A DNA stretch of 44,622 nucleotides from Candidatus Parcubacteria bacterium. GTDB lineage: Bacteria; Patescibacteriota; Minisyncoccia; UBA9983. The DNA lies in assembly GCA_003599625.1 (NCBI GenBank), contig QZIU01000019.1:1-44622 (forward strand). Direction: 5' to 3'. The notes under the pieces are model-generated. The model had not been told where the DNA came from, ran no database searches, and saw only the letters and a list, made by a program, of their open reading frames with translations. Every line of letters starts with the position of its first letter. Positions within the stretch are counted from its first letter, which is position 1. Below, in pieces: positions 1 to 44,622 of this stretch. Made by a program: the position numbers and the translations under genes.

Positions 1-290
1 AATTCGCCGAAATTATGGCAGAAGAAAAGAAAAAATTATTCGCCGTCATCAAAAAATGCTAAGATCATTTCAGGCTCATCTTACGATGGGAGAATACTTG
101 GGACTTCGCCGTGGGCATTGAATCCGGCCGTTTCCGAACCGTCTCGGCGAATTTCGTCAAAAGCCATTTTCCGTTGAACAAAAAAGACCGGCGTGCTAAC
201 CTCTTTTTGGAGGAATTTTAAAAAATAAAATAAGAAAGGAGGTAAAAAACAAGTATTTTATTTCATAAACCGGTATTATGGAGAGAAGAC

Positions 291-992
291 ATGAATGAAG
301 GGGAAGTTGTACATGCGCTCAATAAGGTCGGCGCGATCATTTTCGACAGCCACGTCGTCTACACGTCCGGCAAACACGGTTCGACTTATATCAACAAAGA
401 TGCGGTCTATCCGCATACCGCGGAGACATCCCGTCTTTGCCACGCCCTCGCCGAACGGTTCGCTGGCGACAATATACAAGTCGTTATCGCTCCGGCTATC
501 GGTGGCGTGATTCTTTCACAGTGGTTGGCCTACCATCTCACCGAGATGAACGGCCGCGAGGTGTTAGGGGTCTACGCTGAGAAAGAAGGGACGGAACTGG
601 TTTCATCCAGCTACGGGCCTTTGCCGCCTAAGTATGAAAACGCGTTCGTCATCAAACGCGGCTACGACAAGCTTATTGCGGGGAAGAACGTTCTCGTGGT
701 GGAAGATATTCTCAACACAGGTGGCTCGGCCAGAAAAGTGATAGATGCCGCATCATCTGTCGGGGGCAATATCGTCGGTCTTGGCGTTCTTTGCAATCGC
801 GGCGGAATCACAGCGCGCGATTTAAGCGTTCTGAAGTTAGTTTCGCTCATAGACGCCAGGTCACCTGATGTGTGGGACGAGGGATCTTGTCCGTTGTGCG
901 AACGCGATGTCCCAATCAATACAGATGTTGGAAAGGGACGGGAGTTTCTCGCTCGTCAACGCAAACGGTGCAAATCTGCCGATCCGTACTAA
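291..992 (+). CDS. pyrE: Orotate phosphoribosyltransferase-like PRTase
   Basis: 233-aa ORF preceded by AGGAGG-like RBS; PRPP-binding-type motif VLVVEDILNTGGSARKV and IAPAIGGVILSQWLA. Confidence 0.6.
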   Translation: MNEGEVVHALNKVGAIIFDSHVVYTSGKHGSTYINKDAVYPHTAETSRLCHALAERFAGDNIQVVIAPAIGGVILSQWLAYHLTEMNGREVLGVYAEKEGTELVSSSYGPLPPKYENAFVIKRGYDKLIAGKNVLVVEDILNTGGSARKVIDAASSVGGNIVGLGVLCNRGGITARDLSVLKLVSLIDARSPDVWDEGSCPLCERDVPINTDVGKGREFLARQRKRCKSADPY

Positions 993-1094
993 TATTGGTT
1001 CTCCTTGTTTTCAACAGTCTGACAAAAAATGCAAAACCAAATTGTCAGACTGCTTTATTTTCGATCCAGTATTTTGTTTTAAAAATGAGGGTTA

Positions 1095-1124
1095 TTGACA
1101 ATAACGCGGACTTTTTCCTATAAT
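1095..1124 (+). promoter_or_regulatory. sigma70-type promoter of groES-groEL
   Basis: TTGACA (1095-1100), 18-nt spacer, TATAAT (1119-1124). Confidence 0.65.
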
Positions 1125-1169
1125 AAGCGGTACTTAATTATTAATTATAAGCTTAATTATTTAAACTCT

Positions 1170-1472
1170 ATGAAGGACATAAAGCCATTGCACAACAATG
1201 TTTTGATAGAGCCGCTTTCTGACGACGAGAGGGGTTCTAAAACCAAATCCGGGATATTTATCCCCGAGACGGTCGACAAAGAGAAACCCGATCAAGGGAA
1301 AATAATCGAAGTGGGACCCGGTAAAAAAGACAAAGACGGAAAGATTATCCCGATGTCCGTCAAAAAAGGGCAAAAGGTGGTTTTCTCAAAGTACAGTCCG
1401 GACGAGATCAAGGTCGGCGACAAAAAGTACTTTATTATAAACGAAGATAATATACTTGCGGTAATAGATTAG
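1170..1472 (+). CDS. groES: Co-chaperonin GroES
   Basis: MKDIKPLHNNVLIEPLSDDERGSKTKSGIFIPETV...GKIIEVGPG...VVFSKYSPDEIKVGDKKYFIINEDNILAVID; likely ATG at 1170 inside the listed ORF. Confidence 0.95.
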   Translation: MKDIKPLHNNVLIEPLSDDERGSKTKSGIFIPETVDKEKPDQGKIIEVGPGKKDKDGKIIPMSVKKGQKVVFSKYSPDEIKVGDKKYFIINEDNILAVID

Positions 1473-3237
<1,765 letters not shown>

Positions 3238-3246
3238 AAGTTGTAA

Positions 3247-3276
3247 TTGACAACCTATTGATTGACAGATTATAAT
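3247..3276 (+). promoter_or_regulatory. Promoter of rnpB
   Basis: TTGACA (3247-3252), 18-nt spacer, TATAAT (3271-3276), just upstream of RNase P RNA. Confidence 0.6.
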
Positions 3277-3283
3277 ATTCATG

Positions 3284-3679
3284 GTTGCGTGTTGAGCGAT
3301 CGCCCCCGACCTTGCGTCGGGGGAGGAAAGTCCGAACACCCTCCTCCGCTTTCAGCGGGGGAAAAACGGTAGTGGGTAATTCCCATCGTCCCGCTTTAGC
3401 GGGATAGAGGTGCGAACAGAGACGTCCCGCCGCGAAAGCGTCGGGATATCCCGCTTTGCGGGATAAGTCCCGATGGCGACATCGGGAGTGAAACGGCAAA
3501 ATCCTTACTTGGGCGCAAGGCCGAGCTCGTCCCGCTCTTGAGCGGGACGGAGAGTGCCGCTATATCTCCGACTTTACGTCGGAGTGTGATTCCGCGGGCA
3601 ATCGCGGAACAAGATAAATGATCGTACCCCTCGACGTAATATCGGGGGACACAGAATTCGGCTTATGACACGCGCAACC
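3284..3679 (+). ncRNA. rnpB: RNase P RNA (bacterial type A-like)
   Basis: GAGGAAAGTCCGAACACC near 5' end, ACAGAATTCGGCTTATG near 3' end, terminal P1 pairing GTTGCG/CGCAAC; several added GC-rich mini-hairpins. Confidence 0.9.
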
Positions 3680-3683
3680 GAAA

Positions 3684-3722
3684 AAAATTACTCCGCCTTT
3701 GAGGCGGAGTAATTTTTTTCGG
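3684..3722 (+). terminator. Rho-independent terminator after rnpB
   Basis: AAAAAAATTACTCCGCCTTTGAGGCGGAGTAATTTTTTT hairpin. Confidence 0.85.
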
Positions 3723-3790
3723 AATGTTTGTAATATTGTTCGAATCTCATTATAATTATAGTAATTAAAAGTTCTTAGCCAAATAAAACC

Positions 3791-6232
3791 ATGGACATCA
3801 TCAAAGGGCAAAAAGACATAACAATTAATATTAAAAGAGAGGAAGTTAAAGTCGAAGAGGAAAAAGAAAAACCGGACACATTGCCGGAGGAGACCGTCTC
3901 CCGCAAAAAAGAAAAGAAAAAGATGGAGTTCGACAAAGTGTCCCTTTATGTCTTCTATGCTTTGATCTTCTTGTTGCCAGTTTTCGTTTTGCCTTTGGCT
4001 GTTTCTCCTGTTATTTCAAGCAAGGTGTTTTTATTTTATGGCGGCGTTATTCTTTCGGTCTTCTTTTTATTATTGTTTCTTCTGCAAAAAGGAAGCGTCA
4101 AGATAGCCAGGAGTCCTTTGTTTTTCGCGTTCGGCGGCCTGGTGATCGCGGCTTTCCTTTCCTCGCTGTTCTCGGGCAATTCCGCGGTTTCATTGGTGGG
4201 AAAACTTTCAGAAATAAATACCTTTTCGATGACCGCTTTCGCTTTTCTGGCGATGGTCATGACCTCGCTCCTTTTCCAGTCCGAAAAGAGAGCATTCAAT
4301 TTGTATATGGCGCTTTTTATATCCGCCATCGGCGCTTTTGCCTTTCAGCTATTCTATGTTTTGTTGGACGCGAAGATCATACCTTTGAATATTTTTCAAA
4401 ACAAAACGGCTAATTTGATCGGCGGCTGGAACGACTTCTCGATCTTCTTCGGTTTAACGGGACTTATCTCACTCGTTTTTCTGGAAATAGCCGGAAAGTC
4501 AACCGGAATAATAAAGGCGTTCTTTTACTCAATGCTTGCCATGTCGGTATTGGCGTTGGCCGCCGGAAATTTTTTCCACGCCTGGACGATCTTCGGCTCC
4601 TTCGCCCTTCTTCTGTTTCTGTTCGGAATTTTTCGGCAATCGTCCGGCGGTGGCAAAAAAATTGCCTGGACTTCGTTGGTTGTCGTCTTTCTGGCTTTGT
4701 TCTTTATTTTTGGCAGAGGCGTTGCCGGCAAGATCGGGACATCGATCGGACTGAATTTTGCCGAGGTGAGGCCTTCTTGGACGGCAACTTGGAATGTTTC
4801 CAAAGAAGCGCTTAAGTCAGAGCCACTTTTGGGAACCGGCCCCAACACTTTTGCTTACAATTGGATGAAGTATAAGCCGGCCGTGGTAAACAACACCATC
4901 TTTTGGAATTCAAGATTTAATTCGGGAGTCGGTTATGTGCCTTCGCTCGCGGGAACTCTCGGGATTGTCGGATTCATCGGCATAGCCGGATTTCTGGTCA
5001 TCCTTTTATCCCAGTGGAAGAAATCTCTTCCTTCCGCCAGGGAGATGGACATGGCTGATTTTCTGACATTTGTTTCTTTCTTGTCCTCGGTTTACCTTTG
5101 GATATTCATGATCATATATACGCCCGGGCCGGTTATTATTTCTCTGGCCTTCGTTATGACGGGCCTCTTTTTGGGTCTTCTTGTCAAGAGCGGGAAAATC
5201 CGATCATTCGATGTTTCTTTCGCGGGCGGCAAAGCTTATGTTTCCGGACTTATCGCGGTTATGTTGCTCGGCTCGATCACACTGGCTTATCTTTATACCC
5301 AGAAACTGCTGGCGGTGATAAATTACGGAAGAGCCTTGGAGGTCTTTGCCTCCAGCGGTGACGCGATAAAGACAAATAACGAGCTTCTTAAAGCCATAAA
5401 GAAGGACAAGCAAGACGAATACTACAGGACCCTTTCGGAATTAAGCCTTATATATTTGAATCAATTGGCCGCGAACAAAGATATGCCTCGCGAGGAATTG
5501 GGACCATTGTTTCAGAATGCCCTGAGTTCCGCGATAACATCCGCCAAAGAAGCCGTCAATCTTAATCCGGAAGATACTGCCAACTGGATGCAATTGGGAA
5601 GGGTTTATGAGATGGTTGTTCCTCTCAAGATCGAGAAGGCCGACGAGTACGCTTTAGATTCTTACGCCAAAGCCGGCGTTAAGTCGCCGCTTGATCCCTC
5701 TCCTTACGTCGCCTCGGCCAGAGTTGTCGCCCAAACGGGCAAATTGAAAGAAGTAAGAGGCTATTTGAACGGAGCTTTGAGGATAAAGCCCGATTATGTC
5801 TCGGCCTTATATATGTTGGCCCAGCTTGAATCGGAGGAAGGCAATCTTAAAGAAGCGATAAGCAGAGTAGGACAGGTGGCCGCGATCTCGCAGGATGCCG
5901 GATCTTACTTTCAGCTCGGCTTGATGAATTATCAAAACAAGGATTTGGATCAGGCGAGAATGGCTCTCGAAAGAGCGGTCGGACTAAATTCCGAATACGC
6001 CAACGCGAGATATTTCCTCGGTCTTATCTATGACAGGCAGGGTTTGAGGGATAAAGCAATGGAGCAGTTTAAGAACATAGAAAAAAATAATCCGGATAAT
6101 GAGGAAGTAAAGAAGATCTTGGCGAATTTAGCCAGCGGCAAAACGGCTTTGGCGGAAATTTCTCCCGCGCCGGAAAAACGAGACGAGCCGCCCGTCAAAG
6201 AAAAGGAAACCGGTTCTCTCAAGAAAAGATAA
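3791..6232 (+). CDS. Polytopic membrane protein with C-terminal TPR repeats (O-antigen ligase/Wzy-like)
   Basis: Multiple hydrophobic helices, central GTGPNTFAYNWMKYKP as in O-antigen-ligase families, C-terminal TPR-like repeats. Confidence 0.7.
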   Translation: MDIIKGQKDITINIKREEVKVEEEKEKPDTLPEETVSRKKEKKKMEFDKVSLYVFYALIFLLPVFVLPLAVSPVISSKVFLFYGGVILSVFFLLLFLLQKGSVKIARSPLFFAFGGLVIAAFLSSLFSGNSAVSLVGKLSEINTFSMTAFAFLAMVMTSLLFQSEKRAFNLYMALFISAIGAFAFQLFYVLLDAKIIPLNIFQNKTANLIGGWNDFSIFFGLTGLISLVFLEIAGKSTGIIKAFFYSMLAMSVLALAAGNFFHAWTIFGSFALLLFLFGIFRQSSGGGKKIAWTSLVVVFLALFFIFGRGVAGKIGTSIGLNFAEVRPSWTATWNVSKEALKSEPLLGTGPNTFAYNWMKYKPAVVNNTIFWNSRFNSGVGYVPSLAGTLGIVGFIGIAGFLVILLSQWKKSLPSAREMDMADFLTFVSFLSSVYLWIFMIIYTPGPVIISLAFVMTGLFLGLLVKSGKIRSFDVSFAGGKAYVSGLIAVMLLGSITLAYLYTQKLLAVINYGRALEVFASSGDAIKTNNELLKAIKKDKQDEYYRTLSELSLIYLNQLAANKDMPREELGPLFQNALSSAITSAKEAVNLNPEDTANWMQLGRVYEMVVPLKIEKADEYALDSYAKAGVKSPLDPSPYVASARVVAQTGKLKEVRGYLNGALRIKPDYVSALYMLAQLESEEGNLKEAISRVGQVAAISQDAGSYFQLGLMNYQNKDLDQARMALERAVGLNSEYANARYFLGLIYDRQGLRDKAMEQFKNIEKNNPDNEEVKKILANLASGKTALAEISPAPEKRDEPPVKEKETGSLKKR

Positions 6233-6266
6233 ACAAGTTCGGAAAATGAATTTGTAATCAATCGGG

Positions 6267-7949
6267 ATGGTCAAAAAAGTTTGGAACTTATTCTACAGGG
6301 AGATCGGCGGCCTGCAAAAGGCCGCCTTGATTTTGGCGCTTTCTTCGGTCGCCTCGGCGCTATTCGGAATCCTGAGAGACCGTTTATTGGCGGGAAATTT
6401 CGGGGCGGGAAAGTCATTGGATATTTACTATGCCGCTTTTAAGGTTCCCGATTTTGTTTATATTCTTTCTCTGTCGGTCGTTTCGGTGAACGCGCTGATC
6501 CCGTTTTTCCTTGAAAAAGCGGGAGTATCCCAAGAGCAGGCAAAACGCTTCTTCCGGGAAACACTGACCTTTTACCTCATAGCGATAATCCTCCTGATCT
6601 CTCTGGCCTACCTTCTTATCCCGCATTTGTCCGGATTTGTTGCTCCCGGCTTTTCCCCAGAAGAAGAGGCCCAGCTGAATCTGTTATCCAGGGTTTTACT
6701 TTTATCGCCCTTGTTTCTCGGGCTGTCGAATCTGATCTCCTCGGTCATACAATCTTATAACCGGTTCATTATCTACGCGTTAAGTCCGATCTTTTATAAT
6801 CTTGGCATCATTTTCGGCATCGTTTTTCTGATGCCTCGATTCGGAATGTCGGGCATTATCTTGGGCGTCGTATTCGGCGCCGCCCTGCACGCTCTCGTTC
6901 AAGTGCCCGCTCTTTTGAAACTGAAAGTCTTTCCGCTGCCTTCCTTAAAAATAAATTTCGGGGAATCCTGGAAGATCGCCAAGCTTTCTTTTCCCCGGAC
7001 TCTCGGCCTCGGCATCAGCCAGTTGATACAAATATTCATAACGGCGACCGCGTCTCTGCTGACGGCGGGAAGCATAGCCGTTTTTAATTTGTCTTTTAAT
7101 CTCCAGTCCGTCCCATTGGCGGTGATAGGAATGAGTTATAGCGTGGCGGCTTTTCCGACCTTGGCCCGTCTTTTCGTGAATAATCAAAAGAAAGAATTTT
7201 TAGAGCAAACGATCATAGCCGTCAGGCAAATAATTTTCTGGTCTATCCCCGTTTCCGCCGCCGTTATAGTTTTAAGGGCGCAGATCGTCCGAATAATTTT
7301 CGGGTCCGGCCAATTCGGCTGGCAGGACACAAGGTTGACTGCCGCGGCGATGGCGGTTTTCGCCTTTTCCATCGCCGGCCAGTCGCTTATCGTTTTGTTT
7401 GTCAGGGCATTTTACGCTTCCGGCAAAACCTGGAAGCCGATATGGATCAATCTGGCTTCGGCTGTTTTTATAATCGCCTCCGTTCCGTTCTTCATCAAAC
7501 TCTTTAAGAGTTACGATTTCATTTCTTCATTTTTTGAGATCGTTTTGCGAGTCGGGGATGTGGCGGGAACAGACGTTTTGGCTTTGCCTCTCGCCTTTTC
7601 TTTAGGAACGATCATGAACACGGTTTTGCTGTTCCTTTCCTTTCAAAAGGAGTTCGGAGACGTGTGGCCGTCGGTCAAAAAAAGCTTTTTTGAGGTTTTG
7701 AGAGCTTCTTTGGGAATGGGCGTCGTCTGTTATTTTTCTTTGGGGATTTTGGATGATATCTTCGATATAAACACCTTTTTGGGGATCCTTTCCCAAGGCT
7801 TGATATCCTCCGTCTTGGGAGTGACCGCCTGGCTGATCATTTTGCTTCTCCTTAGAAACAAAGATCTGTTTGAGATCATAACGGCAGTAAAACAAAAATT
7901 CTGGCGTACCCCGGTCATTGCCCCGGAACCGGAAAATTTGGATAGATAG
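6267..7949 (+). CDS. murJ: Lipid II flippase MurJ/MviN family
   Basis: N-terminal ALILALSSVASALFGILRDRLLAGNFGAGKSLDIYYAAFKVPDFVY; about 14 TM segments. Confidence 0.9.
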   Translation: MVKKVWNLFYREIGGLQKAALILALSSVASALFGILRDRLLAGNFGAGKSLDIYYAAFKVPDFVYILSLSVVSVNALIPFFLEKAGVSQEQAKRFFRETLTFYLIAIILLISLAYLLIPHLSGFVAPGFSPEEEAQLNLLSRVLLLSPLFLGLSNLISSVIQSYNRFIIYALSPIFYNLGIIFGIVFLMPRFGMSGIILGVVFGAALHALVQVPALLKLKVFPLPSLKINFGESWKIAKLSFPRTLGLGISQLIQIFITATASLLTAGSIAVFNLSFNLQSVPLAVIGMSYSVAAFPTLARLFVNNQKKEFLEQTIIAVRQIIFWSIPVSAAVIVLRAQIVRIIFGSGQFGWQDTRLTAAAMAVFAFSIAGQSLIVLFVRAFYASGKTWKPIWINLASAVFIIASVPFFIKLFKSYDFISSFFEIVLRVGDVAGTDVLALPLAFSLGTIMNTVLLFLSFQKEFGDVWPSVKKSFFEVLRASLGMGVVCYFSLGILDDIFDINTFLGILSQGLISSVLGVTAWLIILLLLRNKDLFEIITAVKQKFWRTPVIAPEPENLDR

Positions 7950-7961
7950 AATGCCTTACTG

Positions 7962-8010
7962 GCGAGGTTTAACTTTGCCGCGGGGGTAAACCTCGCGGCA
8001 GCTTTCTTTT
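7962..8010 (+). terminator. Terminator-like hairpin after murJ
   Basis: GCGAGGTTTA (7962-7971) / TAAACCTCGC (7987-7996) followed by a T-rich tract. Confidence 0.5.
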
Positions 8011-8041
8011 AATTTCTTTTGTTTTTTGCTAAGCTGGGCTA

Positions 8042-9937
8042 ATGAACGCAAGCAATATAAGGAATTTTTCCATTATCGCCCATATCGACCACGGCAAAAG
8101 CACGCTGGCGGACAGGATGCTGGAAATGACCAATACAGTCGAAAAAAGGAAGATGAAGGAACAGATCTTGGACAGCATGGAGCTGGAACGAGAAAGGGGG
8201 ATCACGATTAAAATGCAGCCCGTTCGGATGCTTTGGCATCCTCAAAATCAAAAATCAAAAATCAAAAATCAAAATGGTAACGTCAGGGATTTAGATTTAA
8301 AAAATAATCCGCCCGAGGCGGATACTAAAATTTTTAATTTTGATTTTTACACTTTAAATTTAATTGACACTCCCGGTCATATCGACTTCAACTACGAAGT
8401 TTCCCGGGCTCTTAAGGCTGTCGAGGGGGCGGTTTTGCTCGTGGATGCCACGCAAGGGGTGCAAGCTCAGACCATAACCAATGTCGAGATGGCCAAGGCG
8501 CTCGGTCTTAAGATCATTCCGGTCGTCAATAAAGTTGATCTGCCCACGGCCAGAGTGGAAGATACAAAAAAGGAAATAGTGGAATTCATCGGTTGCGAGG
8601 AGGGAGAGATATTGGAGGTGTCGGGCAAGACGGGATTAGGCGTGGAGAATCTTCTGGCTGAAGTGGTGAAGAGGGTTCCCGCTCCGACCTATCAGCATGC
8701 CGGCAAGCCGCGAGCTTTGGTCTTTGACTTCGAATATTCGGAGCACCAGGGGATCATCGTTTACGTAAGGGTTATGGATGGAGAGATCAAGAAGGGTGAC
8801 GAGCTGCTTTTGTCGGTGGCCGGAGAAAGATTTGTCGTTTCAGAAATGGGCTTTTTTTCTCCCCAAAAGATACAGAAGTCTTCTTTGTCAGCCGGAGAGA
8901 TCGGTTATCTAGTAACGAACATTAAAAAAGCGACCGTGGGAACGGTGGGCGATTCTGTCGTTTCGGTCAAGGATCCCTTGCCGGCTCTTGGCGGATACAT
9001 GCAGCCCAAACCGGTGGTGTGGGCCAGCATATATCCGGAGTCGCAGGATGAGCTGGATAATTTCAGGCAGGCGCTGCAGCGCCTTAAGCTGACGGATAGT
9101 TCCATATCCTTTGAGGAGGAATCGAGCGGAGCGCTCGGACGCGGTTTTCGTTGCGGATTCCTGGGCATGCTTCACATGGAGATCATCGTAGAGAGATTGA
9201 AGAGAGAATACGACCTTAAACTTATTGTAGCCATTCCGACTATCACCTACAAAGTCGAGACCATGGACGGAAAGGAAAAGGAAATTTATTCGCCCATTCA
9301 TTTTCCGGAGGATGGCCAGATAAAAAGAGTCTTCGAACCCTGGGTGGATATGCAGGTCATAATTCCGCCGGACAAGATAGGTCCGACGGTGCAGCTGCTT
9401 TATGAACACGAGGCGGAAGTCGGCGATATGGAGCAGTTCGGCGAGAGAAGAACGATCATAAATGTTCAGATGGCTCTTAGGGAGTTGATGAGGAATTTCT
9501 TTGACGCGCTGAAAAGCGCCACCGCGGGATACGGCTCTCTGAGTTACAAAATTTCCGGTTTGAGAGAGGCGCCGAAAGGGAGCATTGTCAGGCTTGATAT
9601 CTGGATCGCGGAGGAAATCGTTCCGGCTTTCTCGCGGATCATCAGCAAGCAAAGGGTGCAGAAAGATGCCGAGGAAGCGGTCGAAAAATTAAAGGATTTG
9701 ATACCTCGGGCTTTGTTTACGATCAAAATTCAGGCGAAGTCGCTGGGGAGGATCTTGGCGGCGCGCTCGATCGCCCCCCTCAAGAAAGATGTTACCGGCT
9801 ATTTGTATGGCGGAGACAGAACCAGGAAAATGAAGTTGTGGCAGAAACAAAAAAGAGGAAAGGAAAAGTTGAAGAAATTGGGCAAGGGGACGGTGGATAT
9901 TCCCCAGGAAGTGTTTATAAAAATGATGCAGGGCTAG
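8042..9937 (+). CDS. lepA: Elongation factor 4 (LepA) carrying an in-frame palindromic insertion
   Basis: NFSIIAHIDHGKSTLADRMLE, LIDTPGHIDFNYEVSRAL, VNKVDLP and LepA C-terminus; unusual segment HPQNQKSKIKNQNGNVRDLDLKNNPPEADTKIFNFDF. Confidence 0.95.
   Translation: MNASNIRNFSIIAHIDHGKSTLADRMLEMTNTVEKRKMKEQILDSMELERERGITIKMQPVRMLWHPQNQKSKIKNQNGNVRDLDLKNNPPEADTKIFNFDFYTLNLIDTPGHIDFNYEVSRALKAVEGAVLLVDATQGVQAQTITNVEMAKALGLKIIPVVNKVDLPTARVEDTKKEIVEFIGCEEGEILEVSGKTGLGVENLLAEVVKRVPAPTYQHAGKPRALVFDFEYSEHQGIIVYVRVMDGEIKKGDELLLSVAGERFVVSEMGFFSPQKIQKSSLSAGEIGYLVTNIKKATVGTVGDSVVSVKDPLPALGGYMQPKPVVWASIYPESQDELDNFRQALQRLKLTDSSISFEEESSGALGRGFRCGFLGMLHMEIIVERLKREYDLKLIVAIPTITYKVETMDGKEKEIYSPIHFPEDGQIKRVFEPWVDMQVIIPPDKIGPTVQLLYEHEAEVGDMEQFGERRTIINVQMALRELMRNFFDALKSATAGYGSLSYKISGLREAPKGSIVRLDIWIAEEIVPAFSRIISKQRVQKDAEEAVEKLKDLIPRALFTIKIQAKSLGRILAARSIAPLKKDVTGYLYGGDRTRKMKLWQKQKRGKEKLKKLGKGTVDIPQEVFIKMMQG
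8241..8350 (+). repeat. AT-rich palindromic element inserted in frame in lepA
   Basis: 5' arm CTCAAAATCAAAAATCAAAAATCAAAAATCAAAA, tip ATCCGCCCGAGGCGGAT, 3' arm TTTTTAATTTTGATTTTTA. Confidence 0.75.
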
Positions 9938-10041
9938 GCAAATAACGGCAAGGCCAGCGAAACGATCATGCCCAGAGCGGCCAAGATGCTGATGACCATC
10001 CAAATGATTTTGTGTTTTCTTTGATTATTGGGGTTGAACAT
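9934..10041 (-). CDS. Small single-TM protein (35 aa)
   Basis: Reads MFNPNNQRKHKIIWMVISILAALGMIVSLALPLFA*; below the length cutoff of the ORF track; its stop overlaps the lepA stop in CTAG. Confidence 0.55.
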   Translation of the reverse strand: MFNPNNQRKHKIIWMVISILAALGMIVSLALPLFA

Positions 10042-10064
10042 TGTGATTTGATTGTGCATTATTT

Positions 10065-10454
10065 ATGAGAGAATTTCAAGAAAAGAAGAAATTCAAAAGG
10101 ATCTTGTATTCAAAGTGGGTTTTTATCGGCCTCGCTGTCGTTCTTGGCCTGCTCCTTTTTTCGACTTTCAAAGTTTATCGAACCAGCAAAAGAAGCCTTG
10201 CGAAAAATGAAGATATCAAGCGTCAGCTGGCCGAAATGGAGATAAGAAAGAATGAAATGGAAGAACGGATTTCCGTTTTGGAAAGCGATTCCGGACGCGA
10301 AGAAGAAATTCGCAGAAGGTTCAATGTTGCCAAGCCGGGCGAAAAAATGCTGGTCATCCTGGATAAAACCGGCCAAGATGTTAAAATCAGCGAGGAGGAG
10401 AAAGCGGGATTCTTTTCCCGCGCGTGGTCGGGATTTAAAAATTTATTCAGATAA
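10065..10454 (+). CDS. FtsB/DivIC-like septum formation initiator
   Basis: Short protein with N-terminal TM, coiled-coil, then ...EEIRRRFNVAKPGEKMLVILD typical of the family. Confidence 0.7.
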   Translation: MREFQEKKKFKRILYSKWVFIGLAVVLGLLLFSTFKVYRTSKRSLAKNEDIKRQLAEMEIRKNEMEERISVLESDSGREEEIRRRFNVAKPGEKMLVILDKTGQDVKISEEEKAGFFSRAWSGFKNLFR

Positions 10455-10457
10455 AAA

Positions 10458-10528
10458 GCGGATATCGTTTAGTGGCAGGATAACTGCTTCCCAAGCAGTG
10501 GACGCGAGTTCGATTCTCGCTATCCGCA
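10458..10528 (+). tRNA. tRNA-Gly (CCC)
   Basis: GCGGATA/TATCCGC acceptor stem, anticodon arm ACTGC-TTCCCAA-GCAGT, T-loop GTTCGATTC. Confidence 0.93.
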
Positions 10529-10622
10529 TTTTCAATTCATTGACTTTTATGGCAAAGCGTTATATTATTCTCAAATAAGAGCACTTTTATTTTATTCTCT
10601 AAATTATTTGGAGGGTCAGACA

Positions 10623-10859
10623 GTGAAGAATTGTAAGTTTTGTCAAAATGTTTTAGAGGCTTTTAAAAATCTTATTTCGGATAAAAAAGCCTCAGACAGG
10701 GAAATCCTTGATTTTACAAGGAGCCTTGTCCCTGAAAGCGAGCAAGAGATCTCGATTATCGAGGATCTTCTTGATCGCAGGCCTGTTATTAAGGAACAGG
10801 CAATGGCTTTTTTAATAAGCAAATACAGGAAGCAGAAGAAGGCTTCCTGCCTGGTATGA
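10623..10859 (+). CDS. Hypothetical small protein
   Basis: ORF MKNCKFCQNVLEAFKNLISDKKASDREILDF... with likely GTG start after GGAGGG and a terminator downstream. Confidence 0.5.
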   Translation: MKNCKFCQNVLEAFKNLISDKKASDREILDFTRSLVPESEQEISIIEDLLDRRPVIKEQAMAFLISKYRKQKKASCLV

Positions 10860-10861
10860 CA

Positions 10862-10898
10862 CAGCCTCGGAATTAAGTTTCCGAGGCTTTTTTATTTT
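10862..10898 (+). terminator. Rho-independent terminator
   Basis: GCCTCGGAATTAAGTTTCCGAGGC followed by TTTTTTATTTT. Confidence 0.85.
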
Positions 10899-10927
10899 AA
10901 AATTTTTGTGCTAGAATTATAGAAACG

Positions 10928-11809
10928 ATGCTGCAAATTTTGGAAAACGAAAATCTATCAAAGCACAACACTTTTGCCATTGGCGGCCCTGCCAGGTATT
11001 TTGCGGTTGCCAGATCAAAAGAAGATATATTGGAGGCCAGCTATTTCGCCAGAGAAAAAAGTCTGCCCTTCTTTGTTTTGGGCGGAGGCAGCAACATTTT
11101 GATCAGCGACGAGGGTTATAACGGAGTAATGGTCCGGGTCCAGATCGGCGGAATAAATTTCGACGGAAGCAAATTGACAGCCGGGGCTGGCGTTCTTCTG
11201 AGTCAGCTTGTGAACGAGTCGGTGAACAGAAATCTTTCCGGACTCGAGTGGGCGGTGGGAATCCCGGGGACGATCGGCGGGGCGGTGAACGGCAATTGCG
11301 GAGCGTATGGCAAATCAGTCAGTGAATCCGTCGAAAGCGTCATGATCCTCAAGGAGGAAAACGGCGAATGGCAACTGAAAAAATATTCCAATGAAGAATG
11401 CTTTTTCAGATACAGAGGCAGTCGATTCAAGCATCCGGATAACAAAGAAGTCATACTTGAGGCAACTCTCGATCTTGGCCCGGGAGATTCGCTGAAAAGC
11501 AGGGAAGAGATGAAGAATACTCTTATTCAGCGCAGGGGGAAGATCCCAACAGAGCCTTCCGCCGGATGCGTTTTTAAAAATGTTAAAAACGGTTCAGAGC
11601 TCGTGGCGGCGGCGGGAAAGCTGATAGAACAATGCGGCCTCAAGGAGACGCGGGTCGGCAACGCTTTTATCCCGGCGATCCACGGCAACTATATCGTGAA
11701 CGGGGGAAACGCAAAAGCCGCCGATGTTCGCGAGCTCATGGCGATTTGTAAAGAAAGAGTGAAAGAAAAATTCGGCATAACCCTGGAAGAAGAAATTATT
11801 TTGATATAA
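10928..11809 (+). CDS. murB: UDP-N-acetylenolpyruvoylglucosamine reductase
   Basis: LSKHNTFAIGGPARYF, VLGGGSNILISDEGYNGVMV, GIPGTIGGAVNGNCGAYG, GKIPTEPSAGCVFKN. Confidence 0.95.
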   Translation: MLQILENENLSKHNTFAIGGPARYFAVARSKEDILEASYFAREKSLPFFVLGGGSNILISDEGYNGVMVRVQIGGINFDGSKLTAGAGVLLSQLVNESVNRNLSGLEWAVGIPGTIGGAVNGNCGAYGKSVSESVESVMILKEENGEWQLKKYSNEECFFRYRGSRFKHPDNKEVILEATLDLGPGDSLKSREEMKNTLIQRRGKIPTEPSAGCVFKNVKNGSELVAAAGKLIEQCGLKETRVGNAFIPAIHGNYIVNGGNAKAADVRELMAICKERVKEKFGITLEEEIILI

Positions 11810-11827
11810 AATAGAATAAATTTTCAA

Positions 11828-12100
11828 ATGAAAACAAGAAATTATTGGATCGTGGGAACACTGGGCCTTCTAGTAGTTTTGTTTAATTATCTAGGGTTCA
11901 CCGCCCCGGTCAAAAGCGCCTTTATGATCGCTTTCGGGCTGGTGATCTCTTTTTTGGCTTTCAGGGAAGTGGCCCGGGAGAAATTGGACGCAAGGGAAAC
12001 GCAAGACGCGGATGAGGACGAGGCGGGCGCCTTCAAAGGAAGCGGCGAAGCTTCGATCCCCGAAGAGAAACAAGTCAAAGTAAGATTCGAGGAGATCTAA
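11828..12100 (+). CDS. Small two-TM membrane protein, unknown
   Basis: ORF with hydrophobic N-terminal half and acidic tail, 7 nt upstream of the next CDS. Confidence 0.55.
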   Translation: MKTRNYWIVGTLGLLVVLFNYLGFTAPVKSAFMIAFGLVISFLAFREVAREKLDARETQDADEDEAGAFKGSGEASIPEEKQVKVRFEEI

Positions 12101-12106
12101 CGGAAA

Positions 12107-13267
12107 ATGAGTTCAAGGAAAAAGGGAAAGGGAAAATTAAAAAGGAAACATTTTTTTGTGGCCGTTCCGATCATCGGCCTTTTTCTTTTTTTGGGGACGA
12201 ATATGCGAAGCGGCCAGCATATAGTCTTTGAATATTTGGCCGAAAAATCCTCCAAACCGGTTGTCCAAAAAGAGGTCCTTCACGTCAAAACGCCTGAAAC
12301 TGTCAAAGCCGTATACATGACCAGTTGGGTGGGCTCCACCAAAAATTTGCGGGACAAGCTGGTAAAAGTCGCCGAAGAAACAGAAATAAACTCGATAGTT
12401 TTGGATATTAAAGATTATACCGGCAAGATCGCTTTCGAAATGAATAATTCTGTCGTGAGGGGTTATGGATCATCCGAAAACAGGATAAAAGACATCAAGG
12501 AATTCATCAAGGAGCTGCATGGGAAGAATATTTATGTAATCGGCCGGATCGCCGTTTTTCAGGATCCTTATCTGGCGGCAAAAAAGCCGGAATGGGCGGC
12601 AAAAACAAAAAGCGGGGCTGTTTGGAAAGATTATAAAGGCATGGCTTGGCTGGACACCTGTTCAAAGGAGGTTTGGGATTACACCATAGCGATCGCCAGA
12701 GAGGCGGAAGCGATCGGTTTTGACGAACTTAATTTCGACTATGTAAGGTTCCCTTCCGACGGAAACATGAAGGACTTGTCGAACCACCATTGCAATAAAG
12801 AACTGACGAAAGCGGATCTGCTTGAGGGTTTTTTCTATCATTTAAGAAAGGGATTGATAGATCTTAAGATTCCGATATCGGCAGATTTGTTCGGCATGGT
12901 TGCCAACAACGCTGATGATCTCAATATCGGCCAGGTTTTGGAAAGAGCGGATTCTTATTTCGACTACCTCGCCCCAATGGTCTATCCTTCCCACTACCCC
13001 GCGGGTCATCTCGGTTTTGCCAATCCGGCGGCCAGACCTTACGAGGTGATAAAGAATGCCATGGATAACGGAGTTAAGAGATTGCGGGCCGTCTCTTCCG
13101 ATCCGAACAAGCTTAGACCTTGGTTGCAGGATTTTAGCATAGGCGCGACATATGACGCGGAAATGGTGAGGAAGCAAAAGCAAGCCGTCTATGATGCCGG
13201 CCTCGGTTCCTGGATGCTCTGGAGTCCGTCAAACCGATACACTGAAGGCGCCCTTGACAAAGAATAA
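12107..13267 (+). CDS. Putative glycoside hydrolase (DUF4015/GH-like family)
   Basis: Signal anchor then VKAVYMTSWVGS...INSIVLDIKDYTGKIAF...GFDELNFDYVRFPSDG...YFDYLAPMVYPSHYP. Confidence 0.75.
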   Translation: MSSRKKGKGKLKRKHFFVAVPIIGLFLFLGTNMRSGQHIVFEYLAEKSSKPVVQKEVLHVKTPETVKAVYMTSWVGSTKNLRDKLVKVAEETEINSIVLDIKDYTGKIAFEMNNSVVRGYGSSENRIKDIKEFIKELHGKNIYVIGRIAVFQDPYLAAKKPEWAAKTKSGAVWKDYKGMAWLDTCSKEVWDYTIAIAREAEAIGFDELNFDYVRFPSDGNMKDLSNHHCNKELTKADLLEGFFYHLRKGLIDLKIPISADLFGMVANNADDLNIGQVLERADSYFDYLAPMVYPSHYPAGHLGFANPAARPYEVIKNAMDNGVKRLRAVSSDPNKLRPWLQDFSIGATYDAEMVRKQKQAVYDAGLGSWMLWSPSNRYTEGALDKE

Positions 13268-13331
13268 ATATTTCAGGAAGATCATGTTTTGTTTTTAACC
13301 TGAAAAGTATTATGATATGAGTACAAGAACT

Positions 13332-15344
13332 ATGGCGGAAGAAAACAACAATAACATCACTTATTTCGGCGAGACGAATTTCAGAAATGAAAGGAAGAGG
13401 TTCGGTATCAAGCGGCGGGACAGGGCCAGGCATATGTATGTCATCGGCAAAACCGGGGTGGGGAAAACCACGCTTCTTGAGAATATGGCCATTCAGGACA
13501 TCCTCAATGGAGAGGGTGTGGGTATTGTGGATCCGCACGGGGAGTTTGCGGAAAAAATGCTGAAGTTCGTGCCGGAGAACCGGATCGAAGATGTTCTCTA
13601 TTTCGCTCCGCACGATATCAACTGGCCGATCGCCTTTAATGTGATGGAGAACGTCGACCCGACGCAGAGGCATTTGGTGGCCAACGGCCTGCTCGGAGTG
13701 TTCAAAAAAATCTGGCCGGATGTCTGGTCGCCGAGAATGGAATACATTCTCAATAATTGCATCCTGGCTCTTTTGGAATACCCGGACTCGACCCTTCTTG
13801 GCATAAACCGAATGTTGTCCGACAAGAATTATAGAAACGAAGTCGTCTCCAATATTTCCGATCCGGTCGTCAAGGCCTTTTGGACGGACGAGTTCGCCAA
13901 ATACACGGACCGGTTTATGACGGAAGCGGGGGCCGCTATTCAAAACAAAGTCGGCCAGTTCATCTCCAATCCGCTTATCAGAAACATCATCGGCCAGCCC
14001 AAATCTTCTTTCGATATCAGGGATCTGATGGATCAAAAAAAGATCTTTTTAATGGATCTGTCCAAGGGAAGGATCGGAGAGGAGAACTCCAGACTGATCG
14101 GCGCCATGCTTATCACAAAAATCTATCTTGCCGCCATGAGCCGCGTCGATGTTCCGGAGAATGAAAGAAGGGACTTTTATCTTTATGTCGATGAATTCCA
14201 AAACTTCGCCAATGAATCATTCAAGGACATTTTGTCCGAAGCCAGAAAATACAGGCTGAATCTTGTTCTGGCCCACCAGTATGTCGCTCAAATGGATGAG
14301 AGCGTCAAGGAAGCGGTCATAGGCAACGTCGGAACGCTCATAACTTTCAGGGTCGGGGCCTTTGACGCCGAACTTTTGGAAAAAGAATTCTCTCCCGAAT
14401 TTACCGCCGAAGATATTGTCAGTCTCGGTTTCGGCAACATATATCTGAAGCTTATGATAGACGGGATGGCTTCCCGCGCTTTTTCCGCCGAAACTCTGCC
14501 CCCCATCAAGATCAAAGCTGAAAGCTGCGAGGAAAGGATTATCGAATTTTCTCGCGACAGTTTCGCGACATCAAGAAAGGAAGTGGAGGATAGGATCGCC
14601 GAGTGGCACGCCCAGATAGCGACCGAGATCAAGGCGGAAAAGGAATTTGGCCGGACAGCCATAAGAAAGTCTATTCCCCATCCCAGCGCGAGAGACTCCG
14701 CTGATCAGCCGCAAGTCTTTGAATCGGCCTGTTCAATTTGCGGAAAAAAAACATATGTGCCGTTCCAGCCGGACGGAAAGAGGGCGGTCTATTGCAAGGT
14801 TCATCGCGCCGCCGGACAGGCCCAGCAAGCGCAAAGTCAGAATCAATCTTATCAACCGCCGCAAAAGCTGCCCGTTTCAAGCGGTGTCAGAACTCTCAAA
14901 TCGTCATTTCAAAAAAGTAATGCCGGGACGCAAGGGAACGAGGCTGGTCAAACCATTTCTCTGAGCGAACTTGATAGGAGGAAAAAAATGGAGCCGAAGT
15001 TGGACGAGTTGAGAAAAGTTTTGGGGGAGGTTTTGGAAGATGAGGAGGGGGAGGAAGAGGAAACAGACGAATCGGATAGGCATACTGGAAATGAAAGAGG
15101 GGCTGAATATGATAAAAAGGATACCTTCAGGGAGCAAATCACTCGCGCGCCGGAAGCGCCGGAAAAGAAAGAAAAAAGAGAAGAAAAAATAATTCGCAAG
15201 GAGGAGGCGATAGAAGATCTGGATGATTTTAAAAGACAAAACGAGCCGGTAATTTTGAAAAGCAAGCCTGTTTTAAAAAAAGAAAACCAAAAACAAGAAG
15301 AGAAAAAGGTGCTAAAACCCGGAGATAAAGTTTTTATAAAATAA
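13332..15344 (+). CDS. TraG/VirD4-like type IV coupling ATPase with C-terminal zinc ribbon
   Basis: Walker A MYVIGKTGVGKTTLLENM, VDPHGEFAE, Walker B-like FYLYVDEFQNFANES, then CSICGKKTYVPFQPDGKRAVYCKVH. Confidence 0.8.
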   Translation: MAEENNNNITYFGETNFRNERKRFGIKRRDRARHMYVIGKTGVGKTTLLENMAIQDILNGEGVGIVDPHGEFAEKMLKFVPENRIEDVLYFAPHDINWPIAFNVMENVDPTQRHLVANGLLGVFKKIWPDVWSPRMEYILNNCILALLEYPDSTLLGINRMLSDKNYRNEVVSNISDPVVKAFWTDEFAKYTDRFMTEAGAAIQNKVGQFISNPLIRNIIGQPKSSFDIRDLMDQKKIFLMDLSKGRIGEENSRLIGAMLITKIYLAAMSRVDVPENERRDFYLYVDEFQNFANESFKDILSEARKYRLNLVLAHQYVAQMDESVKEAVIGNVGTLITFRVGAFDAELLEKEFSPEFTAEDIVSLGFGNIYLKLMIDGMASRAFSAETLPPIKIKAESCEERIIEFSRDSFATSRKEVEDRIAEWHAQIATEIKAEKEFGRTAIRKSIPHPSARDSADQPQVFESACSICGKKTYVPFQPDGKRAVYCKVHRAAGQAQQAQSQNQSYQPPQKLPVSSGVRTLKSSFQKSNAGTQGNEAGQTISLSELDRRKKMEPKLDELRKVLGEVLEDEEGEEEETDESDRHTGNERGAEYDKKDTFREQITRAPEAPEKKEKREEKIIRKEEAIEDLDDFKRQNEPVILKSKPVLKKENQKQEEKKVLKPGDKVFIK

Positions 15345-15345
15345 A

Positions 15346-15372
15346 ATCCTCTTTCGGAGGATTTTATTTTAT
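15346..15372 (+). terminator. Terminator hairpin
   Basis: AATCCTCTTTCGGAGGATTTTATTTTA. Confidence 0.7.
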
Positions 15373-15413
15373 TTTTATATTTATTTTAACCGTTTTTGTT
15401 ATCATTGGCTTGA

Positions 15414-16901
15414 ATGAAGAACAAAATAATTTCTTGTTGTTTCCCGGCTTTATTTTTAGCCATCTTCCCGGCGGTTACGATGGCTGCTGTTTTTATCAAT
15501 GAAGCGGCATGGATGGGAGGTGAAACTTCGGCAAATGACGAGTGGATCGAATTAAGGAATGATGGCCAGGAAAGCGTCGATCTGGCTGGTTGGACATTGG
15601 CGGCTGAAGACGGGACGCCGGATATGAATTTTTCCGGAGCTCTCAATAAGATAATTCCGGCCGACGGGTATTATCTTTTGGAAAGGACTGATGACGGGAC
15701 TGTTCCAGAAGTCGCCGCTGATCTCATTTTTACGGGCGCTTTGGGGAACAACGGAGAGGTGTTGATTTTGAAAGATAAGAACGGAGTCGAGATTGACAGG
15801 TTGAACGCAAGCAGCGGATGGCCGGCGGGAGACAACGCTTCCAAGCAGACAATGCAAAGAACGTCATCCGGCGCTTGGGTAACGGCAGAAGGAACGCCGA
15901 AAGCAAGTAACTACTCGTCAAACCAAGCCTCTTTGTCTTCTCAGGGGTCCGGCGCTTCGTCGGAGGGAGAGCAAGGTCAGTTGAAAGGTTCTATTTCGGG
16001 AGATTCTTCCGTGAAATGGCCGGAAGAAGAGCGAATATACGCCAGCGCGGGGGAAGACAGGGCAGCCATTGTCGGCGCGGATGTAACTTTTTCTGGCAAA
16101 TCGTTAGGATTAAAGAAAGAACCCTTGGAAAACGCCAGGTACCTTTGGAATTTCGGAGACGGTTCTTTTGCGGAGGGAAAAAGTGTCCGGCATTTTTATA
16201 AATATCCCGGGAATTATATTGTCGCTCTGGACGTATCGTCCGGCCAGTATTCAGTTTCGGACAGGTTGACGGTGAAGGTTGCTCCGAATGAGCTGGGAAT
16301 TATCGAGGCCAATGAACAGTTTGTAAAATTGGAAAACAAATCATCCCTGACAATAGATATCTCCGGCTGGTTTTTAAAGTCCGGAAATAAAGTCTTCAAA
16401 TTTCCCAATTCTTCTTTCGCGGCTCCGAAGTCGGAGTTGATGATTTCTTCCGGTGTATCGCACTTAAAAGTTGCCGAGGAGGCGGCCGTAGAATTTTTGT
16501 ATCCGAACGGATCGGCGGCTTTTGTTTTCAGCAATGTCAAGCCTGCAAGGGAGACCTTGATCATAAATAGATCTTCCTCGATTGCTCCGGTTAAAAAAGT
16601 TGCCGAACCTTCCCGAAAGACAGATGCAACTATTCCATCGCCGGGCATTTCTGTCTCCCCGGTTTCTAAAGATTTGGGAAAAATCGTGACGGAAAAGATG
16701 AATCAATTTTCTTCTCTATCGGAGTCAATTGCGGCAACCGGCACGGAAGATTTGGCCAGCGTCATAACGATAGGAGATGATAGTCAACCGAAGGGTGGCT
16801 ATCTGAAATGGCTAATTTTGGCGTTAGTGATAGGTTTTTTTGCCGCAAGCGGGCTCATTCTAACCAGGCGGCCTGCCTGTGTCCAACGGCAAGATCGCTG
16901 A
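15414..16901 (+). CDS. Secreted/anchored protein with lamin-tail (LTD) and PKD-like domains
   Basis: Signal peptide; [59 protein letters not shown]-terminal TM. Confidence 0.75.
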
Positions 16902-16989
16902 GGAGGGCAATCACCGCGAATTGTTGGAAAGAGGAGGGCTTTACGCGGATCTTTGGAATCACCAAGCAAATGGTTTTTTGGAAGATTAA
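16882..16989 (+). pseudogene. C-terminal remnant of an ABC transporter ATP-binding/permease protein
   Basis: Frame reads [35 protein letters not shown], typical of MsbA/HlyB-type C-termini; no Walker motifs upstream in this frame. Confidence 0.65.
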
Positions 16990-17582
16990 TTATTCTCTGC
17001 TTCCGACTGAGTCGAAGAATTGTCGTCCTCCGCGTGCTTTTCTTCGTTTTGAACTTCTTCTTCGTTTATATCTTCCTCTTCTGCTAGCGTTTCAAAACAA
17101 GGTTCGCGCTGCAAACTGTCATCCGGGCAGATCGAGTATTTGCCGGAGTGACTGTCCGCGAGGTAATAAACATTTTTCCTCCAGAAGCTTCTGGTTAGGA
17201 ACAATAAAACATCTTCGCCTTTCTCGAATTGGGGCCTTTTGTCCGCTAAAGAGGGATCACCGCTTTCAGCCTCCTCGTCGGCTTCCTTTTCTTGAATCTC
17301 GACAATTATAGTTTTGCCACCGGCTTTACCCTTCAACTCTTCCGAAACGGCAATCGTGGTTCTTGTGAAAGTCATGTCTCCATTGAAGCTCCTTTTGTTT
17401 CGGATCTGTTTCACTTTGCCTTTGATTATGAACTTTGCCTTGCGGTAAAGACTATTGTCGGGAGTGTCTCCTTTCGGTGATCTTAATGGCGCGGCATGCG
17501 TCTGAGCCGCAAGAAAAAGTGATAAAAATAGCGATAATATAGCGATATTAAATAGTTTTTTATTCATTGCTTCATTATACAC
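16986..17582 (-). CDS. Hypothetical secreted protein
   Basis: 198-aa ORF with N-terminal signal peptide [25 protein letters not shown], acidic C-terminus. Confidence 0.6.
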
Positions 17583-17585
17583 TTT

Positions 17586-17613
17586 TTGACAAATTTTTAA
17601 AGGGGTGTATACT
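17586..17613 (+). promoter_or_regulatory. Promoter of rplJ-rplL
   Basis: TTGACA (17586-17591), 16-nt spacer, TATACT (17608-17613). Confidence 0.6.
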
Positions 17614-17624
17614 GTTTGGCAATT

Positions 17625-17770
17625 GAATAGTCGCAGAAATCAGGCATCCCCTTTTTTAGGAAATAAGTCCTGATGAGACGAAAATAGCCCCGACGCAAGG
17701 TCGGAGTCCCGGTGTTTTTCTGGACTTGTGGGTTATATAATTCTGCGGCTTTTAAGAAGGCCGTTTTTTA
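17625..17770 (+). promoter_or_regulatory. L10-type leader with terminator-like attenuator
   Basis: Structured leader before rplJ: CGCAGAA/TTCTGCG long-range pairing; CGGCTTTTAAGAAGGCCG-TTTTTTA terminator-like hairpin at 17745-17770. Confidence 0.6.
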
Positions 17771-17841
17771 TTTTAATCAGGAGTTAAGAAGTAGGAATTA
17801 GCTTCCTGCAACCTACAACCTAATTCCTAAAAGTTTAAATT

Positions 17842-18330
17842 ATGATTACCAAACAACAAAAAAACGAGATCATAAAAGATCTCAAAGATGGTTTGAAGAA
17901 CGTGAGCATCGCGATGTTCGTTAACTTTCACGGGCTGAATGTCAAAATGGTCAGCGACCTGAGAAGATTGCTGAGGCAGACTGGTTCGAAGTATTTTGTC
18001 ACTAGAAAGACTTTAATGAAAAAAGCTCTCGAGGGATCGAATTTTGCGGGAGAGATGCCGAATCTTGAAGGCGAGACGGCGATCGTATACTCCGAAGGAG
18101 ATCCGCTTTCCTCGGCAAGCGTTTTGAATAATTTCATTAAAAAGAATAAAGTCTTAAAGATATTGGGGGGTATATTCGAAAACCAGTTCATCGGAACAGA
18201 TAAGGTTGTGGCGCTTGCTAGCATTCCTTCGCGGGAAGTCTTGTTGGCTCAGATGCTTTATGTTATAAATTCGCCGAAGAGGGGATTGGTCGTAGCCTTA
18301 TCGGAAATAGCGAAAAAGAAGCAAGCGTAA
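17842..18330 (+). CDS. rplJ: 50S ribosomal protein L10 (uL10)
   Basis: MITKQQKNEIIKDLKDGLKNVSIAMFVNFHGL...LRRLLRQTGSKYFVTRKTLMKKAL; followed by rplL. Confidence 0.95.
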   Translation: MITKQQKNEIIKDLKDGLKNVSIAMFVNFHGLNVKMVSDLRRLLRQTGSKYFVTRKTLMKKALEGSNFAGEMPNLEGETAIVYSEGDPLSSASVLNNFIKKNKVLKILGGIFENQFIGTDKVVALASIPSREVLLAQMLYVINSPKRGLVVALSEIAKKKQA

Positions 18331-18413
18331 TTTTAAATTATAAATTATAAATTTTAAAATAATTTCTCAATATTTAATTTTTAAAAATTGAAGATTGGAA
18401 ATTAAAAATTATT

Positions 18414-18791
18414 ATGGAAATACCAGAAAAATTCAAAGATTTTATTGAAAAAATCGAAGCCATGAGCGTCATAGAGTTGTCGGAACTTGTAAAAGTTCTG
18501 GAAGAGAAGTTCGGAGTGTCGGCCCAGGCTGTCGCCGTCGCGGCCCCAACCGGAGGCGCGGCCGCAGCCGCGGAAGAGAAAACTTCCTTTACCGTCGAAC
18601 TCAAAGAAGCGGGAGGTCAAAAGATCCAGGTGATCAAAGTCCTTAGGGAAGCCCTCGGTTTGGGCTTGAAAGAGGCCAAAGATATGACTGATAAGACACC
18701 GGCTCTTGTAAAAGAAGGAGTGGACAAGAAAACTGCCGATGACCTTAAGGCCAAACTTGAGGCCGCGGGCGGCGTTGTTAATCTTAAATAA
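18414..18791 (+). CDS. rplL: 50S ribosomal protein L7/L12
   Basis: C-terminal [56 protein letters not shown]. Confidence 0.97.
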
Positions 18792-18812
18792 GAGTGATAA
18801 AATTTACTCGCG

Positions 18813-19442
18813 ATGAACAACGGCGTTTTGGAAAAACTTCTCGGGTCCGGAGCAAGGGTGAAGATAATCAGGATGTTCCTGCTTAATCCCGAGAATATAT
18901 TCACGCACGAGCAAATCTCTCGTCGGTCAAAGGTCCCTGCGCCTTTGACCAGGCGGGAGATTTCCCTTTTGAAGTCGATAACATTCATAAAGCCCGTTGA
19001 ACATTTTGAAGAGGAAACGATCAAGCTCAAGAGTGGCGAGACTAAAATAAGAAGGAAGAAGGTTGAAGGTCTGGTTTTGAATAATTTATTTCCCTTTTTG
19101 CACGCTCTCAGGAATCTCTTCCTCAATGTGGCGCCCGTGGACAAGGAAAAAGTGATAAAGGAACTCTGTTCGGTGGGGAGGGTGAAGCTGCTCGTCTTTG
19201 CCGGAATTTTCACGCACGCGGATAATTCTCGCGTCGATCTTTTGCTTGTGGGCGATTCAGTGAAGGAAACAAAACTGGAAAAAGTCCTCAGGAATTTAGA
19301 AGCGGAGATGGGAAGAGAGCTCGTTTACGCCGTCTTCAACACGGAAGATTTTACATATAGAATGGGAATGTACGACCGGTTCTTGCGCGACATTCTCGAT
19401 TATCCTCACGAAAAAGTCGTAAATAAAATAAATTTGCTGTAA
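18813..19442 (+). CDS. Winged-helix/nucleotidyltransferase-like regulator
   Basis: N-terminal wHTH LLGSGARVKIIRMFLLNPENIFTHEQISRRSKVP; C-terminal VKLLVFAGIFTHADNSRVDLLLVGD (NTase-like). Confidence 0.6.
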   Translation: MNNGVLEKLLGSGARVKIIRMFLLNPENIFTHEQISRRSKVPAPLTRREISLLKSITFIKPVEHFEEETIKLKSGETKIRRKKVEGLVLNNLFPFLHALRNLFLNVAPVDKEKVIKELCSVGRVKLLVFAGIFTHADNSRVDLLLVGDSVKETKLEKVLRNLEAEMGRELVYAVFNTEDFTYRMGMYDRFLRDILDYPHEKVVNKINLL

Positions 19443-19449
19443 ACGGACT

Positions 19450-19524
19450 GCGCGATTAGCTCAGTGGTAGAGCGTTCCCTTCACACGGGAAAGGCCGTAG
19501 GTTCAATCCCTACATCGCGCACCA
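19450..19524 (+). tRNA. tRNA-Val (CAC), 3' CCA encoded
   Basis: GCGCGAT/ATCGCGC acceptor, anticodon arm TTCCC-TTCACAC-GGGAA, T-loop GTTCAATCC, ACCA at 19521-19524. Confidence 0.93.
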
Positions 19525-19690
19525 CGTTGGATATATTTTGTAGAAGCAGAAAAGAAAAATTTTCATAAGATTCTCCAAGAAGCGGCACTTGTCGCTTTTT
19601 GACTTTATGGTCTGGTTTGCTAAGATTTGGTGAAATCCAAGCACTGTGTTTGGATGAATTCAAACAGTACCTTGAAAGGAGGATAGAAGC

Positions 19691-20422
19691 ATGAAAAACC
19701 TGTGGCGAGAGGAGACCGGCGTGTACGATGTGATGGCTGGCTCGAGCATTGGCTCGATCATCGTCGAGGCCATCTCGCTTTCGGCGAAGAAGGAGCGCGC
19801 GGTCAAGTTCGAGTTTAATGGCGTGACTGTCACGGTGCGTGGAGATTCCAACTCCGAGCTCATCTACCGCGACTGGTCGCGAGCGCTCAGCGGCTACATC
19901 GACAAGAACGTTGGCCCCCACCCGAATCCCGTTCTCACGGACGAGGAGAAGGCGAGCGACGCTTGCATCAAGGCCGAGAACGAGCGCAAGCGGAAGAAGC
20001 GGCAGACGGAGTACGAGAAGAAGGCCCGCGCCTACCGGGAGAAGGTCGAGGCCAAGTTGGCCAACGCCCCCGCCATCGAGCTCGCCGACGAGGCCAGCTG
20101 GCAGAAGTTCAAGGATGCGAATATGGATGGTTACGGTGGCGCGGTGGTCACCTACTCGGAACGGTGGGCACGGCTCATGCAGGTCGAGATGGCCAATAGG
20201 AAAAACCTCGAAGATGTGGCGGACGCCACTTCGCACGAGGCAGATCTCGATGGTATCACCGGCTTCATGTACGGGTGCGCCGTCTCGACGCTGGCGCAGT
20301 GCTGGAAGCACGGCGAACGCCTTCGGCGTTGGCACAACATCAAGACCCAGATTGGAAACGAGGGCGAGAAGGCCAACGAGAGCGGTGGCGTGCTCAATCC
20401 GGCGCTTCTGTCCTTCCACTAA
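19691..20422 (+). CDS. Orphan GC-rich hypothetical protein
   Basis: AAAGGAGG RBS; 243-aa ORF; nucleotide composition clearly more GC-rich than neighbours. Confidence 0.7.
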   Translation: MKNLWREETGVYDVMAGSSIGSIIVEAISLSAKKERAVKFEFNGVTVTVRGDSNSELIYRDWSRALSGYIDKNVGPHPNPVLTDEEKASDACIKAENERKRKKRQTEYEKKARAYREKVEAKLANAPAIELADEASWQKFKDANMDGYGGAVVTYSERWARLMQVEMANRKNLEDVADATSHEADLDGITGFMYGCAVSTLAQCWKHGERLRRWHNIKTQIGNEGEKANESGGVLNPALLSFH

Positions 20423-20445
20423 CGGCGAACGAAGTTTCGCTGACA

Positions 20446-20490
20446 TCGGGCTCCCCACGAGCAATCGTGCGTGGAGTCCTTTCTTTTTTG
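20446..20490 (+). terminator. Terminator-like hairpin
   Basis: GGCTCCCCACGAGCAATCGTGCGTGGAGTCC followed by TTTCTTTTTT. Confidence 0.6.
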
Positions 20491-20655
20491 ATTTTTTCAT
20501 AATTTTTTCATAAACATTTGGTATTTGCTCCGAAAATTCATTTTTATTGCCGCCAAAGAAAAACTTGAAATTATCATTCGTGCGGCTCCGCCGCGTCCAA
20601 ACAATATCGTCCAACCTCTTTGCTCTCTTGTCTCTTTGGTGTAAAATATAATCAA

Positions 20656-20805
20656 GCTATGGGGCAAGGGTAAACTTTCTAGATTAAGCTAATTTTTTCG
20701 GGAGCTTGAAGTTTCGTTAGGCTGATGGATCTTAATAAGAACCGATGGCTAACGATCTGGCGCCCACCTAGCCATGAGCTGGGAAAGTTTCCCCTCCCTG
20801 TAGCC
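20656..20805 (+). ncRNA. Candidate structured RNA, family not assigned
   Basis: Begins just after TATAAT (20647-20652); long-range pairing GGGTAAACTTTC/GAAAGTTTCCC plus GCTATGGGG/CCCTGTAGC; internal hairpins AAGCT/AGCTT, CGTTAG/CTAACG, CCTAGC/GCTGGG. Confidence 0.5.
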
Positions 20806-20882
20806 ATTAGTTCGAATCAAGAATCAAGAATCATGAATCATGGAGTTCTTACCTTCCTGATTTAATTCTTAATTCTTAAATC

Positions 20883-21302
20883 ATGATTCTAATTTTGAAA
20901 GATCGTTTTCTAAAGCTTCTTTTCTTCCTCTTTTTTTTGTTCATTTCTTTCCATGTTTTTTCCTTATACGCTTCGCTGTACTGGAAGCTGCTCTGGCTGG
21001 ATGCTTTGATGCATCTTTTGGGAGGGACTTTAGTGGGAGCTTTTTTTATTTGGTGGGGTTACTTTTCCGGCAAGCTTGACCTGCCCAAGAATTCGACTTT
21101 GTTTTTAGTGGTTTTCACCTTGGGAGGAGTGGCTTTGGTGGGCGTTCTTTGGGAGTTTTACGAGTTCGTAATCGATAAGCTTGTCACAAAGGATAATCAT
21201 ATAAGTATTTTTCAACCGGGATTGGTAGACACTCTCCAAGATTTATTCCTGGATTTGGTCGGGGGATTATTGGTCGGTTTGAAGTTTTTGTTTAAAAAAT
21301 AA
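20883..21302 (+). CDS. Integral membrane protein, unknown
   Basis: 139-aa ORF with several TM helices; LWLDALMHLLGGTLVGAFFIWWG...WEFYEFVIDKL. Confidence 0.65.
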   Translation: MILILKDRFLKLLFFLFFLFISFHVFSLYASLYWKLLWLDALMHLLGGTLVGAFFIWWGYFSGKLDLPKNSTLFLVVFTLGGVALVGVLWEFYEFVIDKLVTKDNHISIFQPGLVDTLQDLFLDLVGGLLVGLKFLFKK

Positions 21303-21306
21303 AAAT

Positions 21307-22764
21307 ATGACGGAAGAAAACAATAAAATAAAAATTCACTTTTATGGCGGCGTCGAGGAGGTGACAGGTTCCAATTATTTGGTGGAAGTTCCAGGCGAAA
21401 GAGGATCTTTTAAATTACTGGTTGATTGCGGCCTCTTTCAGGGCACGAAAGTTTCCGAAGAAAAAAACAACGAAGACTTTCCTTATGAACCCGCCTCGAT
21501 CGACGCGCTTCTGGTAACGCACGCTCACCTCGATCATATCGGCCGCATTCCAAAATTGATAAGGGAAGGCTTCAATGGGAAAATTTATTCAACTCCGCCG
21601 ACAAAAGATTTTGCCAAACTGATGCTCATAGACAGTATCGGCGTTTTAAGCAAAGAGGCCAAAAGAAACGGCAAGGCCGGGCCGATTTATGACGAGAGCG
21701 ACGTGGAAAAGGCCATGACTCTTTGGGAGACAAGGAATTATCGGCAGCCTTTTGCGTTGGGCGACATCGAGATCGTTTTTAGGGATGCCGGGCATATCCT
21801 TGGTTCGGCGATGATCGAGATGAAGCTCATGTCTTCCCAATCCTCCGGGTTTGAAGCTGACCAGTTTGCCTCGCTGACAGCGGGGGCAGGTTCGAAAGGC
21901 CATAAAAAAATTCTTTTTTCCGGCGATCTCGGCAACTCTCCTGAGCCGCTTCTGAATCCCACGGAAGAGATCTCCGACGCGGATCTTATGGTGATCGAAA
22001 GCACCTATGGAGAAAGGCTCCACGAAGATGTTTCCGAGGCGGACAATAAATTGGAAAGAATGATCGAAGATGTGGCGCGGACAAAGGGAGTTCTTATGAT
22101 CCCGGCTTTCTCTCTGGAGAGAACGCAAAGGATCCTTTATCAGATCAATAACCTGGTTGAAAACGGCAGGATTCCCAGACTCCCCATCTATCTGGACAGT
22201 CCGCTTTCCATTAAAGCCACGGCGGTCTATAAAAATTATTTGAATCTCTATAACGATGAAGCAAGAAATTCCGTTTTAGCCGGGGATGATCTGTTTAACT
22301 TCCCCGGGCTCGTTCAAACACTGCAAACGGAAGATTCCAAAAAAATTTCCGATTCGGTCTCGCCCAAAGTGATCATAGCGGGAGCGGGAATGTGTAACGG
22401 GGGCAGAATTTTGCATCATTTGAAGCATTATCTGCCCAAGGAAAACAGCGTTCTTCTATTGGTAAGCTACCAAGCGGCTGGCTCTTTGGGAAGGCAGTTG
22501 CAAGACGGGGCCAAGCTAGTCACCATCATGGGAGAAAAGGTCGCGGTCGGAGCCAAGGTGGAAAAGATATGGGGTTATTCTTCACATGCCGACCTGAACG
22601 GTCTTTTGCAATTCGCCAGCAAGTCTGCCGATACGCTGAAGAAAGTTTTCGTCACTCATGGGGAGCTGAAGTCAAGTTCGTTCTTTTCTCAGCGATTGAG
22701 GGATTATATGGGCATAAATGCCGTGATTCCGAAAATTGGAGAAAGTTTTGAGATTCCTTTATAA
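21307..22764 (+). CDS. Metallo-beta-lactamase/beta-CASP RNase (CPSF-like)
   Basis: VTHAHLDHIGRIPKL, DAGHILGSAMIEM, LMVIESTYGERLH, IAGAGMCNGGRILHHL, WGYSSHADLNGLLQF. Confidence 0.9.
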   Translation: MTEENNKIKIHFYGGVEEVTGSNYLVEVPGERGSFKLLVDCGLFQGTKVSEEKNNEDFPYEPASIDALLVTHAHLDHIGRIPKLIREGFNGKIYSTPPTKDFAKLMLIDSIGVLSKEAKRNGKAGPIYDESDVEKAMTLWETRNYRQPFALGDIEIVFRDAGHILGSAMIEMKLMSSQSSGFEADQFASLTAGAGSKGHKKILFSGDLGNSPEPLLNPTEEISDADLMVIESTYGERLHEDVSEADNKLERMIEDVARTKGVLMIPAFSLERTQRILYQINNLVENGRIPRLPIYLDSPLSIKATAVYKNYLNLYNDEARNSVLAGDDLFNFPGLVQTLQTEDSKKISDSVSPKVIIAGAGMCNGGRILHHLKHYLPKENSVLLLVSYQAAGSLGRQLQDGAKLVTIMGEKVAVGAKVEKIWGYSSHADLNGLLQFASKSADTLKKVFVTHGELKSSSFFSQRLRDYMGINAVIPKIGESFEIPL

Positions 22765-22816
22765 TTAGGTAACGAGTAACGGAAATATTTTTATTTTTTA
22801 ATTTAATTTATCTTTT

Positions 22817-23410
22817 ATGAACGCCATTCGTCATCCTCACTTAAAGATTAAGATCTGCGTTTCCGGAGCGGCTGAGACCGGCCACTGCGGGATTGACGCT
22901 CTGGAGAAGGGGAAGGAATTAGGAAAAGAGATCGCGCGCCAAGGGGCTATCCTTGTCACGGGGGCCACTACGGGATTTCCGCTTTGGGCGGCAATGGGCA
23001 TCAAAGAAGAAGGAGGGATTTCTCTCGGTATCTCTCCCGCGCAAACGGAAAAAGAACATGTTGAGGCGTACAAGTTGCCCTTGGAATACATGGATCTGAT
23101 AATGTACACCGGTTCGGGATATTCCGGCAGGAATTTGCAATTGACCAGAACTTCCGACGCGGTCCTGGTCGGGTGCGGCAGGATCGGAACATTGAACGAA
23201 TTCACCATAGCCTTTGAAGACAACAAACCGATAGGCATTCTGGAAGGGGACTGGCCGACTGACGAACTGATCAAAAAGATTCTTGCCGAATCGTTCAGGG
23301 AAAACAATCGAATAGTTTTTGACAAAGATCCGAAAAAATTGGTGGAAAAGGTCATTGAACTGGTCAAGAAAGACAAAGTGGAAGCGATCAAATGCCCTGG
23401 TTGTATATAA
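22817..23410 (+). CDS. SLOG/LOG-like Rossmann nucleotide-binding protein
   Basis: KICVSGAAETGHCG...GAILVTGATTGFPLWAAMG...RTSDAVLVGCGRIGTLNEFTIAFEDNKPIGIL. Confidence 0.75.
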   Translation: MNAIRHPHLKIKICVSGAAETGHCGIDALEKGKELGKEIARQGAILVTGATTGFPLWAAMGIKEEGGISLGISPAQTEKEHVEAYKLPLEYMDLIMYTGSGYSGRNLQLTRTSDAVLVGCGRIGTLNEFTIAFEDNKPIGILEGDWPTDELIKKILAESFRENNRIVFDKDPKKLVEKVIELVKKDKVEAIKCPGCI

Positions 23411-24573
23411 AAGGAATCGGAATGATCGCCGGGCTTATAATAGGAGCCGGAGTTTTCGCGTTGCCTTATTCCTTTGCTAAGGCGGGACTTTTCTGGGGGG
23501 TATCGCATCTGTTTATCGCGTTCTTTATAGTTTTTTTCCTGCATCAATGGTATGGGGAAGTATCTTATTATACCAAAGGGACTCATCGCTTTGTCGGCTA
23601 TGTCGATATCTATCTGGGCAAAAAAGCCAAATTTTTCGCGCTGCTTACGACTCTTGGCGCTTATTACGGTTCTTTGCTTGTCTATGGAATAATGGGTGGC
23701 GTGTTTTTGTCCAACTTTACCGCCTTATTCAACGGGCATACTATTGAAGTCCTGACTCTCGGCTTCTTTGCTCTCGGCGGCGCTTTGTCTCTCTTCGGCC
23801 TATCCAAAGTCGCTGAAATAAATTTTTTTCTGACCATCCCCATAGTCGGTTTCATAATATATCTATTCTTTTTTTCAGTGCCTTTCATGAAAGCGGATAA
23901 TTTCCTTTCCCCGGGATTTTCTTTGTTGAATAAGAATTGGCTTTTACCCTACGGCATCTGGCTTTTTTCTCTGACCGGATTTTCGGCCATACCGCCGACA
24001 AGGGATCTTTTTATAAGATCGTCGCTCGTCAAATTCAAGAAAGCTATAAACATAAGTCTCTTGCTTGCGACAATCACATATATAATCTTTATTGTTTCAG
24101 TTTTGGGGGTTTCCGGAACGGCCAGCACCGAAGACGCCTTTTCCGGCCTGGGCGCGATCGTGGGGGTAAAAGTCATGGCCATCGGTTCGGTAATCGGCTT
24201 CCTTGCCGTTTTTACCTCTTTCATCGCTCTGGCAATGGATATGAAAAGCATGTTCAGGTATGACTACAAGATCCCAGGGTTTTTTGCCTGGCTCTTAGTT
24301 GTCATTCCCCCCGTCTTTCTTTATCTCAATGATGTTGACGGTCTGGCTTCGACCCTTTCCATAATCGGCTCTTTGGGCATGGGCGCTCTTGGCATATTCG
24401 TAGTCCTTATGCGGCGCAAGATCGTAAAAGTCTTGAAAGATGGAGATAAAGAAGATATCGTGGCCGAGATAGATTCGAGCAAGATCAAGATCATCCGCAA
24501 ATTGGAGATAATCATTCTCTCCGGTATTATCATCGGGGTTATCTATGACCTTTGGGGGATAATAAGTTCGTAA
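23392..24573 (+). CDS. Amino-acid permease (HAAAP/SLC38-like)
   Basis: KGIGMIAGLIIGAGVFALPYSFAKAG; about 11 TM segments; overlaps the upstream CDS. Confidence 0.75.
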   Translation: MPWLYIKGIGMIAGLIIGAGVFALPYSFAKAGLFWGVSHLFIAFFIVFFLHQWYGEVSYYTKGTHRFVGYVDIYLGKKAKFFALLTTLGAYYGSLLVYGIMGGVFLSNFTALFNGHTIEVLTLGFFALGGALSLFGLSKVAEINFFLTIPIVGFIIYLFFFSVPFMKADNFLSPGFSLLNKNWLLPYGIWLFSLTGFSAIPPTRDLFIRSSLVKFKKAINISLLLATITYIIFIVSVLGVSGTASTEDAFSGLGAIVGVKVMAIGSVIGFLAVFTSFIALAMDMKSMFRYDYKIPGFFAWLLVVIPPVFLYLNDVDGLASTLSIIGSLGMGALGIFVVLMRRKIVKVLKDGDKEDIVAEIDSSKIKIIRKLEIIILSGIIIGVIYDLWGIISS

Positions 24574-24631
24574 GGTGCAAAGTTCACGTTACCGAAAAGG
24601 GTTTGCGGGCCCATAAAAGTTATTCACAGGA

Positions 24632-24656
24632 GGGCTTTGCCCTCTTTTTTAAATCT
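24632..24656 (+). terminator. Terminator
   Basis: GAGGGCTTTGCCCTCTTTTTT. Confidence 0.75.
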
Positions 24657-24666
24657 GTTGTATAAT

Positions 24667-24719
24667 GGAGACAGCTTTAAAAGCGGAGCGGCAAGGTGGT
24701 CGAAAGTCTTGCCGTCTCT
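24667..24719 (+). promoter_or_regulatory. Structured 5' UTR of MscS-like gene
   Basis: TATAAT at 24661-24666 immediately followed by GGAGAC...GTCTCT closing stem enclosing GGCAAG/CTTGCC. Confidence 0.4.
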
Positions 24720-24755
24720 AAGATTTTTACAAGATAATTTTTTGTCAGGCGTGAT

Positions 24756-25478
24756 ATGTTGCCGCGTCTGATGATCGATTTAAAAAATATGCCAGCGCAA
24801 GTCTGGGGCGATGTTTTAGTTCAGTCCTTCGAAGATCTTTGGAACGGAATAATAATCTTTGCCCCCAAATTGATAGTAGCCATAATAATTTTCATTATAG
24901 GTCTCCTTGTGGCTTCCATAATAGGGAAGTTTGTCGCCAAGGTGATAAATTCATTGAAGGTCGACAAGGCTTTCCAGGCCGTAGGAGTCGAGGAGTTGTT
25001 GCACAAAGGAGGATTCTCCCTTGATTCTGGAGCCTTTATTGGAGGTCTTGTAAGGTGGTTCTTGATTATAGTTTTCCTTGTCGCTTCAATCGACATCCTT
25101 GGACTTAGCGATGTCAATGATTTCTTGAAGAATGTCGTTTTGAACTATCTGCCTAATGTCATCATTGCCGCTTTGATTTTGGTTGTCGCCGCTTTCATAG
25201 CGCATGCCATGCAGAAGATAGTCGTAGGATCCGCCAAAGCGGCGGGAGCTCCTTCGACTCAGTTCTTGGGCGGATTGACCAAGTGGTCTATCTGGGCGTT
25301 CGCCATTCTGGCCGCCTTGTTCCAACTTGGCATTGCCGGAGCTTTCGCTCAGACCCTTTTCACGGGTTTTATAGCCATGGTGGCTATTGCCGGCGGTTTG
25401 GCTTTCGGCTTGGGCGGACGCGACGCAGCCGCCAAATATATTGAGAAGTTACGCAAAGATATCGGGGAAAATCATTAA
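24756..25478 (+). CDS. Mechanosensitive-channel-like conserved TM helix protein
   Basis: LIVAIIIFIIGLLVASIIGKFVAKVINSLKVDKAF...GGLAFGLGGRDAAAKYIEKLRKDI, as in the MscS-like TM repeat family. Confidence 0.75.
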   Translation: MLPRLMIDLKNMPAQVWGDVLVQSFEDLWNGIIIFAPKLIVAIIIFIIGLLVASIIGKFVAKVINSLKVDKAFQAVGVEELLHKGGFSLDSGAFIGGLVRWFLIIVFLVASIDILGLSDVNDFLKNVVLNYLPNVIIAALILVVAAFIAHAMQKIVVGSAKAAGAPSTQFLGGLTKWSIWAFAILAALFQLGIAGAFAQTLFTGFIAMVAIAGGLAFGLGGRDAAAKYIEKLRKDIGENH

Positions 25479-25495
25479 AAAAGCGAGGATTTTTT

Positions 25496-25542
25496 TAAAA
25501 AACGCCCAGCTTAGGCAACGAGCTGGCGTTTTTTATTTTTGG
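25496..25542 (+). terminator. Terminator
   Basis: AAAAAACGCCCAGCTTAGGCAACGAGCTGGCGTTTTTTATTTTT. Confidence 0.85.
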
Positions 25543-25578
25543 TTGGATTTCCATCACCGGCCAGTCTCGCGAAGATAC

Positions 25579-25606
25579 TTGACTCGAATGGCGAAATGAA
25601 TATAAT
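25579..25606 (+). promoter_or_regulatory. rRNA promoter
   Basis: TTGACT (25579-25584), 16-nt spacer, TATAAT (25601-25606). Confidence 0.6.
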
Positions 25607-26214
25607 AGAATCCTGATGAGTAGGATAATAATAAAGCATTCAAAAAAGGGGTGGAAATGAGACTTGCCTGATTTGAGTTGTACGAGTCCCGCCCCAGCGG
25701 GATGTTTTATTTTCAGGGAGAATGCAGCTTGAAAAGTGAATAAGAGAAAGAATCAATAATCCTTCCGAATAAAAGGAAGGATTGCAGGTAAAAACGAATT
25801 CCGAAGTAAAGGTTACTTAATGTCGGAATTCAAAAAATGCGAAATGGCGCAGGGGCAGGGGTCTGCCGGTTGCGGCCAGATTGCAAAAAGTTTATAAAAT
25901 TCCTAATAGGAATTAAGGGCGTATGGTGGATGCCTTGACTCAAAGAGGCGATGAAGGACGCGGCATGGCTGCGATAAGCTTCGGGGAGACGCCGAGCAGT
26001 CTTTGATCCGAAGATTTCCGAATGGGGACAAACCCGTTCCGCTAAAAGCGGAATATCTCCCGACTAACGTCGGGAGAAGCGAACCCTGGGAAGTGAAACA
26101 TCTCAGTACCAGGTGGAAAAGAGAACAACGCCGATGTTACAGTCGGCGTCCCGACCTTGCGTCGGGATGTTATTCCCTTAGTAGCGGCGAGCGAAAAGGG
26201 AAAAGCCCAAACCT

Positions 26215-26387
26215 AGCGCATCTCACTAAGGTGAGATGCTAAGAATTAAAAATTAAAAAATCAAAATGTAAAATTATTGTATTCGCTTTGCTCATGATTT
26301 AAATTGTCGCGAAGCGACACATAAATTTTTCATTTTTCATTTTTATTTTTGATTTTAAGCGCCGAGCTTTAGTGAGGTGCGTTGGGG
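26215..26387 (+). repeat. Palindromic 23S insert A, near-identical to insert D
   Basis: AGCGCATCTCACTAAGGTGAGATGCTAAGAATTAAAAATTAAAAAATCAAAATG...TTTAGTGAGGTGCGTTGGGG. Confidence 0.85.
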
Positions 26388-26590
26388 GTTGTAAGAGACA
26401 GCGATGGTTTACCAAGAAAGTAAAATGATTTTGTTAGCTGAACCGGCTGGAAAGCCGGACCAAAGAGGGTAATGGTCCCGTAAGCGAAAACAAAATCATG
26501 CTTTCAGCTGTCATCTTGAGTAATTCGGGACACGAATGGCCCGGGTGAATCATCCGGAACTAACCGGAAAGGCTAAATACTCTTTGAGAT

Positions 26591-26627
<37 letters not shown>

Positions 26628-26710
26628 CAGCCCGGTGAGGGCGATGAAATAGAACCTGAAACCATATGTCTACAAGGAATCGGAGCGTTCGTTTCGCTTT
26701 GCGAATCGAA

Positions 26711-26836
26711 CTTAATCTCAAAACTCAAATGTCAAATCTCAAAACTATGGAATCCGCCACGGCGGATGATTTATAAAAATCACGAGCGAGGCGAGTACTA
26801 AAGTTTTGACTTTTGCGTTTTGAATTTTGAGTTTAA
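26711..26836 (+). repeat. Palindromic 23S insert B, at about helix 25
   Basis: AATCTCAAAACTCAAATGTCAAATCTCAAAACT against AGTTTTGACTTTTGCGTTTTGAATTTTGAGTTT; tip AATCCGCCACGGCGGAT. Confidence 0.8.
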
Positions 26837-27485
26837 GCGCGAAGCGAAGCGAGCGCGACGGTGTGCCTATTGAAGAATGAGCCAACGAGTTAATTTGCGC
26901 TGCTTGCTTAAGTCGTAAATCGATGGAGGCGCAGCGAAAGCGAGTCTTAAAAGGCGTCGTAGCGCAAATTAGACCCGAAACCAAGTGATCTTACCATGGA
27001 CAGGATGAATCTCGCGGAAACGCGGGAGGAGGTCCGCACCGGTTAGCCGTGCAAAACTATCGGACGATCTGTGGTATGGAGTGAAAAGCTCATCGAACTT
27101 GGTAATAGCTGGTTCTCTCCGAAATAGCTTTAGGGCTAGCGTCCGTTTTACCTTCTGGGGGTAGAGCACTGGATGGTCTGCATAGGGAGAAATCTCGGCA
27201 GACCAATCAAACTCCGAATACCGGAAGGCATCAGACGGGCAGTCAGACCGTGGGGGCTAAGCTTCACTGGTCAAAAGGGGAACAGCCCGAATCTCAATCT
27301 AAGGTCCCTAAATCTCTGCTAAGTGTACTTAAGGAAGTGGAATTTCGATGACAGCGAGGAGGTTGGCTTAGAAGCAGCCATCCTTCAAAGAGTGCGTAAC
27401 AGCTCACTCGCTAAGAGATTCCGCGCCGCAAATAATCGGGACTAAAGCAGAGTACCGAAGGTGAGGGCTTGTGCGTAGCACAAGC

Positions 27486-27588
27486 AAGTTCATAAAGTAT
27501 AAAGTTCATAAAGTTCATAAAGTTTATAAGGAAACGTAATTTCTTTTAAAACTTTATAAACTTTAAACTTTATAACTTTATTGACTTG
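27486..27588 (+). repeat. Palindromic 23S insert C, at about helix 45
   Basis: AAGTTCATAAAGTATAAAGTTCATAAAGTTCATAAAGTTTATAA against TTATAAACTTTAAACTTTATAACTTTATTGACTT-type arm. Confidence 0.8.
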
Positions 27589-28145
27589 CTCGCGCTGCGC
27601 GTGAGCGGTAGGAGAGTATTCATATCTGCTGTGAAGTTCACGGGGTGACCCGGAATGGAGCGTTATGAAGTAAGAATGTTGGCACAAGTAACCACAATTC
27701 CGATGAAATATCGGAACGCCGCAAACCTCAGGTTTCCTTGGCAATGTTAATCAACCAAGGGTTAGTCGGGCCTAAGCCGATGGCGAAAGCCGCAGGCGAT
27801 GGACAAACGGTTAATATTCCGTTACCTCCTTATTTTTTCGATGGAGTGACGGAGGTTAGTATGTTGAGCGCATTATTGGATTTGCGTTATTGGCGCAAGG
27901 AATTTCGGCAGGTAAATCCGCCGAGTTTCCGCAAGGAAGATTCCAAGCGCAGATAAAACGCTTCGCTTTCGGGCGGAGTAATTCAACAAAGCAGCCTCCC
28001 AAGAAAAGCTTCTAGAGTTAAAGATAAGGAGTCCGTACCGAAAACCGACACAGGTAGGTGAGTCGAGTAGACTAAGGCGAACGGGTGAGTGTTTCCCAAG
28101 GAACTAGGCAAAAAAGCGACCGTAACTTCGGGATAAGGTCTCCCT

Positions 28146-28325
28146 AGCGCATCTCACTAAGGTGAGATGCTAAGAATTAAAAATTAAAAAATCAAAATGT
28201 AAAATTATTGTATTCGCTTTGCTCATGATTTAAATTGTCGTGAAGCGACACATAAATTTTTCATTTTTCATTTTTCATTTTTATTTTTTATTTTAAGCAC
28301 CGAACTTTTGTGAGGTGCGTTGGGG
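28146..28325 (+). repeat. Palindromic 23S insert D, at about helix 63; copy of insert A
   Basis: AGCGCATCTCACTAAGGTGAGATGCTAAGAATTAAAAATTAAAAAATCAAAATGTAAAATTATTGTATTCGCTTTGCTCATGATTTAAATTGTCG matches A except one base near the end. Confidence 0.85.
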
Positions 28326-28478
28326 CGCAGCGAAAGTTCCTCTGGCGACTGTTTACCAAAAACACAGCTCCCTGCTAACTCGTAAGAGGATGTATAGGGG
28401 GTGACGCTTGACCAATGCGAGAAGGTCAAAATGCGCTGGTCTCATCAGTAATGGTGAGGCTGCCGTGCATTAAGCCCT

Positions 28479-28530
<52 letters not shown>

Positions 28531-29084
28531 AGGTAAGTTCTGACGCGCACGAATAGCGTAACGACTGGAGGACTGTCTCGGGAAACAGCCCGGTGAAAAT
28601 ACAATACCGGTGAAGATGCCGGTTACCTGCAGCTAGACGAAAAGACCCCGGAAGCTTTACTACAACTTGGTATTGGCTTTAGGTTTTTAATGCGTAGCAT
28701 AGGCGGGAGGCTTTGAAGTGTTCCTTTTGGGGGACATGGAGCCGCCAGTGAAATACCGCTCTTTAAAAATCTAAAATCTAACCTCAGCGGCAAAAACGCT
28801 GGGAGACAGTGCCTGGCGGGTAGTTTGATTGGGGCGATTCCCTCCTAAAAAGTAACGGAGGGGTCTACAAAGGTCGGCTAGGCGCGGATGGAAACCGTGC
28901 CGATAGTGTAATGGCAAAAGCCGGCTTAACTGCAAGACGGACAGGTCGAGCAGATGCGAAAGCAGAGCATAGTGAACCGACCATGCGCATTAGACGCGGT
29001 GGAGGATTAACGGATAAAAGCTACTCCGGGGATAACAGGCTGGTAGTGCCCAAGAGTTCATATCGACGGCACTGTTCGGCACCT

Positions 29085-29417
29085 TAACATATCGGGGTGC
29101 GGCGCGAGAAATCGCGCAGCCGGGTCAAAGCATATTAGGAGAATGTGTTTTGATTGAAATATTGGCTTATAACGGTGAACTCCATGCTATTATATATACA
29201 TGGACAATACCGTGGGAAGTCTAATTCAATATCAGAAATCTATTGTTGTGTTGATAAAATGTATAATTGAATTATGACCCTGTAGAGACTTGTCATTATT
29301 AATATGACGGAGTTTTCATTTTTTAAAGTGGAAGCTAAGACGCCAACCCCTGTCTTTGGATTTTGACAGGGTGAAGATATAGTCCGATCCTGCCGGTAAC
29401 GGCAGAAAAACAAACAG
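29085..29417 (+). mobile_element. Group I intron in 23S rRNA at about U2500 (no ORF)
   Basis: Interrupts GGCACCT|CGATGTCGGCTC; 5' exon ends in T, intron ends in G; core elements AATACCGTGGGAAGT (P/Q), ACCCTGTAGAGACTTG (R), AAGATATAGTCC (S). Confidence 0.88.
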
Positions 29418-29510
29418 CGATGTCGGCTCAACCTATCCTGGGGCTGGAGAAGGTCCCAAGGGTTTGGCTGTTCGCCAATTAAAAGGTTACGTGAGCTGGG
29501 TTCAAACCGT

Positions 29511-30202
29511 CAATTTGGCGGCTCCCGATAGTAATATCGGGATGCAAAATCGACTCATATCGGTGGATTCCTAATAATACAATTGTGTTTCAACCTGTCG
29601 TATGTTAGGATAATACCGAGGGAAGTTGTGTATGCAAAACAAAATTTCGTCAACAACAATGGCGTATCTTGCTGGATTTTTGGATGGCGATGGAAGTATC
29701 TACGTGAGGCTTAAACCGAATTCTACTTATAAGTATGGATTTCAGGTTGCTCCTTATGTAGTTTTCTTTCAATCATCAAAAAGCAAAGAAAATTTTGAGA
29801 AAGCGTGTTCTTTAATGAACTTTGGTTATACCAGGGAGCGAAAAGATGGAATTATGGAATTCATAATTGGTAAAAACGAAGATATAAAGAAATTTCTCAA
29901 AATTGTTAAGCCCTATTCCATAATGAAAAAACAGCAAATACTTCTTATGATTGAAATACTTGATTTTAAAGAAAAAATTAAAAGCAAGGAAGAATTTGAA
30001 GTGTTGATAAAATTAATAAATCGTTTTCAGGAATTAAATTATTCTAAAAAACGAAAATTGCGTGCATTAACCCCGTAGAGACTTGTCAGTTTAACTGGCA
30101 GAGTCGTTGCAGTGAAAGTCTGCGACGGCTAACACGTCGATTATCCCTTTTTAAGGGATAGTGGTATAGTCCATACATTTAGTAATAAATGAAGATAATA
30201 TG
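29511..30202 (+). mobile_element. Group I intron in 23S rRNA at about U2593, encoding a LAGLIDADG ORF
   Basis: Interrupts AACCGT|CGTGAGACAG; 5' exon ends in T, intron ends in G; AATACCGAGGGAAGT (P/Q), ACCCCGTAGAGACTTG (R), GGTATAGTCC (S). Confidence 0.9.
29632..30078 (+). CDS. Single-motif LAGLIDADG homing endonuclease, I-CreI-like
   Basis: AYLAGFLDGDGSIYVRLKPNSTYKYGFQV...FGYTRERKDGIMEFIIG...FLKIVKPYSIMKKQQILLMIEIL...LNYSKKRKLRAL, resembling I-CreI throughout. Confidence 0.92.
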   Translation: MQNKISSTTMAYLAGFLDGDGSIYVRLKPNSTYKYGFQVAPYVVFFQSSKSKENFEKACSLMNFGYTRERKDGIMEFIIGKNEDIKKFLKIVKPYSIMKKQQILLMIEILDFKEKIKSKEEFEVLIKLINRFQELNYSKKRKLRALTP

Positions 30203-30343
30203 CGTGAGACAGGTTGGTCTCCTATCTGCTGCAGGCGTTTGATTCTTGAGGAGCTCTGCTCTTTGTACGAGAGGATCAGAGTGGACCGACCTCTGGTGTG
30301 CCGGCTGTCCTGCCAAGGGCAACGCCGGGTAGCTATGTCGGGA

Positions 30344-30375
<32 letters not shown>

Positions 30376-30544
30376 ACCCGCTCCAAGATTAGGAATCTTA
30401 GACAGGTTGTAGATGACGACCTCGATAGGCTCTAGGTGTACGCGCGGTAACGCGCTTAGCCGAGGAGTACTAATTGTCTTTTCCTGTTAGGAATTTTGTA
30501 AACTTTTTAAATTTTGAAACAAACCTGGATTTGAGTTCTTTAAT

Positions 30545-30649
30545 TCGGTGGCTTGGCGCCATGGAACCACCTGTTCCCATTCCGAACACAGAAGTGAAAC
30601 GTGGTAGCGGCGATGATACTCTTCGGGGGAAAGTAGCTAGCCGCCGGTT
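30545..30649 (+). rRNA. rrf: 5S rRNA
   Basis: CACCTGTTCCCATTCCGAACACAGAAGTGAAACGTGGTAGCGGCGATGATACTC; termini pair GGTGGCT/AGCCGCC. Confidence 0.93.
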
Positions 30650-30675
30650 TAAAGAACTTAAGTCCGAAAAGAGTC

Positions 30676-30711
30676 AACCCATACGTCGAAATGACGGGTG
30701 GGTTTTTTCTT
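30676..30711 (+). terminator. rRNA operon terminator
   Basis: AACCCATACGTCGAAATGACGGGTGGGTTTTTT. Confidence 0.85.
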
Positions 30712-30741
30712 TTAAAAATTATTTTAAAAAAATTATTTTAG

Positions 30742-30771
30742 TTGACAACTCAATGGGGGGGGTGCTAGGCT
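30742..30771 (+). promoter_or_regulatory. Candidate promoter with G8 tract in spacer
   Basis: TTGACA, 18-nt spacer ACTCAATGGGGGGGGTGC, then TAGGCT (extended -10 TGCTAGGCT). Confidence 0.5.
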
Positions 30772-30925
30772 GAAGACTAGAAAAGATTCTTTAACAACAA
30801 AATACAAACAAAATCCTGTTTTCTGAATGATAATTCCAGCGCGTAACGCTTAAATGAAAATCAGTGTTGATTTTCAGCTTGAATGATTGTAAGGGGAAAA
30901 GGTGAGGAGGGAGGAATAAAAAACC

Positions 30926-31081
30926 ATGGAAAGAGAGCAGAAAGACTTACTTGTTATGACCGTTGATGATTTGAAAATTGGTGAAGACTTCCAGTTTTTA
31001 ACGGATGAACAGCTAGAGTTTTTGGCTGTTTGCGGAATCTGTAGCAATTGTTGTTATTCAGATTGCATTGGTGGGAATTAA
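30926..31081 (+). CDS. Cys-rich small peptide, candidate RiPP precursor
   Basis: MEREQKDLLVMTVDDLKIGEDFQFLTDEQLEFLAVCGICSNCCYSDCIGGN*; RBS-like AGGAGGGAGGAA upstream; directly before a radical SAM/SPASM gene. Not in the ORF track (51 aa). Confidence 0.75.
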   Translation: MEREQKDLLVMTVDDLKIGEDFQFLTDEQLEFLAVCGICSNCCYSDCIGGN

Positions 31082-31105
31082 GTAAGCCACTGTGCGAATA
31101 ATTTA

Positions 31106-31137
31106 TGCAGGGGTAAAATTTAAATTTTACCCCTGCA
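31106..31137 (+). promoter_or_regulatory. Perfect 32-bp palindrome between peptide and radical SAM genes
   Basis: TGCAGGGGTAAAATTT|AAATTTTACCCCTGCA. Confidence 0.85.
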
Positions 31138-31155
31138 ATTTAAAAGGAGGTTAAA

Positions 31156-32223
31156 ATGATAAAATTGTGTCAATGGGACATTACTGGAGAATGTAATCTA
31201 AACTGCTCTTACTGCAGAGAAAAAAGAACAGAAAAGTTAACCACTCTCAATTTAGGGCAAATTTTTTCAATTATTGATCAGTTTGTAGACATGGAAGTTA
31301 AGATGGTAAATATTGCGGGAGGAGAACCATTAATTTTTAAGGAATTGCCAAAAGTATTGTCTTATCTAAGGCCTAAAGTAGAAACACTTGGTCTCACAAC
31401 AAACGCTACTCTCGTTTCTAATAAAAACGTAAGCATTATCAAAGATTTTTTTGATGGTGTGCAAGTAAGTCTAGATGGCGGCAACGCCAAGACACATGAT
31501 TCAGTAAGAGGCATTGGAACATTCAAAAAAACCGTCTGTGCTATTGAGTTAATGGTGAAAAAAGGTATTAATGTTATGACAAGGTTGACCATAACTCATC
31601 AGAATAAACACGATATTGCTAATTACATAAAACTCGCTTCTAGTTTAGGGTTAAAATCTGCCTATCTAAGAAGAGTTATCCCTAGTGGCAATAGCTATAA
31701 AACAGAACCACTTTCTTCTGACGAACTATTTCATGTTTTTAAAATTGCACATGCAACAGGAAAAAAATTCAATATACACATTGGTTCTGCTGATTATTTT
31801 TCTCAAATTTATTTTGATCAAAACGAGAAGTTAAAGGTAGAGAAAAATATGCAAGACCACCCTGGTAAGGTTTTAAGCGGTTGTTCAATAGGGATTGATG
31901 CGTTCTATGTAGCGCAAGATGGACAAGTTTTGTTCTGTCCTTATTTGCCTGTGTTTTGTGGTGACATGACTAAGGAACATTTATCAAGCATATGGGAAAA
32001 ATCTAGAATGTTTAAGATCAATCGCAATCTAAGAATGAACATTGAAGGAAAGTGTTCGAAATGCAAATATCTAATGTGTTGTGGCGGTTGTCCCGCTTAT
32101 GCTTTTCTTACCGAAGGCAAAATTACAGCATCTGATGCTGGCTGCTGGGTGAATGAACAGTCTTCCGTGTCAAATGATTTAACTATGACACCGAAACAGG
32201 TTCGGTTGAATGATTTATCATGA
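31156..32223 (+). CDS. Radical SAM/SPASM peptide-maturase-like protein
   Basis: CNLNCSYC cluster motif, NIAGGEPLIFKEL, GVQVSLDGG; C-terminal SPASM-like cysteines CSIGIDAFYVAQDGQVLFCPYLPVFCGD...CSKCKYLMCCGGCPAY...GCW; RBS AAAGGAGG. Confidence 0.88.
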   Translation: MIKLCQWDITGECNLNCSYCREKRTEKLTTLNLGQIFSIIDQFVDMEVKMVNIAGGEPLIFKELPKVLSYLRPKVETLGLTTNATLVSNKNVSIIKDFFDGVQVSLDGGNAKTHDSVRGIGTFKKTVCAIELMVKKGINVMTRLTITHQNKHDIANYIKLASSLGLKSAYLRRVIPSGNSYKTEPLSSDELFHVFKIAHATGKKFNIHIGSADYFSQIYFDQNEKLKVEKNMQDHPGKVLSGCSIGIDAFYVAQDGQVLFCPYLPVFCGDMTKEHLSSIWEKSRMFKINRNLRMNIEGKCSKCKYLMCCGGCPAYAFLTEGKITASDAGCWVNEQSSVSNDLTMTPKQVRLNDLS

Positions 32224-33523
32224 CACCGAAATTTCTCTTAATTTTATCCGGCGGCTTGATTCGACCGACAAGCCGCTTTTTGCTGTCATGGGTTTTCTGC
32301 AAGAGGTTAAGTTTCTTCCTGATGCTCCGTCTCAATTCGGCGGGATTCAAAGATTCGTAAAGAGTCTTCAATTCTTTCTTTTTTTCCGCCGAAACTTTGT
32401 CCGATTCCATAAGTCTTCCGTAAGGAGTCTTAGCTTTGTCGTATTTCTTCTTTATCTTGCCTTTTATCCTGGTTTTGGGCACAAGCTTGATGACCGGCTG
32501 GAAGAAATTCTTGAACAATCTCAGTTCGTTTCGGTAAAGATCGGAAAGAATTTGTCTTTCGGTTTCCGTGTCGTACCTAAGATAGCCGACCTCTTTTCTG
32601 ACATGGGTGGAATTCTTTTGCTCTACGAAACAATTGTCATTCTTCTTGTGCGGTCTTGATCTGGACAAATCTATGTTATTGTCCAGGCTGTATCTGTAGA
32701 TGTGATAGTTCATTATGTTTCCGCCGTTGTCCGGATGCATTTCTTTCCAAACGAAGGGAGAGCGGTTTCTGGCTTGATCTATGGACTGAAGGGCTCTTTC
32801 TTGACCTTTGCCCATTACCGCGTCTCCTTCCCACCAGCCGGAGAATATGCCAGTGACGGAAAGGGAATTTACTAATTCTCCCGAAGCCGAGGCTCCGCAA
32901 TGTTCGACAAAATCGATCTGCTCGGTTCCCGGATTTTCCCTGTCCAGTTCGGCGCTTGTTTTGGCGGGAACTTCGCTCTTCAAAGGAAAGTTATGGCTTT
33001 TCTTGCATTTTCTTCTTTCCCGCATGACTTCCTTTTCATGCTCCAGTTTCTTGTCTATGGTGGACGAGGTCATTTGCTTCAATTTATCGGCTGTTTCGTC
33101 GGAACAAATCAATTCTTTCAGCTTCTCACTCTGTCGGTCTCTTCCTTTAAGATCGTTTCCATTCTTTGGCCGCAAGGATAGTCAAAAATCTTCCACATGA
33201 CGGCCAGAGCCGTTCTGACCGGTCCGTCGTAATATTCTTTCCTCTTTTTTTCGTTTCCTTCAACTTGACCTTGTAATTAAACTTCTTGATGGCATATTTT
33301 CTTTCTTGTTCGAGATTTCTGCAATATTCATCAAGGATTAGACCTTTTTCCTTCTTACCCGCTTTGAGATACCTTTCTCTTAAGGTGTCCATATATTGTT
33401 TGGTGCTTTCCTTGTTCATTGCTTTGACTATTAAACCGATAATTGTCAAAGCAATTTAGCATAAATATTATTTCGGTATCTTTTTATCTCATTTATCCGA
33501 TGGGGCTATAGTGTCATTTTAGG
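32186..33523 (-). mobile_element. Decayed insertion sequence, approximate limits
   Basis: Transposase remnant flanked by TGACAC sequences (32186/32221 and GTGTCA near 33518); exact TIRs not established. Confidence 0.5.
32210..33449 (-). pseudogene. DDE integrase/transposase, frameshifted
   Basis: rve-type segments IDFVEHCG, HPDNGGNIMN, FVEQKNSTHVRKEVGYLRYD. N-terminal part in another frame (ERKYAIKKFNYKVKLKETKK); linking segment EYYDGPVRTALAVMWKIFDYPCGQRMETI in a third register. Confidence 0.85.
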
Positions 33524-33555
33524 TGATAGAATGCGTCTTCTTGATTTTGTTGTAA

Positions 33556-33594
33556 AAAACTGGTATATTACATAAATATACCAGTTTTCTTTTT
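33556..33594 (+). terminator. Strong hairpin/terminator
   Basis: AAAACTGGTATATT-ACATA-AATATACCAGTTTT followed by CTTTTT. Confidence 0.8.
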
Positions 33595-33601
33595 AACTAA
33601 C

Positions 33602-34156
33602 ATGAATAACATGCGTAACAAAAGAGAATTATCCTTAAAGAAATTTGTATTATCTAACTATATAAAGATAAAGTTGAGCAGTGCCATCGAATTGGGTTGT
33701 GGTAGTGGCAAGGATGCTTTGTGGCTTTCTAAAAAAATTGGTAAAAAAATTTTGGCAATAGATAAGGAAATTAAAAAAAATAACGATAATAAAAAAATCA
33801 TCAATGTTGAAGCCGACTATTTTGATGTAAAAAAGATTGCTAAGTACATAAAAGCCGATAATCGTTACGATTTAATTTACTCCTCTTACTCATTGTGTTT
33901 TAACGACAAGGAACAAATAATTAATGTTCTGCCTTTTTATTTTAAAAAGATAAAAAATGGAGGTACTTTTTATTTATTGGATTTTACATCAGATGAGGAG
34001 ATTGTATCAAAGAGAACAAATTTGTGGGAGATTTGGTTTTTTGATTTAATAAAAAAATATTTTGACCATTTTGAAATAAGAACAAAAAAAGTTTTTGAAA
34101 AAGAACATGGTCACACACACCGCATTTTTGAATTAGTTTGTTTTAATCCATCTTAA
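33602..34156 (+). CDS. Class I SAM-dependent methyltransferase
   Basis: SAIELGCGSGKDALWLSKKIGKKILAIDKE...YDLIYSSYSLCFNDKEQIINVLPFYFKKIKNGGTFYLLDF. Confidence 0.8.
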   Translation: MNNMRNKRELSLKKFVLSNYIKIKLSSAIELGCGSGKDALWLSKKIGKKILAIDKEIKKNNDNKKIINVEADYFDVKKIAKYIKADNRYDLIYSSYSLCFNDKEQIINVLPFYFKKIKNGGTFYLLDFTSDEEIVSKRTNLWEIWFFDLIKKYFDHFEIRTKKVFEKEHGHTHRIFELVCFNPS

Positions 34157-34340
34157 AGTTTATAGAAAATTTTTTCCATCGGTTTGGAAAGCAGACTGGT
34201 GGAAAGATACGGGCATATCTACGAGGAAGTGTGGGGTTGCCGATTTCCGCAGAGAAAAAAATAGACAATAATCTCAACTTCTGTAATCTGTTTTTTCTTT
34301 GTGATTGTAACCGAACCTTTAATTTTATATACTATAACCA

Positions 34341-35105
34341 ATGTCGATCTCCTGGTCAGCCAAAAGACAACTTACTTATTTGATGTTCGTTATCGTCATC
34401 TTCCTGGCGGCGACTTTTTTCTTTTGGTCAAGATTCACGGCCCCCACTTGCTCCGATGGCAAACAAAATCAGCAAGAAAAAGGGACTGATTGCGGCGGCC
34501 CTTGTTCCAAGGAATGCTTGGGGGATGTCAGAGATCCTGTTGTGATTTGGAGCAAGCCGCTAAAAGTCCGCGGAAACAAATATGATGCCGTTGCTTTGGT
34601 TGAGAACAGGAATCTTTTCTTATCCGCAAAGTCGGCCAGCTACCAGTTTAAGTTTTACGATGAAAGAAATATCCTGATCGCTTCAAGGGAAGGAAAGACT
34701 TTCATCAATCCGGGACAGAAATTCGCCGTCTTCGAGGCGGGCATAGACGCGGGTACAAGGATCCCCGCCAAGGCCTTTTTGGAATTTGAAAAGGGAGTAA
34801 AGTGGGAGATCTATAAAGGAGAAAAACAAAGTTTGGTTGTTACCCGGAAAGAATATCAAGATGAACCAAGCCCTTCGTTGACCGGGCTGGCGGAAAACAA
34901 AGCTCTCGTAACGGCCAACGGAGTTAACGCGGTGGCGATAATTTACGATGCGGAAGGAAACGCCATAGCTGCCAGCGCCACTAAAGCTGGGGATATAAAA
35001 GGCGGCCAGGCAGCCGAAATATTTTTTACCTGGCCGGAGGAATTTGAGGAAGAATACGGTTCCGATGAAGTATTTCTGATGTCCGAGTCGGTTTCAGAAT
35101 TCTAG
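34341..35105 (+). CDS. Membrane-anchored hypothetical protein
   Basis: N-terminal TM; CSDGKQNQQEKGTDCGGPCSKEC motif; beta-rich C-terminal region. Confidence 0.65.
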   Translation: MSISWSAKRQLTYLMFVIVIFLAATFFFWSRFTAPTCSDGKQNQQEKGTDCGGPCSKECLGDVRDPVVIWSKPLKVRGNKYDAVALVENRNLFLSAKSASYQFKFYDERNILIASREGKTFINPGQKFAVFEAGIDAGTRIPAKAFLEFEKGVKWEIYKGEKQSLVVTRKEYQDEPSPSLTGLAENKALVTANGVNAVAIIYDAEGNAIAASATKAGDIKGGQAAEIFFTWPEEFEEEYGSDEVFLMSESVSEF

Positions 35106-35107
35106 AT

Positions 35108-36232
35108 ATGATTCAAAAGTACATGCGAATGGACTGGATATTGTTTTTAGCCACAATACCTCTTTTGGCGGCAGGGCTTATAAGCATGCGATCGTTCGGA
35201 GCCGACACGGATTATTATTTCAACAGACAAATTTTTTGGATCGGATTCAGCGTCGCGGTTTTCTTCGGTTTCAGCTTTATTGATTGGAGATTTTTGAGAA
35301 AGTCCGAGATCTTGGTATCGTTTTTTTTTGTCATCAACTTTTTGCTTGTTATTCTGTTGGCGATGGGGAAGGCGGTTAAAGGGGCGGCAAGCTGGTTTGA
35401 TCTGGGCCTTTTTTCCGTCGAGCCTGTGGATCCGTTGAAGATTTTGATAATACTGATCCTGGCCAAATATTTCTCCCGGCGGCATATCGAAATCGCCAAT
35501 GTCAGGCATATAATTTTACCAAGCCTTTATGTTTTTATTCCGACTTTTCTCGTTTTTCTCCAGCCTGATTTCGGCTCGGCCATAATAATCTTCCTGATCT
35601 TGCTCGGAATGATGCTGGTTTCCGGCATCAATAAAAAACATTTGATCGCTATTTGCTTGATCCTGGCGGTGGCTTTGGCATCGGCTTGGTTGTTTGTTTT
35701 TAAGCCGTATCAGAAGGCAAGAATCATGACCTTTTTGGACCCAATGCGGGACGCAAAAGGAGCGGGTTATAATGCTTTGCAGTCGATGATCGCTGTGGGG
35801 TCGGGCCAATTTTTCGGCAAAGGAATCGGTTTTGGCACACAGAGTCGTTTGGAATTTTTGCCCGAGCATCAGACCGATTTTATCTTTGCCGCGTTCGCGG
35901 AAGAGTGGGGATTTGTCGGAGCTTTGTTTATTTTTCTCTTTTATGCCATAGTAATCTGGCGGGTTTTGAGAAACGCGGCGCTCGGACAGAGCAACTTCGA
36001 ATCTTTTTACGGGATCGGGGTGGCCATATTCTTGACAGCTCATTTCTTCGTAAATATCGGAATGAATATCGGCCTTTTACCTATAACCGGAACTACTTTG
36101 CCTTTTTTGAGCTATGGAGGCACTCATATGCTCACCGTTTATACCTCCTTGGGAATTCTCATGGGGATGCGTCGGTATTCCAGGCATACTCATAGGGATG
36201 ACGCCGAGACGGAATTTTTGGGACCGAAGTAA
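35108..36232 (+). CDS. rodA: SEDS-family peptidoglycan polymerase (RodA/FtsW)
   Basis: QPDFGSAIIIFLILLGMMLVSG, FGTQSRLEFLPEHQTDFIFAAFAEEWGFVG, NIGLLPITGTTLPFLSYGGT. Confidence 0.9.
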   Translation: MIQKYMRMDWILFLATIPLLAAGLISMRSFGADTDYYFNRQIFWIGFSVAVFFGFSFIDWRFLRKSEILVSFFFVINFLLVILLAMGKAVKGAASWFDLGLFSVEPVDPLKILIILILAKYFSRRHIEIANVRHIILPSLYVFIPTFLVFLQPDFGSAIIIFLILLGMMLVSGINKKHLIAICLILAVALASAWLFVFKPYQKARIMTFLDPMRDAKGAGYNALQSMIAVGSGQFFGKGIGFGTQSRLEFLPEHQTDFIFAAFAEEWGFVGALFIFLFYAIVIWRVLRNAALGQSNFESFYGIGVAIFLTAHFFVNIGMNIGLLPITGTTLPFLSYGGTHMLTVYTSLGILMGMRRYSRHTHRDDAETEFLGPK

Positions 36233-36236
36233 AAAT

Positions 36237-36334
36237 TTTAAATTTCGAATTTTAAATTTTTAAATAATATCGAATAACTAAATATTTAAAATTAAAAAAT
36301 TATTTTAAAATTTTAAATTTAAAATTCTGATTTA
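36237..36334 (+). repeat. AT-rich palindromic intergenic repeat
   Basis: AATTTTAAATTTCGAATTTTAAATTTTTAAATAAT...ATTATTTTAAAATTTTAAATTTAAAATT. Confidence 0.6.
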
Positions 36335-37167
36335 TGATAATTGACGGCAATCAAATAGCCAACGAAATAAAAAATGAACTGAGGGTCCGCGTCAGCGGGC
36401 GCAATTTAAAGCTGGCGATTATTAAAGTCGGCCAAAATAAAGCCACGGATATTTTTGTTGAACGCAAGCTCAGATTCGGGAAAGATATCGGCGTTGAGAC
36501 GGAAGTTTTCGCGCTTGGGGAGGATGTAGGAGAAAATGACCTTTGTCAGAAAATAAGCGAAATAAACAAGGGGAACGTCAATGGAATCATCCTGCAGTTG
36601 CCGCTGCCAAAAGGCGTGAATATTCAACCGGCTCTTGATCGTATTTCGCCGGAAAAAGATATTGACGCGCTTTCCTCAACCTTGTCGGGAAGATTTATAG
36701 CAGGGGAAACAACCGTTTTGCCGCCGGTGGTTGGGGCGGTAAAAATTATTTTGGAAAAGGGGGGCATTAATATTAATGATTTAAAAGAAAAGACGGTGGC
36801 AATAATCGGGTGTGGTTCTTTGGTTGGGAGGCCTGCGGCCTTATGGTTTATGAATAATGGCTCAACCGTCTCTGTCTTAAATAGTCACACAAGGGATTTA
36901 AAGAGACTTACAACCGAGGCGGATATAATCGTCTCTGGCGCCGGAAAACCCGGACTTATAAAACCGGATATGATAAAAGAAGGAGCGATTATTATAGATG
37001 CCGCTACTGCCGAATGCGATGGCCGGCTTGTCGGGGATGCCGACCCCGAAGTGGCAAAAAAAGCTGCCGTATTTACTCCAGTTCCCGGAGGCGTTGGTCC
37101 GATCACGGTGGCAATGGTGTTTAAAAATTTAGTTGATCTGAATAGTTGGGAAAATGAACATGGTTAA
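36334..37167 (+). CDS. folD: Methylenetetrahydrofolate dehydrogenase/cyclohydrolase
   Basis: GIILQLPLPKGVNIQPALDRISPEKDIDAL, GCGSLVGRPAALWFMNNGSTVSVLNSHT, PVPGGVGPITVAMVFKN. Confidence 0.95.
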   Translation: MIIDGNQIANEIKNELRVRVSGRNLKLAIIKVGQNKATDIFVERKLRFGKDIGVETEVFALGEDVGENDLCQKISEINKGNVNGIILQLPLPKGVNIQPALDRISPEKDIDALSSTLSGRFIAGETTVLPPVVGAVKIILEKGGININDLKEKTVAIIGCGSLVGRPAALWFMNNGSTVSVLNSHTRDLKRLTTEADIIVSGAGKPGLIKPDMIKEGAIIIDAATAECDGRLVGDADPEVAKKAAVFTPVPGGVGPITVAMVFKNLVDLNSWENEHG

Positions 37168-37218
37168 AGGATTGTTATAGCTATTGACAATTAGTAGGAA
37201 AGTAATAAAGTAAGAAAT

Positions 37219-37476
37219 ATGGAAACACAAACAAAAATACAAAAAATAACAAGCAAAGGGCAGATTACCCTGCCTGTTTCATGGCGGAAAAAGTTTAACG
37301 CCAGACAGATTATGATAAAGCCAAAAGGCGATAGTCTGGAAATCAAACCAATTAACCTTGAAATGTATAACACGGAGGTAACCGTTTTTGACGCGTTAAG
37401 AGACAATAAAGGGAGAGGATTAAAAGCGAAAGATCTAATTAAAATCCTTAAAAAGATAGATTCTAAAAATGAATGA
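37219..37476 (+). CDS. AbrB/MazE-type antitoxin
   Basis: KIQKITSKGQITLPVSWRKKFNARQIMIKPKGDSLEIKPI; overlaps toxin-like ORF. Confidence 0.8.
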   Translation: METQTKIQKITSKGQITLPVSWRKKFNARQIMIKPKGDSLEIKPINLEMYNTEVTVFDALRDNKGRGLKAKDLIKILKKIDSKNE

Positions 37477-37735
37477 CCCGGAGAAGTTATTTAGAAAAAT
37501 CTCTGGCAAGGAAAGAATCTTGTTGGTCTCGTTGGTTGATGATATCTTAACAAAAAAGAAAGGTCTCAACATTAAAAAGCTTGAAAATAGCGATTTTTAT
37601 AGATGTCGGAAGGGACGATTCAGGATTATTTTTCATCACGAGAAAAATAATATAATCATAGATTCAATAAAATTAAGAAGAGAAAATACCTATAAAGATT
37701 TAAAGTGGACATCATTAAACTGGAAAAATATTTGA
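37469..37735 (+). CDS. RelE/ParE-like toxin
   Basis: KLENSDFYRCRKGRFRIIFHHEKNNIIIDSIKLRRENTYKDL. Confidence 0.75.
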   Translation: MNDPEKLFRKISGKERILLVSLVDDILTKKKGLNIKKLENSDFYRCRKGRFRIIFHHEKNNIIIDSIKLRRENTYKDLKWTSLNWKNI

Positions 37736-38757
37736 GCGAGAAGGGAGAAAAAAGTTACCGCCTTAAGCAGATCAAGAAGGCGGTTTTTTGCGATTTGATA
37801 AGCGATTGGGAGGGAGCCACCGCTCTTCCAAAAGAGCTGCGTGGAATTTTGGAAAAAGAATTTCCGCTTTTTGGTATGTTCGCGGAGAAAGTCCTGGAAT
37901 CAAAAAATGGCGATTCAGTAAAGGCGGTTTTCAGGCTGGGGGACGGCAATTTTATCGAAACTGTTTTAATGAAGCATCTGCAGGGGAGGAACACCGTCTG
38001 CCTTTCTTCTCAGGCGGGCTGCGCGATGAAATGCGGTTTTTGCGCGACGGGCAAGCAGGGATTAAAAAGAAATCTGACGGCGGAAGAAATCGTCGATCAG
38101 GTTTTGTTTTTTGCCCGCTATCTATCGACATCGGATGTCGATAATATTGTTTTCATGGGAATGGGGGAGCCGTTTTTGAATTACGATAATGTTCTTTCTT
38201 CAATCAGGATTTTAAACGACAAAGACGGTTTCAACCTGGGAATCCGCCATATTTCCATCTCCACTTGCGGGATAATTCCGGGAATAGAAAAATTCGCGGG
38301 AGAAAATTTGCAATGCAACCTGGCCATTTCTTTGCACTCGGCCGACGATGAGACGCGGTCAAAGCTTATGCCGATAAACAAAACTTATCCGCTGGCCGAT
38401 CTGATGAAAGCGGTGGATGAGTATATAAAAAAGACGAACCGTAAAGTGATGTTCGAATACCTTCTGATCGACGGAGTGAATGATTCGAAGGAAGATGCTT
38501 TAAAGTTGGCCAAGCTTATGAAGAACAGTTTGTATCATGTGAATTTGATAAAATATCATGATACTGGCCTCGCCCGCAACGCCAGTAATCTGGCTTGCGA
38601 GGCGGGCAGGGCGGATTTTAAACCTTCGCCACAAACGAAGCGGACTCAATTTTTTGATATGCTCAAAAAGCTTGGAGTCTCCGTCACCTTCCGTGTCAGC
38701 TTTGGCGAGGATATTTCCGCCGCTTGCGGACAGTTGGCGGGGAAAGTGGTAAGATAG
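37705..38757 (+). CDS. rlmN: 23S rRNA (adenine2503-C2)-methyltransferase
   Basis: CLSSQAGCAMKCGFCATGKQGLKRNLTAEEIVDQ, FMGMGEPFLNYDNV, HISISTCGIIPGI, GTG start. Confidence 0.95.
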   Translation: MDIIKLEKYLSEKGEKSYRLKQIKKAVFCDLISDWEGATALPKELRGILEKEFPLFGMFAEKVLESKNGDSVKAVFRLGDGNFIETVLMKHLQGRNTVCLSSQAGCAMKCGFCATGKQGLKRNLTAEEIVDQVLFFARYLSTSDVDNIVFMGMGEPFLNYDNVLSSIRILNDKDGFNLGIRHISISTCGIIPGIEKFAGENLQCNLAISLHSADDETRSKLMPINKTYPLADLMKAVDEYIKKTNRKVMFEYLLIDGVNDSKEDALKLAKLMKNSLYHVNLIKYHDTGLARNASNLACEAGRADFKPSPQTKRTQFFDMLKKLGVSVTFRVSFGEDISAACGQLAGKVVR

Positions 38758-38761
38758 ATGC

Positions 38762-41584
38762 ATGGTGAAAGGGACAACCAAGATAAAAATCGCCAATCAG
38801 TGGATCCCCGGAAATCCCGGAGGAAGAGAAAAAGCGGATAGTGAAAGAGAGCTTTCAAGGCTTGCTTCTAATATTACTATTTCCAGGATCAAGAGCTACG
38901 AAGATCTGAACGCTCCAACAGAGAAAGAAGGGGACGAAAAATTTTTAGAGAAAAGCAAAGAGGTTTGGAAAGATTTTGTCGTCCATAATATGATGGGCAG
39001 AAACGGCGAGAATGGGAAAAACAGCATTCTCAACTTCAGCGATCTGGATGGCGAGACCAGCCTGGGCCTGCTGAAGCTGGCAGGAATGGATGTGGCGAAT
39101 GTGGAATATGTCAGTCAGGGGGACTCCAGAAAAGGAAAGATCAACATTGACACGGGGAACCGATGGGGGCTCGCGATTGAGGATAATGGCGAGACTGTTT
39201 TCGCCGATCATCACGGACCCGATGCTAAAAGAGGCACTTCAGCCGCCGAATTGACATACAAAATTTTGACTTCTTTGGGATTGCTCAAGAGAGAAAAACA
39301 CCTCGATCGTCTTGTAAGCTTTGTTACCAATCTGGATAACGCCGAATATGTCTCTTCATTAGATAAAAATCTTTTGAAAGAGAATTTTCATAAAACCTTG
39401 CCCGGGTTAAGAAATTATCTTTCTTTTGACGGTCTTTTGGAATATTTCAAACCAGAGAAAGATAAAAACGGCAAAGAAATATATAAAGATCCGTGGAAGA
39501 CATCTTTGTCTGAGGAAGAATTAAAAAAGTTGGGCAAAGACAGAGAAGGCAAGAAAGCTATTGCCGATTGGAGCCTGCATCAGAAGAAAGTCATAGCAAG
39601 ATCTCTGAAGGTCATCGAGTCTTTGGAAAAAGCCGGACTCTTTTTTGACTCAAAGAGATACGGAAAGATCCTCGTTGATATTGGGGCGAAAGTTGCATCC
39701 GGTTTCGACGCCGCCAAAGCCTGCGGTTATGATACCTATATTAAATGGGCGCCGGAAAAGGGGTTTTTCTTTATCTCCTCGACGAAAGAAATAACGGACA
39801 AATTCAGTCAGGGAATTTCCGTAAGAAGGACAATGTGGATAAAACCTTCCCTGGACAACGACCCGGTGACCGTGACCATTAAGGAAGTCATTGAAAAAAT
39901 GACGGATGGCAATTTTGACGCATCCAGATTGCAAGAGCTGGAAAACGGGGGTAAAATGGGGAGTAATATGAGCGGGGTGGATAATCAGGAGGATAATTTA
40001 AACACAAATCCGAACTCGGAGAAGGTCGGGGAAAGCCGGATTGAGGCTAAGAACTTAACGGAGGTTATTACGCCCGGAAAGAGATTGTCAGAGAAGGAGA
40101 GGAAGGAATACCTGGAGAGGACCAGAGAAGAAATGAAGATAGGAGATCCTGCAAAAGAAACGATATCAAGGTTTGCCAAGGATTTTAATGAAGAGGCGTA
40201 TACCAAACTGGCCAAAAAGTATTTCGAAGAAAAAGAGGACGATCTAATCAAGCAAGGCATAGAGGTGAATATATCTGATGCCAGAAAGTTGGCTTATTTT
40301 TATGAAAAGGGTCTGAATCAGGAATTGGAAGAAGGAAGACCGGCATGGTGCGAAAAGGAAGATTACGACGAATTCAAGAGGATCGAAGAACTTAACGAGA
40401 TTAGGGCTGAGTTGGATAAAGGCAAGATGCGGGCAGAAAGTCCTTACCTGGTGCTGAATTTTCTGAACGGCAAGATCGAAGAAATGTCCGCCGCGCTGGA
40501 CAAGCAGGATTCGCAAGGGCGATTTTTGCTAAAAGATCCGGAAAGAAGCGTCAAGGCGGCATATTTGAATTCGCTTCGCGACGCGCAGGCGGAGTTGTTC
40601 GTCAAAGCGACCGGCAGGAATCTGATTAAGGAAGGGCAGGAAGAGTTTGAGAAAACGGGCCCGAGCAAAGAGAATTTTATAAAAGGGAGGCTTAATCAAA
40701 AATATCGGGAGTTGTCCCAGCACGATGCCATTAAAAACGAACTCTGGGGAGATGAATGGAAAAACATTCCGGACGCGGAGAAGCTTTCAAAGTTCCAAAA
40801 TAACCCAAATGTTTTCTTCAAAGAAAAATTAAAAGAAAATCTTGGTCCGGTCAATGCAAAGTTCAATCCTTCCGAAGAACAAGCGCTCATTTTGCTTCAA
40901 AGAGGACACAATATAAAAAGTTTTACGCTTGGGGGGTGGTTTAGAAGTAAGATAAAAGTGGGTGAAGCCAACTTGAGCGAAAGAGAGTTTAATGATTTTC
41001 TTCTGGGAGAAAAAAAGAAATTTTACGAAAGTCGCAAAGAGTTGGCTCAAACCACTTTAGGTGAAGAATGGGAAAAAGAAAAAATTTCTTTTATTGAGAA
41101 CAAGGCTCAAGGCGAGATCGTCAAAACTTCAAAATCCATAGAAAACGCGGAAGGCGGTATAATGGAACTTATAGGTAAAATAAGGCGGGAAAGGATTAAA
41201 GAAGCCACTATCAAAGCGGCTAAATCGGAGGAAAAAACAAAAGAACAATTGGAAAAAATTTCCAAAGAGTTTGCCGGAGGAGAGGGTGACATGAATAAGG
41301 TTTTGGAGGCTTTGGCGGGAAGAAGCGGAAAGGGTCTGGATGGTCTAACCGACGGAAGCTTGGATGAGAATATGCCGTGCCTGACGGAATTCATGAGCAG
41401 CTTCGATATTCCTACCGGTTATTTTGACAGCCCGGACTGGGTAAGGCAAAAAGATAAGTTTGGCAAGGAATACAAAAAAAACGCTAAAAACCGAAAAGGC
41501 TTCGTGATGTTTATGATTGATTTGATGAGTTCCGTTTTTGGCAGCGGACAAGTTGGCCAGCCTAATCAAGAGAAGAAGTCTTAG
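38762..41584 (+). CDS. Large hypothetical protein with DHH-like N-terminal region
   Basis: NFSDLDGETSLGLLKLAGM and VFADHHGPDAKRGTSAAELTYKIL; long charged C-terminus. Confidence 0.6.
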   Translation: MVKGTTKIKIANQWIPGNPGGREKADSERELSRLASNITISRIKSYEDLNAPTEKEGDEKFLEKSKEVWKDFVVHNMMGRNGENGKNSILNFSDLDGETSLGLLKLAGMDVANVEYVSQGDSRKGKINIDTGNRWGLAIEDNGETVFADHHGPDAKRGTSAAELTYKILTSLGLLKREKHLDRLVSFVTNLDNAEYVSSLDKNLLKENFHKTLPGLRNYLSFDGLLEYFKPEKDKNGKEIYKDPWKTSLSEEELKKLGKDREGKKAIADWSLHQKKVIARSLKVIESLEKAGLFFDSKRYGKILVDIGAKVASGFDAAKACGYDTYIKWAPEKGFFFISSTKEITDKFSQGISVRRTMWIKPSLDNDPVTVTIKEVIEKMTDGNFDASRLQELENGGKMGSNMSGVDNQEDNLNTNPNSEKVGESRIEAKNLTEVITPGKRLSEKERKEYLERTREEMKIGDPAKETISRFAKDFNEEAYTKLAKKYFEEKEDDLIKQGIEVNISDARKLAYFYEKGLNQELEEGRPAWCEKEDYDEFKRIEELNEIRAELDKGKMRAESPYLVLNFLNGKIEEMSAALDKQDSQGRFLLKDPERSVKAAYLNSLRDAQAELFVKATGRNLIKEGQEEFEKTGPSKENFIKGRLNQKYRELSQHDAIKNELWGDEWKNIPDAEKLSKFQNNPNVFFKEKLKENLGPVNAKFNPSEEQALILLQRGHNIKSFTLGGWFRSKIKVGEANLSEREFNDFLLGEKKKFYESRKELAQTTLGEEWEKEKISFIENKAQGEIVKTSKSIENAEGGIMELIGKIRRERIKEATIKAAKSEEKTKEQLEKISKEFAGGEGDMNKVLEALAGRSGKGLDGLTDGSLDENMPCLTEFMSSFDIPTGYFDSPDWVRQKDKFGKEYKKNAKNRKGFVMFMIDLMSSVFGSGQVGQPNQEKKS

Positions 41585-41592
41585 ACAAAAAT

Positions 41593-41808
41593 ATGCAAAG
41601 CAATATTTTAAAAGACAATAGTTTGCAGAATTTGGTAAGAACTCTAAAGATAGACGAAGAGAGTCGTTCTCTTTTGATAGAAAAAATTCCTCAGATGAAT
41701 CTTGAAGAAAGAATCGGGCTGTGGAAGGACCTGGCCGATATTTATCTGTTGGACTTGGAAGAGGAGGAAGCTTTAAAGAATCTCAGAAAATTTTGGAAAA
41801 AGGACTAA
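41593..41808 (+). CDS. Hypothetical small protein
   Basis: 71-aa ORF directly after the large CDS, same strand. Confidence 0.5.
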   Translation: MQSNILKDNSLQNLVRTLKIDEESRSLLIEKIPQMNLEERIGLWKDLADIYLLDLEEEEALKNLRKFWKKD

Positions 41809-41861
41809 AGCGGCGGTTTTGCTTTATTGGTTGTTATCATTATTATAATTAACACTTACCT

Positions 41862-42416
41862 ATGATTTTACTATACATTTTATTGGGCGTTCTGGCCGTG
41901 GCGGCAATCTGGTTTATCGGCATTTATAACGGTTTTATAAGGCTCGTCACTCGAGCCAAGGAGGCCTGGGCGGACATTGATGTCCAACTCAAACGAAGAT
42001 ACGACCTTATTCCCAACCTGGTGGAAACAGTCAAAGGTTACGCCACTCACGAAAGGGAGGCTTTTGAAAAAGTGACCGAAGCTAGAGCAAGGGCGCTGGG
42101 CGCGCGTTCTGTTAAAGAGAAAGAAGCAGCCGACAATCAGGTCAAAGAAGCGCTCAAGTCGATCTTTGCGGTGGCCGAAGCATATCCTCAATTGCGGGCG
42201 GTGGAAAGTTTCGTCAATCTCCAGAATGAGTTGGCCGATACGGAAAACAAAATCCAGGCGGCCAGAAGATTTTACAACGGCAATGTGCGGGATCTCAACA
42301 TCAGGATCGACACCTTCCCGAGCAACATCGTGGCCGGGATGTTCAGCTTCCAAAAAATGGAATTCTTCGAACTCGAAGAAGGCGAAGCCCGCGAACCAGT
42401 GAAGGTGAGCTTCTAA
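41862..42416 (+). CDS. lemA: LemA family protein
   Basis: YNGFIRLVTRAKEAWADIDVQLKRRYDLIPNLVETVKGYATHEREAFEKVTEARA; NDLNI-like VRDLNIRIDTFPSNIVAGMFSF. Confidence 0.95.
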   Translation: MILLYILLGVLAVAAIWFIGIYNGFIRLVTRAKEAWADIDVQLKRRYDLIPNLVETVKGYATHEREAFEKVTEARARALGARSVKEKEAADNQVKEALKSIFAVAEAYPQLRAVESFVNLQNELADTENKIQAARRFYNGNVRDLNIRIDTFPSNIVAGMFSFQKMEFFELEEGEAREPVKVSF

Positions 42417-42425
42417 TCGCTACCA

Positions 42426-43244
42426 ATGTTTCAACTTGTAAAACCGGAGGTTGAAAGCATTCCCCGGGAAACTTGGAATACTGTTAAAGTTAAATGGTAC
42501 TTTTGGCTACTGATCGTCGTCTCTGTTATTTCCGTTACCTCCTTGTTTTTCCTTAGGGTAGTAAAGAATGATCTGATCAATTACGCGGGAATGATACCCG
42601 TTTTCGGCGCAGTCGCGTATGTTGCATCCGTTAATAAGAAAGTCAGAACCGCCTTTTGGAAAAACTTGGCGGAACTTAATGGCTGGAATTATAAGTCAGC
42701 CGACGATCCCAAAAGGGAAATCGGGATCATGTTCCGGCAAGGCCATGATCAAAAAATATATCATGTCATAGAAGGAGAAATAGAAGGTAGACAATTTAAA
42801 GTTTTTAACTATCATTTTACAATAGGGTCAGGCAAGCACCGGCAAACTTTTTTCTACACCGTTTTTGTCTTCAAATTTAACGGAACGTTCCCGCATATTT
42901 ATTTGAATAATAAGGCAAATCATTACGATATTTGGGTGAATGAAAAGTTGCCTGTCCCGTCGGAATTCGGCAAAATCTTCAGCTTGTCCGCCAAAAGAGG
43001 ATATGAGATCGAAGCGCTTGAGATATTTACTCCCGAGGTCTTATCCAAGATACTGGACGGGAAGCATACCTCGGATATCGAGTTTGTGGACCAGAGAATG
43101 ATAATTTTCACCGACAAGAAGATTGATAATATAAGAGATTTGGAAACAAGAATAAAGCAGGCTTTGGAACTGGAAGATTTGCTTGATGACAAACTTGATA
43201 AGTTCAAATTCCATGAGATTGGCGACAGGCCTTATAACTTCTAA
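42426..43244 (+). CDS. DUF3137-like membrane protein
   Basis: Lies between lemA and htpX; two TM segments, beta-rich C-terminus. Confidence 0.6.
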   Translation: MFQLVKPEVESIPRETWNTVKVKWYFWLLIVVSVISVTSLFFLRVVKNDLINYAGMIPVFGAVAYVASVNKKVRTAFWKNLAELNGWNYKSADDPKREIGIMFRQGHDQKIYHVIEGEIEGRQFKVFNYHFTIGSGKHRQTFFYTVFVFKFNGTFPHIYLNNKANHYDIWVNEKLPVPSEFGKIFSLSAKRGYEIEALEIFTPEVLSKILDGKHTSDIEFVDQRMIIFTDKKIDNIRDLETRIKQALELEDLLDDKLDKFKFHEIGDRPYNF

Positions 43245-43246
43245 AA

Positions 43247-44155
43247 ATGAGCACCCTTTACACCCAACAAGATAAAAACGTCCGCAAAACTTGGTTGCTG
43301 ATGACCCTCTTTTTGGTTTTGGTCATTGGCATTGGTTGGGTTTTTTCTCAGGTTTACGGCGACCCTTCCTTTGTGATGATTGCCGTTATCTTCAGTCTGT
43401 TCATGAATATTTTCAGTTACTGGTATTCGGATAAGATTGTTTTAGCCATGTCTGGAGCGAGAGGGCCGATTACCAAGGAAGATAATATGGAACTTTACAG
43501 ATTAGTGGAAAATCTTTCCATCGCTTCCGGCATTAAAATGCCCCGGGTGTACATAATAGACGACCAGTCGCCGAACGCTTTTGCCACGGGCAGGAATCAG
43601 GAGCGCGCGGCTATCGCGGTCACAACGGGACTGATGAGAATTTTAAATAAGAACGAGCTTGAGGGCGTGATCGCTCATGAGCTTTCTCATATAGGGAATC
43701 GGGATATTTTAGTCTCCACCATCGTGGTTGTGTTGGTCGGCTTTGTAGCCTTGCTTTCAGATTTCTTTTTGCGGGCGCAGTTCTTCCGCGGAAGACGGGA
43801 AAGGGAAGAAGGGGGGCAGGTTCAGCTTATTTTAACGCTTGTCGGCATCGCTCTTGCAATCCTGGCTCCTGTCACCGCGACTTTGATACAGTTGGCCATT
43901 TCCAGGAAACGAGAATTTTTAGCCGACGCAACCGGGGCTTTGATGACACGATATCCCGACGGACTGGCCTCGGCCTTGGAAAAAATTTCATCTTATCCTG
44001 TTTCTTTAAGAAGAGCCAACAAAGCTACCGCTCATCTTTATATTGTTTCTCCCCTAAAGGGTAAAGAGGGAACAAGTTGGCTGGCAAAATTGTTTATGAC
44101 GCACCCGCCCATTGAGGAAAGAATCAGGGCTTTGCGGGGATTGGATGCGGGATAG
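43247..44155 (+). CDS. htpX: M48 protease HtpX
   Basis: LEGVIAHELSHIGNRDILVSTI; MPRVYIIDDQSPNAFATGRN; THPPIEERIRALR. Confidence 0.95.
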   Translation: MSTLYTQQDKNVRKTWLLMTLFLVLVIGIGWVFSQVYGDPSFVMIAVIFSLFMNIFSYWYSDKIVLAMSGARGPITKEDNMELYRLVENLSIASGIKMPRVYIIDDQSPNAFATGRNQERAAIAVTTGLMRILNKNELEGVIAHELSHIGNRDILVSTIVVVLVGFVALLSDFFLRAQFFRGRREREEGGQVQLILTLVGIALAILAPVTATLIQLAISRKREFLADATGALMTRYPDGLASALEKISSYPVSLRRANKATAHLYIVSPLKGKEGTSWLAKLFMTHPPIEERIRALRGLDAG

Positions 44156-44191
44156 GATTCAAAGCTTTGTCAAAAAACTCGCTTTTTCTGG

Positions 44192-44240
44192 TCCTCCCTC
44201 TCCTTTCCCAGGAGAGGGAGATAGGGGGTGAGGTTTTTTA
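44192..44240. terminator. Bidirectional terminator-like hairpin
   Basis: CTCCCTCTCCTTTCCCAGGAGAGGGAG. Confidence 0.6.
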
Positions 44241-44393
44241 TGCCGCAAAATGCAAGCCCAAATAATACGGCCACAAGATGATCGCGTAAAGTATTCGCGG
44301 CCAGGAAAGATCCAAAAAGCCAATCGTAAAAAGCCAGGCCGCCAGCCAAAATCCCGCCGAAAAAGAATTATTTATAACTTTTACTTTTGCCAT
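44238..44393 (-). CDS. Small membrane protein (51 aa)
   Basis: Reads MAKVKVINNSFSAGFWLAAWLFTIGFLDLSWPRILYAIILWPYYLGLHFAA*; below ORF-track cutoff. Confidence 0.6.
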   Translation of the reverse strand: MAKVKVINNSFSAGFWLAAWLFTIGFLDLSWPRILYAIILWPYYLGLHFAA

Positions 44394-44523
44394 AAATATC
44401 TAAAACTAAGATGGTCATTTATTATAATCATCCAAGAACCCCGCTAGACACTGCTTTATTTTTCAGCAACCAAATACCAACTTAGAATTTTGTCGGTATC
44501 CCCTCTTCCAAAAATTGCGAAGA

Positions 44524-44610
44524 CGGAGGCGATGAGATTCGAACTCATGAAGGCTTTGACACCTTACTCGCTTTCCAAGCGAGCGCACTAGACCACTATG
44601 CGACGCCTCC
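44524..44610 (-). tRNA. tRNA-Ser (GGA)
   Basis: Reverse strand GGAGGCG/CGCCTCC acceptor, anticodon arm CTCGC-TTGGAAA-GCGAG, long variable arm, T-loop GTTCGAATC. Confidence 0.93.
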
Positions 44611-44622
44611 AAATACTTCTCG

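Follow-up and report, generated by a model that had tools for sequence, protein, structure and literature searches.

The question raised by this locus is whether a short Cys-rich peptide encoded just upstream of a radical SAM (rSAM)/SPASM protein is the precursor on which that protein acts, i.e., whether the two genes make up a RiPP system. The locus lies in a stretch of 44,622 nucleotides (hereafter the window), coming from a 96%-complete genome of 906 kb in 35 contigs, which belongs to Patescibacteria (CPR), in agreement with the CPR-type genome proposed by the first-pass annotation. As argued below, the best reading is a precursor–maturase pair that is new in sequence and known in kind. The features on which the argument relies are as follows.

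30544-30649: 5S rRNA, the end of the rRNA operon upstream of the locus.
30684..30696, + strand: terminator-like (intrinsic) stem, closing the rRNA operon that immediately precedes the locus.
30904..30915, + strand: Shine-Dalgarno (SD) region GAGGAGGGAGGA of the peptide gene, read directly, SD score 6.
30926..31081, + strand: candidate precursor peptide of 51 aa, MEREQKDLLVMTVDDLKIGEDFQFLTDEQLEFLAVCGICSNCCYSDCIGGN, with an ATG start.
31031..31078, + strand: putative core CGICSNCCYSDCIGGN (C-x2-C-x2-CC-x3-C), from the sequence.
31107..31136, + strand: perfect 30-nt palindrome GCAGGGGTAAAATTTAAATTTTACCCCTGC between the two genes, single in the window.
31145..31150, + strand: SD sequence AGGAGG of the enzyme gene, read directly.
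31156..32223, + strand: rSAM/SPASM protein of 355 aa, candidate peptide maturase, from domain matches.
32185..33517, - strand: decayed DDE-type transposon, from repeat alignment and a weak rve match (E=0.069).
32185-32232 and 33470-33517: 48-nt imperfect terminal repeats of the transposon, from repeat alignment.

We consider the peptide first. The open reading frame at 30926-31081 is as the first-pass annotation had described it, with 51 codons, an acidic N-terminus and a Cys-rich tail, to which a strong SD can now be added. Residues 1-35 are leader-like, being acidic and containing the helix-forming FLTDEQLEFLA, and residues 36-51 constitute the Cys-rich putative core of 16 residues, having 5 Cys in 12 residues. 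It is noted that LTDEQLEFLA, located just 5' of the Cys-rich tail, resembles by eye the leaders of known RiPPs, which we take as a lead; the single-sequence AlphaFold2 model of the peptide, with a helix at residues 27-37 only and low confidence, is too poor for use. Within the window this is the sole ATG-started, SD-preceded ORF of at most 90 aa with such a Cys density (5 in 12 residues); Markov shuffling of the window, repeated 60 times, gave no ORF of this kind. The combination of the Cys-rich tail with the SD is improbable by chance. No match to the peptide at E<=1 was present in Pfam or NCBIfam, no relative at a meaningful E-value in 188 related genomes (the weak matches there, with E of 0.007-1, being taken as chance), and none in viral contigs. 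The exact Cys-spacing pattern has matches in 87 of the 384 genomes of the class, many of them of low complexity, and in none of the 30 pattern-match loci that were read did it lie in a small SD-preceded ORF.

We then consider the enzyme. The CNLNCSYC motif and the C-terminal SPASM region that had been pointed out earlier are borne out by matches to PF04055 (6e-22) and PF13186 (1.3e-6), both above cut-off. Thus the protein has both the CxxxCxxC core and the C-terminal SPASM cluster domain, with the ligands conserved in the alignment; the conserved SPASM Cys set includes C243, C261, C300, C303, C309 and C330, and the spacing C-x2-C-x5-C-x2-C is common to CPR relatives. In the AlphaFold2 model (pLDDT 88.6, pTM 0.88) the chain reaches the core barrel by residue 4, and therefore an N-terminal RRE is absent, as had also been remarked before. 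SPASM maturases with no fused RRE exist, PqqE relying on PqqD in trans, and for several rSAM enzymes the leader is dispensable (PMC8326336). In the comparison of folds the best matches of the model are CteB, SuiB, SkfB and anSME, CteB being the top one; the best single-sequence PDB match is SkfB, and a profile of 16 CPR relatives set against solved structures gave PqqE, SkfB, CteB (5wgg) and anSME as the best, followed by SuiB. Among the best 25 NCBIfam models listed for the enzyme none meets its own cut-off, the best being AhbD with 175.6 bits vs a cut-off of 500 bits and the next ones TIGR04053, WgkB and NirJ. In line with the earlier remark on the spacing, the system matches no named class.

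The two genes are arranged as a precursor gene and its enzyme gene would be, with the short ORF upstream on the same strand, and the operon is putative. The spacing of 74 nt that had been claimed follows directly from the ORFs at 30926-31081 and 31156-32223. As RNA, the palindrome lying in this gap would form a strong hairpin (-21.8 kcal/mol). We rejected it as a terminator, no U-tract following the hairpin; it may set the ratio of peptide to enzyme expression. On the 5' side of the locus there is the rRNA operon, where the 23S rRNA gene with a group I intron is followed by the 5S rRNA gene. A TTGACA is present at 30742, the coordinate at which the first-pass annotation began the locus, and since the consensus scan gave no matching -10 for it, a promoter there is unproven. 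Farther 3' of the locus are a methyltransferase-like ORF and RodA/FtsW, FolD and RlmN being named from sequence only. Near the locus no gene for a protease, a transporter/exporter or an RRE was recognised. In the whole genome no match was present to the C39 peptidase or to the PqqD family (PF05402), the latter negative being limited since PF05402 overlooks most types of RRE (PMC7470986).

As a side observation on the 23S rRNA gene (window 29073-30200), the group I intron at 29073-29406 is an Rfam match, and an apparent second group I intron, as judged by eye, contains an ORF at 29626-30078 for a LAGLIDADG endonuclease (PF00961, 4e-10).

Two properties of the locus bear on its history. The G+C content is 0.37 for the peptide gene and 0.35 for the enzyme gene vs 0.45-0.47 for the flanking core genes, and this difference suggests horizontal acquisition. 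Moreover, the left end of the transposon contributes the final 12 codons of the enzyme gene together with its stop codon, giving the C-terminus MTPKQVRLNDLS; the 351-nt left end that was tested is present in a single copy in the genome. Since in the alignment most relatives of the enzyme stop at or shortly past the final Cys, the core and SPASM domains are complete despite the transposon-derived tail.

Next, we consider the relatives of the enzyme and the small genes beside them. The enzyme is at most 35% identical to its relatives in 188 related, 384 class and 380 phylum genomes. None was confirmed in the species-genome and viral contig collections, and the plasmid and phage collections contain distant rSAM proteins only, with identities of at most 27.8% and 30.7%, respectively, among the matches listed. 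In a tree of 44 rows the enzyme is a long branch with weak support, and it groups weakly with CPR enzymes that adjoin small peptides. Three of these (G221, G149 and G205) each have a conserved FVTSCSTCMGKEG peptide on the 3' side, in three genomes. Three others (G504, G696 and G489), again in three genomes, have on their 5' side a peptide that ends in [KR]VRIG[KQ]xxCxxCD or nearly so, and that of a fourth genome (G007) is preceded by a related peptide ending in GKNTCSTSGSYK. The peptides of G172, G185 and G008 have a leader of the YNYWRR/K- or YQYWRK-type and a Cys-rich tail, and in a clade of enzymes of ~440 aa several adjoin peptides with tails such as CPDCYDCDINCEECDSCNCNE. The peptides of the FVTSCSTCMGKEG and VRIG types adjoin enzymes that are ~26-28% identical to the window enzyme, and two of the small Cys-bearing peptides beside such Patescibacteria enzymes are conserved families.

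That this adjacency exceeds the expectation can be seen from two counts. The first covers 557 kb of DNA surrounding such enzymes, where each of the 5 SD-preceded, ATG-started ORFs with 5 or more Cys in 12 residues adjoins an rSAM gene, i.e., lies within 100 nt of one on the same strand. Leaving out the window locus the count is 4 of 4, with p about 4e-6, where the loci had been chosen for their rSAM genes and the null is the fraction of this DNA that flanks rSAM genes. In the other count, same-strand, SD-preceded small ORFs of the CxxC type accompany 9 of 56 enzymes vs 8 of 246 other genes (p=0.001), several of the 8 being the same peptides counted from their other neighbour. The association of SPASM enzymes with such peptides is thus enriched. 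It is not universal, because with these criteria 47 of the 56 enzymes have no such peptide within 300 nt.

Some further loci that were read are also worth recording. The enzymes of the ~440-aa SPASM clade (L061, L068, L070, L071, L078 and L080) have a C-terminal extension of ~100 residues, which looks PqqD-like by eye, with no PqqD match in Pfam for the two tested, and they mostly adjoin very Cys-rich peptides. A recurring family of peptides ending in CSDCxCxDGDC or similar (L062 14080-14223, L071 5100-5240 and L078 3514-3645) adjoins PapB-like enzymes, that of L062 scoring 150 bits vs a cut-off of 340. At L059 2449-2592 a peptide weakly similar to the FibroRumin Cys-rich RiPP (5.5e-4, below cut-off) adjoins an rSAM protein of 462 aa. 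His-Xaa-Ser repeats occur as well: at L053 14169-18150, in a CPR genome, HxsA4-like repeat peptides (1.4e-9, below cut-off) adjoin two rSAM genes and are surrounded by a stretch of ~20 kb with more than 10 rSAM genes; at L060 1503-3068 an ORF of 521 aa with a SQHSQHS repeat tract lies directly 3' of an rSAM/SPASM gene and is possibly a long substrate of the His-Xaa-Ser type.

Besides a precursor and its maturase, other explanations for the two genes should be weighed. One is that the protein is a SPASM enzyme of a tetrapyrrole pathway, like AhbD or NirJ, with the adjoining small ORF being unrelated to it. It is AhbD that is the top curated model, with TIGR04053, WgkB and NirJ behind it, and the SPASM spacing of the enzyme is shared with the CPR relatives that score best against AhbD or NirJ2. 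However, the score is far under the 500-bit equivalog cut-off, which none of the 384 class genomes reaches, and no match to ALAD (PF00490) is present in this 96%-complete genome, a check that covers the ALAD step alone and is compatible with scavenging. Moreover, relatives with equal scores of the AhbD/NirJ2 type adjoin small Cys-bearing peptides. Because of the lacking ALAD match and the cut-off unreached in the class, a role in haem synthesis is quite unlikely, and we rejected it on these two grounds. The first-pass annotation had held that an rSAM clade with a known non-peptide substrate would speak against a RiPP; in the part of this that was checked, the best curated model is the haem enzyme AhbD, at 175 vs 500 bits, with no ALAD match in the genome.

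It can also be argued that the peptide is free-standing, either binding metal (metallothionein-like or cluster-binding) or acting as a small regulator, and that the target of the enzyme is a different protein, as it is for anSME. A stretch of 12 residues with five Cys can bind metal with no modification, the structural comparison places anSME among the best matches of the enzyme, and genes for processing or export are absent nearby. Against this, the two genes are tightly adjacent on the same strand and unrelated Cys-rich peptides repeatedly adjoin SPASM genes in the class, so that we regard it as improbable, if less so than the haem role. The slightest probability is given to the 51-codon ORF being untranslated or the locus being an acquired fragment now in decay and devoid of function: although the low G+C (0.37 and 0.35 vs 0.45-0.47 in the flanks), the transposon insertion at the end of the enzyme gene and the lack of relatives would fit such decay, the frames are intact, the SDs strong and all the iron-sulfur ligands conserved, and a Cys-rich tail with an SD is unlikely to arise by chance.

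We thus consider it probable that this is a two-gene rSAM RiPP locus, composed of a 51-aa precursor and a SPASM maturase, with a putative thioether mechanism. The earlier proposal of a RiPP precursor with its SPASM maturase gains support from the distant enzyme relatives that adjoin small Cys-bearing peptides, and at the locus itself the adjacent genes run in the same direction, both with a strong SD. The thioether or metal-binding nature of the product, proposed there as well, is conjectural. What weighs against the pair is that it is unreplicated, since the collections searched yielded neither a relative of the peptide nor a close one of the enzyme, that most of the SPASM enzymes compared have no such peptide close by, that no RRE, protease or exporter gene was recognised near the locus, that the end of the enzyme gene has been altered by the transposon, and that the best-scoring curated model is an enzyme of the haem pathway. 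Based on the precursor–maturase reading, we infer that the 51-aa peptide is the enzyme's substrate, and the following steps can be envisaged. The peptide would be made ribosomally as a precursor with a leader-like N-terminus of ~35 residues and a Cys-rich core of 16 residues, and the SPASM protein would bind it with no RRE, presumably by recognising the leader. SAM would then be reduced at the core [4Fe-4S] cluster of the enzyme, the resulting 5'-deoxyadenosyl radical would abstract hydrogen from one of the residues of the core, and a core Cys, probably bound via the SPASM auxiliary cluster, would attack the radical so formed, leading to one or more thioether cross-links, thioether chemistry being the most likely for the product. 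The leader would presumably then be removed and the product exported and used, with no gene for these steps found nearby.

In the literature searched, a report on graspetides (PMC8939145) is the sole one found on RiPPs of CPR, and no paper linking Patescibacteria with SPASM enzymes was found. The two-gene pair is small enough for direct testing by co-expression, and the wider pattern of rSAM genes and peptides in Patescibacteria is of more interest than the window locus alone. The genomes of Patescibacteria are very small and encode few biosynthetic pathways, and these bacteria are believed to live on other cells. A radical enzyme for peptide modification, encoded together with the precursor that it would act on, suggests a product whose target is the host, a competitor or a metal. 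A broader view, which we hold only tentatively and think rather doubtful as a whole, is that the enzyme is one of a broad, uncharted group of Patescibacteria SPASM enzymes that mature peptides independently of an RRE and act on several unrelated families of Cys-bearing precursors, yielding cross-linked or metal-binding peptides used by host-dependent cells.

Finally, we compare the locus with known systems. As in the sactipeptides (of the AlbA, SkfB, StsB and ruminococcin C type), the enzyme is of the SPASM kind and the core contains Cys; by contrast, the enzyme scores only 64.6 bits vs a cut-off of 850 for AlbA and 96.3 bits vs 625 for StsB, and the locus has no RRE, genes for an exporter or for immunity not being seen in its vicinity. 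With the ranthipeptides (SCIFF/CteA-CteB and PapA-PapB, freyrasin) it shares a short Cys-rich precursor beside a SPASM enzyme, and CteB is the top fold match. However, CteB has an N-terminal RRE while the window enzyme starts at the core barrel, and against PapB the score is 78.1 bits vs a cut-off of 340. The SCIFF maturase model is absent among the best 25 NCBIfam models listed for the enzyme, and the ranthipeptide precursor models gave no match to the peptide. The one C-x3-D stretch of the core (CCYSD) presumably resembles the repeat of PapA, from which the peptide differs in having only one C-x3-D. In size, in the direct start at the rSAM core, in SPASM spacing and in the best model scores, the enzyme is like AhbD/NirJ, ACGX, GeoRSP, SynChlorMet and WgkB; yet all these scores are far below cut-off and the partner genes were not seen. 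As to the pairs in other Patescibacteria (the FVTSCSTCMGKEG, VRIGKGSCxICD and CQVACxSDPCQ types), their peptides are unrelated to that of the window and the grouping of the enzymes is weak, whereas the arrangement is alike, with a small Cys-bearing peptide encoded on the same strand within ~130 nt of the enzyme gene.
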